From Planctomycetota bacterium (GTDB lineage Bacteria; Planctomycetota; Phycisphaerae; UBA1845; UTPLA1), in contig JACRIM010000027.1 in assembly GCA_016235815.1 (NCBI GenBank), positions 36,421 to 100,420 of the forward strand: a DNA stretch of 64,000 nt. The letters are read 5' to 3'. The notes below the pieces were generated by a model. The model saw nothing but the letters and a program-made list of their open reading frames with translations. It was not told where the DNA came from and did not search any database. Both the position numbers and the translations under genes were made by a program. Below, in pieces: positions 1 through 64,000 of this stretch. Within the stretch, counting starts at the first letter, position 1. Each line of letters begins with the position of its first letter.

Positions 1-456
1 GGACTGTGGAACCAGTGGGACGCCGTGGATGAACACGTGTTGATCGGTGCCGTGCCCGGGCGGCGGCACATGCGCCAATTGCGGGACTGCGGCGTGACGG
101 CCATCGTGAATCTTTGTAAGGAATTCGTTGGGCATCGTGCGGAGATGGCCGCGCATGGCATCGAGCAACTTCACCTGCCGACGTTGGATTACCATTGCCC
201 GAGCGCCGACGATCTCCTGCGCGGGCTGGAGTTTCTCCGGAATCGGCGGTCGCGTGGTGCCAAGACGCTGGTCCACTGCAAGGCCGGCCGCGGGCGAAGC
301 GCGACGCTGGTGCTCTGTTATGTCATGGCTACACGGGGCTGCTCGGCCACGGACGCCTATCGGTTTTTGCGCACGCGACGACCGCACCTCACACGGCGGC
401 TGGATCGGCGGGAGCCGGTGATGGCCGTGGAGCGGGCACTTCGAGGAATGGCGTAA
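1..456 (+). CDS. Dual-specificity (PTPMT1-like) protein phosphatase, 5'-truncated by window edge
   Basis: The reading frame is open to base 1 and the residues before the first possible GTG at 25 (GLWNQWDAVDEHVLIGAVP) already look like the conserved N-terminal part of PTPMT1-like phosphatases, so the real start lies left of the window. The signature loop HCKAGRGRS, about residue 93 counted from base 25, is the HCxxGxxRS cysteine-phosphatase motif, and an upstream Asp in the LPTLDYHCPS stretch could be the general acid. The family hydrolyses phosphoester substrates (phosphotyrosine, or phosphatidylglycerophosphate in PTPMT1); the actual substrate here cannot be told. The gene ends with TAA and is followed by a 137-bp gap before the next gene on the same strand. 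Confidence 0.8.
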   Translation, partial: GLWNQWDAVDEHVLIGAVPGRRHMRQLRDCGVTAIVNLCKEFVGHRAEMAAHGIEQLHLPTLDYHCPSADDLLRGLEFLRNRRSRGAKTLVHCKAGRGRSATLVLCYVMATRGCSATDAYRFLRTRRPHLTRRLDRREPVMAVERALRGMA

Positions 457-593
457 GTCGACGCGAGCCAGTCTTGATTCGGCTATACTCTGGGTGTGGG
501 TGATCTCCCCAAACGGGACCTTTCGCCGCGTCACCCCCGGATCGAAGCGAAGCCTGCGATCAGAAATGACATTCTGTCTGGAAGGAGTCTGCC

Positions 594-1340
594 ATGGGCG
601 TTCTCGATGGTAAGGTGAGTTTTGTCACGGGTGGATCCCGCGGGATCGGCCGAGCGATTTGTTTGGCGTTGGCCGAGGCCGGGTCCGACATCGCGCTGAA
701 CTACTCCACGTCGCGTGAGGCCGCCGAAGAAGTGGCCGCTTTGATTCACAAGATGGGTCGCAAGGCGCTTATCTATCAGGCCAACGTCTCCAACCCCGAC
801 GAAGATGACACGATGGTTGCCCAGATCGTGAAAGACTTCGGCTTGGTTCACATCGTCGTCAACAACGCCGGCATCACGCGCGACAAGTCGTTCGTGAAGA
901 TGGATCGGCCGATGTGGCACGAGGTGTTGAACGTGAACCTGACCGGCCCGGCGATGATTATTCATCGCCTCATCAAGCCGATGATGGAGCATGGGTGGGG
1001 GCGCATTATCAATATCACCAGCATCGTCGGCCAGATGGGCAACTTCGGACAGGCGAACTATGCGGCGGCCAAGGGCGGACTGATCGCGCTGACGAAGACG
1101 CTGGCCCGCGAGTTCGCCAAGAAGGGCGTCACGGTAAACGCTGTCGCACCGGGGTTCATCGAGACCGACATGACGGCGGAAGTGCCGCCGGCGTCGTTGG
1201 ACATCGTGAAGCAGATGACGCCGATGGGCCGTCTCGGCAAGCCGGAGGAAGTGGCGGCGACGGTTGCGTTTCTTGCATCACCGCAGGCGTCGTTCATCAC
1301 CGGCGAGATCATCGGCGTCAACGGCGGCATGTACATGTAG
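594..1340 (+). CDS. SDR family 3-oxoacyl-ACP / acetoacetyl-CoA reductase (FabG/PhaB type)
   Basis: A 248-residue short-chain dehydrogenase with the NADP-binding TGGSRGIGRA near the N-terminus, NNAG around residue 92, the catalytic Ser in INITSIVGQMGN, and YAAAK as the Tyr-Lys pair. Length and the C-terminal ITGEIIGVNGGMYM are those of FabG/PhaB enzymes, which reduce 3-oxoacyl-ACP or acetoacetyl-CoA to the (R)-3-hydroxy compound. The stretch MGNFGQANYAAAKGG and the presence of a PHA synthase cluster 22 kb away make acetoacetyl-CoA reductase plausible, but FabG cannot be excluded. A strong ribosome-binding site GGAAGGAG (580-587) sits six bases before the ATG. Confidence 0.88.
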   Translation: MGVLDGKVSFVTGGSRGIGRAICLALAEAGSDIALNYSTSREAAEEVAALIHKMGRKALIYQANVSNPDEDDTMVAQIVKDFGLVHIVVNNAGITRDKSFVKMDRPMWHEVLNVNLTGPAMIIHRLIKPMMEHGWGRIINITSIVGQMGNFGQANYAAAKGGLIALTKTLAREFAKKGVTVNAVAPGFIETDMTAEVPPASLDIVKQMTPMGRLGKPEEVAATVAFLASPQASFITGEIIGVNGGMYM

Positions 1341-1382
1341 GCGAAGTCGTCGATTTGCGACTGCTTGTTTAGTGAACAGACC

Positions 1383-1811
1383 ATGAGCGACACCATCCAA
1401 AGCGGCCGCGCCGCCGAGCCGGTCGGGGCCTATCCCCACGCCAAGCGCGTCGGCGATTTTCTGTTTCTCTCGGGGATCGGCCCGCGCAAGCGCGGCAGCA
1501 AAGAGATCCCCGGCGTGACGCTGGATGATCGCGGCAACATTCTCGCTCACGACATTGAGGCGCAGTGCCGAAGCGTCTTCGATAATGTGCGATTCGTGCT
1601 GGAGGACGCCGGTGCAAAATGGGAGGACATCGTCGACGTCACGGTTTTCCTGACGCACATGAGTGACGATTTCCCGGTGTTCAACAAGATCTACGCCGAG
1701 CATTTCGCAGGGCCGGGAAAGCCCAACCCGACGCGCACGACGGTGGAGGTGACCGCATTGCCGACGCCGATTGCGATTGAATTGAAGGTCATCGCCGTTT
1801 TTTCGTCATGA
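1383..1811 (+). CDS. RidA-family deaminase, probably 2-aminomuconate deaminase
   Basis: A 142-residue RidA/YjgF protein. The motifs LFLSGIGPR, QCRSVFDNVRFVLEDAG and the closing RTTVEVTALPTPIAIEL are typical of the RidA trimer, whose conserved Arg (PTRTT) binds the carboxylate of an imine or enamine substrate. The longer central loop resembles the 2-aminomuconate deaminase subgroup, and the neighbouring kynA, kmo and kynU fit that: the enzyme would act late in tryptophan breakdown through 2-aminomuconate. Generic enamine deaminase activity is the alternative. I take the ATG at 1383; an in-frame TTG at 1365 has no better ribosome-binding site. Its TGA directly abuts the stop codon of the convergent kynA gene, with no base between them. 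Confidence 0.8.
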   Translation: MSDTIQSGRAAEPVGAYPHAKRVGDFLFLSGIGPRKRGSKEIPGVTLDDRGNILAHDIEAQCRSVFDNVRFVLEDAGAKWEDIVDVTVFLTHMSDDFPVFNKIYAEHFAGPGKPNPTRTTVEVTALPTPIAIELKVIAVFSS

Positions 1812-2600
1812 TCATAGTTCATGACGGATCGCCCACAGATCGGGGAAGGCCGGTTGGAAGAGGCTGCGCTTGAGGAACTCGACGCCGAGTGAGCCGCCGG
1901 TTCCCTTCTTGTTGCCGATGGTTCGCTCCACCAGCTTGACATGCCGGTAGCGCCATTCCTGCAGGCCTTCGTCGAAGTCGGTCATGGATTCGAAGAGAAT
2001 GGCGACCTCGGGGCGCGATTTGTACAGGCGCAATATCTCGCGCTGCACGTCGACGTTCGGCGCGTTCGATGTTCGCACATCCCGCTGCTTCAATTCAGTG
2101 GGCACCGTCGCGCCGCAGTGACCGAGGAAGTCGTAGAAGTGATCGATGACGCTGCGGTCGTCGAGGCGGGCCTTCAGGCGGGCGTATCCCTGACTGTCCT
2201 TCCCGTACAAGGCTGCGAAGTCGAGATCAGTTCGCTTCTGCCCGAGGGCGAATTCCAACTCGCGGAACTGCGCCGATTGAAAGCCCGACGCTGTCTCCAA
2301 ACGATCACGAAAACTCGAGAAGCTCATCGGCGTCATGGTCTCAAGAATGTCGAGCTGTCCCACCAGCGTCTTCATGACGGTTCGCACGCGCTTAAGGCTG
2401 TGGACGGCACCAAAGAGGTCGTTCCCTGAGAAGTCCCGGTTGATCTTGTCCAACTCGTGCAGCACCAGTTTGAACCAAAGTTCGTAGACCTGGTGAATCA
2501 CGATGAAGAGCATCTCATCATGCTCAGGCGGCTTCGAGCGCGGCTCCTGCAGCTCCAGCATCGCTTCCAATTTGAGATAGTCTGTATAAGTCAGGGCCAC
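1812..2600 (-). CDS. kynA: Tryptophan 2,3-dioxygenase
   Basis: A 262-residue heme dioxygenase that opens the indole ring of L-tryptophan to give N-formylkynurenine. Family hallmarks are HDEMLFIVIHQVYELWFK (about residues 27-44, substrate-binding region), SGFQSAQFRELEF in the middle, and WRYRHVKLVERTIGNKKGTG near the C-terminus, whose His is the expected heme ligand and whose GTGGS lies at the substrate carboxylate. Length fits bacterial TDO (about 260-290). It starts 12 bp after the end of kmo on the same strand, so kmo-kynA form an operon. A kynurenine formamidase is not seen in the window. Confidence 0.95.
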   Translation of the reverse strand: MALTYTDYLKLEAMLELQEPRSKPPEHDEMLFIVIHQVYELWFKLVLHELDKINRDFSGNDLFGAVHSLKRVRTVMKTLVGQLDILETMTPMSFSSFRDRLETASGFQSAQFRELEFALGQKRTDLDFAALYGKDSQGYARLKARLDDRSVIDHFYDFLGHCGATVPTELKQRDVRTSNAPNVDVQREILRLYKSRPEVAILFESMTDFDEGLQEWRYRHVKLVERTIGNKKGTGGSLGVEFLKRSLFQPAFPDLWAIRHEL

Positions 2601-2612
2601 GGACGACTCCCG

Positions 2613-4052
2613 TCATGCAGACGACGGGCTTGCCCGCCGTTTCGATTTGAAGATTACCACCTGCATCGCCACATAGACAATGGTGGCCGCCATGGAGACG
2701 CAGGCGACCAGTCGCTCCGTTGTGAACAAACGCAGCAAGGTCGCCAGTACGACCACGGCGAATAACGCGGAAAACACGAAGACGCGGCGGTCTTGTCGCC
2801 TGGCCCGCGCGACCGCTTCGGCGTAGGGTATGCACGAGAAACTCACCATGCCGTAGAGCGGCCGATACCACGATGGCATCAATGTGTGCAGCGTACGTTC
2901 GACCTTCTTTTTCCATCGAAAGCTTCGGGACGCCGTCTTGTCGCGCATCTCGATGAAGTTTTCGATGGCCAGGTCCGCGAGTGTGTCGCTGTTTTCCTTC
3001 CGTCGCGATTCATAAGCCTCGAAGGCGCGTCGCCAGTCGGGGCCGTGTTGGCGCATGCACTCATCCAGCGCGACCACGTCTTCAAAGGCCGCGTTCATTC
3101 CCTGCCCATAGAAGGGCACAACGGCGTGGGCGGCGTCGCCGACGAGGGCGACCTTTCCTTCGTATTGCCATGGCCGACATCGCACCGTGACCATCGAGCC
3201 GGTCGGATTCGTGCGGAAATCGTCGAGTAGTGTGGGCATGAGCGGCACGGCATCGGGAAACTCCGACTCGAAGAATCGCCGCACATCGTCATCGCCTCGC
3301 AGCGACGCGAAGCTGTCGGGGCCTTCGAATGGGTAAAACAGCGTGCAGGTGAACGAGCCGTCAGGGTTCGGCAGGGCAATCATCATGTAACTTCGTCGCG
3401 GCCAGATGTGCAGGGCGTTTCGTTCCATGCGAGAATCGCCGTTGGGGCCTGGCGGAATCGTCAATTCCTTGTAGCCATGCCGCAGATAGTCCTGTCGATA
3501 GTCAAACCTCTCCAACCGTTGCATCGACTTCCGCACCGCTGAAAAAGCCCCATCCACGCCGATGAGCAGATCGCTCTCCACGACCGTCTCGGCGTTCGTC
3601 GCGGTATGCACCAGTCGCGCCGACGGTCGATCCAAATCAACATCCACGCAACGATGATCGAAGTGTACTCGCACGTTGGGCAGCTTCTGTGCCGCCGCCA
3701 GCGTCACGCTGTTCAACGCCGCCCGCCCGATGGAGTTGATGCACTTCGTCGGGTCTTTGTCATACGGTTGGAAGTGCAACCCCCCGGCGCGATCGTGAAT
3801 CATCCGCCCGCGCATCTGTATCGCGTGCGACAGGATTTCATCCGCCAATCCCACGCGCTGCAGGGCGTCGATCCCGCGCGTCGAAAGGGCCAGATTGATC
3901 GACCGTCCGCCGACGAAGTTGCCCGCGCCAGGGTCGCTGCGCCGCTCGTACAGCGTCACATCCTGCCCCGCGCGACCAAGATACGTAGCCAACAACCCGC
4001 CGGCCAACCCCCCGCCGATCAACGTGATTCGTGGTTTTTCGATCTGCGCCAT
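2613..4052 (-). CDS. kmo: Kynurenine 3-monooxygenase
   Basis: A 479-residue FAD-dependent aromatic hydroxylase that converts kynurenine to 3-hydroxykynurenine with NADPH and oxygen. The N-terminus has the Rossmann motif LIGGGLAGG, then GRSINLALSTRG typical of KMO. The second FAD motif, VALVGDAAHAVVPFYGQGMN, lies around residues 300-320. The C-terminus carries two hydrophobic segments (VFVFSALFAVVVLATLL and VACVSMAATIVYVAMQVV), so the enzyme is probably membrane-attached, as eukaryotic KMO is. It is first in a kmo-kynA operon and divergent from the ankyrin gene. Confidence 0.95.
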   Translation of the reverse strand: MAQIEKPRITLIGGGLAGGLLATYLGRAGQDVTLYERRSDPGAGNFVGGRSINLALSTRGIDALQRVGLADEILSHAIQMRGRMIHDRAGGLHFQPYDKDPTKCINSIGRAALNSVTLAAAQKLPNVRVHFDHRCVDVDLDRPSARLVHTATNAETVVESDLLIGVDGAFSAVRKSMQRLERFDYRQDYLRHGYKELTIPPGPNGDSRMERNALHIWPRRSYMMIALPNPDGSFTCTLFYPFEGPDSFASLRGDDDVRRFFESEFPDAVPLMPTLLDDFRTNPTGSMVTVRCRPWQYEGKVALVGDAAHAVVPFYGQGMNAAFEDVVALDECMRQHGPDWRRAFEAYESRRKENSDTLADLAIENFIEMRDKTASRSFRWKKKVERTLHTLMPSWYRPLYGMVSFSCIPYAEAVARARRQDRRVFVFSALFAVVVLATLLRLFTTERLVACVSMAATIVYVAMQVVIFKSKRRASPSSA

Positions 4053-4185
4053 GACGAGGCGTATTTAACGCGATGGTGCGAGTGCCGCCAACCTGCCCCG
4101 AATTAATCCACCGGAACCAGCGCAGTCGACGAACTCCGTCTTGCAAAAAAGCACTATCATGGTTCAGCATAGAGAGGTAACACGC

Positions 4186-4845
4186 ATGTCAACGTTGGAT
4201 AATGCCCTCGAAGCCGTGAAGAGTGGAAACGTCACGGCCTTCCGCGCCCTCCTCGCCGCCGACCCTGCCCTCGCCGACGCAACCATCGACGGCGGCATGT
4301 CGCTGCTCCTCCTCGCCGTCTTTTTCGGCCATGGCGAGATCATCGATGCGATGCTCGCAACCGGTCGAACGCTGAACATCTACGAAGCCGCCGCACTCGG
4401 CAAACAGGTGGAACTGACCGCCTTCCTCGACGCCGACCCCAGCGCGATTAATGCCTTTTCGTCGTACGGTTTCACGCCGCTTCACCACGCTGCCTACATG
4501 GCCGATGTGTCGACGGTCAGGCTGCTGCTCGATCGCGGCGCTGATGTCAACGCCGTCTCCCGCGATCACATGCAGCTTACGCCTTTGCATCAGGCCGCGG
4601 TCAAGGGCAAGCGCGACATGGTGGCCATGCTGCTGGACCACGGCGCCAACCCCACGCCGCCACACCCGCAGGGCTACACCCCGCTCCACGCGGCGGCCGG
4701 CGGCGGCGATCTCGTTTCGATTCGCCGATTGCTGACCATGGGCGCGGACCCGACGCAAACATTTCAAGGCAAGACCGCGGCCGACATCGCGATGGAAAAG
4801 GGCCACAAAGACGCAGCGGCGGCGATACGGGCGGAGATGGTGTAG
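4186..4845 (+). CDS. Ankyrin-repeat protein
   Basis: A 219-residue protein made almost wholly of ankyrin repeats. Recognisable units include GFTPLHHAAYMADVSTVRLL, LTPLHQAAVKGKRDMVAMLL and GYTPLHAAAGGGDLVSIRRL, with less regular repeats before and after. No signal peptide or other domain is seen, so a cytoplasmic protein-binding role is likely; the partner is unknown. The ATG at 4186 is preceded by AGAGAGG (4171-4177). In-frame upstream starts exist but lack a ribosome-binding site. It lies between kmo and kynU, divergent from the first and convergent with the second (10 bp), so it may have been inserted into a kynurenine cluster. Confidence 0.88.
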   Translation: MSTLDNALEAVKSGNVTAFRALLAADPALADATIDGGMSLLLLAVFFGHGEIIDAMLATGRTLNIYEAAALGKQVELTAFLDADPSAINAFSSYGFTPLHHAAYMADVSTVRLLLDRGADVNAVSRDHMQLTPLHQAAVKGKRDMVAMLLDHGANPTPPHPQGYTPLHAAAGGGDLVSIRRLLTMGADPTQTFQGKTAADIAMEKGHKDAAAAIRAEMV

Positions 4846-4855
4846 TCGGCCGTTC

Positions 4856-6157
4856 CTACCGATGTCGCGCCAGCACCTGTGCGAACCGCCATACATCGTG
4901 AAACGTGTTGTACAGCGGCACCGGGGCGACGCGGATCACGTTAGGTTCGCGGAAGTCCCCCTTTATGCCGGCTTCTTCCAGTTCTTTGAACAGCCCGCGC
5001 GGGTTTTCGTTCACGAGGATCGAGAGCTGACAGCCGCGCTCGGCGGAGCGTTTCGGCGTGATTACCTGATAGCGATTGGACGGCATCTGATCGATCAGGA
5101 ATTGCAGATAGCCCGTGAGCAGTTCCGACTTGGCCCGCAGGCGATCCATGCCGGATTCGTCGAACACATCCAGCGATGCTCGCAGCGGCGCGAGAGAGAG
5201 AATCGGCGGATTGCTGACCTGCCAGCTATCGACCGATGCCACCGGCTTGAAGTCCGGCTCCAGGTGCATGCGAAATCGGGTGGCCGGGTCGTTGCCCCAC
5301 CAGCCGGAGAGGCGAGGCACGTCGAGATCGGGGTTCGCCGCATGCTTCTCATGCACGAAGCAGCCTGCCACCGCGCCGGGGCCCGCGTTCATGTACTTGT
5401 AGTGACACCACACGGCGAAGTCGACCCCCCAATCGTGCAATGCCAGCGGCACGTTTCCGATGGCGTGTGCGAGGTCGAGGCCCAGCGTGCAGCCCTCGCG
5501 CTTGGCCGCGGCTGCAAGCCGACGCATGTCCAACACTTGACCGGTGAAGAAGTTGACGCCGGCCAAAAGCACCAGCGCGAACTGATCGCCGTGGTCCTCA
5601 AGGATGGACTCGATGTCGCCGAGGCGCACGGTCTCCTCGCCCTCGCGCGGGCCGACGATCACGAGGGCGTCGTTGGGTTCGAAGCGGTGGCAACGAATCT
5701 GGCTCTTCACGGCGTATGTGTCCGACGGAAACGCCGGCGCTTCCATGAGGATCTTGTATCGCTGCTTCGTCGGCCGATAGAAGCTGACCATGAGCAGGTG
5801 CAGGTTCACGGTCAAGCTGTTCATGACGACGACTTCATTCGGCCTTGCGCCGACGAGTCGGCCGAGCTTGTCGCGGAAGACCTCGTGGTAGGAATACCAC
5901 GGCGTGTGACCGGTGAAATGCCCATCGACGGCGAGCCGTGCCCAGTCGTCGAGTTCCTGTTGGACGTACGCGGCGGCCCCTTTGGGCATCAAGCCGAGCG
6001 AGTTGCCGCAGAGATAGATGAGCGGCTTTCCATTCGCACCCGTCGGAATATGGAATCGGTCGCGGAGGGACCGCAGCGGGTCCTCGGAGTCCATTCGCAA
6101 CGCAAACGACTCGTCTGCGGAGTATTGGACTGATGCAGTTGCGGTGCCTGTGTTCAT
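4856..6157 (-). CDS. kynU: Kynureninase
   Basis: A 433-residue fold-type I PLP enzyme that cleaves kynurenine or 3-hydroxykynurenine to (3-hydroxy)anthranilate and alanine. Diagnostic stretches are LIYLCGNSLGLMPKGA near the N-terminus, VVMNSLTVNLHLLMVSFYRP, LGLDLAHAIGNVPLALHDWG with the PLP-pyridine Asp, and FAVWCHYKYMNAGPGAVAG with the PLP-binding Lys. The C-terminus GDFREPNVIRVAPVPLYN is also conserved. The ATG at 6157 gives the normal family length; an in-frame extension to 6259 has no family similarity. Same strand as kmo-kynA but separated from them by the ankyrin gene. Confidence 0.95.
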   Translation of the reverse strand: MNTGTATASVQYSADESFALRMDSEDPLRSLRDRFHIPTGANGKPLIYLCGNSLGLMPKGAAAYVQQELDDWARLAVDGHFTGHTPWYSYHEVFRDKLGRLVGARPNEVVVMNSLTVNLHLLMVSFYRPTKQRYKILMEAPAFPSDTYAVKSQIRCHRFEPNDALVIVGPREGEETVRLGDIESILEDHGDQFALVLLAGVNFFTGQVLDMRRLAAAAKREGCTLGLDLAHAIGNVPLALHDWGVDFAVWCHYKYMNAGPGAVAGCFVHEKHAANPDLDVPRLSGWWGNDPATRFRMHLEPDFKPVASVDSWQVSNPPILSLAPLRASLDVFDESGMDRLRAKSELLTGYLQFLIDQMPSNRYQVITPKRSAERGCQLSILVNENPRGLFKELEEAGIKGDFREPNVIRVAPVPLYNTFHDVWRFAQVLARHR

Positions 6158-6586
6158 TGGGTCGCGTCGAGTAAGCAGCGTTTGATGATGTCGTGTCCGA
6201 GCGTAGTCTATTTCCAATCCGCTCCGGGTCCAAATCGTGAGTGTGGAGATGGCCGGCACACCCAGGCAATGGACGGATTGTCCGATAAACGACGGCCCGG
6301 AGTCCGACTTGGCCGGGATTCGCGCGAATAACGGTCCTTCGTTGCGCTCTTATCGGGATTAATCAAGAAAAACAATTGGTGCAATACGATATTTGACTTG
6401 CGTTTTCTGCGCGGGTGCGGTTTGATCCCTCTCTGACATGTGCCGCCCCTTCGCCAGCGCGCGGCATCGGAGTTTTCAGCGATTCGCGATTCCGCGAGTC
6501 CGGCACAGACAATCTCACAAACCAACAAGCTTGAACGAGGCAAGGTCCGCGCCGGTCGCGGCCCGCGTTTCCTACGAGGTGGAATT
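6158..6586. other. Intergenic region between kynU and an exported-protein gene
   Basis: A 429-bp divergent spacer. The middle (about 6355-6400) is clearly more AT-rich than its surroundings and holds TTGACT at 6393-6398, but no convincing -10 hexamer at the right distance. Both divergent promoters should lie here. No RNA gene or further open frame with coding character is seen. Confidence 0.4.
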
Positions 6587-7549
6587 TTGAAAAACGTACT
6601 TACACTCCTGTCATGCACGTTGATCGCGTCACTCTCCACGACCATGGTTCATGCGGATACTCCGCAGAACGCTGAGAATTCGCCGGCCATCAGCAACGCC
6701 GATCTCACTCGGCCGATGTCGCTGGACGAAACCAAGACTGAGACGACCAGCGAAAAACCCTCGTCAAGCGGGGGCTTCTGGATCTTCCCCGATCAGGCTC
6801 CGCTCACGGGTAGCATCGCCACGGATCGTCCCGGCTTCTCGGATTCCGCGGGCCTGGTTCCTCGAGGCCGGTTCCAGATCGAAAGCGGCTACACCTTCTC
6901 GTATGACCGGGAAGACGATCGCCGCGTGATCGACCATACGATGCCTGAAATCGCCCTTCGCACGGGCCTCACGGACTGTCTCGAATTCCGCGCCAAGTGG
7001 AACGGCTATTCCTATTCCGAAGTGCTCGATCGCATCACGACGCCGGCCGGGCGACACATTGATCACATTGACCATATCGATGGCGGTTCCGACATGACGC
7101 TTGGAATCAAGGTTCCGCTGTTGAGGCAGAAGGAATGTCTGCCGAATGTCTCCATGATCGCCTCTCTCGGTGTTCCGACCGGCTCGGACAGCAAGAGCGC
7201 GAACAACGTCGTGCCTGAGATCAAATTCCCGTGGAACTATGCCCTCACCAAAGAATTGACGATCTATGGCTCGCTGCTCGGTCGCGTCAATGACGGATCG
7301 AATGGCCAGTTTTTCCAAACGGCCGCGACGGTCGCGGCGGGGTACCAGGTGTGCAGCCGCGCGACCTTGTATCTTGAATACTTCGGTGTGTACCCCGGCA
7401 ATCGCTCGGAGGATAGTGCGCATATCCTGAGCGCCGGCCCTATCTTCAAAATCACGGACAACATTTCAATGGACATGAGAGCCGCGGTCGGCCTGAATGA
7501 ACAGGCGCCGGACTTTCAGGCCAGCGTTGGTTTTGGCATTCGTTTCTAA
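6587..7549 (+). CDS. Exported outer-membrane-type protein (Phenol_MetA_deg-like 'transporter' family)
   Basis: A 320-residue protein starting at TTG 6587, chosen because GAGGTGG (6576-6582) lies just upstream and the product then begins with a clean signal peptide, MKNVLTLLSCTLIASLS, ending at VHA-D. The mature part opens with TDRPGFSDSAGLVPRGRFQIESGYTFSYD and consists of alternating amphipathic stretches ending in FQASVGFGIRF with a terminal Phe. That is typical of outer-membrane beta-barrels of the phenol-degradation MetA-like group. The substrate, if any, is unknown. A 40-residue gene follows after 28 bp in the same transcript. Confidence 0.72.
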   Translation: MKNVLTLLSCTLIASLSTTMVHADTPQNAENSPAISNADLTRPMSLDETKTETTSEKPSSSGGFWIFPDQAPLTGSIATDRPGFSDSAGLVPRGRFQIESGYTFSYDREDDRRVIDHTMPEIALRTGLTDCLEFRAKWNGYSYSEVLDRITTPAGRHIDHIDHIDGGSDMTLGIKVPLLRQKECLPNVSMIASLGVPTGSDSKSANNVVPEIKFPWNYALTKELTIYGSLLGRVNDGSNGQFFQTAATVAAGYQVCSRATLYLEYFGVYPGNRSEDSAHILSAGPIFKITDNISMDMRAAVGLNEQAPDFQASVGFGIRF

Positions 7550-7577
7550 GAACCCTTTGCATTTAGGAGAGATACTC

Positions 7578-7700
7578 ATGCTGATTGGCGACATTCTTTA
7601 CTCCGTGTTTACGGCGCTCATTAACACGATCGTGACGACGCCGTTCTTCTCGTTCCTCAACAATTTATTCGGTATTCCGTTCCGGCTCGCCGGCGTCTAA
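7578..7700 (+). CDS. Small hydrophobic protein of 40 residues
   Basis: A short frame that begins MLIGDILYSVFTALINT and ends FGIPFRLAGV, preceded by a good ribosome-binding site, AGGAGAG (7565-7571), seven bases before the ATG. Almost the whole peptide is hydrophobic with few charges, long enough for one membrane helix. It lies 28 bp after the barrel-protein gene and 40 bp before a terminator, so the two share a transcript. I recognise no family. It might be a small membrane protein or an accessory peptide. A second such gene is found at 15985-16116. Confidence 0.6.
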   Translation: MLIGDILYSVFTALINTIVTTPFFSFLNNLFGIPFRLAGV

Positions 7701-7740
7701 TCGACGCGGTCGTCGAACTCATACCGTCTGAAACTTGAAC

Positions 7741-7783
7741 AAGCCGTGGCGCGGCCGCAATTTGCCGTGCCCCGGCTTTTCTT
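7741..7783 (+). terminator. Rho-independent terminator
   Basis: AAGCCGTGGCGCGG (7741-7754) pairs with CCGTGCCCCGGCTT (7765-7778), two mismatches in 14, around a 10-base loop, followed by a T-rich tail to 7783. It closes the 6587-7700 transcription unit. Confidence 0.7.
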
Positions 7784-7862
7784 GCGCGCTGGTTTTATCC
7801 GAGCGGCCCGTCGCGTACATTGTTGCACCAACCCGCAACACGCGGCAACCGAGGTCTTCTTG

Positions 7863-9167
7863 ATGCGAGCAAAGCTGCACCATGTCATTCTCGCTGCGAT
7901 GATCGTGGGCGCAATCGCCGGCCTTATCGCCAATGAGATGGCGCCTCGCACCGCGTCGGGCGCGCCGAATGCGATGCTTGCGTGGATCGTGACGAATATC
8001 GCGGAGCCGGTCGGGCAGGTCTTTTTGCGGCTTATCTACATGATCGCGCTGCCGCTGGTATTTTGTGCCTTGGCGCTGGGCGTCGCGGGGATTGGCGATG
8101 TCCGCAAGCTTGGCCGGATCGGGCTGCGAACACTTCTGCTCACGGTCGTCCTCTCCGGCTTTTCCGTCTTTCTCGGCGTCATGCTCACCAAAACGATTCG
8201 CCCGGGAGCCGCACTCCCTCCAGACAAGCGCGCTGCACTGATGGAACGTTTCACCGCCCAAGCCGGCACCACGCTGGCCAATGCCGGCAAGGCCAAGACC
8301 ATCCGCGATGCCCTGCTGGACATCATTCCAAAGAACCCGCTTCAGGAGATGGTCGGCGCCATGGATGGCAGCTCGCCCGGTGGCGGGATGTTGGCGGTGA
8401 TGTTCTTTGCGGTAATGGTCGGCATCGCCATCACCATCGTGCCGGATAAAACGCAGCCGCTTGTGGCCCTGCTGGAGAGCATGTACGAAGTCGTGATGAC
8501 CATCATCAACATGGCCATGCGGCTGGCCCCGGTCGGCGTGGCGGCGCTGGTTTTTTCTCTCACCTCGCTCATGGGCTTTGACATTGTTCGCACACTCGGC
8601 TGGTTCGTCGTGTGTGCCCTGGGCGGGTTCATTATTCAAATGGCACTTGTGTATTCCGGCATCGTCGCCCTGTTCGGCGGCATGACGCCACGGCGGTTCT
8701 ATTCTGGTATCAGCGAGGCCATGGTCACCGGCTTTGCCACATCCTCCTCCAGCGCGACCCTTCCCACGGCCCTTCGCGTCACGCAGGAAAACCTCGGAGT
8801 CCGACGCGACATCGCGGGCTTCGTTCTCACCGTCGGGTCCACGGCGAACCAAAACGGCACGGCACTGTATGAAGGCGTCGTCGTCCTCTTTCTTGCCCAG
8901 GTTTTCGGCGTGGAACTGACGCTCATCCAGCAGGTGACCGTGGTCCTCATGGCTGTCCTCGCCGGGATCGGCACGGCCGGCATCCCCGGCGGTTCGCTCC
9001 CGATGATCGTTCTAGTGTTGCAATCGGTCGGCGTGCCGGGCGAAGGCATCTGCATCATCCTTGGCGTTGACCGTTTACTCGACATGTGCCGCACCGTTGT
9101 TAATGTCACCGGCGACATTGCCATCGCCGTCTGCGTTAATCGCAGTGAGTCGCGTGCCGCGAGATGA
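7863..9167 (+). CDS. Dicarboxylate/amino acid:cation symporter (DAACS family)
   Basis: A 434-residue inner-membrane protein of the GltP/DctA family, which imports glutamate, aspartate or C4-dicarboxylates with Na+ or H+. Eight hydrophobic segments are visible. The serine-rich hairpin tip GFATSSSSATLPTALRV, the NQNGTALYEGVV motif (a variant of NMDGT), the second hairpin GIGTAGIPGGSLPMI and the substrate-binding helix DRLLDMCRTVVNVTGD are all present. Length matches the family. The ATG at 7863 has GAGG at 7851-7854; an upstream in-frame start would only add a non-hydrophobic Arg-rich stretch and overlap the terminator. Confidence 0.93.
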   Translation: MRAKLHHVILAAMIVGAIAGLIANEMAPRTASGAPNAMLAWIVTNIAEPVGQVFLRLIYMIALPLVFCALALGVAGIGDVRKLGRIGLRTLLLTVVLSGFSVFLGVMLTKTIRPGAALPPDKRAALMERFTAQAGTTLANAGKAKTIRDALLDIIPKNPLQEMVGAMDGSSPGGGMLAVMFFAVMVGIAITIVPDKTQPLVALLESMYEVVMTIINMAMRLAPVGVAALVFSLTSLMGFDIVRTLGWFVVCALGGFIIQMALVYSGIVALFGGMTPRRFYSGISEAMVTGFATSSSSATLPTALRVTQENLGVRRDIAGFVLTVGSTANQNGTALYEGVVVLFLAQVFGVELTLIQQVTVVLMAVLAGIGTAGIPGGSLPMIVLVLQSVGVPGEGICIILGVDRLLDMCRTVVNVTGDIAIAVCVNRSESRAAR

Positions 9168-9238
9168 TGGCCGGGCTGCCCCGCGTTTCAATTCTCCTCC
9201 GATTTCATTACAATGCGATGCGGAAGGGAATCCGCACC

Positions 9239-11008
9239 ATGCTCACACTTGTCCACGTCACCCATGAAGCCGTTCACAAGATGGGCGGCATCGGCTCGGT
9301 TCTTGAGGGTCTTATCACGGCCCATGACTACACCGAGCAGATCGACCGCACCATTCTTCTTTGTCCGCTGTTCACGCGCGAAGGCCCGGCCGATGCGCGA
9401 TTGGGCCTTGAGGGCGAGGTGCTGTATTCCTCCGTGGACGGCCGCTTAAATCACCCGCTGGCCGAGTCATTCCGACAGATTCAGAGCCGCTTCCACGTGG
9501 ACATCGTTTATGGGCGCCGAATCCTTCGCGAGCCTTACACCGGCACGATTCAGCGTCCCGAAGTCATCCTGATCGATGTCACGCGGGCCGCCCTTGAGCC
9601 GGTGAACGAACTGAAGTTCAAGCTCTTCGATGCGTTCGGCCTTGCCTCGACTCGCTATGAAACAAGCTGGGATTACGAGCAATACGTCCGCCTCGCCGAG
9701 CCGGGGTTGGCGTGTTTACGGGCGCTGGGCGCAGCACAGCGCGGCACGTTTATCGTCGCGCACGAATTCATGGGCCTTCCCACGGCGCTCGCGGCCAAGC
9801 TGCACCCGGAGCTTAATCTCCGAACCATCTTTCACGCCCATGAAGTCGCGCCAATCCGCCGAATCGTGGAAGATCACCCCGGCCACGACACGATGTTTTA
9901 CAACGTCCTGCGTAAGGCGGCGAAGCAGGGCCTCTCGATTGACAAAGTGTTCGGCGATCAATTCGGCTACTTTCGTCACGCACTCGTAGTCGCCGCCCGC
10001 CATCTCGATATGACGTTTGCCGTCGGCGACGAAGTCGTGCGCGAAATGCGTTTTCTGGGACCGGAGATGGCCCGCGCCGACATTCGCCTGACCTACAACG
10101 GCATCCCCGCCTACGAAACAACGTACGCCGAAGCGGCGACGAGCAAAGCGAGAATTCAAGATTACCTGCAATCACTCCTCGGCGACCGGCCGGATTACAT
10201 TTTTACGCACGTTACACGCCTCGTCACGAGCAAGGGCCTTTGGCGCGACATCGGCGTCATGAAGTATCTCGATGAGGACCTTCGCAAGATGGGCAAATCC
10301 GCCGTCTTGATTGTCCTCTCGACGGAAATTGGCGGTCCTCGGGCGCGGGCCGACATCCTGAACATGGAGCGCGAGTGGGATTGGCCCGTCGGCCACCGAG
10401 AAGGCATGCCTGACCTCACCCACGGCGAGGCCGTCTTCTACGCCGGCATTCAGGCTCATAACGCCCGCGCCCGCAATGCCAAGATTCTCTTCATCAATCA
10501 ATTCGGCTTCGATCGCGAAACCTGTGGCGACCGAATGCCCGCCGACATGCAATTCTGGGATATCCGCCAGGGCAGCGATGTCGAGTTCGGCCAGTCGATC
10601 TATGAGCCGTTCGGAATCGCCCAGTTGGAGGCACTTTCCTTCGGCGCGCTTTGTGTAATGAGTTCCGTGTGTGGGTGCGCCGGATTTGTTGAAAAGGTCG
10701 CCGGCCCCGACGGCACGCCCAACGTGATCATCGCGGATTACACGAAATACAAGGCTTCGCCTGACACCATCGACGGCTACAAGGCCATTACGCGAGCCGA
10801 GCGCGAGGCGTTTGATGATTCGGTGGCTCGCTCGGTTGCCGCCGAGATCATGAAACGGCTGCCCCGCACAGCCGACGAAAAGGCCGCCATGATTCGCCGC
10901 GGGTTTGATCTCGCTCAAAAGATGAGTTGGGATGTGATCGCGAGCGACTACGTGATACCGGCGGTTCGAGAACTTACGGCCGCGCACAAGTTTTTCGGCG
11001 CAGCGTGA
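9239..11008 (+). CDS. Glycogen-synthase-like glycosyltransferase (GT-B fold)
   Basis: A 589-residue GT-B enzyme. The N-terminus LVHVTHEAVHKMGGIGSVL has the K-x-GG-I/L nucleotide-sugar loop of starch/glycogen synthases. FIVAHEFMGLPTALAAKL and TIFHAHEVAPIRR resemble their N-domain, and SIYEPFGIAQLEALSFGALCV is the GT4/GT5 E-x7-E donor site. The middle (DYIFTHVTRLVTSKGLWRDI) is the usual start of the C-domain. Likely reaction: transfer of glucose from a nucleotide sugar to a glucan; the exact acceptor is uncertain. The ATG at 9239 follows GGAAGGG (9222-9228). It stands 71 bp after the symporter gene and is convergent with clpS. Confidence 0.75.
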   Translation: MLTLVHVTHEAVHKMGGIGSVLEGLITAHDYTEQIDRTILLCPLFTREGPADARLGLEGEVLYSSVDGRLNHPLAESFRQIQSRFHVDIVYGRRILREPYTGTIQRPEVILIDVTRAALEPVNELKFKLFDAFGLASTRYETSWDYEQYVRLAEPGLACLRALGAAQRGTFIVAHEFMGLPTALAAKLHPELNLRTIFHAHEVAPIRRIVEDHPGHDTMFYNVLRKAAKQGLSIDKVFGDQFGYFRHALVVAARHLDMTFAVGDEVVREMRFLGPEMARADIRLTYNGIPAYETTYAEAATSKARIQDYLQSLLGDRPDYIFTHVTRLVTSKGLWRDIGVMKYLDEDLRKMGKSAVLIVLSTEIGGPRARADILNMEREWDWPVGHREGMPDLTHGEAVFYAGIQAHNARARNAKILFINQFGFDRETCGDRMPADMQFWDIRQGSDVEFGQSIYEPFGIAQLEALSFGALCVMSSVCGCAGFVEKVAGPDGTPNVIIADYTKYKASPDTIDGYKAITRAEREAFDDSVARSVAAEIMKRLPRTADEKAAMIRRGFDLAQKMSWDVIASDYVIPAVRELTAAHKFFGAA

Positions 11009-11023
11009 ATTTCCCAAGTTGCC

Positions 11024-11344
11024 TTAATCGGCCGGTTCCATGGTGACGGTGAGCGACCGCGATTGAAATTGATCGACATAAAGCTCGGCCCGCTCCCGGT
11101 GGGTAATAAGCAAAAGGGCGCAGCCGGTAGAGTCCGCCTCCTGAGTTCGGGCATAGGCGTCCTGCAGATTCATTCCGCAGAGCATCATGACGGTCTCGAT
11201 AACGTAATCGACTTCGTTGTGGTCGTCGTTGTGCAGGATGACCTTGAATTGCGGAAGCAGCCGCGGCTTTGCGGCCTCGGGAAGCGTCGCCGTCGTGGCG
11301 GACTGGGTCGGTTCGGCGGCGGCGGACTTGCTGGACTTACCCAT
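11024..11344 (-). CDS. clpS: ATP-dependent Clp protease adaptor ClpS
   Basis: A 106-residue protein with a flexible Ala/Thr-rich N-terminus of about 30 residues and then the ClpS core: FKVILHNDDHNEVDYVIETV, in which the NDD and adjacent residues line the pocket for N-degron residues, and STGCALLLITHRERAELY near the C-terminus. ClpS delivers N-end-rule substrates to ClpA/ClpC. No clpA is adjacent. It is convergent with the glycosyltransferase gene (15 bp apart) and divergent from the DUF58 operon. Confidence 0.92.
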   Translation of the reverse strand: MGKSSKSAAAEPTQSATTATLPEAAKPRLLPQFKVILHNDDHNEVDYVIETVMMLCGMNLQDAYARTQEADSTGCALLLITHRERAELYVDQFQSRSLTVTMEPAD

Positions 11345-11483
11345 AGCGGAAGCACCTCACTCCTTGCATCGGAAAATCGTTCATAGAAGTATAGCCCGGC
11401 ACCCGTCCGGGGCAAGCAAACCGGCATTCGAGAATCGCCGCGCCGGGTATAATCCCGCGGCGTAACCTCGCACGGAGGCCTTG

Positions 11484-12401
11484 ATGCCGGAGATTGGTCA
11501 GCCCCCAGCCACCGCCGCCGACTCGGAGCGTCTGCTCGAACCGGATTTCCTGCGCCGGCTTGAGCAGTTGGAAATCGTTTCCCGGCGCATCCATGCGGCC
11601 CGGCAAAAGGGAGAACGCCGATCCAAGCGAAAGGGAGAGTCCTCCGAGTTTGCTGACTACCGCAACTATGTCGTCGGAGATGACATTCGCCACATCGACT
11701 GGAATGTCTATGCCCGCCTGGAGCGGCTCTTCCTCAAACTTTTCCTCGAAGAGGAAGAACTTCACGTGTCGGTGCTGTTTGACGTGTCGGCGTCCATGGC
11801 CGACGGATCACCGAGCAAGGCGCTATATGCGAAACGCGTGGCGGCGGCCTTGGCGTACATCGGCCTTTGCAATCACGACCGCGTCAATCTTTACGCCTAT
11901 TCCGATCGACTCGTGGGCCGCATGGCGGGCCTTCGCGGCCGCCGTACCACGGCTCAGGCGATGTCATTTATCGATGAAATCCCTGTCGAAGGTGGGAGTC
12001 GTTTCTCCGACGCGGCAAAGCAATTCGCCCTCCGGCACACGCAAAAAGGCGTCGTCATGGTCGTGTCGGATTTCCTGGACAAGGGAGGGTACGCCGACGG
12101 CCTTCGCTATTTGCTGGGCCGCCACATGGATATCTATGTCCTGCAAGTGCTCTCGCCTCAAGAAGTCGCACCGGAGATGACGGGTGACCTGAAGCTCGTT
12201 GATTGCGAAGACGAGGATGTGGCCGAGGTCACGATCAGCCGGGCCTTGATCGAAAAATACAAGGCGAATCTGCAGGGATATTGCGACGAATTGCGGTCCT
12301 ATTGCCACCAACGGGGCATTTCCTATTTGTACACATGCACGGATCAGCCGTTCGAGAATCTGATCCTGACCTATCTGCGGCAACGGGGGCTGGTGCGATG
12401 A
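11484..12401 (+). CDS. DUF58 domain protein
   Basis: A 305-residue protein with the DUF58 signature SSEFADYRNYVVGDDIRHID (residues 52-71) followed by a VWA-like fold that keeps DVSASM (a MIDAS DxSxS) and VVMVVSDFLD. DUF58 proteins occur in MoxR/BatA operons and are thought to help assemble or activate membrane complexes together with a MoxR AAA+ ATPase; no moxR gene is next to it here. The ATG at 11484 has GGAGG at 11474-11478. The stop overlaps the next start by four bases (ATGA), so translation of the two proteins is coupled. Confidence 0.88.
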   Translation: MPEIGQPPATAADSERLLEPDFLRRLEQLEIVSRRIHAARQKGERRSKRKGESSEFADYRNYVVGDDIRHIDWNVYARLERLFLKLFLEEEELHVSVLFDVSASMADGSPSKALYAKRVAAALAYIGLCNHDRVNLYAYSDRLVGRMAGLRGRRTTAQAMSFIDEIPVEGGSRFSDAAKQFALRHTQKGVVMVVSDFLDKGGYADGLRYLLGRHMDIYVLQVLSPQEVAPEMTGDLKLVDCEDEDVAEVTISRALIEKYKANLQGYCDELRSYCHQRGISYLYTCTDQPFENLILTYLRQRGLVR

Positions 12402-14509
12402 AATTTCTTTCATTGCAGACGGCCCTGTGGGCAACTGCCATCGCGATTCCGTTGCTGCTACTTTTGTATTTTCTCAAGCTCCGGCGAATCGAGCGGACCA
12501 TCTCCTCGACGCTGCTGTGGAAAAAAGCGGTGCAGGACCTGCAGGTCAACTCGCCGTTCCAGCGACTACGGAAGAATCTCCTCCTGCTTCTGCAACTGCT
12601 CGTGCTCGCCGCCGTCCTCTTCGGCCTGGCGAATCCCATTGCAAACATGAACCGCGTGCCGGGCCGCCGCATCGTGTTACTGATCGATCATTCCGGTTCC
12701 ATGAACGCGATCGAAGGCGACGGCAAACCGCGACTCGATCACGCCAAGCGGGCCGCAGTTTCCTTTGTGGATGAAATGCCGGCGGATTCAAGGGCCATGG
12801 TCATCAGCTTTGCCGATCGAGCCTCGGTGGTGTGCAGCTTCACCGATGACAAGCGACGGCTCCGCGAGCTGATCCGCGCCATCCCTTCGACCGACAGCCC
12901 GAGCCGCATCGGCGAAGCAATGCAACTTGCGGCGGCCCAGGGATTGCAGGGTGAAAAGGACGCAACGGGCGCCGACGTTACTCAAAAACCACAGACCTCA
13001 CCGATTGAAGTCGAATTATTCAGCGATGGCCGTATTGCAGACATCAGCGGCAACTCGGAATCAGCAGCGACCGACGCGTCCGCGACCGATGCCGAGCCAC
13101 CGCCCAATTCACGCTCAACTCAGGCCGATCTCGATCTTCGGGCCATCGATCGCGTGCAATACTTTCGCATCGGTGAATCCGTGGACAACGTGGGAATCGT
13201 CGCCTTCGACGTGCGCCGCGATTTTGAACGGCCCGGTTTTCTTTCGCTTTTTGTCGAAGTGGAAAACTTTGGGCCGACAGCGGTAACCTCCGACGTGACG
13301 CTGTCGCTCGATGGGAAGCTCCTGCCCGGGTCGGGGGCGGTGCAGGAAGTCACGTTGGGGCCGAGTGCGATGGCGGATATTGGCGGGTTGAGTACAACCC
13401 GCCCTACGAGTACTCGCCCGCAGGATACAAGCGAAACACCGTCGAGTCGCACCATCCTGTTTGAATTCGAACACGATGCCGAAGGCGTGGTCACCATCCG
13501 TTGGGAACGGCCGGACGCGCTCGCGATCGACAATGCCGTGAGCGCGCCGATCGAACCGCCCCGGCCGATTCGGGTGCTCATTGTTTCGAGTCGTCCGTTG
13601 GTGGAATACTGGCTTCGCAAACCGATGGACAAACTCGGCGTCGGCGTGGTCGACTCGATAACCACGAAGCAATATGAGTCCTCGCCGGAATCCAAACTCA
13701 GCGTCGATGGGCGCAGCGCCTATGACGTCGTGTTCCTCGACAACTACGACACGGATCGCCTGTCGCCGGGCAACTATGTATTCTTCAACGGTCTGCCAAA
13801 GATCGAAGGCGTCTCACGCGGCGATGAGGTCGTCGGCAAACCCCTGGTGTACGGCCGCGAGTTGCATCCGCTGCTACGCGCCGTGAGTTACGAATCCATC
13901 TACGTCGGTCGTTGGCGACGGCTGAAGCTGCCCGCGTATGCGATGCCGCTGATCGAAGGCGAGGATTCGACGGTGGCGGCCTTGCTCGCCGATCCGGGGC
14001 ATCGCTATGTCCTCCTCGCGTTCGACCTGTTGGAGAGCGATTTCAGTTTCCGGCCGTCGTTCCCAATGTTTTTGCAGAACATCGTGGGCTATCTTGCGGG
14101 CGGCGGCGTTACGGAGACAGGACGAATGGCAAAACCCGGCGAGACCGTGACGATTCCCGTCCCCGGCGGCGCTGAGAGGGTGACAATCCATCGACCAGAT
14201 GCAACGGATCAATTGTTGGAAACAGGCGGGCGCATGGCGGTTCAATTCGCGTCGACGCGGGAAGTCGGCGTTTTTCGAGCCACCTTCGACGACGCGAAGA
14301 AGTCCGGCGAGGCCTTCACCGTGAACCTGCTCGATCCCAACGAGTCACGGATTGAGCCGAAGAAGGAAATCGCAATGGCCGGACAGCGGGCCGAGACCGT
14401 GGAGGATGCGCGAAAGGTGCCACAATCGCTTTGGCCCTATGCGGTGGCCGCCGCATTGGCATTCGTCATATTGGAGTGGTGGGTGTACAACCGCCGCGTG
14501 ATGGTTTGA
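12398..14509 (+). CDS. BatA/VWA-domain membrane protein
   Basis: A 703-residue protein. The N-terminus has the BatA-type segment LWATAIAIPLLLLLYFLKLR and a second hydrophobic helix (LLLLLQLLVLAAVLFGLANP). A VWA domain follows with the full MIDAS start LLIDHSGSMNAI at about residue 90. A long non-membrane middle region of several hundred residues probably faces the periplasm. The C-terminus has one more helix, YAVAAALAFVILEWWVY. It overlaps the DUF58 gene by ATGA. A palindromic repeat is translated within the frame around 13382-13407. The pair probably works as a complex, but the target is unknown. Confidence 0.85.
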   Translation: MKFLSLQTALWATAIAIPLLLLLYFLKLRRIERTISSTLLWKKAVQDLQVNSPFQRLRKNLLLLLQLLVLAAVLFGLANPIANMNRVPGRRIVLLIDHSGSMNAIEGDGKPRLDHAKRAAVSFVDEMPADSRAMVISFADRASVVCSFTDDKRRLRELIRAIPSTDSPSRIGEAMQLAAAQGLQGEKDATGADVTQKPQTSPIEVELFSDGRIADISGNSESAATDASATDAEPPPNSRSTQADLDLRAIDRVQYFRIGESVDNVGIVAFDVRRDFERPGFLSLFVEVENFGPTAVTSDVTLSLDGKLLPGSGAVQEVTLGPSAMADIGGLSTTRPTSTRPQDTSETPSSRTILFEFEHDAEGVVTIRWERPDALAIDNAVSAPIEPPRPIRVLIVSSRPLVEYWLRKPMDKLGVGVVDSITTKQYESSPESKLSVDGRSAYDVVFLDNYDTDRLSPGNYVFFNGLPKIEGVSRGDEVVGKPLVYGRELHPLLRAVSYESIYVGRWRRLKLPAYAMPLIEGEDSTVAALLADPGHRYVLLAFDLLESDFSFRPSFPMFLQNIVGYLAGGGVTETGRMAKPGETVTIPVPGGAERVTIHRPDATDQLLETGGRMAVQFASTREVGVFRATFDDAKKSGEAFTVNLLDPNESRIEPKKEIAMAGQRAETVEDARKVPQSLWPYAVAAALAFVILEWWVYNRRVMV
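13382..13407. repeat. GC-rich palindromic repeat inside a coding frame
   Basis: GGCGGGTT (13382-13389), loop GAGTAC, AACCCGCC (13396-13403), followed by CTAC. It is a perfect 8-bp inverted repeat translated as GGLSTTRPTSTRP in the BatA-like protein. It looks like a short intergenic REP-type palindrome that landed in frame. Confidence 0.6.
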
Positions 14510-14599
14510 CAGTCGGCGCGTGATGCCGGCGGGTCCGCAACGATTCAACTAGGGCAGCCGATGCAACGCTCGCCGAGGCGAGGTGGGAGTCGATCTGAA

Positions 14600-15871
14600 A
14601 TGTCACGACGTTTTAACATTGGGTGCGGTCTTTTTGTCTCGTTTGCGGCGTTCGTTTCCGGATGTTCCCAATCGGCCTGGCCGCAATGGGGCGGGCCGAA
14701 TCGCAATTTCACGGTGGCCTCCGGTCATTTGGCGGAATCGTGGCCCGAAGGCGGACCCAAGCGATTGTGGAGTCGGGCGCTGGGCGATGGCTACTCCACC
14801 ATCGTGTCCGACGGCGCAACGCTCTACACGATGTATCGCAAAGACAAGGATGATCCGAACGAGCATGTGATCGCCCTCGATTCCGCGACCGGCGCGACGC
14901 GCTGGGAACATTCCTATCCAGCGCCCTATCTGTGCCTCGATCCAAATGATGAAGACAAGAAGCAAACGCCGCAATTCGGCGCAGGCCCGAATGGCACGCC
15001 CGTGCTGGTCGGCGGTCGGCTGTATTCCATCGGCTTCACCGGCATGATGTGTTGCCTTGACGCCGCGACCGGCAAGCAACTCTGGTCCCACGACCTGTTC
15101 AAGGAGTACGGCGCGACCATGCTCGTCTGCGGATATGCCGCGAGTCCGATCGCCTATCACGACACCATCATCGCGCTCGTCGGCGGAAAAGGCCACGGCG
15201 TGATGGCGTTCGATCAGGCCACGGGCAAGGTTGTCTGGCAGGGCGGCGACATGGATTGCAGCTACTCTTCGCCGGTGCTGACGACGGTCGATGGCGAAGA
15301 TCACCTCGTCGCATACATGTCGGGTGAAGTCATCGGATTGTCGCCAAAGACCGGCGAGATCCATTGGAACATTACACACCGCAATCCGGTGAACTCCAAT
15401 TGCATTTGCACGCCGATCGCCTGTCCGAATAATCAGGTGTACTTCGTCAACGGCGGCGACTCGGCCGGCGGCAAGATGGTTCGGCTCGCGAAAAAGGCCG
15501 GCAAGATTCAGCCCGAAGAAATCTGGGCCAACAAGAAGCTCGCCGGCGGATTGACAGATGCAATACGAATCGGGGATTACTTTTATGGAGGCAACGGGCG
15601 AGGATTCTTCGTCGGCTTCAACGCCAAGACCGGACAAATCGTCTGGCAGGAACGCGGTTATCCCAGTGCCCGTGCCATTGCGGCGGATGGAAAGCTCATT
15701 CTCTTGGACGAGGAAGGTCGCCTATCGCTGGTCACGGCGACCCCCGGCGGTCTTGTGCAGCACGGCAAGGCGCCATTGTTGACGAAAGAAGCCTGGTCGG
15801 CACCCACCCTCATAGGCACGAAACTCTACCTGCGTGATCGCAAAACGATAATGGGCGTGGACTTAGGTTAA
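14600..15871 (+). CDS. PQQ-like beta-propeller lipoprotein
   Basis: A 423-residue exported protein. The start at 14600 gives a lipoprotein signal MSRRFNIGCGLFVSFAAFVSGC with the lipobox VSGC, and GGTGGGAG (14582-14589) is upstream. The mature part is a series of PQQ-like propeller blades: WPQWGGPNRN at the start, then repeats with a D-x-ATG-x-x-LW or equivalent core (LDSATGATRWEH, LDAATGKQLWSH, FDQATGKVVWQG, LSPKTGEIHWN, FNAKTGQIVWQE). These proteins fold as 7-8 bladed propellers and need not bind PQQ. Function unknown; probably periplasmic-face protein binding or an outer-membrane assembly role. Confidence 0.85.
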   Translation: MSRRFNIGCGLFVSFAAFVSGCSQSAWPQWGGPNRNFTVASGHLAESWPEGGPKRLWSRALGDGYSTIVSDGATLYTMYRKDKDDPNEHVIALDSATGATRWEHSYPAPYLCLDPNDEDKKQTPQFGAGPNGTPVLVGGRLYSIGFTGMMCCLDAATGKQLWSHDLFKEYGATMLVCGYAASPIAYHDTIIALVGGKGHGVMAFDQATGKVVWQGGDMDCSYSSPVLTTVDGEDHLVAYMSGEVIGLSPKTGEIHWNITHRNPVNSNCICTPIACPNNQVYFVNGGDSAGGKMVRLAKKAGKIQPEEIWANKKLAGGLTDAIRIGDYFYGGNGRGFFVGFNAKTGQIVWQERGYPSARAIAADGKLILLDEEGRLSLVTATPGGLVQHGKAPLLTKEAWSAPTLIGTKLYLRDRKTIMGVDLG

Positions 15872-15984
15872 TCCGCGATTTCTTCCCACTCGTGTCCCGC
15901 GCCTTGCCGAAATCTCGGGTTCCCCTGAAGATACCGGCATTCCAATGAGTCCTCGCGCTTGCGAGAAAACAGAGGGTTATACGT

Positions 15985-16116
15985 ATGTTTGGACTTCTCG
16001 GTGGCTTCAGCCTGGGCGATCTGGTCTTTCCGCTCCTCGTGGGTGTCTTTTTCTTTATCAACGACATCATCCGAAACCTCTTCCCGGCCATTTTCAATCC
16101 GACCGGAATGATGTAA
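15985..16116 (+). CDS. Small hydrophobic protein of 43 residues
   Basis: The frame encodes a peptide beginning MFGLLGGFSLGDLVFPLLVG and ending FPAIFNPTGMM, preceded by AGAGGG (15971-15976). One strongly hydrophobic stretch could cross the membrane, and a single Asp-Ile-Ile-Arg motif breaks it near residue 27. It stands alone in the 476-bp gap between the propeller gene and etfA; nothing else is seen in that gap. It resembles the 40-residue peptide at 7578 in size and composition but not clearly in sequence. No family recognised. Confidence 0.5.
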   Translation: MFGLLGGFSLGDLVFPLLVGVFFFINDIIRNLFPAIFNPTGMM

Positions 16117-16347
16117 TCGGAGTTCACGCGGCGTCGCCATATATTAGTTGACGGGTCGGTGGTCGGTCGTGCGCCGACGTTCACTGCCATCGTTCAGAAT
16201 GGCGGAGGCCAATCGCTTCCAGTACATTCGCCCGTATGTCATGGTGCCGTGTCTGTAACCGGACAGTCCCGCGTTGCATTACGACTGCACCATGTTGAAC
16301 GGATTTCTTGAGCGCGCATTTTCACCATCACTTCCAACGAGGGTGCG

Positions 16348-17331
16348 ATGACTAAGGACATTTTCGTATTCGTCGAACAGCGCAACGGTGCCGTGCTTTC
16401 GGCAGGGCTTCAGGCCCTGTCCGCGGCGACCCAACTCGCCGGCAAGACCGGCGGCAACGTCGTGGCCGGTATCATCGGTCACGACCTCAGCGCCGCGGCC
16501 GGCAAGATTGATAACTCGGGCGCTACGGCGGTTTACGTCTGCGATGCGGAACCGTTGAAAAACTACAACGCATTGAAGTACACCCGCGCCCTGGCTGGAA
16601 TGATCCGCAAGGCCGATCCGCAGATCGTGTTGTTGGCGGCGTCCTTCATGGGCCGCGACCTGGCCCCTCGTGTCGCCATGCGTCTTGATGCGGGCTTGGC
16701 CACCGACTGCACCGAAGTCGATATCGAAGGTGGCGCGCTCATCGCACGACGGCCGATTTACAACGGAAAAGCTTATAGCCGCGTGCATTTCAACAGCGGG
16801 CGCGTACAGATTGCTTCCGTGCGGCCGAACACATTCCCGCTTCCAAGCGGCGGTGGTGCGGCCGAGCGTATTGCTTTCGCGTTTGCAGCCGACGCCGCTG
16901 ACGACCGCCAGGTCACGAAGGAAATCGCCCGTACCGGTGGTGAAGAAAAGGACGTAACCGAAGCGTCGATCGTGGTCAGCGGCGGTCGCAGCCTCAAGAG
17001 CGAGGAAAACTTCAAGATTCTCTACGATTTGGCCCATGCCCTCGATGGCGCGGTGGGTGCGAGTCGTGCGGCATGCGACGCGGGCTATCAACCGCACAGC
17101 CGACAGGTCGGCCTCACCGGCAAGACGGTGACGCCGCAGTTGTACGTGGCGTGCGGCATCAGCGGCGCAATCCAGCATCTCGCGGGCATGCGCGGCAGCC
17201 GCCGAATCGTCGCCGTGAATACGGACGCCGAAGCGCCCATCTTCAAAGTGGCGGATATTGGCGTCGTGGCCGATCTCTTCACGTTCGTTCCGCTCCTCAC
17301 GGAGGAAGTGAAGAAAGTGAAAGGACATTAG
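16348..17331 (+). CDS. etfA: Electron transfer flavoprotein subunit alpha
   Basis: A 327-residue ETF alpha/FixB protein. The N-terminal half (IFVFVEQRNG, ADPQIVLLAASFMGRDLAPR) is the domain that pairs with ETF beta. The C-terminal FAD domain shows VVSGGRSLKSEENFKILYDLA, GASRAACDAGYQPHSRQVGLTGKTV and LYVACGISGAIQHLAGM, followed by VAVNTDAEAPIF. ETF carries electrons from acyl-CoA and other dehydrogenases to the quinone pool. The usual neighbour etfB is not found up- or downstream in this window. A short ribosome-binding site GAGGG precedes the ATG. Confidence 0.95.
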   Translation: MTKDIFVFVEQRNGAVLSAGLQALSAATQLAGKTGGNVVAGIIGHDLSAAAGKIDNSGATAVYVCDAEPLKNYNALKYTRALAGMIRKADPQIVLLAASFMGRDLAPRVAMRLDAGLATDCTEVDIEGGALIARRPIYNGKAYSRVHFNSGRVQIASVRPNTFPLPSGGGAAERIAFAFAADAADDRQVTKEIARTGGEEKDVTEASIVVSGGRSLKSEENFKILYDLAHALDGAVGASRAACDAGYQPHSRQVGLTGKTVTPQLYVACGISGAIQHLAGMRGSRRIVAVNTDAEAPIFKVADIGVVADLFTFVPLLTEEVKKVKGH

Positions 17332-17363
17332 GCTCACGTTTCCATCGCCGCACCTGTTGAATT

Positions 17364-17783
17364 ATGAGCCAAACACTAAACCGGACCAGATTTCGGCGCC
17401 TTGCGGAAACACGCCTGCAGGATGCACGGACGCTGCTGGTCCATCGACGATTCTCCGCTGCATATTATCTGGCAGGCTATACGGTCGAGTGCGCTTTGAA
17501 GGCGTGCATCGCAAAGAAGACCCGTCGATACGATTTCCCGGACAAGGATCGTGTACAAAAGAGCTACAGCCACAATCTCAAACAGCTTTCCGAGCAGGCC
17601 GGCCTTAGCATTGAGCTTGAGCGACTCGGTGACCAACGATTCGCCGATTACTGGGATGTTGTAAAGGACTGGTCAGAAGAATCGCGTTATACTGTAGTGA
17701 AGGAACGGATGGCCCGGCAGATTGTTCGGGCAATCTCAGACCCACGACATGGTGTACTCCGATGGTTGCGCGCTCACTGGTAG
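17364..17783 (+). CDS. HEPN-domain protein
   Basis: A 139-residue all-helical protein with the HEPN hallmarks: RLQDARTLLVHRRFSAAYYL followed by AGYTVECALKACIAKK in the first half, and SHNLKQLSEQAG in the second. An R-x6-H (RVQKSYSH) is present, but I cannot say it is the catalytic HEPN ribonuclease motif. Its last 22 bases overlap the next gene, so the two are co-translated. HEPN proteins often act as toxins or nucleotide-binding partners in two-gene modules. It starts 32 bp after etfA and may have been inserted between etfA and its oxidoreductase gene. Confidence 0.8.
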   Translation: MSQTLNRTRFRRLAETRLQDARTLLVHRRFSAAYYLAGYTVECALKACIAKKTRRYDFPDKDRVQKSYSHNLKQLSEQAGLSIELERLGDQRFADYWDVVKDWSEESRYTVVKERMARQIVRAISDPRHGVLRWLRAHW

Positions 17784-18148
17784 AGAAGGACATAGACGCC
17801 GGCAGACGAGTTGCCGATGCCCTTAGCCAGGCACAAACTCCGGTGCAGGCGGTGCTCTGGTTGTATTTGCCTGAGTTTGAGGAGTTTCGCCTACTTGTTG
17901 CGACGAGCATTGTGGATCGAGATGGCCCGCTTGCGGCTTACAAGGCGATTCGCGAGGCATTGGAGGGAATACCTGAGTCGCAGCGACCGGCGCCATTTTC
18001 AATTAGCGCGGTCAGTCCCAGCGATTCCGTAGTGCGCGGACTCCGAAAGGTCGTTCGGGCCGGACCTGCGGGCAGCGATGTCCGAATTAGCAATACACTT
18101 GTGGATGACGTCTATGTTCAGGACGCCTTCGTTTACAGACTAAACTGA
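17762..18148 (+). CDS. Uncharacterised protein paired with HEPN protein
   Basis: A 128-residue protein of no family I can name with certainty. It has an amphipathic N-terminus (MVARSLVEKDIDAGRRVADAL), a conserved-looking core VQAVLWLYLPEFEEFRLLVA, then SIVDRDGPLAAYKAIREALE, and a beta-rich end. There is no DNA-binding helix-turn-helix and no nucleotidyltransferase GSxxxR motif, so it is not a classical MNT partner of HEPN. It overlaps the HEPN gene by 22 bp, which points to a two-component module, possibly toxin-antitoxin. Confidence 0.7.
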   Translation: MVARSLVEKDIDAGRRVADALSQAQTPVQAVLWLYLPEFEEFRLLVATSIVDRDGPLAAYKAIREALEGIPESQRPAPFSISAVSPSDSVVRGLRKVVRAGPAGSDVRISNTLVDDVYVQDAFVYRLN

Positions 18149-18182
18149 CCTCACATCGCCCATCTCGGGTCGTACCATCCTC

Positions 18183-20222
18183 ATGAATCCCCACGCGATG
18201 ACAATCCTGTTGTTCGCTGCCTGGAGCATCTTTGGATGGCAGATCCTTCGCCGCTATCGCCTGATGACCGTCGGTCCGGGCGAGATTCGGCTCGACAACA
18301 TCGGCGAGCGTCTCAAACGCACGTGGGAATACGCTTTCGTCCAGAAGCGTATGCCTCGTTACTACTGGGCCGGCATCGCCCACAAAGTCATCTTCGCCGG
18401 ATTCATGGTGCTGCTGTTCCGTACGCTGCTGCTGTTCGGCCGCGGATACTCGGCGGAGTTTGATTTCTGGGGCGTCCTATCCATCGACAGTGCCATCGGC
18501 GGCGCCTATTCCTTTGTGAAGGATGTTTTCGCCGTTCTCGTTATCCTCGGCGTTCTGGTCTTTTTCTACTACCGACTGGTCAAGAAACTCCCGCGCATGA
18601 CCCTTTCCGGAGAAGGGTTGCTCATCCTCGGCATCATTATGTCCATGATGTTCAGTGATATTCTCCACGACGCTGCCGAGCAGGTCTTGCAGGGCAGAAG
18701 CTGGACATGGGCCGAACCGGCAGGCTCGCTGGTCGCACTCTTACTGGTTCGCGCGAGCGAGGGCACGCTTGATGTGCTATCCCAACTTGGCTTCTGGACG
18801 CACGTCAGTCTCGTCCTGCTGTTCCTGAATCTCCTGCCGAACAGCAAGCACTTCCATGTCATCACCGCGATTCCAAACGTCTTCACGCAAAGCCTGTATC
18901 CGCGCGGGCGATTGCCAAATGTCGCCGACATCGAGGGCAAGATCGAGCGCGAAGAGACGCTGGGGCTGAAGTCCATCGAGCAGCTCACGTGGAAGGGTGT
19001 GCTCGATTTGTACACTTGCACTGAATGCGGCCGCTGTACTGACAACTGCCCCGCCGCGAATTCCGGAAAGCTCCTCTCGCCGAAGCAACTGACGCTCGAC
19101 CTGCGAGACTATCTGTACAAGAACGAAAAGGCACTCGTCGGCGCGAAGGGGTCCGGTGCAAACGGCGACTCATCGTCCGGCTCATTCAGCCTTGCCGAGT
19201 TGGTGCCAAACATCATCAAACCCGAAGTGCTTTGGGCCTGTACGACCTGCGGGGCGTGCGAGACGGAGTGCCCGGTGTTCATCACCTATGTCGACAAAAT
19301 CGTCGACATGCGGCGCAATCTCGTCATGGAGAAGTCCGAGTTCCCCGCTGAATTGCAGAACGCCTTCCGTGGCATGGAATCGAGCGGCAATCCGTGGAGC
19401 TTCCCAGCGAGCGACCGTGCCGCCTGGACCGAGGGATTGGACGTTCCGCGCATGGCCGAAAAGCCCGACGCAGCCGTGCTCTTTTGGGTCGGCTGCTCGG
19501 CGTCTTTCGACGATCGGGCGCGAAAAATCGCCCGCGCCACGGCCAGTCTGCTAAAGGCCGCCAAGGTTGATTTTGCCATCCTCGCCGAAGAGGAGCAATG
19601 CACTGGCGACCCGGCGCGCCGAGCGGGCAACGAATTCCTTTTCCAAATGCTCGCCCAGATGAACGCCGAGACGCTGAACCGCTATCAACCCAAGACCATC
19701 GTCACGACCTGCCCGCATTGTTTCAATACGCTCCTCAACGAATACCCCGACTTCGGTGCGAAGTTCAAAGTCGTGCATCACTCCGAGTTTTTGTCCAACC
19801 TCGTCCGCGAGGGCAAACTCAAGCCCACGAACCGCATCGATGCCAAAGTCGCCTTTCACGACTCGTGCTACCTCGGCCGCTACAACGAAATCTACGAGCC
19901 GCCGCGCGAGACGCTGCGAAAAATCCCGGGCCTCACGGTCCTTGAGCCGCGCGAAACACGCGATCGGGGCATGTGCTGCGGAGCCGGCGGTGCCCAAATG
20001 TTCAAGGAAGAGGAACACGCCAGACCCGGCGTGACGGGTGAGCGCGTCAATGAAAAGCGCACCGATCAATTGCTCGCCACGAAACCTGATATGGTCGCGT
20101 CGAGCTGCCCCTTCTGCCAGCGCATGTTGATCGACGGGCTGGCCGGAAAAAGCCGCGAAGATGTCAAGCAATACGACATTGCCGAACTGCTCTGGCAGTC
20201 AGTGGAAACGCCGTCCGCCTGA
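18183..20222 (+). CDS. Membrane Fe-S oxidoreductase (CCG domain), probable ETF:quinone oxidoreductase
   Basis: A 679-residue protein. Residues 1-220 contain about five or six membrane helices resembling a NarI/DUF224-type cytochrome b-like domain. Two 4Fe-4S motifs follow, CTECGRCTDNCP and CTTCGACETECP. The rest holds two CCG domains with CPHC, CCGAGGAQMF and CPFC cysteine clusters, as in HdrD/GlpC. Proteins of this layout sit next to etfBA in many bacteria and are proposed to pass electrons from ETF to menaquinone (EMO type). Here etfA is upstream, separated by the HEPN pair. Function is inferred from architecture and context. Confidence 0.85.
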   Translation: MNPHAMTILLFAAWSIFGWQILRRYRLMTVGPGEIRLDNIGERLKRTWEYAFVQKRMPRYYWAGIAHKVIFAGFMVLLFRTLLLFGRGYSAEFDFWGVLSIDSAIGGAYSFVKDVFAVLVILGVLVFFYYRLVKKLPRMTLSGEGLLILGIIMSMMFSDILHDAAEQVLQGRSWTWAEPAGSLVALLLVRASEGTLDVLSQLGFWTHVSLVLLFLNLLPNSKHFHVITAIPNVFTQSLYPRGRLPNVADIEGKIEREETLGLKSIEQLTWKGVLDLYTCTECGRCTDNCPAANSGKLLSPKQLTLDLRDYLYKNEKALVGAKGSGANGDSSSGSFSLAELVPNIIKPEVLWACTTCGACETECPVFITYVDKIVDMRRNLVMEKSEFPAELQNAFRGMESSGNPWSFPASDRAAWTEGLDVPRMAEKPDAAVLFWVGCSASFDDRARKIARATASLLKAAKVDFAILAEEEQCTGDPARRAGNEFLFQMLAQMNAETLNRYQPKTIVTTCPHCFNTLLNEYPDFGAKFKVVHHSEFLSNLVREGKLKPTNRIDAKVAFHDSCYLGRYNEIYEPPRETLRKIPGLTVLEPRETRDRGMCCGAGGAQMFKEEEHARPGVTGERVNEKRTDQLLATKPDMVASSCPFCQRMLIDGLAGKSREDVKQYDIAELLWQSVETPSA

Positions 20223-20240
20223 CGGAGAAAGCAGCAACCC

Positions 20241-20702
20241 ATGAGCGAAGCCTACAACGAAATGCTGACCAAACTCCCGCTTTTCTCCGGCTTCACGCCG
20301 CACGGCACGCAGTCCGTCATCGAGCAGGGGCAAATCCGCGACTGTGCCGCCGGCGATGTCCTTTTCAAAGAGGGCGATGCGGCGACCGTCGTCTTACTCG
20401 TCCTCTCCGGCAAGCTGCAGGTCTTTGTTGAGCGCGGCGGCCGTGATATCGTGCTGACGGATTCGCCTCCCGGCCAGGTCGTCGGTGAGTTGGCCGTCTT
20501 GTGCGGCATTACCCGATCCGCCTCGGTCCGCGCGGCCGAGAAATCGGTCGTGCTGCAATGGTCGGCCCAGCAATTCCATCGGCTGTTGCTGACAAATGTC
20601 CTGCTCTCGCAGCGAGTTTTTCGCGACGCCCTGCGAATGCTGATCGACAAGGAACGCTCCCTCATCGAATCGCTCGTCGGCACAGCCGGTGCGGGAATCT
20701 GA
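20241..20702 (+). CDS. Cyclic-nucleotide-binding-domain protein without DNA-binding domain
   Basis: A 153-residue protein made of one cNMP-binding (CAP-ED) fold: LPLFSGFTPHGTQSVI at the start, EGDAATVVLLVLSGKLQVFV, and the phosphate-binding cassette GELAVLCGITRSASVRA. The C-terminal helix is present but no helix-turn-helix follows, so it is not itself a Crp/Fnr transcription factor. It starts 18 bp after the Fe-S oxidoreductase gene and is probably co-transcribed, perhaps regulating that enzyme. Partner and ligand are unknown. Confidence 0.85.
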   Translation: MSEAYNEMLTKLPLFSGFTPHGTQSVIEQGQIRDCAAGDVLFKEGDAATVVLLVLSGKLQVFVERGGRDIVLTDSPPGQVVGELAVLCGITRSASVRAAEKSVVLQWSAQQFHRLLLTNVLLSQRVFRDALRMLIDKERSLIESLVGTAGAGI

Positions 20703-20789
20703 GTCGACCAACCCTGCATTTGGCGGCGCGTTGATTGATAATCTGCAAATCCCCTATCATGGGCGATTGAGCATCAAGGAGCGGCATCC

Positions 20790-21002
20790 ATGCCCGGGAA
20801 ATCCGACGATAACTTCAAGAAGCATTTCGAGCGTCAGCGCGACAAGAAGGACCGTGATCGCAAGGGTCTGCCCGGCGAGGATGAGGCCCCGCTGCCGCCG
20901 CCGGTGGAGCCGATCAAGAAGGGCGGCGACGAGCCGGGCCGAAATGATCCGTGCCCCTGCGGCAGCGGCAAGAAGTACAAACAGTGCTGCCTCCTGAAGT
21001 AG
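20790..21002 (+). CDS. SEC-C motif miniprotein
   Basis: A 70-residue protein: a highly charged N-terminus (about 20 Lys/Arg/Asp/Glu in the first 35 residues), a Pro-rich linker, and a C-terminal zinc-binding SEC-C motif, [18 protein letters not shown]. The same motif, nearly letter for letter, ends the SecA encoded at 26631-30644; there it binds SecB or ribosomes. This stand-alone version may bind the same partner or RNA. The ribosome-binding site AAGGAG (20777-20782) is clear. Confidence 0.82.
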
Positions 21003-21062
21003 TAGCCGCCGACCGCTGCGCCGTCGGCCCTGTCCGGATCGGAGCGTTGACCCGTCGTCACC

Positions 21063-22460
21063 ATGCCGCCGCTCCTGCTTGATCTCATCTATCTCCCTGT
21101 CTTGCTGGGCTTCGTTCCCATTCTGCTTTTCCAACGGTTCGTCAAAGGGAAGAAACGCGGCGGCTGGGCGCAGCGATTTGGCTCAATCCCGTTTCAGTCG
21201 TCCGGCAAACCCGTCATCTGGGTTCACGCCGTGTCGCTCGGCGAGGTCAACGCCACGCGCTCCCTCGTTGCCGAAATCACCATGCGACTGCACGATCACG
21301 ACGTTGTCATTTCCACGACGACCGACACCGGGTACGCCGCCGCCTGCCAGCATTACAGCGCGAGCCGTGTGTTTCGTTATCCGTTGGATTTCTCATTCGT
21401 GGTCCGGCGCGCGTTGAATCGGGTGCGGCCCGCCGCCATCGTGCTGATGGAATTGGAGGTCTGGCCGAACTTCATCGAGATCGCGGCGTCGCGCGGCATC
21501 CCGATCGGCATCGCCAACGGCCGCGTGACCGAGGAAAAGTCGATGCGACGCTTCCGCACGCCGATCATCCGCAGCCTTGCACGGCGAATGTTCTCACGCA
21601 TGGCGTGGGTCGGCGCGCAGGACGAAGCCTATGCAGCGCGATTCCGCGAACTGGGCGTACCCGCCGATCGGGTTCACGTTGCAGGGAATCTAAAGTACGA
21701 CACGGCGAGTGTGAGCGACTCCGTGCCCGGTGCGACGGATTTGGCGGCGGCGATGGGAATCCGCACCGACGCGCCGCTTTTCGTCGCAGGCTCCACCGGT
21801 CCCGGCGAAGAGGAACTGCTGCTCACGGTATATCGCGACGTTTTGCAATCGCACCCTACAACACAACTCGCGATTATCCCGCGAAAGCCCGAGCGATTCG
21901 ACGACGTGGCCAGGCTGATTGAATCGAGCGGATTCGCGTGTGTGCGTCGGAGTCATTCGGATCAGACTCGCGATCCCAATCAGAACCGCGACCCCAATCA
22001 GAGCCGCGACCGAGATCAGAGCCGCGACCCCAATCAGAGCCGCGACCGTCAGGGAGCGGGTTCTGTGACAACGCCAGGCGCGACGGCGGGGCAGGTTGTA
22101 TTCCTCGGCGACACGATGGGCGAACTCCGAAAGTTCTATTCTCTCGCCACAGTTGTTTTCGTGGGGCGCAGCCTCGTCCCGATGGGTGGCTCCGACGTGA
22201 TGGAAGTCGCGGGGCTGGGCCGGGCCATGTGCTTCGGGCCCTTTATGGAGAACTTCGCCGACGCAGCAGAAAAACTGCTCTCGGCCACCGCGGCCGTTCA
22301 AGTGAGTACGTCGGAGGAACTCGCATTAACGCTGAATGAACTGCATGAGAATCAAACGCGGCGCGAGCAAATGGGGCGCGCGGCGCAGGACGTAGTCCGG
22401 CAGAACGCAGGTGCGACGGCGCGAACAGTGGACCTTCTCGTGAACGCGATGCGCGGTTGA
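21063..22460 (+). CDS. waaA: 3-deoxy-D-manno-octulosonic acid (Kdo) transferase with in-frame repeat insertion
   Basis: A 465-residue GT30 enzyme that adds Kdo from CMP-Kdo to lipid A precursor at the inner membrane. The N-terminal membrane anchor (LLLDLIYLPVLLGFVPILLF), IWVHAVSLGEVNATRSLV, the acceptor loop STTTDTGYAAA, LMELEVWPNFIE, and the C-terminal FLGDTMGELRKFYSLATVVFVGRSL with the FGPFMENF stretch are all characteristic. Residues about 300-330 are a repeat-encoded insertion (RDPNQ/RDRDQ units) lying in a linker just before the conserved FLGDTMGEL; the normal family length is about 420-430, so the insertion accounts for the excess. It implies an LPS-type outer membrane. Confidence 0.9.
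   Translation: MPPLLLDLIYLPVLLGFVPILLFQRFVKGKKRGGWAQRFGSIPFQSSGKPVIWVHAVSLGEVNATRSLVAEITMRLHDHDVVISTTTDTGYAAACQHYSASRVFRYPLDFSFVVRRALNRVRPAAIVLMELEVWPNFIEIAASRGIPIGIANGRVTEEKSMRRFRTPIIRSLARRMFSRMAWVGAQDEAYAARFRELGVPADRVHVAGNLKYDTASVSDSVPGATDLAAAMGIRTDAPLFVAGSTGPGEEELLLTVYRDVLQSHPTTQLAIIPRKPERFDDVARLIESSGFACVRRSHSDQTRDPNQNRDPNQSRDRDQSRDPNQSRDRQGAGSVTTPGATAGQVVFLGDTMGELRKFYSLATVVFVGRSLVPMGGSDVMEVAGLGRAMCFGPFMENFADAAEKLLSATAAVQVSTSEELALTLNELHENQTRREQMGRAAQDVVRQNAGATARTVDLLVNAMRG
21961..22062. repeat. Five 18-bp tandem units plus tail within waaA
   Basis: Five consecutive 18-bp units run from 21961 to 22050, consensus ATCAGAGCCGCGACCCCA; the third and fifth end in GAG and GTC instead of CCA. The tail AGGGAGCGGGTT follows (22051-22062). 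Because 18 is a multiple of three the frame is kept, giving repeated RDPNQ(S/N) peptides. The last unit with its tail resembles a GC-rich dispersed repeat I associate with planctomycete genomes. Confidence 0.85.
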
Positions 22461-22482
22461 TAGTCCGCACGGCGGACCCTAC
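22461..22482. repeat. Short palindromic repeat after waaA
   Basis: GTCCGC (22463-22468), ACG, GCGGAC (22472-22477), with flanking TA and CCTAC, begins one base after the waaA stop codon. It has the look of a REP-type palindrome; it may also act as a weak terminator for the convergent waaA and SDR genes, though no T-run follows on the waaA strand. Confidence 0.5.
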
Positions 22483-22504
22483 GTGTCTGTCCGCAATCTC
22501 CAGC

Positions 22505-23320
22505 CTACGCCGCCGGATGCCAACCCGCATCAACCCAGAGCGACCCACTCACCGCGCTATTCCGGAGCATGAAGCAGATCGCGTCGGCGACTTCATCGGG
22601 GCGGAGCAGGCGGCGAAGTTGTGTCTGCGGCAGGATGTAATTCTTGACCAGATCATCACCGAGGGCCTGCACCATCGGCGTGTCGGTGTAGCCGGGGTGG
22701 ATGATGCTACAGCGCATGCCGTAGTAGATGGCCTCGGTCGCCAGTGTGGCTTGGGCGCCTTCGAGTCCCTTCTTGGCGGTGGCGTAGGAAATCTGGCCGC
22801 GATTACCGGCGGACGACACCGAGCCGATGAAAACGATCGCGCCTTGTGTGCGCTCGGCCGGCTCCCATCGGCCCAGGCCGCGACGATTCCGGTCTTCGGC
22901 GACGCTGGCAACGGATTCCATCGCCCACATGATCGGGGCGATGAGATTGATGGCGAAGACGTCTTCCAAATCCTTGCGCGAATAAATCTCGGCGCGGCCG
23001 GTATCCTTGCTGACCTTTACGGCAAGGCGATCGCGGGTGATGCCTGCGGCCGGTACGCAAATCTGCACCGCGCCGAATCGCATCTTGAGATCGCGATAGA
23101 CCTCTTGTCGAAAGGCGTCGCTGGTCACATCGCCGGTGTACGGAAACATGATCTCCCGACCGGCGGCGCGGTTCATGTTCGCGCAGAGGTCGCCGATGCC
23201 GGCGCTGCGGTCCACGGCCCCGATGGCGTGGATGCCCTGCTTGATCATTGCGTCGCACGTTGCCCGACCGATGCCGCTGGCGGCTCCGGTGATGACGGCG
23301 GTTTTCCCGGTGAAATCCAT
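22505..23320 (-). CDS. Short-chain dehydrogenase in the PHA cluster
   Basis: A 271-residue SDR with ITGAASGIGRATCD at the N-terminus, AAGITRDR in place of the usual NNAG, a catalytic region FIGSVSSAGNRGQISYATAKKG, and the C-terminal VSGSLWVDAGWHPA. The enzyme oxidises or reduces a hydroxy group with NAD(P)H. Its place 62 bp after phaC suggests work on 3-hydroxyacyl-CoA or 3-hydroxybutyrate. The ATG at 23320 gives a standard N-terminus; upstream in-frame codons to 23419 overlap the end of phaC and show no similarity to the family. Confidence 0.82.
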   Translation of the reverse strand: MDFTGKTAVITGAASGIGRATCDAMIKQGIHAIGAVDRSAGIGDLCANMNRAAGREIMFPYTGDVTSDAFRQEVYRDLKMRFGAVQICVPAAGITRDRLAVKVSKDTGRAEIYSRKDLEDVFAINLIAPIMWAMESVASVAEDRNRRGLGRWEPAERTQGAIVFIGSVSSAGNRGQISYATAKKGLEGAQATLATEAIYYGMRCSIIHPGYTDTPMVQALGDDLVKNYILPQTQLRRLLRPDEVADAICFMLRNSAVSGSLWVDAGWHPAA

Positions 23321-23382
23321 GACGAACCCCACTTTTTCTAGCGACACGGCGCTTGGCCGCGGCGCGGTTCCCTGGGGAATGA

Positions 23383-24492
23383 TCAGTCCTCGATCGGGTC
23401 GGATCGCTTGGCCAACCATTCACAGACTTTTGGCCACAGTTCCTTCTGGGCCTTGGTGCCGACCGACAGGCCGATGTGGCCCGCCGGGAAGTTAATCGCC
23501 TGGCGATCCTTCGAACCGACGAGGTCATTGAACGGCGCGCTCTGCCCGCAGGGGACAAGATGATCGCCGCTGGCCATGAGGTTCAGGACCGGGCAGGTGA
23601 TGTTTTCGAGTTTGATGATCTTGTTGCCGAGGCGAACCTTGCCCTGCACGAGCAGGTTCTTCTGGAAGCAATCCTTCACGAACTGGCGGAATGTCTCGCC
23701 GGCGATCGGGATGTTGTCGTTGACCCATGTTTCCATGGCGAAGAAGTCCTCGAGGAACTTCTCATCGGTCATCTTGTCATAGAAGCCGATGTATTTCTCC
23801 ATCAGGTTCGAGACGGGCTTGAGCAGGGCGAAGGAGCCTTGCAGCCACTGCGGCGGGGCGTTGCCGAAGGTGTCGACGACCTTATCGACGTCGAACCACT
23901 TCTCATCGCTCCACGTGCAAAGCAGGCTGCTGCGGTCCGACCAGTCGATCGGCGCCGCCATGAGGATGAAGTTCTTGATCAGCTCGGGGTGCAGGCTGGT
24001 GTACATGGCGCTCATCGTGCCGCCCATGCAGTAGCCCAGCAACGAGACCTGGTCTTCGCCGGTGTACTCGCGAACGTGGTTGACCACGTTGTGCATGTAG
24101 CGCTCGACGTAATGATGCAGTGTTAAATGGCGGTCGTTGTCGGTGGGGACGCCCCAGTCGATCATGAAGACGTCGAAGCCCGCCTTGAGGAACTGCTGCA
24201 CGACGCTCTTATGCGGGAGCAGATCGAGGATGTACGGCCGATTGACGAGCGCAAAGACCATGATCAGCGGCGTGCGATGGGCCTTGGGCACGTCGGACTG
24301 GTAGTGATAGACCTTGAGCTTGTCTTCTTGGTAGGACACGTCGCGCGGGGTCGCGCCGACACGGACTTTGGAGGCGATCTCCATGACCTTCGGCATGGCG
24401 GCCATGCGCTCGCGAAAGCCCTCGAAGTCGGGGATGAAGGCCTGCTGCGGCATTTGGAACGCGGCGAAGGGGTTTTGTGGGAAAGTGCTCAT
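23383..24492 (-). CDS. phaC: Class III polyhydroxyalkanoate synthase catalytic subunit
   Basis: A 369-residue alpha/beta-hydrolase-fold enzyme that polymerises (R)-3-hydroxyacyl-CoA. The lipase-like box is GYCMGG with the nucleophilic Cys. FDVFMIDWGVPTDNDRHLTL is the hallmark of PHA synthases; the catalytic Asp lies in MASGDHLVP and the His in PAGHIGLSVG. The length of about 370 residues and the PhaE-like gene 15 bp upstream place it in class III (PhaEC). It is transcribed with phaE and the SDR. Confidence 0.95.
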   Translation of the reverse strand: MSTFPQNPFAAFQMPQQAFIPDFEGFRERMAAMPKVMEIASKVRVGATPRDVSYQEDKLKVYHYQSDVPKAHRTPLIMVFALVNRPYILDLLPHKSVVQQFLKAGFDVFMIDWGVPTDNDRHLTLHHYVERYMHNVVNHVREYTGEDQVSLLGYCMGGTMSAMYTSLHPELIKNFILMAAPIDWSDRSSLLCTWSDEKWFDVDKVVDTFGNAPPQWLQGSFALLKPVSNLMEKYIGFYDKMTDEKFLEDFFAMETWVNDNIPIAGETFRQFVKDCFQKNLLVQGKVRLGNKIIKLENITCPVLNLMASGDHLVPCGQSAPFNDLVGSKDRQAINFPAGHIGLSVGTKAQKELWPKVCEWLAKRSDPIED

Positions 24493-24507
24493 TCGTTCTT
24501 TCTTATC

Positions 24508-25008
24508 TTATTTCCGTTTGGCGGATTTGCCGCGACCGGACGGGCGCGTTGCCCGGCTCGCCCCGGCATCGCGCTTCGCCCGTCGCGGTACTTCCACTGC
24601 TGCGGCCTTTCCGTTTACTTTCTTTTCAAGGGCGTCGAGACGATCAAGGACGCGCTCCTCAATTTTGAGCAACGTGCCGGCGAGATCGTCAATATCCGCA
24701 CGGGCCGGGGACTGCATGCCCTTCTGGGCCTGGCCGAGGAATTGGTCGAGTTGCTGCTTGAAGGCCAGCGACTTGTCCATGGTCTGCTTCATCATGGTCA
24801 GGAACTGCTCGGACCGCATGTAATCTTCGCAGTACTTGGCCATGGCGTCGAAGAAGACGCGCTGCATCTGCTTAATCATTTCGTTCGAGGCTGCCGGCGA
24901 CGGCGTTGCCATGCGGGCGGCCTCAGGGGGGGCGCCCATTTTTCCGAAGAAATCCGTCCAGAACTGAGAGAACGGGTCGGTGTTGGTTGCGCCGTTGTTG
25001 TTCGACAC
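24508..25008 (-). CDS. phaE: PhaE-like subunit of class III PHA synthase
   Basis: A 166-residue protein, mostly helical, rich in Met, Gln and Lys in the middle (EMIKQMQRVFFDAMAKYCEDY), with a predicted coiled-coil LLKIEERVLDRLDALEKKV and a basic tail. PhaE proteins are poorly conserved; assignment rests on position directly before phaC, size and composition. The start is a GTG at 25008, because an AAGGAG ribosome-binding site lies nine bases upstream of it and inside the next possible frame extension. Confidence 0.7.
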   Translation of the reverse strand: MSNNNGATNTDPFSQFWTDFFGKMGAPPEAARMATPSPAASNEMIKQMQRVFFDAMAKYCEDYMRSEQFLTMMKQTMDKSLAFKQQLDQFLGQAQKGMQSPARADIDDLAGTLLKIEERVLDRLDALEKKVNGKAAAVEVPRRAKRDAGASRATRPSGRGKSAKRK

Positions 25009-25040
25009 GATGCCGGACTCCTTACACCACACGGGGCCAA

Positions 25041-25086
25041 AATATAAGAAAGGCCACGAGAGCGGTTTGTGGGCCGCTCCCGTGGC
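25041..25086 (-). terminator. Rho-independent terminator of the phasin gene
   Basis: Inverted repeat: 25053-25065 pairs with 25074-25086 (12 of 13 bases), 8-base loop. Read on the minus strand the stem is followed by CTTTCTTATATTTT, so it terminates transcription coming from the phasin gene ahead of phaE. Confidence 0.8.
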
Positions 25087-25194
25087 CTGGGGGGTGGATC
25101 AACGTTATGAACGATCGTGGCGTCGCATGATGACCGCCGCTTTCTGATTGTTCAGTGCGAATCACGTCGCGACAGTCGCGCCGCGGATTCGATG

Positions 25195-25668
25195 TTACTT
25201 GACGGCCTTCTTCTCGGTGATGGTCATCGCCTTGTTGAAGAAGTTCGACCAGTTTTCGATGGTCTGGGCGTTCGTTCGCGAGGCGGTCTCGATGTTGCTT
25301 CGCATGGCTTCAAACGCGCCCTGCCAGAGGTCGCGAGCCTGGGTGAAGGCATCGTTCTTGCTGTTGCCGTTCTCGGTGACCGCGAACGTCTTGCGGATCA
25401 TCTCAAGGCCGGTCTTGCAGCCTTCGTCGAAGAATCGCTGCGTCTGCTCGGTGTTCTTGCGGACGAGGTTGATGGAATCGGTGGCGAGGGTCTCGACCCG
25501 ATTCTTGACATCGCCAAAGTTCTCGCCGCGACCGAACATCTCGGTCATGGTCTTGAAGGCATCGTTCTGAAACTTCATGCCGGTGTCAAAGGCGGCCTTG
25601 AAGTTGTCATTGGCCTGCTTGAAGAATTCGGTGGTTTCTGCTTTGTTCTGTTCGACGGTCTGGTTCAT
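25195..25668 (-). CDS. Phasin family protein
   Basis: A 157-residue helical protein of phasin type: EQNKAETTEFFKQANDNFKA at the start, FDTGMKFQNDAFKTMTEMF, and a long amphipathic C-terminal half (ARDLWQGAFEAMRSNIETAS). Phasins coat PHA granules. The chosen ATG at 25668 follows GGAAAGGG. It is divergent from phaR, and the shared spacer carries palindromes that may be PhaR sites, as expected for a PhaR-controlled phasin. Confidence 0.85.
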   Translation of the reverse strand: MNQTVEQNKAETTEFFKQANDNFKAAFDTGMKFQNDAFKTMTEMFGRGENFGDVKNRVETLATDSINLVRKNTEQTQRFFDEGCKTGLEMIRKTFAVTENGNSKNDAFTQARDLWQGAFEAMRSNIETASRTNAQTIENWSNFFNKAMTITEKKAVK

Positions 25669-25758
25669 GGCGGTTGCCCTTTCCAAAAAATACGTTGTGT
25701 CGCACCCCGTTACGTCCTGTTAGACTATATCGGCGGATTTGCCTCCGTGCAAGAACAT

Positions 25759-25828
25759 TTTGTGCGTTTGCACAAATTTATTTTTGAGCCGTAAGTCGTT
25801 ATTTTTCAACAGTTTGCATGACATGCAA
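25759..25828. promoter_or_regulatory. Two candidate PhaR operators between phasin and phaR
   Basis: TTTGTGC-N4-GCACAAA (25759-25776) and TTGCAT-N3-ATGCAA (25814-25828) are perfect palindromes, both of TGC/GCA type, inside the AT-rich divergent spacer 25669-25896. PhaR of other bacteria binds TGC-containing inverted repeats at phasin promoters, so these are reasonable autoregulatory and phasin-control sites. Confidence 0.6.
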
Positions 25829-25896
25829 TGGCGACATTACGCAAAAGCGCTACGAATTTGTGCGTCGGCGTACGCCGGCGGGGAGCCTGAACCACC

Positions 25897-26508
25897 ATGG
25901 CGACGACCGGCGAGCAGCCCGAAATCCTCGAAATCAAGAAATACCCCAACCGGCGGTTCTACGACGTGACCCGCAGCCGTCACGCCACCCTCAACGACCT
26001 GCACGAGCTGGTTCAGTCCGGCCGACAGATCCGCGTCATCGACAGCAAGACCGGCCACGACATCACCAACATCGTGCTCACCCAGATCATTCTCGAACAC
26101 GACCCCCCCAAGCTCGATCTCTTTCCCGCGAGCCTGCTGCATCAGGCAATTCAGGCGAACGAGCAGATGGTCCGCAAATTCGTGGACACCTATTTCGCGC
26201 AGGCCGTCGATGCCTTCAGCCACTCGCGCAAGCAATTCGAGGAGTTCCTGAAGAAGTCGGGTTTCAGCGCGCTGGCCCCGACGGCACCCTTCGACTGGGT
26301 GCGCATGCTCTTCCCCGGCATGAACGGCAGTTCGGTTGGACCGATCCCAGGAATGGGCAGCATGATGCCCCCGCCTCCGCCGCCACCCGCAACAAACGAC
26401 GACGGCGTCGATGCGCTGCGTGAACAGGTTGCGCGACTTAGCGCGGAACTGGAAGCCATGCGCGAGGCGGCACCACGTGGGGCTAAGAAGACACGACAGA
26501 AAAAATGA
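25897..26508 (+). CDS. phaR: PHA synthesis repressor PhaR
   Basis: A 203-residue DNA- and PHA-binding regulator. The N-terminal PHB/PHA accumulation regulator domain is near-canonical: IKKYPNRRFYDVTRSRHATL, then DSKTGHDITNIVLTQIILEH and PPKLDLFPASLLHQAI. The middle ends in a Pro-rich PPPPPPP stretch, followed by a short coiled-coil (LREQVARLSAELEAMRE) and basic tail. In known systems PhaR represses phasin and its own gene until free PHA titrates it. Divergent from the phasin gene, supporting that role here. Confidence 0.93.
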   Translation: MATTGEQPEILEIKKYPNRRFYDVTRSRHATLNDLHELVQSGRQIRVIDSKTGHDITNIVLTQIILEHDPPKLDLFPASLLHQAIQANEQMVRKFVDTYFAQAVDAFSHSRKQFEEFLKKSGFSALAPTAPFDWVRMLFPGMNGSSVGPIPGMGSMMPPPPPPPATNDDGVDALREQVARLSAELEAMREAAPRGAKKTRQKK

Positions 26509-26589
26509 GCGGGCAATCGAGCAATCCTCTCACGGTGCGTCTGAACTGGCAACGAGCCGCACGCGCCAGCTAGCGGTCCCGTACCATGC

Positions 26590-26616
26590 AAAAAAAGCCC
26601 GTGCTTGCGCGTGGGC
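26590..26616 (-). terminator. Rho-independent terminator of secA
   Basis: 8-bp stem (26597-26604 with 26609-26616, two G-U pairs), 4-base loop, followed on the minus strand by seven Ts. It lies 15 bp beyond the secA stop codon. Confidence 0.82.
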
Positions 26617-26630
26617 CTCGTAGCGACGGA

Positions 26631-29600
26631 TTACTGCGCCACGCCCTTGCCGTGACACTGCTTGTATTTCTTCCCGCTGCCGCAGGGGCACGGATCGTTT
26701 CGACCCACCTTTGGTTGATCTCGGCGAATCGTCTCGATCTTTTGCTCTACGCCCTGTGCCTGCATCGCCGCGCTGCGATCCTTATCGACCTGGCCGGAGA
26801 AACCGAGGTTCGTGCTCTCTGCGTGCCGCGCCGCGCCGATGTTGTACCGGCTGCGCTGCTCGGCATCGTCGGCCAGCCTCGCCTTGAAAATGATGCCGGT
26901 CAGTTTGTCCTGAATGCCGCCCATCATCTCCTGGAACATCTGGAAGCCTTCGCGCTTGTAGGCGATCTTCGGATCCTGATCGCCGCCGAAGTGGCGCAGG
27001 CCGATGGCATCCTTCAGCATGTCGATGGCGTGCATGTGCTCCTTCCACGCCTGATCGTAGAGCTGCAAAAGCACATACCGCTCCAGCATGGTGAGTTCGC
27101 GACGAATCAACTCCCGCCCGAAGCCGAGCAGTGCTTCGCGCCGATCCGTCGCCTGTTCATACGCCGCGTCGTTAAACGCCGGGCCGAATCGCTGCCGCGC
27201 CCATTCCGCCGGGTCGCCGCCGCCTTTGAGCGCCGCATCGACCTCCGATTCCATTCGCCCGTTTGACGCGTATTCGCGCCCGATGGCGAATAGCTCATCC
27301 GCAACTTCGTGAATCGGCCGTCCGGCAATCTTTTCCGGCGTCCATCCGAGGTTGAATTTGAAATTGACCCATTGCACGAGATGTTCGGCGGCTGCGGTTG
27401 GATCGACGTCTTCGCGCAGCACCGTCCGCTCCATGATCCACTCGATGGGATAGCGGGCCTCGCGCTCTTTGTACGCGCGTTGAACGGCATTCCTCAGATG
27501 GGCGAGCGCATCGCGTTCCGGCAGTCTGCGGAATTCCTCTGGATTCAGCTCTACGCCGAACTTCTGATGTGCCCATGCGATGACCGCATTCTTTCCAAAG
27601 TCAGGATCCATGAACCGCTCGATCGGCGACAGGTCCTCGTTGTCGATCTTCTTCTCAGCGGCCTCATTGAGAATCTGCGAAATCTCATCCGGTGCCATCT
27701 TCTGCAATTGGTTCTGGGTGATGGCCGCGCCGAAACGGGTCTCGGCCCATCGCGCCAGACCGCGAAGGTCCCACTGCTTCGGGTCCAGGTCGGGGTCGAG
27801 GTATTCGCCCACCGTCATCGTGATTTGGTTGTGGGCCTCCTCGCGGGCCTCGTTGCGGATGTAATTCTCCGCCGCGGGCAGGCTGTGCATGTCGATGTTC
27901 TTCGGCTCGACGTTCACCTCCAGCGTATTGCGAACGCACTCGGCCGCGCACTGCGCCGAGTAATCCGGCGCGAGAAACTTCTCGCCTGCCGCGTCGATCG
28001 TCGCATCGATCATGGTGTTGATTCGCTCGATGAGCGGCCCTGCGCGACCGGGCTGTCCGGCTTCCAGAAGCTGCTGCCGTTGACCGTAGAACACTTGCCG
28101 CTGGTGATCCATGACCTCGTCGTATTCGAGAAGGTGCTTGCGGATGGAGAAGTTCCGCTCTTCCACCTTTTTCTGTGCGCGCTCGATGCCTTTGTTGATG
28201 CTCTTGGCTTCGATGGCCATGCCTTCCTCGAAGCCCATGCGCTCCAGCATCTTCAACGTCCACTCGCCCATGAACATCTTCATCAGATCATCACCGAGCG
28301 AGAGGAAGAACCGGCTCGAACCAGGATCGCCCTGTCGACCCGATCGCCCGCGAAGCTGATTGTCGATGCGCCGCGATTCATGCCTCTCGGTGCCGATGAT
28401 GTGTAAACCACAGGGCACCGTGTGCGGGCAGACCTTGCGGCCCAGCTCAGGGAAACGCGGATCCACCTTCGGCTTCCAGCAGTGGGCGCAATTCGTCTTC
28501 GGGTCATAGTCCGGACAGTTGATGCAACACTTCGTGCCGATCACACCCTTTTCGTGCCACGCATAGCCGCGACCGTCGCTGCCCTCGGGCGGGCCGAGGT
28601 CGCCGATGCACTTCTCGTACACCACGCCCAGTTGCAGCTTGATGTCCGTGCCGCGGCCCGCCATGTTCGTCGCAATGGTCACGTTGCCGCGCAGTTCAGT
28701 ATTCTTGCCCTTGCCCTCTTCGTGTCGCTCGCCCGCCTTTTTCACGATTTCCGCTTCACGGGCGTGCTGCTTGGCGTTGAGCACTTCATGCTGAATGCCA
28801 TATTTCCGCGTGAGCAGGTTGGAGAGTTTTTCCGAGTTCTCAATCGACACCGTACCGACCAGCACCGGCCGACCGCGCGCAAGATCGCCCATCGCGTCGT
28901 CGTAGGCCTCGGCCATCAGGTCGCCGTTACCGTCGCCGCCTTTGAATTCGGCAAGGGCTTTCTCGATCATCTCCGTGGAGCGCCCCAGTTTCGACATGAT
29001 GGGCTTGAGGTTTTTCAGCACCGGCTCCAACACGAATGCGTCGCTGCTGCGCCCCTTCGTGTGGATGTCGTGGATTTCCTCAACGATGGCGTTGTACTTG
29101 TCATCCACCGTTTTGTAGATTCGGTCGTGAAAATCCTGCCGGTTGACCGGTCGGTTCGTCGGCACGGACACGACGTCCAGCTTGTAGATCTTCATGAACT
29201 CGTCGGCCTCGGTCATGGCCGTGCCGGTCATGCCGGCGATGCGCTCGTAGAGTTTGAAGAAGTTCTGCAGTGTGATCGTGGCAAGCGTCTGCGATTCTTC
29301 TTTGACCTTCACGCGCTCCTTCGCCTCGACGGCCTGATGCAGACCATCCGACCACTGTCGCCCGTGCATGAGTCGGCCGGTGAACGAGTCGACAATAATG
29401 ATCTCGCCATCCTTGACGACGTATTCGACGTCCTTCTCGTAGGTGACGTGGGCCTTCACGCTGTTCTCAATCAGGTGCGGCCACTCCATGTTTGCCCCGA
29501 CGAAGAGCGACCCCACGCCGAGCTGCTCCTGCGCGACCGTGATGCCCTCATGCGTGATATGCACGCTCTTTCCTTCGCGCCGCGTGACGTAGTATTGGAC

Positions 29601-30644
29601 GTGGCCGATGGCGGCCGCTTCATCCTCGGTGAGCCATTCCGGATCGGACTTGAACTTGCGCACGGCGTCGTCGAACTTCTGATTCTCGGTGAATGCCTTC
29701 GGCGGATTGTCGCCCCACTCGCGGATGCGCCGGGCCGTGTCGTTGTTGGCGCTGGATTGCTTGCTGATCAGCACGCGCGCCACCGCGTCGGCCGTGCGAT
29801 AACGGTTCACGTCGTCGTCGGCCGGCCCGCTGATGATGAGTGGCGTGCGGGCCTCGTCGATAAGAATGGAGTCGACTTCGTCGATGAGCGCGAAGTGCAG
29901 TTTGCCCTGCACTTGCTCCTCGACGGCAATCTTCATGTTGTCGCGAAGGTAGTCGAATCCAAATTCGTTGTTGGTGCCGTAGGTGATGTCGCTGGCGTAT
30001 GCCTTCGCTCGAATCCCCTCACGCCCGCCGGGGTCGACCTGTGATTGAATGTAGCCGACCGAAAGTCCCACCAGCTCGAAAATCGGCCTGGCGAAATCCG
30101 CGTCGCGCTGCACGAGGTAATCGTTCACCGTGACGATGTGCACCTTCTTGCCCTGCACGCATTTCATGAACGCGGGCAGGTGGCAGACAATCGTTTTGCC
30201 TTCGCCGGTCTTCATTTCGGCGATCTTGCCTTCGAAGAGCACCATGCCGCCGACGAGCTGGCAGTCGAAGTGCCGGTGGTTCTGCGCCCGGCGGGAGGCC
30301 TCGCGAATCACCGCGAACGCCTCGGGCAGTACGTCTTCCACCAGGTGCCCCTGTTCGAGACGCTTGCGCAGCGACTCGGTGCGATCCTGCAGATCGCGGC
30401 TTAATTCGACGCGGATTTTTTGCAGCGCTTCTGCGCGCTCAGTCGCCGAGAAGCCCTCGTCGACATCGTTGGCGGGCGGCACGGAGGCCGACGCCTCCGC
30501 GAATCGTTTGTCAAAGTCGCCGCGCAGCTCCGCCTCAAAGGCGTTGACGCGATCGACTTGTTTGTAATAACGCTTGATAAGGCGGTCATTCCGCGAGCCG
30601 AAGACCTTGCGGAACGCTGTGCCGACGAAACCGAGAATGGGCAT
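26631..30644 (-). CDS. secA: Preprotein translocase ATPase SecA, enlarged form
   Basis: A 1337-residue SecA, against about 850-950 in most bacteria. Present in order: Walker A in AEMKTGEGKTIVCHLPAF, DEVDSILIDEARTPL (Walker B region), the preprotein cross-linking region, NBD2 ending GTERHESRRIDNQLRGRSGR, and helical scaffold/wing sequences ending LRHFGGDQDPKIAYKREGFQMF. It closes with a SEC-C zinc motif ([17 protein letters not shown]). Two features are unusual: a cysteine-rich insertion at about residues 703-747 just before GLHIIGTERHE (C-C-x2-C-x8-C-x2-C-x16-C-x5-C), and roughly 300 extra residues within the scaffold/wing part. SecA drives protein export through SecYEG. The ATG at 30644 gives the normal FVGTAFRKVFGSRNDR start. 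Confidence 0.96.
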   Translation of the reverse strand: MPILGFVGTAFRKVFGSRNDRLIKRYYKQVDRVNAFEAELRGDFDKRFAEASASVPPANDVDEGFSATERAEALQKIRVELSRDLQDRTESLRKRLEQGHLVEDVLPEAFAVIREASRRAQNHRHFDCQLVGGMVLFEGKIAEMKTGEGKTIVCHLPAFMKCVQGKKVHIVTVNDYLVQRDADFARPIFELVGLSVGYIQSQVDPGGREGIRAKAYASDITYGTNNEFGFDYLRDNMKIAVEEQVQGKLHFALIDEVDSILIDEARTPLIISGPADDDVNRYRTADAVARVLISKQSSANNDTARRIREWGDNPPKAFTENQKFDDAVRKFKSDPEWLTEDEAAAIGHVQYYVTRREGKSVHITHEGITVAQEQLGVGSLFVGANMEWPHLIENSVKAHVTYEKDVEYVVKDGEIIIVDSFTGRLMHGRQWSDGLHQAVEAKERVKVKEESQTLATITLQNFFKLYERIAGMTGTAMTEADEFMKIYKLDVVSVPTNRPVNRQDFHDRIYKTVDDKYNAIVEEIHDIHTKGRSSDAFVLEPVLKNLKPIMSKLGRSTEMIEKALAEFKGGDGNGDLMAEAYDDAMGDLARGRPVLVGTVSIENSEKLSNLLTRKYGIQHEVLNAKQHAREAEIVKKAGERHEEGKGKNTELRGNVTIATNMAGRGTDIKLQLGVVYEKCIGDLGPPEGSDGRGYAWHEKGVIGTKCCINCPDYDPKTNCAHCWKPKVDPRFPELGRKVCPHTVPCGLHIIGTERHESRRIDNQLRGRSGRQGDPGSSRFFLSLGDDLMKMFMGEWTLKMLERMGFEEGMAIEAKSINKGIERAQKKVEERNFSIRKHLLEYDEVMDHQRQVFYGQRQQLLEAGQPGRAGPLIERINTMIDATIDAAGEKFLAPDYSAQCAAECVRNTLEVNVEPKNIDMHSLPAAENYIRNEAREEAHNQITMTVGEYLDPDLDPKQWDLRGLARWAETRFGAAITQNQLQKMAPDEISQILNEAAEKKIDNEDLSPIERFMDPDFGKNAVIAWAHQKFGVELNPEEFRRLPERDALAHLRNAVQRAYKEREARYPIEWIMERTVLREDVDPTAAAEHLVQWVNFKFNLGWTPEKIAGRPIHEVADELFAIGREYASNGRMESEVDAALKGGGDPAEWARQRFGPAFNDAAYEQATDRREALLGFGRELIRRELTMLERYVLLQLYDQAWKEHMHAIDMLKDAIGLRHFGGDQDPKIAYKREGFQMFQEMMGGIQDKLTGIIFKARLADDAEQRSRYNIGAARHAESTNLGFSGQVDKDRSAAMQAQGVEQKIETIRRDQPKVGRNDPCPCGSGKKYKQCHGKGVAQ

Positions 30645-30655
30645 GGGACACCGGG

Positions 30656-30692
30656 AAAAAGTCGAAAGGCTGAAAAGTCGAAAAGTCGAAAC
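30656..30692. repeat. Short A-rich direct repeats upstream of secA
   Basis: AAAAGTCGA occurs three times (about 30657, 30673 and 30681) within 40 bp, just before the secA start codon on the minus strand, where it reads as TCGACTTTT. It could be slippage DNA in the secA leader; no function is evident. Confidence 0.5.
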
Positions 30693-30753
30693 GCCGAATC
30701 GTCAATATGAAAGTGCGATGCGCGAAACGAATGCGCGATGAGGCGTCGGCAAA

Positions 30754-31122
30754 CTACGGGCCGTGGAGGCCGCCGATGTGGTGGGAGATGGACTGCTTGC
30801 GAACCTGCTCCGTGCGGTCCATCCGAATCGCCCGCACCCGAATCGGCATCGGCTGCCGGATGCGAACCATGGACCGAAGCCCCTGCCGCTGCATCCACGC
30901 AATCAGCAGGACGGCCGCGCCGCTGATCACCAGCAGGCCGCCTGAATCGAACATCGAAGTCGACACAGCGGCGACGAGTCGCGTCGCGGTGGGTGCGTGT
31001 CGATCCGCGGGTGCCCCCAGCACGGAATTCGCCCCCAGCACGGCCGAAACAGCCAGCGCCAACCCGGAAAGCGTAATCGCCCGGGCCGCGGCATCTTTTC
31101 GATTGGTGCGGGGTGTATCCAT
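30754..31122 (-). CDS. Small two-helix membrane protein of unknown function
   Basis: A 122-residue protein: MDTPRTNRKDAAARAITLSG followed by a hydrophobic segment (LALAVSAVLGANSVLG, signal peptide or anchor), a short loop, a second segment (GGLLVISGAAVLLIAWM), and a basic cytoplasmic tail with several Arg and a His-rich end. I know no family. It is about 110 bp upstream of secA on the same strand. An overlapping frame on the other strand is Arg-rich without hydrophobic segments and looks like an artefact, so I prefer this one. Confidence 0.5.
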   Translation of the reverse strand: MDTPRTNRKDAAARAITLSGLALAVSAVLGANSVLGAPADRHAPTATRLVAAVSTSMFDSGGLLVISGAAVLLIAWMQRQGLRSMVRIRQPMPIRVRAIRMDRTEQVRKQSISHHIGGLHGP

Positions 31123-31208
31123 GTGTTCACAGAGTGTATCTCGGTAGCCGGCGATTATCAACCCGCGAAGGGTGCATACTTGAATCGCCTGTGCCACAAT
31201 GCCCCGGC

Positions 31209-31991
31209 ATGTTCAACGGCCAGACCATCCTCATTACCGGAGCATCCAGCGGCATCGGTGAAGCGCTCGCCCGACGATTCGCCCGCGACGGCGCACACCT
31301 CGCCCTCGTGGCCCGTCGCGCGGATCGGCTTGAGACGCTTGCAAAAGAGCTTGCCGGAAAGGCCGCAGGCGCCATCGTCATCCGCGCCGATCTGCTGGAT
31401 GCCGATTCAATCCCGCGCGTGATCGACGAAGCCTGTCGCGCCACCGGCCGCATCGACGTGCTGGTCAACAACGCCGGCGTCGGTGAGTACGGCGAATTCG
31501 CATCGCAGGATGTCGCCGCTCTGGAGCGCATGTTGCAGCTCAACATGACCGCGATGATCCGCCTGACCCACGCGATCCTGCCCGACATGATCGCCAGGCG
31601 AAGCGGTCGAGTACTAAACATCGCCAGCACGGCGGCCTTTCAGGCGACCCCGTATATGGCGGTGTATGGAGCGACGAAGGCCTTCGTACGAAACTGGTCG
31701 CTGGCGCTTTGGCGCGAGTTGGAGTTGAGCGGCGTCAGCGTGACCTGCGTCTGCCCCGGCCCGGTGAAAACCGAATTCTTCGACCGCGGCGGTTATCAGG
31801 AACGGCGCGGTGAATTCACGCGCCTCGCATGCAGCGCCGATTGGATGGCGGAGAAGGCATATCGCGCCGTCGCCCGCGGCAGAGTCTTATCAACACCGGG
31901 ATTCGTGAATTGGCTTGGGGCGTGGCTCACACGCTTTGGCGACGCGAAATTGGTAACACGCGTTTCGGCCAAAATCCTCGGCCCGCGTTAA
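31209..31991 (+). CDS. Short-chain dehydrogenase/reductase (DltE/YqjQ type)
   Basis: A 260-residue SDR with ILITGASSGIGEALARRFAR, VNNAGVGEYGEF, the catalytic NIASTAAFQATPYMAVYGATKAF (Ser, Tyr and Lys) and VTCVCPGPVKTEFFDR. It falls among the 'classical' SDRs of broad substrate range; no specific reaction can be given. The ATG at 31209 is the first that leaves a standard N-terminus; there is no strong ribosome-binding site. Its stop codon overlaps, by the bases TTAA, the stop of the convergent XRE antitoxin gene. Confidence 0.85.
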   Translation: MFNGQTILITGASSGIGEALARRFARDGAHLALVARRADRLETLAKELAGKAAGAIVIRADLLDADSIPRVIDEACRATGRIDVLVNNAGVGEYGEFASQDVAALERMLQLNMTAMIRLTHAILPDMIARRSGRVLNIASTAAFQATPYMAVYGATKAFVRNWSLALWRELELSGVSVTCVCPGPVKTEFFDRGGYQERRGEFTRLACSADWMAEKAYRAVARGRVLSTPGFVNWLGAWLTRFGDAKLVTRVSAKILGPR

Positions 31992-32410
31992 AGCAGCTTG
32001 GCAACATCGACGCCGAGGGCCTTGGCGATTTTCTTGAGCGTACGTACAGTAGTTCGATCAGGATTGCGTTCGATGCGGCTGATCTGGGACTGAGGCATCT
32101 TGAGCTTGGCGGCGAGTTGGCCCTGGGTCAGGCCGGCCTTCTTCCGGGCCTCGACAACAGCATCGGCCGCGAGCATGGCGCTAAAGTCCTCGAAGCCAAT
32201 CCATTTGGCATTTGGGTCTTCGAGCTTCTTTGTTAGTCGCGCGGCTTCCTGCATTTGTTCATAGCGTTCGTATTCGTTAATCGGTAGGAGAACATGGGTA
32301 ATTCGATTGCCGCGTTTGATGAACTCCCTCGCGGCGGGATTCCGGGCTCGTTTTACACTTCGTCCGCGGATTCCTTTTGCGGCCCGCGCTTTTGCTTGAG
32401 TAGTCGGCAT
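31988..32410 (-). CDS. XRE-family antitoxin with C-terminal helix-turn-helix
   Basis: A 140-residue protein. The N-terminal 60 residues are basic and probably bind the toxin (ITHVLLPINEYERYEQM looks like a Phd/PHA-type segment). The C-terminal half is a clear Cro/C1 helix-turn-helix, KKAGLTQGQLAAKLKMPQSQ followed by ISRIERNPDRTTVRTLKKIA. It follows and overlaps by 58 bp a RelE-like gene, the toxin-first order of HigBA modules. It probably represses the shared promoter at 32814-32841. Confidence 0.82.
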   Translation of the reverse strand: MPTTQAKARAAKGIRGRSVKRARNPAAREFIKRGNRITHVLLPINEYERYEQMQEAARLTKKLEDPNAKWIGFEDFSAMLAADAVVEARKKAGLTQGQLAAKLKMPQSQISRIERNPDRTTVRTLKKIAKALGVDVAKLL

Positions 32411-32658
32411 TCGATAACCCTGATGCGCGACTCCGTCGCGTCCAATTGAAAAATTGCAATCTTCCGCTTCTCCGCCCCGAATCGAAACCGCCTCAATTCA
32501 TAGGGACTGAGAGCCGAATCGATGTGTCTTTCTGAACTGGAAATCGGTGATTCAGAGACACAGCGGAGCGAATCCTGAAAGTCTTGTTTCTCCTCGGCAG
32601 TACAGTGATGCCGAAGAAACGCGAATACCTCATCCAGCAGTTCCACCTTGAAGCGCAT
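32353..32658 (-). CDS. RelE/HigB-like toxin
   Basis: A 101-residue protein of RelE/ParE fold: ELLDEVFAFLRHHCTAEEKQ helix-rich start, a central SPYELRRFRFGAEKRKIAIF and closing ATESRIRVIECRLLK, where the strand KIAIFQLDA and basic residues resemble RelE-type mRNA interferases or BrnT-like proteins. Catalytic residues cannot be fixed by eye. It is first in a two-gene operon with the XRE antitoxin and is preceded by a leader of about 150 bp holding an inverted repeat. Confidence 0.65.
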   Translation of the reverse strand: MRFKVELLDEVFAFLRHHCTAEEKQDFQDSLRCVSESPISSSERHIDSALSPYELRRFRFGAEKRKIAIFQLDATESRIRVIECRLLKQKRGPQKESADEV

Positions 32659-32708
32659 GGCTTCCTCCTGCCGGACGAGCCGGAGCTAGAAAACGATCAG
32701 CGTCAAAG

Positions 32709-32766
32709 TGGAACAACTACCTTTCTGCAGCAGTACCGCGTAATACTATCCCCCCTCTTGTTCCAC
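32709..32766. repeat. Inverted repeat upstream of the toxin-antitoxin operon
   Basis: GTGGAACAA (32709-32717) and TTGTTCCAC (32758-32766) form a perfect 9-bp inverted repeat 40 bp apart, inside the leader between the promoter and the toxin start. It may be a repressor binding site with looping or an mRNA stem. Confidence 0.5.
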
Positions 32767-32813
32767 GAATTATCGACCGCGGGGGCACGGTCACATATTC
32801 AAATATCATTCTC

Positions 32814-32841
32814 AGTATATATCAAAAATGCGATTTGTCAA
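32814..32841 (-). promoter_or_regulatory. Sigma-70 promoter of the toxin-antitoxin operon
   Basis: Read on the minus strand: TTGACA (32841-32836), 16-bp spacer, TATACT (32819-32814). Both hexamers are near-consensus and the region is strongly AT-rich compared with the rest of the window. A short palindrome ATATTCAAATAT lies downstream and could be the antitoxin operator. Confidence 0.75.
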
Positions 32842-32858
32842 GCTCCGATTCTGATCAC

Positions 32859-34409
32859 TTAGAGCCGCTCGGTGACGGCCTTGCCCTGCATGAACAGTTG
32901 CAAGTAATCCCGCCCGCCGGCCTTGCTGTCCGTGCCCGACATGTTGAACCCGCCAAACGGCTGCACGTCGACCAACGCCCCCGTGCATTTACGATTCAGG
33001 TACAAGTTCCCGACGTGGAAGTCATGCCGCGCCCGCTCCAACTCGGCACGGTCGTTCGTGAACAGCGCACCCGTCAGGCCGTATTCCGTGCCGTTGGCGA
33101 TGTTGAGCAGATCGTCAAAGCCCCGGCCTTTGATCACAGCCAACACCGGCCCGAAGATTTCCTCCTGCGAAAGCCGTGCTGACGGCGCGATGCCGGTAAA
33201 GATTGTCGGCTGAATGTAAAATCCACCGCTCGGCGGCTTTGCGTCCCCCAGCACCATCGTGCCTTCTTTCTTGCCGATCTCGATGTATTCGTTGATTTTT
33301 GCGAACGCCGCCTTGTCGATCACGGCCCCCATGAAGTAATTCTCAGGCCCGGTCGGGTTGCCGATGGTCAGCTTCTTCGACCGTTCGACGACCTTTTGCA
33401 CGAGCACATCGTGTACCTTCTCATCCACAATCAGCCGACTGCACGCCGAGCACTTCTGCCCCGAGAAACCAAAGGCCGACCACGTAACGGCGTCGGCCGC
33501 GGCGTCGAGGTCGGCGCTGGGCGTGACGACGATGCAGTCCTTGCCGCCCATTTCGAGAATCGTGCGCTTCAGCCAGATCTGCCCCGGATGCACCTTCGCC
33601 GCCCGCTCGAAAATTCGCAGCCCCACTTCGCGCGATCCGGTAAACGTAATAAACCGAGTCCGCGGGTGATCGACAAGCAAATCACCCACCGCGCCGCCCG
33701 AGCCGGGCGCAAAGTTCAGCACGCCCGGTGGCAGCATCACTTCTTCCATCACTTCGACAAACTTCGCCGCGATGATCGGCGACGTGCTGGCCGGCTTGAG
33801 CACCACTGTGTTCCCCGTGACGATCGACGCCGTCGTTATGCCTGCCATGATCGCGAATGGAAAGTTCCAAGGCGGGATGCACACGCCGACGCCCAGCGAC
33901 ATGTAGCGCAGCTCGTTTTCCTCCCCGGGAAAAGGCGTCACCGGCTGCGAACCGCCAAGCCGCATCATCTCGCGGGCATAGAACTCAAGAAAATCCACGC
34001 ACTCGGCCGCATCGGCATAGGCCTCGATCCACGATTTGGAGACTTCATACACCATCCACGCCGAGAACTCATAGATGCGCTTGCGAATGATCGCCGCCGC
34101 GCGAAGCAAATACCGCGCACGTACATCCGGCGGTGTATGCGACCAGCTCGTGAATGCTGCGTCGGCTGCCGCAATCGCCGCCATCGCCTCCTCCGCGCCG
34201 GCCTTGGAGACCGATCCCACAACCTGCTCTGTCCGCGCCGGATTGATCGACTCAATCTTGGCCGAGGTCTCCACCTTCTTGCCGCCGATCCGAAGCGGGT
34301 AGCTCCGGCCAAGCTGCGATTCAACGAGCTTCAGTGCCTCAAGCATCTTGGCCCGCGGCTCGGGCTGGTTGAAATCGGGATACGGTTCCGGACGATACGG
34401 GATCAGCAT
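32859..34409 (-). CDS. L-glutamate gamma-semialdehyde (P5C) dehydrogenase
   Basis: A 516-residue aldehyde dehydrogenase that oxidises glutamate semialdehyde to glutamate, the second step of proline use. Typical of the RocA/PruA group are the N-terminus LRIGGKKVETSAKIESINPA, CIPPWNFPFAI, FTGSREVGLRIFERAA, the catalytic Glu in ILEMGGKD and the catalytic Cys in GQKCSACSR. GPVLAVIKG and LYLNRKCTGALVDVQPFGGF complete the fold. It is monofunctional: no proline dehydrogenase domain is fused and none is adjacent. Start codon ATG 34409. Confidence 0.92.
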   Translation of the reverse strand: MLIPYRPEPYPDFNQPEPRAKMLEALKLVESQLGRSYPLRIGGKKVETSAKIESINPARTEQVVGSVSKAGAEEAMAAIAAADAAFTSWSHTPPDVRARYLLRAAAIIRKRIYEFSAWMVYEVSKSWIEAYADAAECVDFLEFYAREMMRLGGSQPVTPFPGEENELRYMSLGVGVCIPPWNFPFAIMAGITTASIVTGNTVVLKPASTSPIIAAKFVEVMEEVMLPPGVLNFAPGSGGAVGDLLVDHPRTRFITFTGSREVGLRIFERAAKVHPGQIWLKRTILEMGGKDCIVVTPSADLDAAADAVTWSAFGFSGQKCSACSRLIVDEKVHDVLVQKVVERSKKLTIGNPTGPENYFMGAVIDKAAFAKINEYIEIGKKEGTMVLGDAKPPSGGFYIQPTIFTGIAPSARLSQEEIFGPVLAVIKGRGFDDLLNIANGTEYGLTGALFTNDRAELERARHDFHVGNLYLNRKCTGALVDVQPFGGFNMSGTDSKAGGRDYLQLFMQGKAVTERL

Positions 34410-34512
34410 GGCGATCTCTCCATCGCAATAATTATCTATGCAATCAGCGGTGCATATTGTAGTGGACGCGGCGAGAATCGGCGCGGTGGGGGCATCGCCG
34501 GCGAATGGCTTC

Positions 34513-34537
34513 AGTGGGGCGGGCGTCCCTGCCCGTC
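34513..34537. repeat. Copy of the RAYT-associated hairpin, diverged
   Basis: A 25-bp stretch agreeing in 22 positions with the hairpin repeat flanking the transposase at 46.6-47.2 kb (GGCGGGC, 6-base loop, GCCCGTC). It lies between P5C dehydrogenase and the end of the GH31 gene. Confidence 0.55.
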
Positions 34538-34576
34538 GCCGCAGTCAGTCCCGCACCACATGCCGCATGCGAGTTG

Positions 34577-37500
34577 CTACGGTTTCAACCGAGGCTTCAC
34601 CTGCGTTAGCGGCCGGCCATTGGCCTCCTCGATGTGAACGCCGAAACCGCCGTCGCCGCCTCCCTGATAGACCTTTACCAGAAGCGTGTTCGTGCCCTTC
34701 TTGAGCTTGACCGCAACGTGGTCGGATTTCGTGCTGTATGGCCGGCCGACGTTAAGGAAGTAGATTTCCTCACCATTGAGCCACATCTTCACGCCGTCAT
34801 CACTGCCGAAGGCAAGCGTCGCGTCCATTTCCTCCGGCGAATCGATATAGGTGAACCCATAGACGATGGTGTCATTCACGCGCTTGCCGAATACTTCATC
34901 AAAGTCGACAAAGAACTCGCCGGTCAGATCATCGCCCGGCTTCACCGAGCGGATGTACTTCTTCCACGTGACGCGCTCACCGTCTTTTCCCGGATGCAAC
35001 GCCTCAAACTCGACCCGCTCCTCGGGCAGGAACGGCTGATCCAGTGGATTGTCGGCGCGACATTCCAACGGTCCTACGATCCACCACGCGTTGATCGACG
35101 GCAGCAGCACCTTCTCGAACTCGAACGTCATCGGCTCGGCCTTCGACTCCCTCGGGCTGACGGTGAGCGTCGCCGACACCATCGCTGTGTGCACGGTCCC
35201 ATCGCCGACCAGCTTCGCTGCAATGCTCAACGGTTTGCCGGCGGCGAGCGACCCTTCGGCTTTGTCCGTCGTCCCGAACAACCGCCACCCCGGTGCCGCC
35301 TTCAGTCTCAGCGTGGCGTTGAACGCCGTCGGGTCAAAGAGAATCGTCGGTTCCGCGATCGCCGCGACATCAAACACACCGGCCGTATTCGGATCTGAGG
35401 TGACGTTCAACCGATAGAAAAGCCCGAGCAACCGCGCGAACAATCGTCGTTGCTCACCATCGCCGAGTTGTACTCTTGACAATTCCTCCACATAACCCGG
35501 CCAATGTGCAAACTGATCCGAGATGATCGAGTAGTCCGTCGGATCAGACAGATACGCCGCCGAAATTGCCTGCACGGCGTCGCGCGTGCGATTGAGCGAC
35601 GGTGCCGAAGCCGCAGCGTGCTTGAGCATTGCAAACTTCCCGGCCGCACCTTCTCGGTTCATCTCAAACGCGGCTTGTGACCCGTCTCGATGAGTCAACA
35701 CGATTCCGACATGGGCCGCCGCCGCGACGTCTGCAAGCCGAACCGTTGTCGGCGCGCCGGGATAGATATACACCAACTCGGCATCAACCGCGCTGGGCCT
35801 CTCTCCCTTTTTATTCGTGACGGATGCTGCCACCGATTCCGGTTTCGGGTCGTGATGAAAACAAATCTCATACTTTCGGTTGCCAGATGCAACTTCCGCT
35901 TCACCGGCCGGTCCAATCCGAACCGTGTGACGACCATCTTGTTTCGAATGCGCAATCTCCGTCCATGTTCCGCCCGTAGAGATATAGTCATTGCTCACGC
36001 CATCGTCGTCGTATAGTCGATACGAGCCATCCGCATCACCGAAAACGTGTACGACCAATTCGTTCGGCGTCGTTGATGCCCCCAGGTGGTAGTCCTGTGT
36101 CACGACGATTCCGCCATCTCGTACAAAAATCGGAATCTCATCGAGCGGCACCGTTAGCGGGATCGTCTTCGGCCCGACATACATTCGCCCCGTGGGCCAA
36201 TAGACCCACTTCCCCGGCGGCAACCACACCTCCACCATGGCGCACTTGCTGATCGGATCCGCCGCCTCCGCCACCGGCGCGACCAGCATCTGATCGCCAA
36301 ACAAGTACTCGCTGCTGGCTCTGTACGCCTCGTCCAACTCCGGCCACTCGTAATAAAGCGGTCGGCAAAGCGGCAGACCGGTGTCGTAGCACTGTCGCGC
36401 CGCGGTGTAGATGTACGGAATTAGCTCGTAGCGAAGTTGATACGCCTTGCGACCGGCCTCGAAGAACTCCGTCGGGAATTGCCAGATGCGTCGCTCGGCC
36501 TCGGGGTTCTTCGTGGTGTGAGTTCGCAGGATCGGCGACAGCGCGCCCCATTGCAGCCAGCGTACGTACAACTCAGGATCAACCTTGCCCGGCTGATGCC
36601 CGCCGATGTCGTGACTCCAATACGCATATCCAACGTTGCCTGCCGTCGCAGTAAATGGCGGCTGAAAAGCCAGCGACGGCCAATTGCAAAACGTGTCGCC
36701 GGAGAAGCCGATCTGGTAGCGGTGGTTCCCGAGTCCGCCCCAGCGCGAGAAGATCATCGGCCGCTTGCCGGTTTCCTTCGTGCGCCGCTCCATGTCGGTC
36801 CAGTGCAAATAGTTGAGCCAAAAGAGCGGGTCGAGGCCTTCGATCTTTGTCTTCTGCCCCTGCTGCCAATCCATCCACCAGAAGTCGATGCCGGCCTTTT
36901 CCATCGGGTGGTGCAGCACCTTGAAATAGGCGTCGACGAATTTGCGATCCGTGCAGTCGAACGGCACACGATCCGTCTTCTTTGGATCGAGCCCCATCGC
37001 CATGCACATCTCGGGGAATTGCTTCTCCTGCTTGCCCACGCCCTCGGCCGGGTGAAGATTGAGCGTCACCTTCAAGCCTTCGCTGTGCGCCCATTTGAGG
37101 AATCCGTCAGGGTCGGGAAAGTATTTCGGGTTCCAGGTGTAGCCGGTCCAGCCGTCGAGGTGCCAGTCCATGTCGACGACGAGTACGTCCAACGGCACAT
37201 CATGCTCTCGGAATTCCTTCACCAGTTGGCGAAGCTCGGCATCGCTGTAGGCCCAATAGCGCGACCACCACGCCCCGAATGCGAATCGCGGCGGCATCGG
37301 GATGCGCCCCGCAACCTTGATGAAATCGGCGAGCGCACCCTTGTAGTCATGCCCATACGCAAAGAAATACCAGTCGTGCGAATCCTTCTTCTCTCGCGCG
37401 GTCGCCCACGGCCAATCCCCCGATGTGAACAGCAAACGCTTCGAATCATCGACGCAGGTCCAGCCGTTGCGCGAGAGCAATCCCTCCTCCAACGGGCACG

Positions 37501-37948
37501 ATCCGGAAATGCCGTCCAGCGTTCGCGTGGTTCCGCCGAGGTTCGATGGATTCGCAAAGGGCGGCGCACATTCGATATCGGCCTGCCCGTTAACGCCTTT
37601 TAGTTGCACGGTGAGATTGTTCTTGTCGAACTTTCCGCCGGGGCGATAGCGGATGGAGAGCATTTCGGTGGTAATCGACAAAATTCCCTGCCGATCGGCC
37701 GTCTCAAACTTCGGCACCGGCAAGCGTCGATTGATGAACGCAAACGACGCCCGGTCCTCAAACTTGCCATCCTCGGTGTATTCCATCCGTACAAGCCCCG
37801 GGGTTAGCACGGTGAATCGGGCATTGCCGGAGATAACAACGGCAGCAGGATCAGCGACAGGATTAGGCGGATCAACAGCATAGGCAAATGACGAAGGCAT
37901 GGCGAATGAGGCGGCAAAGCACGTCGCGACAAGGATGCGTAATTTCAT
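34577..37948 (-). CDS. Exported glycoside hydrolase family 31 (alpha-glucosidase/xylosidase type)
   Basis: A 1123-residue exported enzyme with a signal peptide (MKLRILVATCFAASFAMPSS, cut near AYA). The N-terminal beta-sandwich is followed by the GH31 barrel: VPLDVLVVDMDWHLDGWTGY, GLKVTLNLHPAEGV, and FWWMDWQQG in which the Asp should be the nucleophile. Then come GFSGDTFCNWPSL, WSHDIGGH and a C-terminal beta part. The last ~150 residues (FGSDDGVKMWLNGEEIYFLN) form an extra PA14/CBM-like domain. It probably cleaves alpha-linked oligosaccharides in the periplasm or outside; the exact linkage is not deducible. Its ATG overlaps the vapC stop by four bases. Confidence 0.92.
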   Translation of the reverse strand: MKLRILVATCFAASFAMPSSFAYAVDPPNPVADPAAVVISGNARFTVLTPGLVRMEYTEDGKFEDRASFAFINRRLPVPKFETADRQGILSITTEMLSIRYRPGGKFDKNNLTVQLKGVNGQADIECAPPFANPSNLGGTTRTLDGISGSCPLEEGLLSRNGWTCVDDSKRLLFTSGDWPWATAREKKDSHDWYFFAYGHDYKGALADFIKVAGRIPMPPRFAFGAWWSRYWAYSDAELRQLVKEFREHDVPLDVLVVDMDWHLDGWTGYTWNPKYFPDPDGFLKWAHSEGLKVTLNLHPAEGVGKQEKQFPEMCMAMGLDPKKTDRVPFDCTDRKFVDAYFKVLHHPMEKAGIDFWWMDWQQGQKTKIEGLDPLFWLNYLHWTDMERRTKETGKRPMIFSRWGGLGNHRYQIGFSGDTFCNWPSLAFQPPFTATAGNVGYAYWSHDIGGHQPGKVDPELYVRWLQWGALSPILRTHTTKNPEAERRIWQFPTEFFEAGRKAYQLRYELIPYIYTAARQCYDTGLPLCRPLYYEWPELDEAYRASSEYLFGDQMLVAPVAEAADPISKCAMVEVWLPPGKWVYWPTGRMYVGPKTIPLTVPLDEIPIFVRDGGIVVTQDYHLGASTTPNELVVHVFGDADGSYRLYDDDGVSNDYISTGGTWTEIAHSKQDGRHTVRIGPAGEAEVASGNRKYEICFHHDPKPESVAASVTNKKGERPSAVDAELVYIYPGAPTTVRLADVAAAAHVGIVLTHRDGSQAAFEMNREGAAGKFAMLKHAAASAPSLNRTRDAVQAISAAYLSDPTDYSIISDQFAHWPGYVEELSRVQLGDGEQRRLFARLLGLFYRLNVTSDPNTAGVFDVAAIAEPTILFDPTAFNATLRLKAAPGWRLFGTTDKAEGSLAAGKPLSIAAKLVGDGTVHTAMVSATLTVSPRESKAEPMTFEFEKVLLPSINAWWIVGPLECRADNPLDQPFLPEERVEFEALHPGKDGERVTWKKYIRSVKPGDDLTGEFFVDFDEVFGKRVNDTIVYGFTYIDSPEEMDATLAFGSDDGVKMWLNGEEIYFLNVGRPYSTKSDHVAVKLKKGTNTLLVKVYQGGGDGGFGVHIEEANGRPLTQVKPRLKP

Positions 37949-38370
37949 TGAGGGACTCGCAATAAGCAGTTGAATCCGGCCTGTTCAAAGTGTCGGTCGG
38001 CTGTGAAGGCGTCCCGAATGCCGGCGCTGGCCATGACCTCGAAGCTGATGCAATCGACGAGACCCCACGATTTGTCAGCGAAATTGCTCATGCGTTTCAA
38101 CCCCGACATGAACAACGGCTTGTCAACAAAAACCACTGCCGTCATCGGATCGTCAATAATGTCTCGGATGAACTCGCTGCCGGATTGGCGAAGCGGGCCG
38201 CGAGCGATGCAATTTCCCAGCTCTGCAAGAACAAGGTCGGTCGTCATGATCAAGCGGCGGCGCTCGTTGATGCTTTGAAACACATCGACGGCATGATCGT
38301 GCGAATTCTCGCGTTGATTCAAAAAAATGAGCAACCCCCCGGTATCAAGAAACACCGGTTCAGTCGCCAT
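37945..38370 (-). CDS. vapC: PIN-domain ribonuclease toxin VapC
   Basis: A 141-residue PIN-domain protein with the four acidic residues expected of an active site: FLDTGGLLIFL (Asp about 9), LVLAELGN (Glu about 50), WGLVDCISFEVM (Asp about 105) and DAFTADRHFEQAG (Asp about 124). VapC toxins cut tRNA or rRNA when their VapB is lost. The 5' end overlaps vapB by 11 bp and the 3' end overlaps the GH31 start codon as ATGA, an unexpected coupling to a glycosidase gene. Confidence 0.9.
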   Translation of the reverse strand: MATEPVFLDTGGLLIFLNQRENSHDHAVDVFQSINERRRLIMTTDLVLAELGNCIARGPLRQSGSEFIRDIIDDPMTAVVFVDKPLFMSGLKRMSNFADKSWGLVDCISFEVMASAGIRDAFTADRHFEQAGFNCLLRVPQ

Positions 38371-38602
38371 CCGTCACCTTGGGGTGGCCATAAAGGTAGT
38401 GGTCGTGATTGAGACCGAGGTCTGGAATGCCAGTATCGACGGCGTATCGGGCAACGTCGAAAATCTTCCTCTTCGTCGGGCCGGCCGTGCTTGCCCGCTC
38501 TTTGAGTTGTTCAATGGTAATTCGAATTGATGAACGTCCGTCGACGTGCTCATCGTCCATGAGAACAACGACACCGTTTTCGATTGTTCCTCGAAGCGTC
38601 AT
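38360..38602 (-). CDS. vapB: VapB-like antitoxin
   Basis: An 80-residue protein directly upstream of vapC. The N-terminal TLRGTIENGVVVLMDDE resembles DUF104/AbrB-type antitoxin starts, and the C-terminal half (AVDTGIPDLGLNHDHYLYGH) is of the type that wraps around PIN toxins. Overlap with vapC is 11 bp. DNA binding and autoregulation are assumed from the family. Confidence 0.75.
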   Translation of the reverse strand: MTLRGTIENGVVVLMDDEHVDGRSSIRITIEQLKERASTAGPTKRKIFDVARYAVDTGIPDLGLNHDHYLYGHPKVTDGD

Positions 38603-38647
38603 ACAACACCAGACACATTATACCATGCAAATTCAGCCACGGAATCG

Positions 38648-39181
38648 TCAGGCATCATCCCGCCCGACGATCTGATAATCCTCGCGTTCGCCGCGGCCGC
38701 GGAGTGGGTAATCCTTGCGAAGCGGATTCGCCTCGAACGTGTCCCACGTCAGGATGCGTCGCAGGTCCGGGTGCCCCTCAAACGTGATGCCGAACATGTC
38801 GAAGACCTCGCGCTCCATCCATTCCGCGCCCTTCCAGATGGATGTGACCGATGGCACCGTCGGTTTCGGATCGTTCACAAAGCACTTAATCCAGATGCGG
38901 TGGTTGTGAGTCAACGACAGCAGCGAGTAGATAACCCCGAACCGATCTGCCGCCTTCGGGAAATTCAAATAATCGATGCACGTCAGGTCGATCAGTTGCT
39001 CAAACTTCAGGCGGGCGTCGTCACGAAGAAATGTCAACACGTCGACCAACCGATTCGCCGCGACACGGATGAAATACTGATCGCTCGGTTTCGCGCCGCC
39101 TTCCAGCAGCGGCCTGGCTTCGAACGTGTCTCCGGGAAATTGCGACCGCAAGGCCGCGGCCATCTCGTCATGGCTTGCCAT
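38648..39181 (-). CDS. nuoC: NADH-quinone oxidoreductase subunit C
   Basis: A 177-residue 30-kDa-subunit homologue of complex I. The core matches KFEQLIDLTCIDYLNFPKAA, FGVIYSLLSLTHNHRIWIKC and the signature EWMEREVFDMFGITFEGHPD followed by RRILTWDTFEANPLRKDYPL. It belongs to the peripheral arm near the quinone site. The start at 39181 lies two bases after the nuoB stop, so the two are an operon; longer in-frame extensions would overlap nuoB. nuoD and later genes do not follow: vapB is next. Confidence 0.93.
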   Translation of the reverse strand: MASHDEMAAALRSQFPGDTFEARPLLEGGAKPSDQYFIRVAANRLVDVLTFLRDDARLKFEQLIDLTCIDYLNFPKAADRFGVIYSLLSLTHNHRIWIKCFVNDPKPTVPSVTSIWKGAEWMEREVFDMFGITFEGHPDLRRILTWDTFEANPLRKDYPLRGRGEREDYQIVGRDDA

Positions 39182-39183
39182 CC

Positions 39184-39777
39184 CTATCGACCTCCCGCCG
39201 CTGCAGGCATACCCAATGGCACCGTCGGCTGCGCCACCAATCGCAATCCCTTGCCGCGCTGCGCGCTCGGAATCACGCCGTCTTTCTCCACGATCCGCTG
39301 AATCGCCATGACGCCCTCGATCAGCGTCTCCGGCCTCGGCGGGCAACCCGGCACATACACGTCCACCGGCAGAAACTGGTCCACGCCCTGCACCACGGCA
39401 TACGTGTCAAACACGCCGCCGGTCGAGGCGCACGCACCCATCGATATCACCCACTTCGGTTCCGTCATTTGTAGATAAATGCGCTGGAGCACCGGCATGT
39501 TCTTAATCGCCACGCGCCCGGCACAAATCAGGAGGTCACATTGCCGAGGCGAAAAACGCATCACCTCCGCACCGAAACGGGCGATGTCGTACCGGCTGGC
39601 CCCCGTCGCCATCAGCTCGATGCCGCAACAGGCCGTCGCAAATGGCATCGGCCATAGGCTGTTCTTTCGCGCCCAGTTGATCCCATGTTCACGAATCAGG
39701 CTCACCACCTGGTCGAGCCTCGTCGTCAGGACGTCGTCGCCACCCATCGTGTGCGGATTGGTTTGGTATTTTTCCAT
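39184..39777 (-). CDS. nuoB: NADH-quinone oxidoreductase subunit B
   Basis: A 197-residue PSST-type subunit that carries the N2 4Fe-4S cluster next to the quinone site. The ligands are in [33 protein letters not shown] and [12 protein letters not shown]. The ATG at 39777 gives the usual N-terminus; a longer frame to 40008 would overlap rex and has no family similarity. It lies 82 bp downstream of rex on the same strand. Confidence 0.95.
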
Positions 39778-39859
39778 GAACGACTTACGCCTCGGTGATG
39801 AACGTGCACGCGAGCGATATCTTAGCGCACGGTGTCGGATACGTCGAGACGACGCTGCA

Positions 39860-40498
39860 TCACACCCCCGACCCGACCTGAAACGACAACTGCTCCAACT
39901 GCACGGCCAGATCGACCGACGAAATCGCCACCTTCGCATCCACGTCAATGCTGACAGGCGCGAAGTTGAGCAATCCTCGTATTCCCGACTGCACCAACGT
40001 ATCCACAAGCGGCTGAGCCGCCTCGCCCGGCACCGCCAGGATCGCCAGCCGAATGTCCTTTTCCTTTACGGTAGCAGGTATCTCGTCCACCGACTGAATC
40101 CGAATCTCGGGTTGCATCGGGATCGACTTACCGACCTTTGATGGGTCCGCATCAAACACGGCCACGAGCTTGAACCCCTTCTTCGCAAACCCCCGATAGG
40201 CGGACAACGCCATGCCAAGATTCCCCGCTCCGACGAGCAACACATTCCACGTCCGATCAGTCCCCAGGATATGCCGGATCTTGGTAATCAACTCGCCGAC
40301 GTCATACCCGATGCCGCGCTGGCCGAATTGGCCGAAGTACGCGAGGTCCTTGCGAATCTGCGTCGCCGTAAACTTCAGAGCCGCCGCAAGCTTCCGCGAG
40401 GCCACGGTGCGATGGTCTGCCCGCCAGAGGTTTTCTAATTCGCGCAGGTAAAGGCTCAAGCGGCGGACAGTTGGTTCGGGGATGTTGCCGGTTTTCAT
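39860..40498 (-). CDS. rex: Redox-sensing transcriptional repressor Rex
   Basis: A 212-residue dimeric repressor. The N-terminal winged helix is [18 protein letters not shown]...[20 protein letters not shown]; the Rossmann domain begins [19 protein letters not shown] and senses the NADH/NAD+ ratio. The C-terminal helix lies in [11 protein letters not shown]. It heads a rex-nuoB-nuoC operon, so the genes it stands next to are those a redox sensor would control. I see no clear Rex box in the adjoining spacers. Confidence 0.95.
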
Positions 40499-40812
40499 AG
40501 CTCAATCCCGCCTCGCCTGCCCCAGAGTATCCGTCGCCCTCGAACGCCGTGCCTCACCGTTCGATAATACCTTGCTCGATGCGGCCCCTCAATGCCGACC
40601 GGACGTAATCCAGCTTGCAAGTCCTTGCCATTCCCGATTTTCCGACGCCCGGACTTGACACTCCGAGCCGTCGGCGGATACGTTTGACATCTGGAAACCA
40701 ACCGAATCGGCGTCTCCCGCCAGCCTGCGGCCGACGATGCCGCTGTCCGCCGCTCATGCGACATACCCGGGGGAACGTGACGAGCGGCCTGAAAAGCCTT
40801 AGAACGAATGTT
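40499..40812. other. Divergent spacer between rex and an exported-protein gene
   Basis: 314 bp. On the plus strand TTGACA occurs at 40654-40659 and again at 40684-40689, the first with a weak TACGTT 18 bp downstream. No Rex-type TTGTGA/TCACAA palindrome and no small gene are seen. Confidence 0.35.
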
Positions 40813-41841
40813 ATGAACAAGACGTGGCAGCGACTGCCGAGTGTCCTCATCGTCATCGTGCTGGCAAGCCCGGCCGCCGTTCGCGCCCAGGATTCCGTCA
40901 CCGAAATCCTCCGCAAGCCCGCGCTCACGCCAACCGACCGCGGCACCCTCGAAGCCGAAATCAGCCAGCGCGTGAAGCGAACCTTCGGCGGCTCGACACC
41001 GGTAAACGTGAATGAGGCACGCGACCGCCTCGCCAAACCCGCCAAAGAGAAAGACGTTTCCAAAGAGGGCCTGAACGTCTACAGCGAAATCGTGGCGGCA
41101 GAGTTGGAAACACCCGCGGCCTCCGAAGACCTTAACACATCGCTCACGGCCGTCCTGATTCTCGAAGACCTCGAATGCGCTCCGACAGTCGGCGCGTTGA
41201 TCACAGCGACAAAAAACAAACACCCCGCCGTTCGATATGCGGCAACCCGGGGAATCGCCAACCTGCGAACCAAAATCAAAGACGACGAGTCCACCTGTCG
41301 AAAAGCCTTTGCCGCTCTGGGAGAGGCGGGCGCAAAAGAAAAAGACGAACACGTCCGCCGCCGAATCTATCAGGCCCTGAACGTCAAGGAAGCAGCGGCC
41401 GACTTCAAACACATGGAGCCTGTCGCCGCCGCCCTGAACGCCGTGTTGGCTGCCCGAATCTCCGAACTCGCCGGCGGGAGCAACGACGAATACCGTGACG
41501 AAGAAGCAGTCTCAGCCGCGGTCGGCTGCTACGTTGGATGTTCGGCGCGTCAACAGGCCGCCCTCGTGGGCAATCTCTTCAGCCTTTTGAGGCACACCGT
41601 CGACCACTATTTTGACGCTGGAACCGCACTGGAAGCCCTGCCGACCATCGCGCGGCTCGCCCAGCGGTTTGAAAAAGGCCTCACCGAGATGATGAAGGCC
41701 GCGAAAGTTTCCGCACCATCCAGACAGGTGAGCGACCTGCTCAAGGCTGGAGCCGATCGCCAGAAGGCCGAAAAGGACGCCCGCGCCGCCCTCGACGACC
41801 TTCGCAAGACGCTTCGAGGCGAGCCGTGGCGTCTGCCTTAA
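40813..41841 (+). CDS. Exported helical-repeat protein of unknown function
   Basis: A 342-residue protein with a signal peptide (MNKTWQRLPSVLIVIVLASP, cut after VRA). The mature part is almost entirely helical, with HEAT-like units: TSLTAVLILEDLECAPTVGA, NKHPAVRYAATRGIANLRTK and EHVRRRIYQALN. It is rich in Ala, Lys, Glu and Arg; the C-terminal third resembles a coiled coil. No enzyme motif is seen. Periplasmic scaffolding or binding is a guess. The GC content and codon use match the neighbours. Confidence 0.65.
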   Translation: MNKTWQRLPSVLIVIVLASPAAVRAQDSVTEILRKPALTPTDRGTLEAEISQRVKRTFGGSTPVNVNEARDRLAKPAKEKDVSKEGLNVYSEIVAAELETPAASEDLNTSLTAVLILEDLECAPTVGALITATKNKHPAVRYAATRGIANLRTKIKDDESTCRKAFAALGEAGAKEKDEHVRRRIYQALNVKEAAADFKHMEPVAAALNAVLAARISELAGGSNDEYRDEEAVSAAVGCYVGCSARQQAALVGNLFSLLRHTVDHYFDAGTALEALPTIARLAQRFEKGLTEMMKAAKVSAPSRQVSDLLKAGADRQKAEKDARAALDDLRKTLRGEPWRLP

Positions 41842-42065
41842 CGCGCCTGTGAAATCCTATTGGAAATTCTGAGATTAGAGCACGCCGCCCAAGCTCTTTC
41901 GGGTCGGTTGTCGGCGTTAGCGACCAACCAGATTTACGTTATCTTACCTAGACCGGCGAGCCGCCCGACACGGACGCCGGAGCGCCGAACTCGCATGTTC
42001 CTTCTACGGATCCGGCGCAAGTGCGAGCGAAATCCATCGCCACTGCTCCGTCGAACGAGGACCTG

Positions 42066-43886
42066 ATGATCCAACTCCACCGCTCTGGCTGCGTGCGCCC
42101 ACGATGGACGGACTTGCTTTGCGTCATTCTCGCCGCAGCCTGCGCCGGTCGCCTCCTCGCCGCCGATCCGATGTCGTATATCCCCGCCGACGCCTGTGCC
42201 GTCGTCGTTTTTCCAAATATTGAAAAGACGCTTGAACATTTCACGGACTTCGCCAAGCGGGTCAACCCCGATTCCGATGGCATGGACATGGAGGACTTTG
42301 AGGACGCTCTTGGCCTCGAATGTGGCATCCTCGATCCGGAAAAACCCGTCGCCGTGATCTTCCCTCGTCCCATGTTCGACATGCAATCGGCCATCGTGGC
42401 ATTTGTTCCGCGAGACGAGGACACGATCGAAGCATTGGCCGGCGGGCGGCAGGGTGTCGCCGTTCAATTCGACGGCCTCGAAGGAGAAGGCTTCGCCGTC
42501 TCCCGCGATGGTTGCTGCTTCGCCGCGCACACGCGAAAAGCCCTTCGCGCCATCAAGGCCGTCGAAAGGAAATCCTGCTTCGTGGAGTCGCTCGACGATC
42601 GCCAGCGGCAGATGCTCAAGGATGGCGAAATATTCGTTCACATCCCGCTCGCACGCTGGCGGGAAGAAAAGATCACACCGACCTTTTCCCTTCTCTCCGG
42701 GCTACTCAAGCTCAGCATCGGCTCGACTGAAATGCCCACCGACGCCGAGACCACGTCGGCCATTATGGACTACTTCATTGAAGCCGCCCGCGGCCTGCTG
42801 GATGAAATGCAGTCCATTTCGATGGCCGTCCATTTGGATGACGGTGTCGCTCGCCTCGTCCACCATCAGCGATTCGATCCGGCCGGCAAGGCATCCGCCT
42901 ATTTCCGGCAGGCGGTCTACACCAACGGCGATCATTTCGCCGTCATTCCCGATCAGCCGTTCTTGTTCGCCATGGCCTGTTGTCAGAAGAATCAGGCCGG
43001 TGAATCCCTGAGCACTCGTATCTTTCGCGGCTTGTGCAACCTGCCCGCCATTGCCGCCAAGATTGACGAACCAATTCGCAAGAAACTTCTGGAGACGCTC
43101 AAAGCGGCGGATTCCGAAACACGCGGCTCGTTCACAGTCCTCGGCCTCAATCCCGAAAAGGGCTGCCCCATGACGATGCTCGGTGGCTATGCCATGGCCA
43201 ACCCTGCAAAAGGCATTGAGCATTTCAAGTACATCCACGAAAACGCCGGGCCGGCCCTTGCCGCCGTCATGCCTGGTGCCGGCGCACCGGGAACGTTCAA
43301 ATCCGTCAGTCGCAGTGGCGTCGATTGTCTCGAGATCATGCTCAAAGACGAACCACTGCGACCCGAGTTCCGTGAACAACTGGAGTTCGTGTACGGCAAG
43401 AACGCGGCATTCCAATTAGCCGCCTTCGACAAAACCTACGTCACGTACTGCATGGCCGAAGCTCCGGCCGGCGTCGGCGACTTTCAAAAGGCCCGTCAGA
43501 CCGGCCGCACCCTCGACAAGAATACCCACGTTCGCCGTATTCGCTCGATGCTCCCCGCCAAGGCCCAGACCGTTGTCATCGCAAACCTCGGCGCCTTGCT
43601 CTCCTTTTCCATGAGCGTGGCACCGTTGCAGCCTCCCGGTTTGCAGCAAGCGCGCACCGCGACCGGCCCGCTTGATCCCAACACGATGCGCGACGGCCCC
43701 ATGGTCGGGTGGGCCTTGGACTACTTCCCAAATGCATGCACCGGCACCCTCGCCGTCGAGGCCGACGACGTTGCAAAACTGATCAAATTGGCCAAATCAA
43801 TGTCTCGTCAGCAATCAGAAACGCGGGTACGGGTCGTCGTGCCACCCAAAAAGCCAAGAATCCCCGCGCCCCCCGGCGATGAATGA
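42066..43886 (+). CDS. Exported protein of unknown function, paralogue of next gene
   Basis: A 606-residue secreted protein. Signal peptide: WTDLLCVILAAACAGRLLA, cut before ADPMSY. The mature N-terminus YIPADACAVVVFPNIEKTLE resembles the corresponding part of the next protein (LVPDDTWGFVVAKSLSNVDA), followed in both by a block assessing MLDP/FPRP-type and similar strands. The C-terminus is basic with VRVVVPPKKPRIPAPPG. No known domain is recognised. The ATG at 42066 has GAGG (42056-42059) upstream. The two genes probably arose by duplication and share a transcript. Confidence 0.65.
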   Translation: MIQLHRSGCVRPRWTDLLCVILAAACAGRLLAADPMSYIPADACAVVVFPNIEKTLEHFTDFAKRVNPDSDGMDMEDFEDALGLECGILDPEKPVAVIFPRPMFDMQSAIVAFVPRDEDTIEALAGGRQGVAVQFDGLEGEGFAVSRDGCCFAAHTRKALRAIKAVERKSCFVESLDDRQRQMLKDGEIFVHIPLARWREEKITPTFSLLSGLLKLSIGSTEMPTDAETTSAIMDYFIEAARGLLDEMQSISMAVHLDDGVARLVHHQRFDPAGKASAYFRQAVYTNGDHFAVIPDQPFLFAMACCQKNQAGESLSTRIFRGLCNLPAIAAKIDEPIRKKLLETLKAADSETRGSFTVLGLNPEKGCPMTMLGGYAMANPAKGIEHFKYIHENAGPALAAVMPGAGAPGTFKSVSRSGVDCLEIMLKDEPLRPEFREQLEFVYGKNAAFQLAAFDKTYVTYCMAEAPAGVGDFQKARQTGRTLDKNTHVRRIRSMLPAKAQTVVIANLGALLSFSMSVAPLQPPGLQQARTATGPLDPNTMRDGPMVGWALDYFPNACTGTLAVEADDVAKLIKLAKSMSRQQSETRVRVVVPPKKPRIPAPPGDE

Positions 43887-43977
43887 GTGGAAAAGACGCG
43901 ACGTGGCTTGACTGTTACAATCTCGAATTCCGGTTGCCCGAAGACCGGCTCGAATAATCAAACAAATAGGAGATAAC

Positions 43978-45876
43978 ATGTTTTCAACACGGAAGAAACA
44001 ATCGTTCATGATCGCGATCGCCCTCATGGCCGCGCTCCCGCTGCAGGCCGCCCGAGCCGGAGACCTGAAGGAGACCCTTCAACTGGTCCCCGATGACACC
44101 TGGGGATTCGTCGTCGCCAAGTCGCTCAGCAACGTCGACGCCAAAGCCGCTCAGTTGAAGGAGATGTTCAACCTTCCATTTGAAGGCCCCATCAGCGACA
44201 TGGCCCTCGGCATGTTGCAGCTCGGCGATTCCATCGATAAGGACAGCCCCGTCTGCGCCATCATGCTCGACCCGAACAAGTATGGCGGTCAGGAAAAATC
44301 GACGGCCATTCTTGTTCCAACGAAAGACCCGAAGGCCCTGCTTGAAAAGCTCTCAGCCGAAGAGGGCGCCGACGGCATCAGTAAGTGCACCGTCATGGGC
44401 GAGCCTGCATTTGCCGCCGTGAAGGGCAAGACCGTCATCCTCAGCCCAAGTGAAGAATGCGCCGTCAAGATTCTAAAGACCAAGAAGTCGGTCGGCGACA
44501 GCATCGTCGATTCCCGAATGGGCGTGATGAGCCAGTCCGACCTTTACATCAGCATCTCGCTCCGCTCCATCCTCGCCGCCTACAAAGAAATGATCATGCC
44601 GATGATGCAGATGATGGCCGGCTCATCGGGCATCGGCGCGGGCGATATCGAGAAGATATTCAAAATCCTCGACGAGATTCACGCCCTTGAGATCTCGGTC
44701 TCGCTGGAAAAGTCGGGCTTCGCAATGATCGTTCTTACCGTTCCGCACGAGGGCAGCGATCTTCAGGGCCTGCTCGCCGATCAGAAGAATTCAAGTGAAT
44801 CGGTCCTTTCGTTGCTCCCGAAGGAAAAATTCATGTTCGCCTTCGGCGGCACGGCCACCCAGAGCGAGCACTCCGAGAAGTTTGGAAACGAGCACCCCGT
44901 TTCCGGAATACTCAAAGGCCTCACCCATGGCGCCGAACTGGATCAGGATGCACTCAACACGCTCGATGCCGAAATCATCAAACTCCAGAAATCAATCAAG
45001 CGATACGCCCTGAGCGCCAGCGCACTGCCCAAAGGCGACTCCATGATCGGCGCGGCCCTCGTCGCCGAAGTCGCCGACTCCAAGGAGTTCCTCAGCGGCG
45101 TCCGCAAGTTCTATAAAGCCTTCATGACCGTTTCTGAAGATGAAGATTTCGGTGCGATCAAGAAGTGCATCGTTCACACCGCCGACGCCGAATCGGCCGC
45201 CGGTAAGAAGCTCGACACCATCAAGGTCGACTTCGCCTCCATGCCCGATTCCGACCCCGACGACATCAAGAAAATGGAAAAAGTCATCGGCAAAGAGTTC
45301 ATCATTCGCTTCGGCGCGGTGGATGACAAGCACGTCGCCCTGTCCTTCGGCGGCGGAACCAAGCGATACGAGACGATCTGCGGCGCGGTGAAATCGGGCG
45401 AGAAGCTCGGCGCCGACGCCGGCATCACCGATGCCTCGGCCCATCTGCCCAGCCCGCGGTCCGGCGAAATGTTCGCCGCCGTGGACACGATCATGACCAT
45501 CGTCAGCGAGGTCGCCAAGGCCGCCGGCGAGGAGCCGTTCCCCTTCGAAATTCCGACGATCAATGCCCCCGTCGCCGCCTCCACCTCCGTGCAGGACAAG
45601 ATCGGCCGCTTCGACTTGATGATCCCCATGAAGCTGATCAAGGCCGTTAAGGAAGCCTACGACAAGAGTGCGGCCGCCTCCGCCGACGAAGATTTCGACG
45701 AAGACGACGCCGGCAAGGACAAGCCCGCCAAGGCCAAGGCAAAGCCCGCCAAGGAGAAGGAAGACTCAGCCGACTCCGACGACGACGAGGAAGCCCCCAA
45801 GGCCAAGGCCGACTCAAAGGCCAAGCCCAAAGCCAAGAAGCCGGAGAAGAAAAGCGACGAAGAGTCCGACGAGTAA
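43978..45876 (+). CDS. Exported protein of unknown function with charged C-terminal tail
   Basis: A 632-residue secreted protein with a signal peptide (SFMIAIALMAALPLQAARA) and a strong ribosome-binding site, AGGAGA before ATG 43978. The body is helix/strand mixed without known motifs, similar at the start to the previous protein. The last ~75 residues are low-complexity Lys/Ala/Asp/Glu/Pro (AKAKPAKEKEDSADSDDDEE), a disordered polyampholyte tail. A good terminator follows at 45906. Possibly a periplasmic or surface structural protein; function unknown. Confidence 0.68.
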   Translation: MFSTRKKQSFMIAIALMAALPLQAARAGDLKETLQLVPDDTWGFVVAKSLSNVDAKAAQLKEMFNLPFEGPISDMALGMLQLGDSIDKDSPVCAIMLDPNKYGGQEKSTAILVPTKDPKALLEKLSAEEGADGISKCTVMGEPAFAAVKGKTVILSPSEECAVKILKTKKSVGDSIVDSRMGVMSQSDLYISISLRSILAAYKEMIMPMMQMMAGSSGIGAGDIEKIFKILDEIHALEISVSLEKSGFAMIVLTVPHEGSDLQGLLADQKNSSESVLSLLPKEKFMFAFGGTATQSEHSEKFGNEHPVSGILKGLTHGAELDQDALNTLDAEIIKLQKSIKRYALSASALPKGDSMIGAALVAEVADSKEFLSGVRKFYKAFMTVSEDEDFGAIKKCIVHTADAESAAGKKLDTIKVDFASMPDSDPDDIKKMEKVIGKEFIIRFGAVDDKHVALSFGGGTKRYETICGAVKSGEKLGADAGITDASAHLPSPRSGEMFAAVDTIMTIVSEVAKAAGEEPFPFEIPTINAPVAASTSVQDKIGRFDLMIPMKLIKAVKEAYDKSAAASADEDFDEDDAGKDKPAKAKAKPAKEKEDSADSDDDEEAPKAKADSKAKPKAKKPEKKSDEESDE

Positions 45877-45905
45877 TTCTTCGATACTGACTGACTTTCT
45901 GAATC

Positions 45906-45939
45906 ACGGCCCGCGGACTATAGTTCGCGGGCCGTTTTT
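45906..45939 (+). terminator. Strong Rho-independent terminator
   Basis: ACGGCCCGCG (45906-45915) and CGCGGGCCGT (45926-45935) pair perfectly over a loop GACTATAGTT, followed by five Ts. It ends the unit of the two exported-protein genes. Confidence 0.92.
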
Positions 45940-45965
45940 GTTGGCACACAATCGGGAAGAAAAAC

Positions 45966-46550
45966 GTGGCAAAGCTCTACACCAAAACCGGCGACGACGG
46001 AACCACGAGCCTCTTCGACGGCTCACGCGTCGCCAAGGATCACATTCGCGTCACGGCCTATGGCGACGTGGATGAACTCAGCGCCACGCTGGGCCTCGCT
46101 GCCTCCGCGCTGTCGACGCTTCCCGCCCGTCCGGAATGGGCCATGCTGTGCGAACGGATCGCGACCATTCAGAGCGAATTGTTCACCCTCGGCGCCGATC
46201 TCGCCACATCGCCCACCGCCAACGAGGCAAAGCAAAAGCGGGTGCCGCACATCGGCCCCACCGAAATCGCCCGTCTCGAATCGTGGATCGACAACGCCGT
46301 GGCTCCCGTCACACCGCTCACGACTTTCGTCCTCCCCGGTGGCAGCCTCGCGGCCTCGCATTTTCACATCTGCCGAACAGTCTGTCGCCGCGCCGAGCGC
46401 TCGGTGATCTCCCTGTCGCACGAGGTGGCGATCAACCCGAACATCGTCATCTATCTCAATCGGGTCAGCGACCTGTGCTTCGCCTGGGCGAGATTTGCAA
46501 ACCACGTCGAAGGCGTGCCTGATGTCCCTTGGGTGAATCCGGTGAAGTAG
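45966..46550 (+). CDS. ATP:cob(I)alamin adenosyltransferase, PduO type
   Basis: A 194-residue enzyme that adds the adenosyl group from ATP to cobalamin. Conserved: the N-terminal YTKTGDDGTTSLFDGSRVAK (ATP site), VTAYGDVDELSATLGLA, FVLPGGSLAASHFHICRTVC with the R/H residues, and RRAERSVISLSHE followed by VIYLNRVSDLCFAWARFAN. Start codon GTG at 45966. It suggests that the cell uses an adenosylcobalamin-dependent enzyme, none of which lies in the window. Confidence 0.92.
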   Translation: MAKLYTKTGDDGTTSLFDGSRVAKDHIRVTAYGDVDELSATLGLAASALSTLPARPEWAMLCERIATIQSELFTLGADLATSPTANEAKQKRVPHIGPTEIARLESWIDNAVAPVTPLTTFVLPGGSLAASHFHICRTVCRRAERSVISLSHEVAINPNIVIYLNRVSDLCFAWARFANHVEGVPDVPWVNPVK

Positions 46551-46576
46551 ATGGACAAGACAGGCTGTCGCACTCC

Positions 46577-47140
46577 CTAGTCGGGCGGGGTCTCCGTGCG
46601 TGAGTGGGGCGGGGCCTCCGTGCTTGAGTGGGGCGGGCCTCCGTGCCCGCCTCGGCTCGGAAGCAAATGATCAAATTCTGAGTGAACCCCCAGCCAGTCA
46701 TAAGATTCAATATCAGCCCACCTTTTGAAGGGGTTGTTCAAGATATAAATTAGCTTTTCTTCGAACTCATTGGCATCACGAACAATTCGATCAAATGTCT
46801 CGTCTTGCCAGAGGCATCTCAGGCGACCGAACTGACGTTGCATTCGATTTGCCGTGAACGACTTCCAACTATGAAGAATTTTCTCCAGTTGCCAATCCTC
46901 GAACGGCTGAACCAGCGCGTGACAATGATCGTTCATCACGACCCATGCAAATAAGTCATACCGAGAGTTTTCGAACTGGCGCATGGCCGAAACAACAAGT
47001 GTGCGTTCTTCGGATCGCAGTTCATGTTGGCCGGGCATGAGCCTCCATGTCACGAAATAGGTCGCACCATCAATTCGAAAATGGGGGAGGCGTCGACGAT
47101 ACCCATTAAACCAAAGGCCATGACAATCCGGTGTTTCCAT
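46577..47140 (-). mobile_element. REP-associated tyrosine transposase (RAYT, IS200-like Y1)
   Basis: A gene of 187 residues for a single-strand transposase of the TnpA/RAYT class. Hallmarks: YFVTWRL at the start of the fold, the HUH-type VVMNDHCHALVQPFEDWQLE with the metal-binding histidines, and the tyrosine region KLIYILNNPFKRWADIESY. I take the ATG at 47140, since further upstream the frame reads through the flanking hairpin. The C-terminus is translated from the repeat at 46580-46651 (GGHGGPPHSSTEAPP). Repeat copies on both sides and another at 59600-59630 fit a RAYT that acts on these hairpins. There are no inverted terminal repeats of an ordinary insertion sequence. Confidence 0.85.
46580..46651. 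repeat. Three tandem copies of the RAYT-associated repeat
   Basis: Three successive units of about 24 bp with core GGGGCGGGGCCTCCGTGC or a close variant. The last one is complete and forms the hairpin GGCGGGC-CTCCGT-GCCCGCC. It overlaps the 3' end of the transposase frame. Confidence 0.8.
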
Positions 47141-47150
47141 AGGCACGATC

Positions 47151-47183
47151 GGCGGGCACGGAGGCCCGCCCCACTTCTTGTAG
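47151..47183. repeat. RAYT-associated hairpin repeat, opposite orientation
   Basis: Reads GGCGGGCACGGAGGCCCGCC then CCACTTCTTGTAG: a hairpin GGCGGGC-ACGGAG-GCCCGCC inverted relative to the copy at 46651. The reverse complement agrees over 31 bp, with one mismatch, with 59600-59630. It lies directly upstream of the transposase start. Confidence 0.85.
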
Positions 47184-47190
47184 TCGCTCG

Positions 47191-48936
47191 CTACCGCCCC
47201 TTCGCCTTCGCCCAAGAATCCTTCAGCGACACTGCCCGATTGAAAACCAACGCCCCCGCCTTCGAATCTGGATCAACACAAAAATACCCATGCCGCTCAA
47301 ACTGCACGCGATCGGGTGTCAGCGTTCCATGGGAATCCCGCCGTGCCTCGCACGCCGCCAGCGACGGCTCCAGCTTGCAACCGGAGAGCGTCACCAGCGA
47401 CTCGGGATTCAGATTGGTGAGATAGCTCACACCCTCCGGCACATCCTCCGGCTCCGTCGTCTTAAACAAATGATCGTAGAGCCGCACCTCGGCATTGATG
47501 GCGTGCGCTGCGCTCACCCAGTGAATCGTCCCCTTCACCTTGCGCCCATCCGGAGAATCCCCGCCGCGCGTTGCTGGGTCATACGTGCAGTGCACTTCTG
47601 TCACCTCGCCCGTCGCCGGGTCTTTCACGCAGCCCGTGCACTTCACAAAGAACGCATACCGCAGCCGCACCTCGTTGCCGGGAAACAGTCGGAAGTACCC
47701 CTTCGGCGGCGTCTCGGCGAAATCCTCGCGCTCGATGTACAGCACCTTGGAAAACGGCACCTTGCGTGTGCCCGCCGCCGCGTCCTCGGGGTTATTCACG
47801 GCGTCCAGTTCCTCCACCGCGCCCTCGGGGAAGTTCTCAATTACCAGTTTCAGCGGCCGAAGCACCGCCAATCGCCGCGGCGCGATCTTGTTCAGATGAT
47901 CGCGAAGCGCATTCTCCAATCGCACGACCTCAATGACGCCGTTGAATCGAGCCACGCCGATGTCTGCGCAAAACGCCCGAACCGACTCCGGCGTGTACCC
48001 GCGCCGGCGCAGACCGCTCACCGTCGGCATTCGCGGGTCATCCCAGCCGCGCACATGCCCATCCTTCACCAATTCCAGCAACTTCCGCTTACTCATCAGC
48101 GAATGCGTAAGCGCTAGCCGGGCAAACTCGATTTGTTGCGGATGATGGATCGGCGACGTCTCGCCCTCGTTGATCGCATCGATAAACCAGTCATAGAGCG
48201 GCCGATGATTCTCAAACTCCAATGTGCAAATGCTGTGCGTGATTCCCTCGATGCTGTCCTCCAGCCCATGCTCCCAGTCGTACATCGGGTAGATGCACCA
48301 CGCGTTGCCCGTCCGATGATGCTCGGCGTGCAGGATGCGATACATCACCGGGTCGCGCAGGTTCAGGTTCGGGCTGGCCATGTCGATCTTGGCTTTGAGC
48401 GTGCGCGAGCCGTCGGGGAACTCGCCCTTGCGCATCCGGTCGAAGAGGTCGAGATTCTCGGCGACGCTTCGATCGCGAAACGGGCTGTTCGTCCCCGGTC
48501 GCGTCAGCGAGCCTCGATGCTTGCTGGTCTCCTCGGGCGTCAAATCGCAGACGTACGCCTTGCCCTTCTTAATCAGCAGGCAGGCCCAGTCATACATTTG
48601 CTTGAAATAGTCCGACGCGAAGAGCAGCCGATCCTCCCAGTCGCCGCCGAGCCAGCGCACATCCTCGACAATGCTGTCGACATACTCTTGCTCTTCCTTG
48701 CACGGGTTCGTATCGTCGAAGCGAAGGTTGAACTTCCCGCCATAGTGCTTTGCCAGCCCGAAGTTCAGGCAGATGCTCTTGGCGTGCCCGATGTGCAGAT
48801 ACCCGTTCGGCTCGGGCGGAAACCGTGTGTGCACCCGCGGCCGCCCATCGGGCCACGTGCCCCATTTGCGCGCAGCATTGTCGGCCTCGATGATCTCGTG
48901 GATAAAGTGGGTCGGCGTGGCAGTAACTTCTGACAT
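47191..48936 (-). CDS. glnS: Glutaminyl-tRNA synthetase
   Basis: A 581-residue class I synthetase that charges tRNA-Gln directly. The HIGH signature is [20 protein letters not shown] and the KMSKS equivalent is [27 protein letters not shown] and [20 protein letters not shown], as well as the C-terminal beta-barrel anticodon domain ([12 protein letters not shown]), separate it from GltX. It is on the same strand as gltX, and a tRNA-Gln gene lies 8 kb away at 56714. Confidence 0.96.
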
Positions 48937-48999
48937 TTCTAAGAGGTCCTTAACTATTGCGGATTATTCATCGTATCAGGGCCGGTCGCAACTAATGCA

Positions 49000-49257
49000 T
49001 CACGAATATTTGCCTCGCCTATTCTCCAAGATCACACGTCCGCACTCCGGACAGCGACCCGTTACATTGCCCCTCAAATCGTTCCCGCACCGTTCTCATT
49101 CTTTTGGCCCATGTTTGGAGTTACGTCGGAGAACATAGAGACGGCAGGAGAGCCAAAGAATGGTAAGCAGTGGGAGCGGAACTAACAGCAACCAGGCCAG
49201 AAAGCCGATTATTGGCCATTCAGCGGGAATGTGGGATTCAGGGGGTGTAGGAGGCAT
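49000..49257 (-). pseudogene. Small membrane protein with zinc ribbon, interrupted by in-frame UGA
   Basis: From ATG 49257 the frame encodes 53 residues (MPPTPPESHIPAEWPIIGFL, then a hydrophobic helix LAWLLLVPLPLLTILWLSC, then RRNSKHGPKE) and meets TGA at 49098-49096. Beyond it, in the same frame, 31 further codons read ERCGNDLRGNVTGRCPECG...RGKYS to a second TGA at 49002-49000. This second part is a zinc ribbon of the planctomycete type C-x2-CG-x-DLRGN...G-x-CPECG, in which the UGA stands at the position of the first cysteine (UGA-E-R-C). So either a Cys codon mutated to a stop, or UGA is decoded, for example as selenocysteine. AAAGGTG lies upstream of the start. Confidence 0.6.
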
Positions 49258-49292
49258 CCCGTAACGTCACCTTTGCGAGCCACAACAGAACA

Positions 49293-50936
49293 TCATCGGC
49301 GAGATAGGCAAAGGCGCACACGATTCAGCGTCTTTTCCTTGCCCAGCAATTCCACCGACTCCGCAATTGCCGGGCTGACCGCGCGACCCGCGATCGCCAC
49401 GCGCAGCGGTTGAGCTACATCGCCCATCGACACGCCGGCCGACTCCGCCAATCCCTTGATCGCCCCGTCGATCTCGCTCACCGTCCACGCGGAAATCGAC
49501 TCCAGCGCGGGCAGCATTTGCTCGAGCATCGCATACCCCTGGCCGTTCTTCTTCTGAAGGATCTTCGTTACGGCGTCCGGGTCGAAGACGATCGAGTCAT
49601 CCGGAGCAAACAACGGTCCCGCCTTGCTCACCACATCCGCCAGCGTGCGCATCCCCTTGCAAAGCTCGATCACGCGGGAAAGCGTGGCGTCATCAAGCGA
49701 CTTCATGGAGGAATCCACACACGCCGCCCAATCTCGGAACGCCGCAAGCAACCGCTCCGGCTTGGCCTCGGCGCAGTACGTTGTATTCACCGCCAGCAAT
49801 TTCTCCCGGTCAAACCGCCCGGCCGCCTTGTTGATACCGTCAAAGCTGAAGTACTCGACCATCTCCTGTCGCGTCAGCATCTCCCGATCCCCGCCCGGCG
49901 ACCACCCGATCAGCGCCACGAAATTCGTGAGCGCCTCGGGCAGATACCCCGACAGCTTGAAGTCGTGAACGTCGATCTCCGGCATCACCACGCCCGCCGA
50001 TGCCGCCAGTCGCGTGACCTGCTCCATGTCCAGTTCGGTGTCGGCCTTGTCCAGCCACGCCTCGGCGGCCTTGGACGTCGCCTGCGCGATCCGCGCCACG
50101 TCGTCCGCCGACCACTTGCCCGCCTTGATCAAATCCTTCGCCGCCTTTCGCACGACCTTGTGTTTGTCCCGCTTGGACATCTTCGTGCCGTCGATGTTGA
50201 ACACCAGCGGCAGATGCGCAAACTTTGGCGGCTCATACCCCAGCGCCCGCTGCATGAACACATGCTTTGGCGTGTTCATCAGGTGCTCCTGAGCGCGCAA
50301 CACATGGCTGATCTGCATGTGATAGTCGTCGACCACCACCGCGAAGTGATACGTGGGCCAACCGTTCGACTTGTAAATGACGAGATCCTCCATCTCTCCC
50401 GCGCCAAACGTCACGTCGCCGAGAATTTCATCGTGCACCGTGATCGGCTCATCCGGCACGCGAAAGCGCACCACCACCGGCCGCCCCTCGGCCCGCGCCC
50501 GATCCGCCTCCGCCTTCGTCGGCAGCGTCGCCGGCCGCGGATAGCGAAACGTCCGCTTCTCCGCCTGCGCTGCCTTCCGCAGCACGTCCAATTCGTCCGG
50601 CGTGTCCCACGCGTAATACGCCTTGCCTTCCTCAAGCAGCTTATTCACTGCTGCCTCGTACAAGTCGCGTCGCTCGCTTTGGCGATACGGCCCGTACGGC
50701 CCGCCCTGGTCCGGCCCCTCGTCCGGCTCGATGCCCAACCAGGTCAAATCGTCGAGCAGCTTTCGCTCGGCCCCTTCGATGTTTCGCAAAATGTCCGTGT
50801 CCTCAATGCGGAGGATGAATCGTCCGCCATGCTTGCGACAGAAAAGCCAGTTGAAGAGTGCAGTGCGGGCCCCGCCGACATGCAGATAGCCGGTGGGGGA
50901 GGGTGCGAATCGTGCGCGTACCATGTCCGTGTTCAT
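49293..50936 (-). CDS. gltX: Glutamyl-tRNA synthetase
   Basis: A 547-residue class I synthetase. HIGH-like motif: RFAPSPTGYLHVGGARTALF; KMSKS: GTKMSKRDKHKV (about residue 255). A typical RIEDTD follows the first motif. The C-terminal half is the alpha-helical anticodon-binding cage of GluRS; length and the VNTTYCAEAKPERLL region agree. The product charges tRNA-Glu. A second start codon four codons later (ATG 50924) is possible; neither has a strong ribosome-binding site. Confidence 0.93.
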   Translation of the reverse strand: MNTDMVRARFAPSPTGYLHVGGARTALFNWLFCRKHGGRFILRIEDTDILRNIEGAERKLLDDLTWLGIEPDEGPDQGGPYGPYRQSERRDLYEAAVNKLLEEGKAYYAWDTPDELDVLRKAAQAEKRTFRYPRPATLPTKAEADRARAEGRPVVVRFRVPDEPITVHDEILGDVTFGAGEMEDLVIYKSNGWPTYHFAVVVDDYHMQISHVLRAQEHLMNTPKHVFMQRALGYEPPKFAHLPLVFNIDGTKMSKRDKHKVVRKAAKDLIKAGKWSADDVARIAQATSKAAEAWLDKADTELDMEQVTRLAASAGVVMPEIDVHDFKLSGYLPEALTNFVALIGWSPGGDREMLTRQEMVEYFSFDGINKAAGRFDREKLLAVNTTYCAEAKPERLLAAFRDWAACVDSSMKSLDDATLSRVIELCKGMRTLADVVSKAGPLFAPDDSIVFDPDAVTKILQKKNGQGYAMLEQMLPALESISAWTVSEIDGAIKGLAESAGVSMGDVAQPLRVAIAGRAVSPAIAESVELLGKEKTLNRVRLCLSRR

Positions 50937-51055
50937 AAGTAATTGGAAAGTGTATCGCCGATGTGAATGACGTGGCCGTCACATTTAGCCGGCACGCTTG
51001 CTCGCCGCGAACACGCGTAAAGATGGGGAAGCGTCCCTGCCCGCCAACGTCTCGC

Positions 51056-51508
51056 CTATTTCCGCCGGACCAACAGCTTTTCGGCTTTTGCCTGCTTCTT
51101 CGCCAGCGCTTCCGCCAGGTCCGCCAGTGTCGTCTTGTCCAGCGTGTCTTCGATCTGGCGTCGAATCGGCACCCAGCAGTCATGCTGCGGGCAGGCCTGC
51201 GTTTCGTTGCACTCTGATAGGCCCAGAATGCACCGGTGAATCCGCTCCTTACCGTCGATGGCCTCGACGATCTGCCGCAGCGTAATCTCCCCCGGCAACC
51301 CGCGCAGCGCAAACCCGCCGCCGCGCCCCTTGGCCGAGATCAGCAAATCCGCCCGTACTAACTGCTGCAGCAGCTTGCCGACGAAATGCTCCGGCAACTC
51401 ATCCTTGTCCACAATATCGCGCAGCAGGCAAAACGCTCCATTAGGAGCGCGCTGTGCCAGACGTGAAAGCGCACGGATGGCGTACTCGCAACCCGCCGAA
51501 TAGATCAT
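51056..51508 (-). CDS. Rrf2-family transcriptional regulator with cysteine cluster
   Basis: A 150-residue winged-helix regulator of the Rrf2/IscR/NsrR family. The N-terminal helix-turn-helix contains IYSAGCEYAIRALSRLA, GKLLQQLVRADLLISAKGRG and GFALRGLPGEITLRQIVEAI. Three cysteines (CILGLSECNETQACPQHDC region) are placed where the family binds an Fe-S cluster. The target genes are unknown. The ATG at 51508 is preceded by GGGAGAG, so it is preferred to the GTG six bases further upstream. Confidence 0.88.
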   Translation of the reverse strand: MIYSAGCEYAIRALSRLAQRAPNGAFCLLRDIVDKDELPEHFVGKLLQQLVRADLLISAKGRGGGFALRGLPGEITLRQIVEAIDGKERIHRCILGLSECNETQACPQHDCWVPIRRQIEDTLDKTTLADLAEALAKKQAKAEKLLVRRK

Positions 51509-51586
51509 GATCACTCTCCCGAACTGCGGAGTAATCTACCCGCTGATCGGCGGCATGACAAGAAAGTGTTCCCCTGTGAACAAACC

Positions 51587-52711
51587 TTACAGCGTCCCGC
51601 GCTTTTTCTGCTCTTCCTCAATGCTCACAAACAGGGCCTTGAAGTTCCCCACGCCGAAGCCTCGGCTGCCGTGCCGCTCGATAATCTCAAAAAACAGAGT
51701 CGGCCGATCCTCCAGTGGTTTCGTGAAGATCTGCAATAGGTACCCATCCTCATCGCGATCCACAAGGATGCCCAGTTCCTTGATGATCTTCAGGTCCTCG
51801 TCGATCTTCCCCACGCGGCTCGGCAACGCGTCGTAATACGTATCCGGCACGCGCAGGAACCCAACGCCGTTGTCCCGAAGCGTCCGCACCGCGTTCACGA
51901 TGTCCTTCGTAACCATCGCCACATGCTGCACGCCCGGCCCGCGGTAGAAATCCAGATATTCCTCGATCTGGCTCTTCCGCTTCCCCTCGGCCGGCTCATT
52001 AATCGGAAATTTCACCTTTCCCGTGCCGTTCTGCATCACCTTTGACATCAGCGCCGAGTATTCCGTGCTGATGTCCTTGTCGGAGAAGTGCTGCAACTGC
52101 TCAAAGCCGAGTACATCCCGGTAGAACCCCACCCAGTGGTTCATCGCCCCTAGCTCGACGTTGCCCACCATATGGTCAATCGCTGCCAGCCCCGGGGTGC
52201 ACTTGGCCGGAAAATTCACCGACTCAAACCCGGGGGCAAAGATGCCCATGTAACGAGATCGATCGACAAAGGCGTGCAACGTCTCGCCATAGGTGCGAAT
52301 CGCCCCGCGCTTGATTACGCCGGTCTTGTCTTCCATCGCCCGCGCCGGCTCCACCACCGTCGCCCCGCGATGCCTCGTCTCCGCGATCGCGCTGTCCACG
52401 TCCGGCACCCGAAACGCAATCACCTTTACGCCGTCTCCGTGCAACGCGCAATGCCGCGCAATCTCATGATCGGGTGTCAATGCCGTGCTGAGAACAAATC
52501 GAATCTGCCCCTGCTCCAACACATAGCTGGCTACGTCACGCGAGCCGGTCTCCAGTCCGCGATAGCCGACAATGTTGAAGCCGAAAACATGGCGATAGTA
52601 CTGGGCAGCCTGCAGGGCGTTGCCCACGTAGAACTCGACGTGGTCGATGGCCTCAATGGGCAGAAAGTCCTTCATGGCAGTCTGTGGCTGAGTCGCGGTG
52701 GCGGCGGTCAT
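51587..52711 (-). CDS. hpd: 4-Hydroxyphenylpyruvate dioxygenase
   Basis: A 374-residue non-heme iron enzyme converting 4-hydroxyphenylpyruvate to homogentisate in tyrosine breakdown. The iron ligands are in AIDHMVGNVEL (His), GVQHVAMVT (His) and LFFEIIERHG (Glu). The N-terminal domain DHVEFYVGNALQAAQYYRHV and the middle RNRRGLG-type GSRGFGVGNFKALF support the assignment. GAGGTG precedes the ATG. A homogentisate dioxygenase is not seen nearby. Confidence 0.95.
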   Translation of the reverse strand: MTAATATQPQTAMKDFLPIEAIDHVEFYVGNALQAAQYYRHVFGFNIVGYRGLETGSRDVASYVLEQGQIRFVLSTALTPDHEIARHCALHGDGVKVIAFRVPDVDSAIAETRHRGATVVEPARAMEDKTGVIKRGAIRTYGETLHAFVDRSRYMGIFAPGFESVNFPAKCTPGLAAIDHMVGNVELGAMNHWVGFYRDVLGFEQLQHFSDKDISTEYSALMSKVMQNGTGKVKFPINEPAEGKRKSQIEEYLDFYRGPGVQHVAMVTKDIVNAVRTLRDNGVGFLRVPDTYYDALPSRVGKIDEDLKIIKELGILVDRDEDGYLLQIFTKPLEDRPTLFFEIIERHGSRGFGVGNFKALFVSIEEEQKKRGTL

Positions 52712-52807
52712 GGTTCACCTCATAACGGTCCCGAGGAAAGCGGACCGGACAGGGTGATTATATCGCGGGGTTCAATGGCGGCACGACCCGAATGGAATCG
52801 TGTGTGC

Positions 52808-53140
52808 TTACGTCCGCTGCGGATCGGGAAAGTCCCGGTACAGCGCCGAACGAAAGTCCGTCACCATTGAGTAAACCTTCACGTGAGCAGCCTCAATCGC
52901 GCCCTGGCGCGGCGCAATCATCTCGAAGGCCGCCTCAAGTTGGGCCAGATCGGTCGCCTCGATCATGATGTGGAACTCTCCCAGCTCCGAAGGCCCGAAG
53001 CCGAGTTTCCGCCTCGTCAACCGAAACGCGGCAATCTTGCCTGCCGCTTTCAAAGCGCCGAGGTAGCCGTCGAGATTCCGGGTGAACTCCAGGTCCTTGT
53101 GCGAGTCTTTCAGATTGCACCAGATGTGATAGATATTCAT
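52808..53140 (-). CDS. DUF6614-like small protein
   Basis: A 110-residue protein of ferredoxin-like (dimeric alpha-beta barrel) type: MNIYHIWCNLKDSHKDLEFT, LGALKAAGKIAAFRLTRRKL and GEFHIMIEATDLAQLEAAFE. These are often small heme- or metabolite-binding proteins. It starts inside the stop codon of the DinB-like gene (ATGA overlap, 53137-53140), so the two form a translationally coupled pair. An enzymatic role is unknown. Confidence 0.7.
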   Translation of the reverse strand: MNIYHIWCNLKDSHKDLEFTRNLDGYLGALKAAGKIAAFRLTRRKLGFGPSELGEFHIMIEATDLAQLEAAFEMIAPRQGAIEAAHVKVYSMVTDFRSALYRDFPDPQRT

Positions 53141-53658
53141 AGCGTGATCGGAACTCCCAGCAATTCGCGTTTCTTCACGATGAACGCCACGTGATGTTGA
53201 ATGTGATGCACATAAAGCCGAACGATCTGCCCCAACGTGATCTCGCCGATCTCGGGATGCCGCGCCGCCCGCCCAAATGTCCCGTCCGGCAGTTGCCGCA
53301 GAATCATCGTCATGAGCTGCCGCGAACGACGAATTACCTCGCACGCCTCCACCGCAGACTGCCGCTCATAGAACAACTTCTTCGAAAACGCCGTTTCGTC
53401 GTAGCAATCCAGCAGTGGCCGCTCTTCGGCAATGATGCGTTTCATCCGATACGCCGCGACCAGATCGGAGTCCATCAGGTGAACGACAATCTGCCGAATG
53501 CTCCAAGTCCCCGGAATCGGCAAAGCGTCAACATGTTGATCGCTCAGTCCCGAGATGGCCCGGCCCGGGATGTCCCCGCCGGCCAGAAACGCGTCAATCG
53601 CCTCTGCGTTGCTCAATGACCGTATCGATGCAGGAAGTGATTCGTAGAAATGGGCCAT
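53137..53658 (-). CDS. DinB-superfamily metal-dependent protein
   Basis: A 173-residue four-helix-bundle protein of the DinB/YfiT type. The metal-binding histidines are in IRQIVVHLMDSDLVAAYR (about residue 60) and RLYVHHIQHHVAFIVK (about residue 152). These proteins carry a divalent metal and include thiol transferases and bacillithiol transferases. No specific activity can be assigned. It is followed by a coupled small gene. Confidence 0.85.
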   Translation of the reverse strand: MAHFYESLPASIRSLSNAEAIDAFLAGGDIPGRAISGLSDQHVDALPIPGTWSIRQIVVHLMDSDLVAAYRMKRIIAEERPLLDCYDETAFSKKLFYERQSAVEACEVIRRSRQLMTMILRQLPDGTFGRAARHPEIGEITLGQIVRLYVHHIQHHVAFIVKKRELLGVPITL

Positions 53659-53806
53659 TCAAGTTTCTCCCGTCAGGTCGACGCGAATTACCATCATACG
53701 CTGGTCGAAGCACACCGGTTCAGCGTGCATTTCACAGTCGCGCAATGAAGGCGGTTGAGTCGGCCGTGAGAGCGTTCTACACTCGACATGGTCACGGAGG
53801 ATCCCC

Positions 53807-54646
53807 ATGCACGTCTACCACGATCTCGTTCGCAAAGTCATCAACGAAGGCGTCCACAAGCCCTCTCGCACCGGCGTCGACACCATCAGCTACTTCTCCG
53901 CCCACTACCGCGTCGACCTCGCCGCCGGCTTCCCGCTTCTGACCACCAAGAAAATGCACTGGCCCTCCATCCTCCGCGAATTGCTCTGGTATCTCTCCGG
54001 CGAAAATCACATTCGCAACCTGCGCCAACACACAAAAATCTGGGACGCCTGGGCCGATGCCGATGGAAACCTCGAAACCGCTTATGGTCACTATTGGCGG
54101 CACTTCCCCAGCGCCACGCGCGCCGCCGACGGTCAATGGCGAGTCCGCGAGGTCGATCAGATCCGCTTCGTTATCGACGCACTCAAGCGCGACCCCAACA
54201 GCCGCCGACTCGTCGTCACTGCATGGGAGCCAGGCAACGCCCTGACCAGCAAACTCCCGCCGTGCCACTACACGTTCGCCTTTCATGTCACGGGCGGAAA
54301 GCTCAATTGCCACCTTCACCAACGCTCCGGCGACATCGCTCTCGGAATCCCCTTCAACATGGCTGCCTATGCCGCGCTCACGCAAATGATCGCCCAGGAA
54401 GTCGGCCTCGGCCTCGGCGTCTTCGCCCATTCCATCGTCGATGCGCACATCTACGTCGCGAAACCTGAATCTTCAATGGCCGAGTACGATCACCTCGCCG
54501 GGCTTATGGAACAGCTAAAGCGCGAGCCGTACCCGCTGCCGAAACTCGTAATCGCTCGGAAACCGTTCGATGAACTCACCTACGATGACTTCGAAATCGT
54601 CGGCTATCAGTGCCACGACGGCATCAAGTTCAAAGTCGCTGTGTAG
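53807..54646 (+). CDS. thyA: Thymidylate synthase
   Basis: A 279-residue enzyme making dTMP from dUMP and methylene-tetrahydrofolate. Conserved: RTGVDTISYFSAHYRVDLAA, PSILRELLWYLSGENHIRNL, the catalytic Cys in LPPCHYTFAFHV, LNCHLHQRSGDIALGIPFNM and ALTQMIAQEVGLGLGVFAHS. GGAGG precedes the ATG. folA follows after 20 bp; the two act in the same cycle, since ThyA produces dihydrofolate. Confidence 0.96.
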   Translation: MHVYHDLVRKVINEGVHKPSRTGVDTISYFSAHYRVDLAAGFPLLTTKKMHWPSILRELLWYLSGENHIRNLRQHTKIWDAWADADGNLETAYGHYWRHFPSATRAADGQWRVREVDQIRFVIDALKRDPNSRRLVVTAWEPGNALTSKLPPCHYTFAFHVTGGKLNCHLHQRSGDIALGIPFNMAAYAALTQMIAQEVGLGLGVFAHSIVDAHIYVAKPESSMAEYDHLAGLMEQLKREPYPLPKLVIARKPFDELTYDDFEIVGYQCHDGIKFKVAV

Positions 54647-54666
54647 CAAACCGCGCCGCCACACCC

Positions 54667-55143
54667 ATGATCACCATTCTCATCGTTGCCATGACCCGCG
54701 AAGGCCTGATCGGCAAGGACGGCCATCTTCCGTGGCACGAGCCTGAAGACCTGAAACACTTCAAGCGCGCCACCACCGGCCATGCCATCATCATGGGCCG
54801 CCGCACATGGGAATCCATCGGGCGCCCGCTTCCCGACAGGCGCAGCATCGTCGTCTCGCGCACCAAGGGCTACGCCGCACAAGGCGCCGACGTGGTCGAC
54901 TCAGTCGATGCGGCATTGGAATTGTGCCGCGCGCGATGCGAGGAAAAGGCCTTTGTCATTGGCGGTGCCGAGCTGTACCGTGCCGCGCTACCTGCCGTGG
55001 ATGAAATGATGGTGACGTGGATCGAGCGCACCGGCCTGGTTGGCGACACGCATTTTCCAACGTGGAATCCTGCCGAATGGAATTGCGCCGACGAGATCAG
55101 TCACCCGCCGCTGCGATTCGCAACCTACCGGCGCAAGAAATAG
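54667..55143 (+). CDS. folA: Dihydrofolate reductase
   Basis: A 158-residue NADPH-dependent reductase that regenerates tetrahydrofolate. Typical: LIGKDGHLPWHEPEDLKHFK, AIIMGRRTWESIGRPLP, VIGGAELYRAALPAVDEMMV and GDTHFPTWNPAEWNC. The ATG at 54667 gives the normal start MITILIVAMTREG. A 12-bp palindrome over the stop codon follows as a terminator-like structure. Confidence 0.95.
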   Translation: MITILIVAMTREGLIGKDGHLPWHEPEDLKHFKRATTGHAIIMGRRTWESIGRPLPDRRSIVVSRTKGYAAQGADVVDSVDAALELCRARCEEKAFVIGGAELYRAALPAVDEMMVTWIERTGLVGDTHFPTWNPAEWNCADEISHPPLRFATYRRKK

Positions 55144-55169
55144 GGCGGGCAATGGCGGCCCGCCCTATT
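55139..55169. terminator. Hairpin between folA and the convergent lipoprotein gene
   Basis: AATAGGGCGGGC (55139-55150) and GCCCGCCCTATT (55158-55169) pair perfectly over 12 bp with a 7-base loop. It covers the folA stop codon. There is no long T-run, so termination is moderate at best, and it may be a REP-type palindrome instead. Confidence 0.5.
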
Positions 55170-55192
55170 GCATCGAACCTCACAACCCGCTT

Positions 55193-56245
55193 TCAATGCA
55201 CTGTCGGGTTTGTCGGGGCCGCGTCAAGCCCGTCAAGGAACCCATCCCCGTCCGTGTCGGGGTCATGGTCATTCGGGTCAACACCCTGGATCAAGCCGTC
55301 GCCGTCAAAGTCCACCAACTCGCCGTCGGTGCCCACGCCATAGGTCGCGTCGTTGTTATATTCCGGGTCTGATCCATCCGGCACGCCGTTTTCGTTGGCG
55401 TCAGGGTCGTCGGGGTAGTTATCGCTGGAGTCGTTTAATCCGTCCGTGTCCGAGTCTGTCTCGTCGCCGTCGGGAATGTTGTTCGAATTGGAATCGGGAT
55501 TCGTCGGGTCGCTGTCCAATCCATCCGGAATGCCGTCATTGTCCGTGTCGACGTTATTCTGATCCGGATCATTGCAGTCCGTCAGACCATCGTCGTCGGC
55601 ATCGTACTCCTGCCCATCAAGCACACTGTTGGCGTTGTGATCAGGATCGGTCGGATACGGATCAAGCGCGTCAAACGTGCAGTCCCCGTCCGTGTCCGTC
55701 TGAAATCCATCGAGTACGCCATCGTTGTTCGTGTCAGCGTTGGCTGGGTCGGGATCGACGCCATCCGGAATCCCGTCTCCATCCGCATCGGAATCGGTCG
55801 GGGCCGGATCATCGGAATCCATGATGCCGTCGCCGTCCGTGTCCGTTTCCTGTCCGTCCGGCACGCCGTTTCCATTCGCGTCCGATTCCGTCGGACTCTC
55901 GTCAATCAAATCTGGAATTCCGTCGCCGTCCGAGTCGGAGGAGAGCTGATCCAAGTCAAGCCAGTTCGGTACCCCGTCGTTGTCGAGGTCGGAATCCAGC
56001 CCATCGATCACGCCATCGTTGTCCGCGTCCGGGTTGTCGGGGTTTCCATCAAACGCGTCCGGAATCCCGTCGCCATCCGAATCAGGCATCGATCGAAGCG
56101 TGGCAAGGCTGAGCGGCGGAACCGTGCCGTTGCCCAGCACCCCATTCAGGAGATCCTCAAACGGCGTCTGGCAGCCCGAAACAAATACAATAGCCGTGCA
56201 AACCGCGAGGCCGGTCATCGTGACCCTGGATGAGATGCGATTCAT
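55193..56245 (-). CDS. Lipoprotein with thrombospondin type-3 calcium-binding repeats
   Basis: A 350-residue exported protein. The signal MNRISSRVTMTGLAVCTAIV ends in the lipobox VSGC. The rest is a chain of about a dozen DxDxDGxxD repeats such as DSDGDGIPDAFDGNPDNPDA, DADGDGIPDGVDPDPA and DTDGDGFLDGLDAAP, i.e. thrombospondin type-3 repeats, strongly acidic and expected to bind Ca2+. The ATG at 56245 has GGGGGAAA upstream. It could be a surface stalk or adhesion spacer; no other domain is attached, which is unusual as such repeats normally link domains. Confidence 0.88.
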   Translation of the reverse strand: MNRISSRVTMTGLAVCTAIVFVSGCQTPFEDLLNGVLGNGTVPPLSLATLRSMPDSDGDGIPDAFDGNPDNPDADNDGVIDGLDSDLDNDGVPNWLDLDQLSSDSDGDGIPDLIDESPTESDANGNGVPDGQETDTDGDGIMDSDDPAPTDSDADGDGIPDGVDPDPANADTNNDGVLDGFQTDTDGDCTFDALDPYPTDPDHNANSVLDGQEYDADDDGLTDCNDPDQNNVDTDNDGIPDGLDSDPTNPDSNSNNIPDGDETDSDTDGLNDSSDNYPDDPDANENGVPDGSDPEYNNDATYGVGTDGELVDFDGDGLIQGVDPNDHDPDTDGDGFLDGLDAAPTNPTVH

Positions 56246-56713
56246 CGATTTCCCCCGAAACTTCCGCCCACTCCCGGCTCCATGCCGAACAATGGGAGAC
56301 GATGGTTTGATATCCAATACCATTTGGCCCTCTGCAATCGGATAACCAAAAGGCATACAAGGACTTGCAAATCGCGCCTCCGCGAAGGCCTGTTTTCGGA
56401 CCGCCTAAAGGACGACGACGGGTTCTCGGCCGCGTTGACAGTAAGGTGCGTTGACCGTAATCTTCCCCCGTCTTGCCTTCGGGCCAGACTCGCTCTAATC
56501 AGCGACGTTCGATCCAAAAGAGACAGGCCGAAGAAGCGAAAGCGACGGCGGTCAGAAGGCATCCCGCACGCGGTGGGGTGCTTTAGCCTCGGGACGAACC
56601 CCCTATGCAGCCGCGTCCAGTCCGACCCTGAGAGGTCGATCCACAGATTGCCCCGAATTCGGGACGATTTCGTGAGTGCAGCTGCCGTACATAGCAGGTA
56701 GGATCACCACCAT
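56246..56713. other. 468-bp spacer with no gene upstream of tRNA-Gln
   Basis: No frame with coding character is found. It holds a good promoter (56435-56463) directed to the tRNA and about 250 bp of leader-like sequence. A non-coding RNA could lie in 56470-56700, but I cannot identify a known one. Confidence 0.4.
56435..56463 (+). promoter_or_regulatory. Candidate sigma-70 promoter
   Basis: TTGACA (56435-56440), 17-bp spacer, TAATCT (56458-56463). The -35 is perfect; the -10 keeps three of six consensus bases including the important T/A/T positions. It points towards tRNA-Gln 250 bp downstream. Confidence 0.55.
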
Positions 56714-56784
56714 TACCCGGTAGTGTAATGGTAGCACAGCAGGTTTTGGTCCTGCTTGTCGAGGTTCGAATCCTCGCCGGGTAG
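56714..56784 (+). tRNA. tRNA-Gln (anticodon TTG)
   Basis: 71 nt without encoded CCA. Acceptor TACCCGG pairs with CCGGGTA, discriminator G. Anticodon arm GCAGG-TTTTGGT-CCTGC gives TTG at 34-36. T arm CGAGG-TTCGAAT-CCTCG is perfect. The D arm GTGTAATGGTAGCAC is normal for Gln. Its cognate GlnRS is encoded at 47191-48936. Confidence 0.95.
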
Positions 56785-56824
56785 TTCCCTAGTGTCGCAT
56801 GTGCGACGCGCTCGCGGAGTGTTT

Positions 56825-57928
56825 GTGGCAACGCCTCAGTCAAACCAACCATCGGCCCCGCGCCGACTCGCCGCGATCATCCTCGCCGCGGGCAAATCCA
56901 CGCGCATGAAGACCGAGTGGCCCAAGGTCATGCACGAAGTCTGCGGCCGCTCCATGCTCGGACACGTTCTCGAGGCCTGCCGCGGCGCCGACATCGACAC
57001 CTTCCACATCGTCGTCGGCTTCGCCAAAGAAAAAATCATCGACGCCTTCAACGCTGAGCCCGGCGTCCACTTCGTCGAACAACGCGAGCAAAAAGGCACC
57101 GGCCACGCCGTCATGATGTGCGCAGATGCCCTCAATGGCTTTCACGGCGATGTCATCATCATCGCCGGCGACATGCCAATGATCCGCTCGCAAACCCTGC
57201 TCGACCTCATCGGCTCGCATCGCACCACGTGTTCCACCGCCTCCATCGCCACCACCGTCCTCGACGACGCCACCGGTTACGGCCGAATCATCCGCGATGC
57301 CAAAGGGGATTTTGAGCGCATCGTCGAACACCGCGATTGCACCCCCGACCAACTGAAAATCAACGAAGTTAACCCGAGTTACTACTGCTTCGATGCCGCC
57401 TCGCTGCTCGCCGCCTTGCCGAAGCTCACGAACAAAAACGCCAAGGGCGAGTACTACATCACCGACGTCCTCGAAATACTCCGCAGCGAAGGCAAGCCGG
57501 TCCGCGCCACGACGCGTGTCCCCGCCATCGATGCCACGGGTATCAACTCCCGTGCCGAGTTGGCCGACGTCAACCGCCTCATGCAGAAGCGCATCGCCAC
57601 GGAATGGATGGACGCCGGCGTGACGATTCTCGATCCCGAAAGCACGTGGATCGATTGTCGCGCCAAGATCGGCGTCGAAACAGTGATTCGGCCCTTCAGC
57701 ACGATTGAAGGCCATGCTCGCATCGGCTCGTCCTGCGTCATCGGCCCCTATGCCTATGTCACGGATGGCGCAGTCGTTGCCGACGGAACGCATGTCGGCC
57801 CCGGTGTGTTGTCTGCCCTGGATTCAGCGGGTTCTGATCGCCGCACCGTCGTGGGTGCCGGCAAGAAACAGGTGAACGTGGTTCGCCGTCCTCCCTCCGA
57901 GGCCGGCGTGGGATCGAGGGTGTCCTGA
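56825..57928 (+). CDS. glmU: UDP-N-acetylglucosamine pyrophosphorylase (GlmU-like), short C-terminus
   Basis: A 367-residue protein. The nucleotidyltransferase domain is complete: LAAIILAAGKSTRMKTEWPK, QREQKGTGHAVMMCADAL, IIIAGDMPMI, GYGRIIRD, and NPSYYCFDAASLLAALPKLT. The hexapeptide part begins (GVTILDPESTWIDCRAKIGV) but stops after about four turns with a Ser/Arg-rich tail; the acetyltransferase part of normal GlmU (about 450 residues) is missing. It therefore probably only makes UDP-GlcNAc from GlcNAc-1-phosphate. Start: GTG 56825 with GGAG five bases before. Its stop overlaps the start of prs by one base. Confidence 0.85.
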   Translation: MATPQSNQPSAPRRLAAIILAAGKSTRMKTEWPKVMHEVCGRSMLGHVLEACRGADIDTFHIVVGFAKEKIIDAFNAEPGVHFVEQREQKGTGHAVMMCADALNGFHGDVIIIAGDMPMIRSQTLLDLIGSHRTTCSTASIATTVLDDATGYGRIIRDAKGDFERIVEHRDCTPDQLKINEVNPSYYCFDAASLLAALPKLTNKNAKGEYYITDVLEILRSEGKPVRATTRVPAIDATGINSRAELADVNRLMQKRIATEWMDAGVTILDPESTWIDCRAKIGVETVIRPFSTIEGHARIGSSCVIGPYAYVTDGAVVADGTHVGPGVLSALDSAGSDRRTVVGAGKKQVNVVRRPPSEAGVGSRVS

Positions 57929-58887
57929 TGGCCATGGTCCCCGATGAAGTCAAAGTCTTTGGCGGGCGCGGCAATCCCGACCTGTCCGATGCGATCTGCA
58001 ACTATCTCGAAATCCGCCCCGGCCGCGTCCATGCCGAAACATTTCCCGACGGCGAACTCTTCGTGAAGCTGCACGACGATGTGCGCGGCAAGGATGTCTT
58101 CGTCGTTCAATCGACCTGCCGCCCGGTGAACGACAATCTCATGGAACTCTTGATTTTCATGGATTGCCTCCGCCGCGCCTCGGCCCGCCGCATCACCGCG
58201 GTGCTGCCGTACTTCGGTTACGCCCGGCAGGATCGCAAAGAAGAAGGCCGCGTGCCCATCACGGCGAAGCTCGTCAGCAACATCATCCGTGAGGCCGGCG
58301 CCGATCGCGTCCTGACCATGGACCTCCACGCCTCGCAGATTCAGGGCTTCTTCGACATCCCGGTCGATCACCTGACGGCTGAACCCGTGCTGTTCAAGCA
58401 CATGAAGGACATCGACTTTAAGAACGTCGTCTTCGTCAGTCCCGACGTCGGCAACGTCAAACGCACCCGCGTCTTCGCCGAGAAGGCCGGCTGCGATCTC
58501 GCCATCATCGACAAACGCCGAACCAGCGGCACCACCACCGTGATGTACCACATCATCGGGGAGGTCGAAGGCAAGGATGTCATCATGATTGATGACATGA
58601 TCGCCACCGCCGGTACGGTCTGCGAGGCCGCCAAGATCGTCCGCGAGCGCGGTGCCCGAAGCGTTCGCGCCGCTGCGACCCATGCCGTCTTTGCCGGCGC
58701 CGCCGTTGATCGACTCGAAAATGCCCCGCTCACCGAAATCGTCGTCACCGACACGATTCCAGTGTCGCCGGAAGCTCGAAAGCGTTTGTCGAACTTGGTC
58801 GTCGTCAGTGTTTCCGAAATTCTGGGCGAGGCCATCGCCCGAATCCATAAACATCAATCCGTGAGTAGTCTGTTCAATCATTCGTAG
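57928..58887 (+). CDS. prs: Ribose-phosphate pyrophosphokinase
   Basis: A 319-residue PRPP synthase. Typical motifs: FPDGELFVKLHDDVRGKDVF, YFGYARQDRKEEGRVPITAK, TMDLHASQIQGFFDIPVDHL and the PRPP-binding MIDDMIATAGTVCEAAKIV. It makes PRPP for nucleotide, histidine and tryptophan synthesis. It begins one base inside the stop of glmU (TGATGG), the widespread glmU-prs arrangement, and rplY follows after 15 bp. Confidence 0.97.
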   Translation: MAMVPDEVKVFGGRGNPDLSDAICNYLEIRPGRVHAETFPDGELFVKLHDDVRGKDVFVVQSTCRPVNDNLMELLIFMDCLRRASARRITAVLPYFGYARQDRKEEGRVPITAKLVSNIIREAGADRVLTMDLHASQIQGFFDIPVDHLTAEPVLFKHMKDIDFKNVVFVSPDVGNVKRTRVFAEKAGCDLAIIDKRRTSGTTTVMYHIIGEVEGKDVIMIDDMIATAGTVCEAAKIVRERGARSVRAAATHAVFAGAAVDRLENAPLTEIVVTDTIPVSPEARKRLSNLVVVSVSEILGEAIARIHKHQSVSSLFNHS

Positions 58888-58902
58888 TGAGGTACGTCAG
58901 TC

Positions 58903-59559
58903 ATGAACATCCCAACAATCAAAGCCGACACCCGCAAAGCAGCCGGCTCTCGCGCTGCGGCCCGATTGCGCCGCGATGGAAAACTCCCCGGCATCATGTA
59001 CGGCCACAAAGAGAATCCATTGCCCATCGTGCTGGATCGCCATGCCGTCGAATTGCATGTCGAACATGGCGCCCACTTGTTCAACATCGACATGGATGGC
59101 AAAACGCAGCCCTGTCTGATCAAGGACGCCCAATACGACCACCTCGGCGCGGCACTGGTCCACGTCGATCTGGCCCGTGTCGATCTGAACGAGCGCGTCA
59201 AAGTCCACGTGCCCATCGAATACCGCGGCACGCCGAAGGGCATCGCCGAAGGCGGCGTGCTTCGACAGGAATTGTCCGACCTGCACATCGAGTGCCTCGT
59301 CGCCAATATTCCCGACAAGGTGCGCATCGACGTCAGCCACCTGGGTTTGAATTCGGTGCTTTACACCAAGGATTTGAAACTCGATCCCGGCATCACCGCC
59401 ATTAACGACCCCGATTCCGTCGTTGCCACCTGCCGTCCGCCGCTGGCCGAAGTCGATGCGACTGCCGTCGCCCCGGTCGAAGGCGCCGCCGAGCCGGAAG
59501 TCATTGCCAAGGGCAAGATCGAGGTCGAAGGAGAAGAAGGCGCGGCAGAGAAGAAGTAG
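58903..59559 (+). CDS. rplY: 50S ribosomal protein L25/general stress protein Ctc
   Basis: A 218-residue long-form L25 (TL5/Ctc): KADTRKAAGSRAAARLRRDG and KLPGIMYGHKENPLPIVLDR at the start bind 5S rRNA; the C-terminal beta domain begins VKVHVPIEYRGTPKGIAEGG. The tail is Glu-rich. Preceded by GAGGT. The glmU-prs-rplY-pth order is common and supports the call. Confidence 0.93.
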   Translation: MNIPTIKADTRKAAGSRAAARLRRDGKLPGIMYGHKENPLPIVLDRHAVELHVEHGAHLFNIDMDGKTQPCLIKDAQYDHLGAALVHVDLARVDLNERVKVHVPIEYRGTPKGIAEGGVLRQELSDLHIECLVANIPDKVRIDVSHLGLNSVLYTKDLKLDPGITAINDPDSVVATCRPPLAEVDATAVAPVEGAAEPEVIAKGKIEVEGEEGAAEKK

Positions 59560-59599
59560 CAAATGGGTTCCGCGCTGCCGCATAACGGTGTTGCGGTCA

Positions 59600-59630
59600 A
59601 CAAGAAGTGGGGCGGGTCTCCGTGCCCGCC
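59600..59630. repeat. Solo RAYT-associated hairpin between rplY and pth
   Basis: 31 bp matching, with one difference, the reverse complement of the right flank of the transposase gene at 47.15 kb, including the ACAAGAAGTGG lead and the hairpin core GGCGGGT-CTCCGT-GCCCGCC. Confidence 0.85.
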
Positions 59631-59661
59631 GGCCCGAATAAGAGAGGTGCAATAGGCACGA

Positions 59662-60231
59662 ATGAAACTCATCGTCGGTCTCGGCAACCCCGGTGCGCAA
59701 TACGTGCACACGCGGCATAACGTGGGGTTCCGCGTGGTCGAGTTGCTCTGCGACCGATGGAAGCTGGGAAACTGGAAGGAGAAATTCAGCGGCCTCGTGG
59801 CCGACGGTCAGGCTTGCGGGGAGCGAATCGTCCTGCTCCGGCCCATGACCTACATGAACGTGAGCGGCAAAAGCGTCTCCGCCGCCGCACAGTTCTTCCA
59901 GTGCCCGATGTCGGACGTGCTGATCGTGTCCGACGACGTGGATCTGCCGCTGGGTAAGCTGCGATTGCGGGCCACCGGAACCGCCGGCGGCCAGCGAGGC
60001 CTCGACGATGTCCTGGCCATGCTCGCAACGCTCGATGTGCCTCGGCTGCGAGTCGGCGTCGGCCGACCGGCGCGAGGCAGCGTGGCCGATTATGTTCTGT
60101 CGCCGTTCGCCGCAAGCGAACGCGACGAGGTTGAAGAGGAAATCACGCGGGCGGCCGATGCCGTCGAAGTGTGGGTGACCAAGGGCATCCACGCCGCGAT
60201 GAACGATACGAATCGAGACTCGAAGGATTGA
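59662..60231 (+). CDS. pth: Peptidyl-tRNA hydrolase
   Basis: A 189-residue enzyme releasing tRNA from stalled peptidyl-tRNA. Hallmarks: [20 protein letters not shown] with the catalytic His (RHNVGF), [15 protein letters not shown] and [20 protein letters not shown]. The usual HNGLKS core is replaced by GGQRGLDD, a known variant in some phyla. GAGAGGTG lies 12 bases before the ATG. Confidence 0.93.
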
Positions 60232-60287
60232 TGGATAAACGTGATGGTTTCGCCGGCCGAGTCCGGCGCGTCTAAGGAGAGTTTGCT

Positions 60288-60746
60288 GTGAAGCGATACG
60301 AGGCAATGTTTTTGATGGATGCCAACTTGGCGTCCGACTGGCCGTCCGCCGAGGCGGAGGTAAAGCGAATCCTGGATCGTGCCGGTGCCAATGTGCTCGG
60401 CCTGAAGAATTGGGACGAGCGCAAGCTCGCCTATTCGATCCACCAACACAAGCGCGGCCTTTATGCCCTCGCATTCTTCGACGCCCCGGCCGAGAAGATC
60501 GCCGGCCTCGAGCGCGACGTGCAGCTCAGCGAAAAGGCCGTCCGCGTCCTCGTGCTCCGCCGCGACAAACTCACGCCGGAAAAAATCGAAAAGGCCCTCA
60601 ATGCTCCGCCGCCGCCCAAGACCAGCTTCCGCGCCGACGAATGGAGCAGCAACCGCGGGCGACCCGATGGTCGGCCGGGAGACGGCCCCCCGATGGCCGC
60701 GGCAGCCGTGGAAGAAGTCCCGGATATCGACGTGCTGGAAGTTTAA
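60288..60746 (+). CDS. rpsF: 30S ribosomal protein S6
   Basis: A 152-residue S6 with GTG start and AAGGAG (60274-60279). KRYEAMFLMDANLASDWPSA, GLKNWDERKLAYSIHQHKRG and LALAFFDAPAEKIAGLERDV are the conserved fold. The last ~50 residues are a variable low-complexity tail longer than in most S6 proteins. It starts the rpsF-ssb-rpsR-rplI-dnaB block. Confidence 0.93.
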   Translation: MKRYEAMFLMDANLASDWPSAEAEVKRILDRAGANVLGLKNWDERKLAYSIHQHKRGLYALAFFDAPAEKIAGLERDVQLSEKAVRVLVLRRDKLTPEKIEKALNAPPPPKTSFRADEWSSNRGRPDGRPGDGPPMAAAAVEEVPDIDVLEV

Positions 60747-60790
60747 GCGTCCGATGACGCCGCGCCACGGCGCGGGGGAAGGATCGACTC

Positions 60791-61282
60791 ATGGCCAACT
60801 TCAATAAAGTCCTGCTCGCAGGCAACCTGACACGCGACCCGCAGCTCTCCCATCTGCCGAGCAACATGGCGGTTGTTGAGTTTGGGATGGCTATCAACAG
60901 TAAATGGCGTTCACACACCGGTGAAATGAAGGAAGACACTTGTTTCGTCGAATTGCGTGCTTATGGCAAGCAAGCAGAAACGCTGAACCAATATATGACA
61001 AAAGGCAAAGCATTGCTTGTTGAAGGTAAGCTTCGGTACAGATCATGGGACGGCAAGGACGGCCAAAAACGCAGTAAGTTGTTCGTCGTCGTGGATACCT
61101 TTCAGTTTCTCGGCGGTCCGCCCGGAAGCGGTGCAGGTAATAATCGAGGCGGCGAATCCTACGAGCGCACCGAACGTCCTGCCGTGCCGGCGCGAAGTTC
61201 AGGCGGTGGAAGCGCAGCCCCGATGGACGAAATGCCGCCCATCGACGAAACCGTTCCTGCCGGCGACGACATTCCGTTCTAA
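60791..61282 (+). CDS. ssb: Single-stranded DNA-binding protein
   Basis: A 163-residue SSB with the OB-fold start NFNKVLLAGNLTRDPQLSHL, TCFVELRAYGKQAETLNQYM and KGKALLVEGKLRYRSWDGKD, a Gly/Ser-rich linker and the acidic tip DDIPF that binds partner proteins. In the OB-fold the codons are noticeably more AT-ended (for example GCTTATGGC, CAATATATG, CTTGTTGAAGGT) than in rpsF or rplI on either side. Confidence 0.95.
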   Translation: MANFNKVLLAGNLTRDPQLSHLPSNMAVVEFGMAINSKWRSHTGEMKEDTCFVELRAYGKQAETLNQYMTKGKALLVEGKLRYRSWDGKDGQKRSKLFVVVDTFQFLGGPPGSGAGNNRGGESYERTERPAVPARSSGGGSAAPMDEMPPIDETVPAGDDIPF

Positions 61283-61315
61283 GAAAGCGACAGAATTTAA
61301 GAAGAGGATCGATAT

Positions 61316-61594
61316 ATGGCATTCATGAAGAAACCGTTCGGTAAAAAGAAAAACGACAAGGCCGCCGAGAAGAAGAAGCGCATGAAGGCCCGCGAGGTCA
61401 CCAAGTGCCGCTTCTGCCGAGAGAAGGCCGAAGAGATCGACTACAAGGATCTCGGCTCGCTCCAGCGCCTGGTCACCAGCCAGGGCAAGCACCTGTCGCG
61501 AAAGCGCAGCGGTAACTGTGCCCGCCACCAGCGCATGTCATGCGTGGCCCTCAAACACGCCCGATTCATCGGGCTGATGTCCTTTGCCGGCTAG
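61316..61594 (+). CDS. rpsR: 30S ribosomal protein S18, zinc-binding form
   Basis: A 92-residue S18. The core KCRFCREKAEEIDYKDLGSL, YKD, GKHLSRKRSGNCARHQRM and LKHARFIGLMSF agree with the family. It is the cysteine-containing (C+) form: CxxC at 'CRFC' and two further cysteines in NCARHQRMSC, which likely bind zinc. Start at 61316 with AAGAGG before it. Confidence 0.92.
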   Translation: MAFMKKPFGKKKNDKAAEKKKRMKAREVTKCRFCREKAEEIDYKDLGSLQRLVTSQGKHLSRKRSGNCARHQRMSCVALKHARFIGLMSFAG

Positions 61595-61608
61595 AGGAGA
61601 CGACCATT

Positions 61609-62157
61609 ATGAAACTGCTCTTACGAAAAGACATTCCAAAGCTCGGCCTCTGCGGAGACGTCGTCGACGTCTCCACCGGCTATGCTCGAAATTACCTCCT
61701 GCCTCACCACCTGGCGTTGGAGCCGACCAAGTCCAATCTCAAGGCCATTGAGAAGGACAAGATCGTTGCCGCCCAGGAACGCGAGCGAATCCGCGGCGTC
61801 CTTCGCCAGACGGCCTCCCGCCTGGCCGGCGCCGAGGTCACCATCGCCGCCGCCTGCACGCCCGACGGCCACCTCTATGGCTCCGTTGGTCCGCGCGAGA
61901 TTTCACATGCCCTGATGGAAGAGGGACACTCGGTCCACGCCGATCAGGTTAAGATGTCGCATAATCTCAAGGAAGTCGGCTCCACCGAAGTGCCCATCGT
62001 CCTCGCGGATGACATCCGGGCAACCGTCAAGGTGTGGGTCGTCGCAGAGAAGCGCGCCGGCGAGTTTGAACCGGAACCGGCGAAGGAAGGTGGCACGGAT
62101 GTCCCAGGCAGCAATCCAGACGCCCAACCGTCCGACGCCGTCGGCACGGCCAACTGA
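61609..62157 (+). CDS. rplI: 50S ribosomal protein L9
   Basis: A 182-residue L9. The N-terminal domain has the family signature KLGLCGDVVDVSTGYARNYL followed by LPHHLALEPTKSN; the rest is the connecting helix and C-domain (GHLYGSVGPREISHALMEEG). Start ATG at 61609. Its last 59 bases overlap the start of dnaB in another frame. Confidence 0.94.
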   Translation: MKLLLRKDIPKLGLCGDVVDVSTGYARNYLLPHHLALEPTKSNLKAIEKDKIVAAQERERIRGVLRQTASRLAGAEVTIAAACTPDGHLYGSVGPREISHALMEEGHSVHADQVKMSHNLKEVGSTEVPIVLADDIRATVKVWVVAEKRAGEFEPEPAKEGGTDVPGSNPDAQPSDAVGTAN

Positions 62158-63631
62158 TCCCATCGCATCCGGCCGGCTCCCTCCGCAGGATTTGGAAGCG
62201 GAGGCGAGCCTGCTCGGCGCGATGCTTCTCGATCGTGATTCCATCGGTCAAGTCGTGCAGCTCATCCCCCGGGATGAGTCCGCGCGCTTCTACCGTCCCG
62301 ACCATCGCCTCCTCTACGAAGTCCTCGTCGACATCTACGACGCGAACAAGCCCATCGACATCATCGTGCTCGAGGACGAACTCCGCCGTCGCGGTCTCCT
62401 CGACGAAGTCGGCGGCCGACAATACTTGATCGACCTCTCCGAATCTGTTCCCTCCACCGCCAACAGCGAACACTATGCCCGCATCGTCCGCGACAAGTCG
62501 ATGCTCCGCGACTTGATTCAATGCACCAGCGAGATCATGCAGTCGGCCTACAACCAGGTCGAATCCGCCGTGCAGGTTCTCGACGATGCCGAGAAAGCCC
62601 TCTTCGAAGTCACCGAACAGCGCGTCAGCAATCAGGCCGTCTCCCTCCGCGACTTTCTCGACGAAACGTTCAAGCAAATCGAATCCTTCGAAGAAGGCAC
62701 GCTCTCCGGCGTACCCACCGGCTTTACCGAACTAGACTCACTGCTCGGCGGCATGCAGTACGGCGACTTCATCGTCATCGCCGCCCGGCCCAGCATGGGA
62801 AAGACGGCGCTGGCCCTTTCAATGTTGGAAGCCGTCGGCATCTCCGAACAAATGCCCGCCGCCTTTTTCTCGATGGAAATGAGCAAGCTGCAGATCGCCC
62901 AACGCATGCTCTGCTCGCGTGCCCAGGTCGATATGCACAAGATGCGCCACGCCCGCCTCTCTGATGAGGAGATCACCAAGCTCCAACTCGCCTGCGGCAA
63001 CATGCGCACCTGCCCGGTTTTTGTCGATGACACACCCGGCATGAGCGTCATGGAACTCCGCGCCAAGTCGCGCCGTCTGAAAATGCTCCACGACATAAAG
63101 GTCATCTTCGTGGACTACCTGCAGCTCATGTATGATCGCGCCGCCGCGAAAGACAGCCGTCAGAATGAAATCGCCTCGATCAGCCGCGGCCTCAAGGCCC
63201 TCGCCCGCGAGTTGAACATCCCCGTCGTCGCCATGGCCCAGCTCAATCGACAGGTCGAAGGCCGCGAAGGCAATCGCCCCCGAATGAGCGATCTCCGCGA
63301 ATCCGGCGCCATCGAGCAGGACGCCGACGTGGTCATGCTCCTGCACCGGGAGGAGTACTACCTCAGCAAAAAGCGCGCCACCAGCCCGGCCGCCGCCGAG
63401 CAATTCGAAAAATCAAAGGGCAAGGCCGAGATCATCGTCGCCAAGCAGCGCAACGGCCCGACCGGCGACATCGAAATCCACTTCAACCCGCACTTCACCC
63501 GCTTCGACAACGCCGCCCCCGGCTACATCAGCGACGATGCCGGCTACGGCAACCGCGGCTACGCCGAAGACCCCGGCATCGCCTTTAACCCCTCCGGGCC
63601 GGGCCTCGCCGACGAAGCCGCGCCGTTTTAG
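62099..63631 (+). CDS. dnaB: Replicative DNA helicase DnaB
   Basis: A 510-residue hexameric helicase. The N-domain starts LPPQDLEAEASLLGAMLLDR; the RecA-like domain has Walker A ARPSMGKTALALSM, FFSMEMSKLQIAQRMLC, Walker B VIFVDYLQLM, and the arginine/sensor parts AQLNRQVEGREGNRPRMSDL, RESGAIEQDADVVMLLHREE. The C-terminus IEIHFNPHFTRFDN is usual. Start ATG 62099 has AAGGAAGG eight bases ahead and lies inside rplI. The C-terminal ~40 residues are a Gly/Asp-rich extension. Confidence 0.96.
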   Translation: MSQAAIQTPNRPTPSARPTDPIASGRLPPQDLEAEASLLGAMLLDRDSIGQVVQLIPRDESARFYRPDHRLLYEVLVDIYDANKPIDIIVLEDELRRRGLLDEVGGRQYLIDLSESVPSTANSEHYARIVRDKSMLRDLIQCTSEIMQSAYNQVESAVQVLDDAEKALFEVTEQRVSNQAVSLRDFLDETFKQIESFEEGTLSGVPTGFTELDSLLGGMQYGDFIVIAARPSMGKTALALSMLEAVGISEQMPAAFFSMEMSKLQIAQRMLCSRAQVDMHKMRHARLSDEEITKLQLACGNMRTCPVFVDDTPGMSVMELRAKSRRLKMLHDIKVIFVDYLQLMYDRAAAKDSRQNEIASISRGLKALARELNIPVVAMAQLNRQVEGREGNRPRMSDLRESGAIEQDADVVMLLHREEYYLSKKRATSPAAAEQFEKSKGKAEIIVAKQRNGPTGDIEIHFNPHFTRFDNAAPGYISDDAGYGNRGYAEDPGIAFNPSGPGLADEAAPF

Positions 63632-63693
63632 TTGTGTCTTTGAGCGGCTTGCGTTGTCTCGTTTGCCGCATAGAATGAAGGGTTCAGGTTCAG

Positions 63694-64000
63694 CGGGGCG
63701 TAGCTCAGCCTGGTCAGAGCGGTCGCCGCGGCGACAGGTCGGGAACTAAGCCACGCTGTTCAAGGAAACAATAGTCCGACGACTGTGAGCGCGTCGGTTT
63801 GGAATAAGTAAATAGCAGCTACGGGGCGTAGCTCAGCCTGGTCAGAGCGGTCGCCGCGGCGACAGGTCGGGAACTAAGCCACGCTGTTCAAGAAAACAAT
63901 AGTCCGACGACTGTGAGCGCGTCGGTTTGGAATAAGTAAATAGCAGCTACGGGGCGTAGCTCAGCCTGGTCAGAGCGGTCGCCGCGGCGACAGGTCGGGA
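63694..64000. repeat. 128-bp tandem repeat with tRNA-like 5' segment
   Basis: Units begin at 63695, 63823 and 63951 (period exactly 128); the array runs off the window. Units 1 and 2 differ at one base (G at 63765, A at 63893). Each unit begins GGGGCGTAGCTCAGCCTGGT plus CAGAGC, the 5' acceptor strand and D arm of a tRNA. Its 3' half (T arm, closing CGCCCC) is absent; instead follow a palindrome GTCGCCGCGGCGAC and a hairpin CCGACG-N10-CGTCGG. Across unit junctions AGCTAC and GTAGCT form a further 6-bp stem. No open frame is seen. Confidence 0.85.

Follow-up and report, generated by a model that had tools for sequence, protein, structure and literature searches.

tRNA genes are docking points for mobile DNA. 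Integrons carry attC cassette arrays in which successive cargo genes, toxin-antitoxin pairs among them, are each closed by a hairpin-bearing site. No element that puts a single palindrome in the place of the anticodon arm of a tRNA gene is known to us. Genetic elements are reportedly integrated in tRNA genes by tyrosine integrases, a subject associated with Williams (2002).

The locus that we describe here is an array of tRNA 5' halves at the end of a window of 64,000 nucleotides (the whole stretch of DNA that was analyzed), in which a perfect 14-nt palindrome, GTCGCCGCGGCGAC (hereafter P), takes the position of the anticodon arm. Our search of the literature (open PMC papers; titles and the starts of abstracts) found no description of palindrome-marked tRNA halves beside GIY-YIG genes. 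Like the tRNA elements of tyrosine integrases, the P-marked loci have an intact tRNA on one side and a partial tRNA on the other; unlike them, they have a cargo that is mostly <350 bp and a foreign palindrome in the anticodon position. One of them, L179, resembles an integron in that successive cargo genes are each closed by a hairpin-bearing site, whereas the sites are here tRNA halves with one palindrome, the host site is a tRNA gene and L179 is the single locus of this kind.

A precedent for the amplification of a tRNA gene together with a GIY-YIG gene is provided by SegB of phage T6. SegB is a free-standing GIY-YIG homing endonuclease encoded beside tRNA genes and reported to cut inside tRNA genes (PMC13096335); SegB and recombination genes were reported to be necessary for the tandem amplification of a 718-bp unit of tRNA-Tyr plus segB, and the paper draws attention to the microhomology that the 5' end of the tRNA has with the 3' end of segB. 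The loci analyzed here share with SegB a GIY-YIG nuclease gene beside tRNA genes. They differ from it in lying on bacterial chromosomes, in the UPF0213-like nuclease of 78-79 aa, in the local tRNA halves with a palindrome in the anticodon position, and in that cutting is here only predicted. R.Eco29kI, according to PMC1952068, is a GIY-YIG restriction enzyme with the site CCGCGG, and this recognition palindrome is the centre of P, a sharing that may be due to chance. Eco29kI is not among the best 50 structural matches listed for the nuclease, and we treat the reading of P as a restriction site as a lead only.

The array and its counterparts in the same genome

The last 307 bases of the window, whose end is also the end of contig C8 (100420 bp), form a tandem repeat (63694-64000) with a period of 128 bp, 2.4 copies and 99% matches according to TRF; the array runs into the contig edge, and 2.4 copies is thus the count up to the end of C8. 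Units 1 (63694-63821) and 2 (63822-63949), both on the forward strand like all features of the array given below, show a single difference, G at position 63765 being replaced by A in unit 2, and unit 3 (63950-64000), of which the contig end leaves the first 51 nt, is identical in 51 of 51 nt. The first 28 nt of every unit (63694-63721, 63822-63849 and 63950-63977) correspond to the acceptor 5' strand, the D arm and nt 26 of a tRNA, and match the 5' half of tRNA-Pro(CGG) of the family member G005 at 28 of 28 positions. These results confirm the tandem 128-bp array with a tRNA 5' half in every unit that the first-pass annotation had reported. That annotation had also proposed a search for the unit in related genomes, where the 28-nt piece indeed recurs, with seven matches at 100%, five of which were typed (four Pro(CGG) and one Pro(TGG)).

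What had been overlooked is that the next 14 nt of each unit (63722-63735, 63850-63863 and 63978-63991) are P. The palindrome occupies the place of the 17-nt anticodon arm and is followed, as the arm is in intact tRNAs, by AGGTCG; the remainder of unit 1 (63736-63821) consists of a tRNA-like stub, AGGTCGG, and a spacer that has no match in Rfam. The T arm and the 3' acceptor are absent from the window units, as had been stated before, and ARAGORN calls no tRNA in the array, which does not supply both halves of a foldable cloverleaf. An inverted repeat, AGCTACG-GGG-CGTAGCT, spans the junction of units 1 and 2 (63817-63833) and is found again at 63945-63961. These junction repeats were flagged as terminator-like on the reverse strand (2 found versus 0.7 +/- 0.8 in shuffled sequences).

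The first reading had further noted two conserved stems in each unit. These stems are not a sign of constraint, because near-identical copies cannot show it, and the fold of the unit is no better than that of shuffled sequences (z -0.61; 53 of 200 shuffles as good or better). Rfam reported nothing on the array, and in evalue mode the array region gave one chance-level hit, located away from the array. Upstream, the nearest gene, which lies outside the element, encodes a replicative DNA helicase (dnaB-like; 62099-63631, forward strand; the name was given by inspection, and the start was picked by eye in a frame that at its longest opens at 62009). No promoter-like site was found upstream of the array, no GIY-YIG match is present within the 64-kb window, and the tRNA expected at the end of the array is not seen within it. 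The sole tRNA call of ARAGORN in the window is a tRNA-Gln(TTG) at 56713-56785, and TRF detected other tandem repeats, with periods of 18-24 bp, at 21961-22047, 45714-45762, 46579-46646 and 60043-60089.

Two other P-marked loci are present in the same genome (G000). On contig C27, a P-marked 5' half is identical at 29 of 29 positions to the adjoining intact tRNA-Pro(GGG), which begins 364 bp after the start of P; between them lies a GIY-YIG match interrupted by stop codons in each of the three frames. On contig C4, the order is an intact tRNA-Pro(TGG), a 79-aa GIY-YIG ORF, a P with a central TG and a 3' half that is identical over 29 nt to the intact tRNA upstream. Across the C27, C4 and C8 loci, Rfam in gathering mode detected nothing but the two ordinary tRNAs. 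The 5' half of the array differs from both the C27 and the C4 tRNA and thus represents a third tRNA-Pro case. When a 75-nt Pro(CGG) query was compared with the assembly (95.48% complete), only Pro(TGG), Pro(GGG) and half-tRNA pieces were found. A Pro(CGG) gene is therefore expected past the contig end. About 100 bp downstream of the P-flanked tRNA-Pro(GGG) of C27 there is a phage-type tyrosine recombinase gene (PF00589; L007, reverse strand 4328-5593).

P-marked tRNA halves in other genomes

A scan of 84,980 species genomes with the pattern GCGGTCGCCNNGGCGACAGGTCG returned 33 matches at 29 loci, mostly in Verrucomicrobiota and Planctomycetota, plus one genome each of Elusimicrobium, Berkelbacterium and Acidimicrobiaceae. 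Inspection by eye placed all of these loci except L072, that of Acidimicrobiaceae, in the context of a tRNA half. The pattern leaves the loop centre free, and GC is found there in 32 of the 33 matches. A version with a relaxed tail gave 52 matches in 34 of the 83 genomes of one Verrucomicrobiota family, the control giving 0, and an exact match was present in 2 of 288 genomes of a sample of the phylum Verrucomicrobiota. Allowing at most two mismatches, matches were found in 4 of 392 Planctomycetota genomes, with G000 as the only exact one. Scanning a whole phylum with such a pattern is a weak means of finding new loci. In the window's own family (at most one mismatch), a tRNA-linked P is present in 3 of 17 genomes (G000, G002 and G013), counted among the matches to which a locus was given.

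The fetched loci were pooled to give 75 P sites, sites that share the same 65-bp context being counted once. Automatic typing near intact tRNAs assigned 16 of them to the 5' half-P type and 37 to the P-3' half type; the thresholds left 22 sites untyped, among them the three units of the window, near which there is no tRNA, sites whose halves are decayed or that lie at a contig edge, and two loci, L072 and L133, seemingly unrelated to tRNA. The sites were collected through P or its neighbours, so that the way of sampling accounts in part for the constancy of P; P does vary at C4, in G002 and G013, and at L234.

The sequences show a plan common to many loci: the local tRNA is present as an intact gene and also as one or two halves that have P in the anticodon position, and the intact gene usually has a GIY-YIG gene next to it, which may itself be intact or decayed. 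The fullest plan is 5' half-P-spacer, intact tRNA, GIY-YIG gene and P-3' half, and P lies on both flanks of tRNA and GIY-YIG in this way at L079, L088, L142, L181 and L083/L132; L073 has the same order with a second P that lacks a 3' half. The GIY-YIG match is instead located between the 5' half-P and the tRNA at L076, L063 and C27. It lies between the tRNA and P, intact or decayed, in 26 of the 30 P-3' halves at tRNA-Pro and in none of the six at tRNA-Val, and a GIY-YIG match is present within 1.5 kb of 39 of the 53 typed sites. The bases right after P track the local tRNA (AGGTCG, AGGCCG, AAGTCG, AGATCG or AGGTCC). Since the halves and the bases after P are thus local, only P and the cargo would have been imported. 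By eye, the 5' halves of L132, L089 and L181 carry an insert of about 30 bp in the D-loop, forming hairpins that differ in sequence yet pair.

At L179 (G574:C12, reverse strand 1935-5300), a tRNA-Pro(GGG) is followed by three successive cargo-P-3' half units whose cargo, toxin-antitoxin-like, replaces the GIY-YIG gene: DUF6036, PemK/MazF with MazE, and DUF5615 with DUF433. A related genome (L180) yielded the first of these units and no other as far as the end of its contig. These units with non-GIY cargo suggest that the halves may be cassette sites.

Arrays of halves also occur elsewhere. Two 93-bp spacer-P-3' half units follow a tRNA-Val(CAC) at L135, before a GIY-YIG match; two units, one with a mismatch in P, follow a tRNA-Pro(CGG) at L234, 77 bp apart; and L073 contains one full and one decayed 5' half unit. 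The repeated part at these three loci consists of the tRNA half, P and a short spacer, the outcome to be expected if repeated halves recombined unequally.

P is not restricted to these contexts. In the Verrucomicrobiota family of G517 (the 83 genomes mentioned above), the bare 14-mer occurs at 404 sites versus 10 for the reversed control, and versus the 52 matches of the tRNA-type pattern. Among 40 of these dispersed loci that were inspected, seven have a recognised tRNA half (five of the seven with a GIY-YIG match) and 33 have neither. Thus, P is not private to the cassette. In G506 (Elusimicrobium), two similar non-tRNA contexts, L130 and L131, hold P in the loop of long inverted repeats, and positions 560-638 of L130 (reverse strand) match the c-di-GMP-I-UAU riboswitch above the Rfam cut-off. 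Five non-tRNA P loci submitted to Rfam in evalue mode gave one riboswitch and two sub-threshold matches.

The nuclease and its possible movement between tRNA genes

The domain PF01541 was detected in all three proteins scanned, which come from cassettes at other loci than the window. Residues Y5, Y16, R26 and E50, which we take to be the catalytic residues of GIY-YIG, are invariant in the 26 aligned sequences. The protein, of 78-79 aa, is UPF0213-like, and its fold is predicted with confidence (pLDDT 95). In a fold search against the PDB, the UPF0213 protein 1zg2 was the sole match at E <= 0.001, with Slx1 and I-TevI next; by sequence, the closest structures are 1zg2 and 1ywl. The nuclease thus resembles the UPF0213/Slx1-type GIY-YIG proteins (PDB 1zg2, 1ywl and 4xlg) in fold as well as in sequence. 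By its substitution pattern (median dN/dS of 0.12 over the 39 of 190 GIY-YIG pairs that are below synonymous saturation), the nuclease is under purifying selection. Of the 36 GIY-YIG stretches inspected, 13 contain an ORF whose stop codon, TAG or TAA, belongs to the piece of tRNA D arm that immediately precedes P; ten have no intact frame by pattern, and several of the remainder look frameshifted.

A search for homologues of the nuclease found 581, and 44 of the 120 that were fetched read through P as RSPxRQ, a fraction favoured by the query, which itself bore an RSPxRQ tail. A protein-coding reason for P was considered and rejected, as other homologues read P in other frames (SGRRGDR, AVAAATGRG). 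The conservation is therefore in the DNA. One GIY-YIG protein compared with plasmid and phage collections gave no match at E <= 1e-8, and a tree of the GIY-YIG sequences, which are too short for this purpose, did not resolve their relationships.

The GIY-YIG genes of L061, at a tRNA-Pro(TGG), and L231, at a tRNA-Pro(CGG), are nearly alike (pN 0.04, pS 0.34), and the tRNA and the 3' half are in each case the locus's own. Two genomes of the window's family, G002 and G013, share a tRNA-Ala locus downstream of which they are collinear, with 86.7% over 3079 bp and 83.9% over 988; at this locus they have complementary remnants: P-spacer-tRNA-Ala in G013, and GIY-YIG-P-3' half in G002, where no tRNA was called.

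Recoding of the intact tRNA was seen for one anticodon. The anticodon stem of Pro(TGG) is altered at 8 of 13 P-bearing loci versus 3 of 28 P-free loci (Fisher p 0.0014, uncorrected for kinship). For Pro(GGG) and Val(CAC), with few P-free loci to compare, P-bearing and P-free loci mostly share the same stem. A homing cassette that protects itself would be expected to carry a recoded tRNA, which the Pro(TGG) loci fit and the Pro(GGG) and Val(CAC) loci mostly do not.

Possible origins of the array

More than a tRNA fragment, the array is a local instance of something that recurs at tRNA genes. With moderate confidence, we interpret these tandem copies of a tRNA-Pro 5' half plus P as the left border, in multiple copies, of a mobile cassette; this cassette would insert at tRNA genes, and its predicted driver is a small GIY-YIG endonuclease. 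The nuclease would cut either a tRNA gene or P, and repair of the broken gene from the cassette would leave an intact tRNA flanked on the outside by the local halves with their P. If copies of the 5' half, or copies of the 3' half, then recombined with each other, this could delete one side, giving remnants with a 5' or a 3' half only, or expand one side, giving arrays. By the precedent of phage SegB, we infer that the array was amplified as a border of such a tRNA-targeting cassette. Past the contig end we would expect the tRNA-Pro(CGG) in intact form and, probably, a GIY-YIG gene and a P-3' half behind it. We file the feature as a variant of the tRNA-associated GIY-YIG homing elements, its new trait being the exchange of the anticodon arm for a palindrome. 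Among the explanations offered by the first-pass annotation, an attachment or recombination site amplified from a tRNA comes closest, as the unit resembles the 5' border of a recurrent tRNA-associated cassette and arrays of borders exist elsewhere; overall, that interpretation stands in part.

A bolder alternative, which we put forward tentatively and rate as rather unlikely, is that tRNA genes serve as a docking site in bacteria of several phyla, that a 14-bp palindrome takes over from the anticodon arm in a copy of the local tRNA, that cassettes with a nuclease or a toxin-antitoxin cargo are captured at the resulting half-tRNA-P site, before or after the living tRNA gene, and that bare sites multiply into arrays such as this one. 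It is rather unlikely, though to be taken seriously, that P plus the tRNA half is an integron-like recombination site of cassettes, at which a putative recombinase acting in trans inserts cargo at tRNA genes, GIY-YIG being merely the commonest cargo. The three units behind one tRNA at L179 and the first of them at L180, the combination of local halves with a recurrent P, and the tyrosine recombinase gene adjoining the C27 copy would all fit such a site; yet non-GIY cargo came to light at a single locus, and 26 of the 30 P-3' sites at tRNA-Pro carry a GIY-YIG match. The abundance of the bare 14-mer, together with the longer palindromes that enclose P at L138, at L140, at position 1593 of L219 (a region shared with L234) and in the Elusimicrobium hairpins, raises the question of whether a dispersed REP-like palindrome has, as P, exchanged its own hairpin for that of the anticodon arm, with GIY-YIG as a bystander. 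We consider this improbable, since GIY-YIG matches accompany the copies with tRNA halves at 5 of 7 loci but none of the 33 other copies, and P with tRNA halves spans four phyla.

Integrated elements commonly leave partial copies of tRNA genes, as stated in PMC9897764, and an integrase gene adjoins C27, but it is very improbable that the array is an ordinary remnant of a tyrosine-integrase element or prophage integrated in a tRNA gene: a displaced half would keep the anticodon arm of the host, whereas the typed halves carry P (though they were found through P), and the gaps between tRNA and P, <350 bp in all but one of the 53 typed sites, are too short for an integrase. We give hardly any weight to the idea that each unit gives rise to a functional RNA, tRNA-like or small. 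On the one hand, the unit has a tRNA-like 5' domain with two hairpins, and the D-loop inserts of about 30 nt in L132 and L089 form, by eye, differing but pairable hairpins. On the other hand, there is no fold signal and no Rfam match, the loop dinucleotide is fixed as in a DNA motif, and the window units are without T arm and 3' acceptor; the processed tRNA-like non-coding RNA proposed earlier is accordingly unsupported. Just as little weight goes to an assembly artefact at the contig end, also raised before. The array does stop exactly there, but its units differ by one base, a 5' half-P lies inside contig C27, other arrays of halves lie inside contigs of other genomes, and the P-spacer-tRNA-Ala module is present in G013, a genome in one contig.

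If the interpretation as a multiplied border of a GIY-YIG cassette is true, these would be selfish elements of about 300 bp that split an essential gene yet supply an intact copy of it, a counterpart in nature of a rescue gene drive. The recurrent half-tRNA repeats would then be explained as well, as would the common tRNA-derived tail on small nucleases that is seen in the 44 read-through homologues. The analysis yields a defined DNA site and a 79-aa nuclease that are open to direct testing. In IMG/VR, the single match to P (L090, reverse strand 1509-1577) is a complete tRNA-like gene whose anticodon arm is GTCGCCTAGGCGAC, with a loop of 4 nt and no anticodon.
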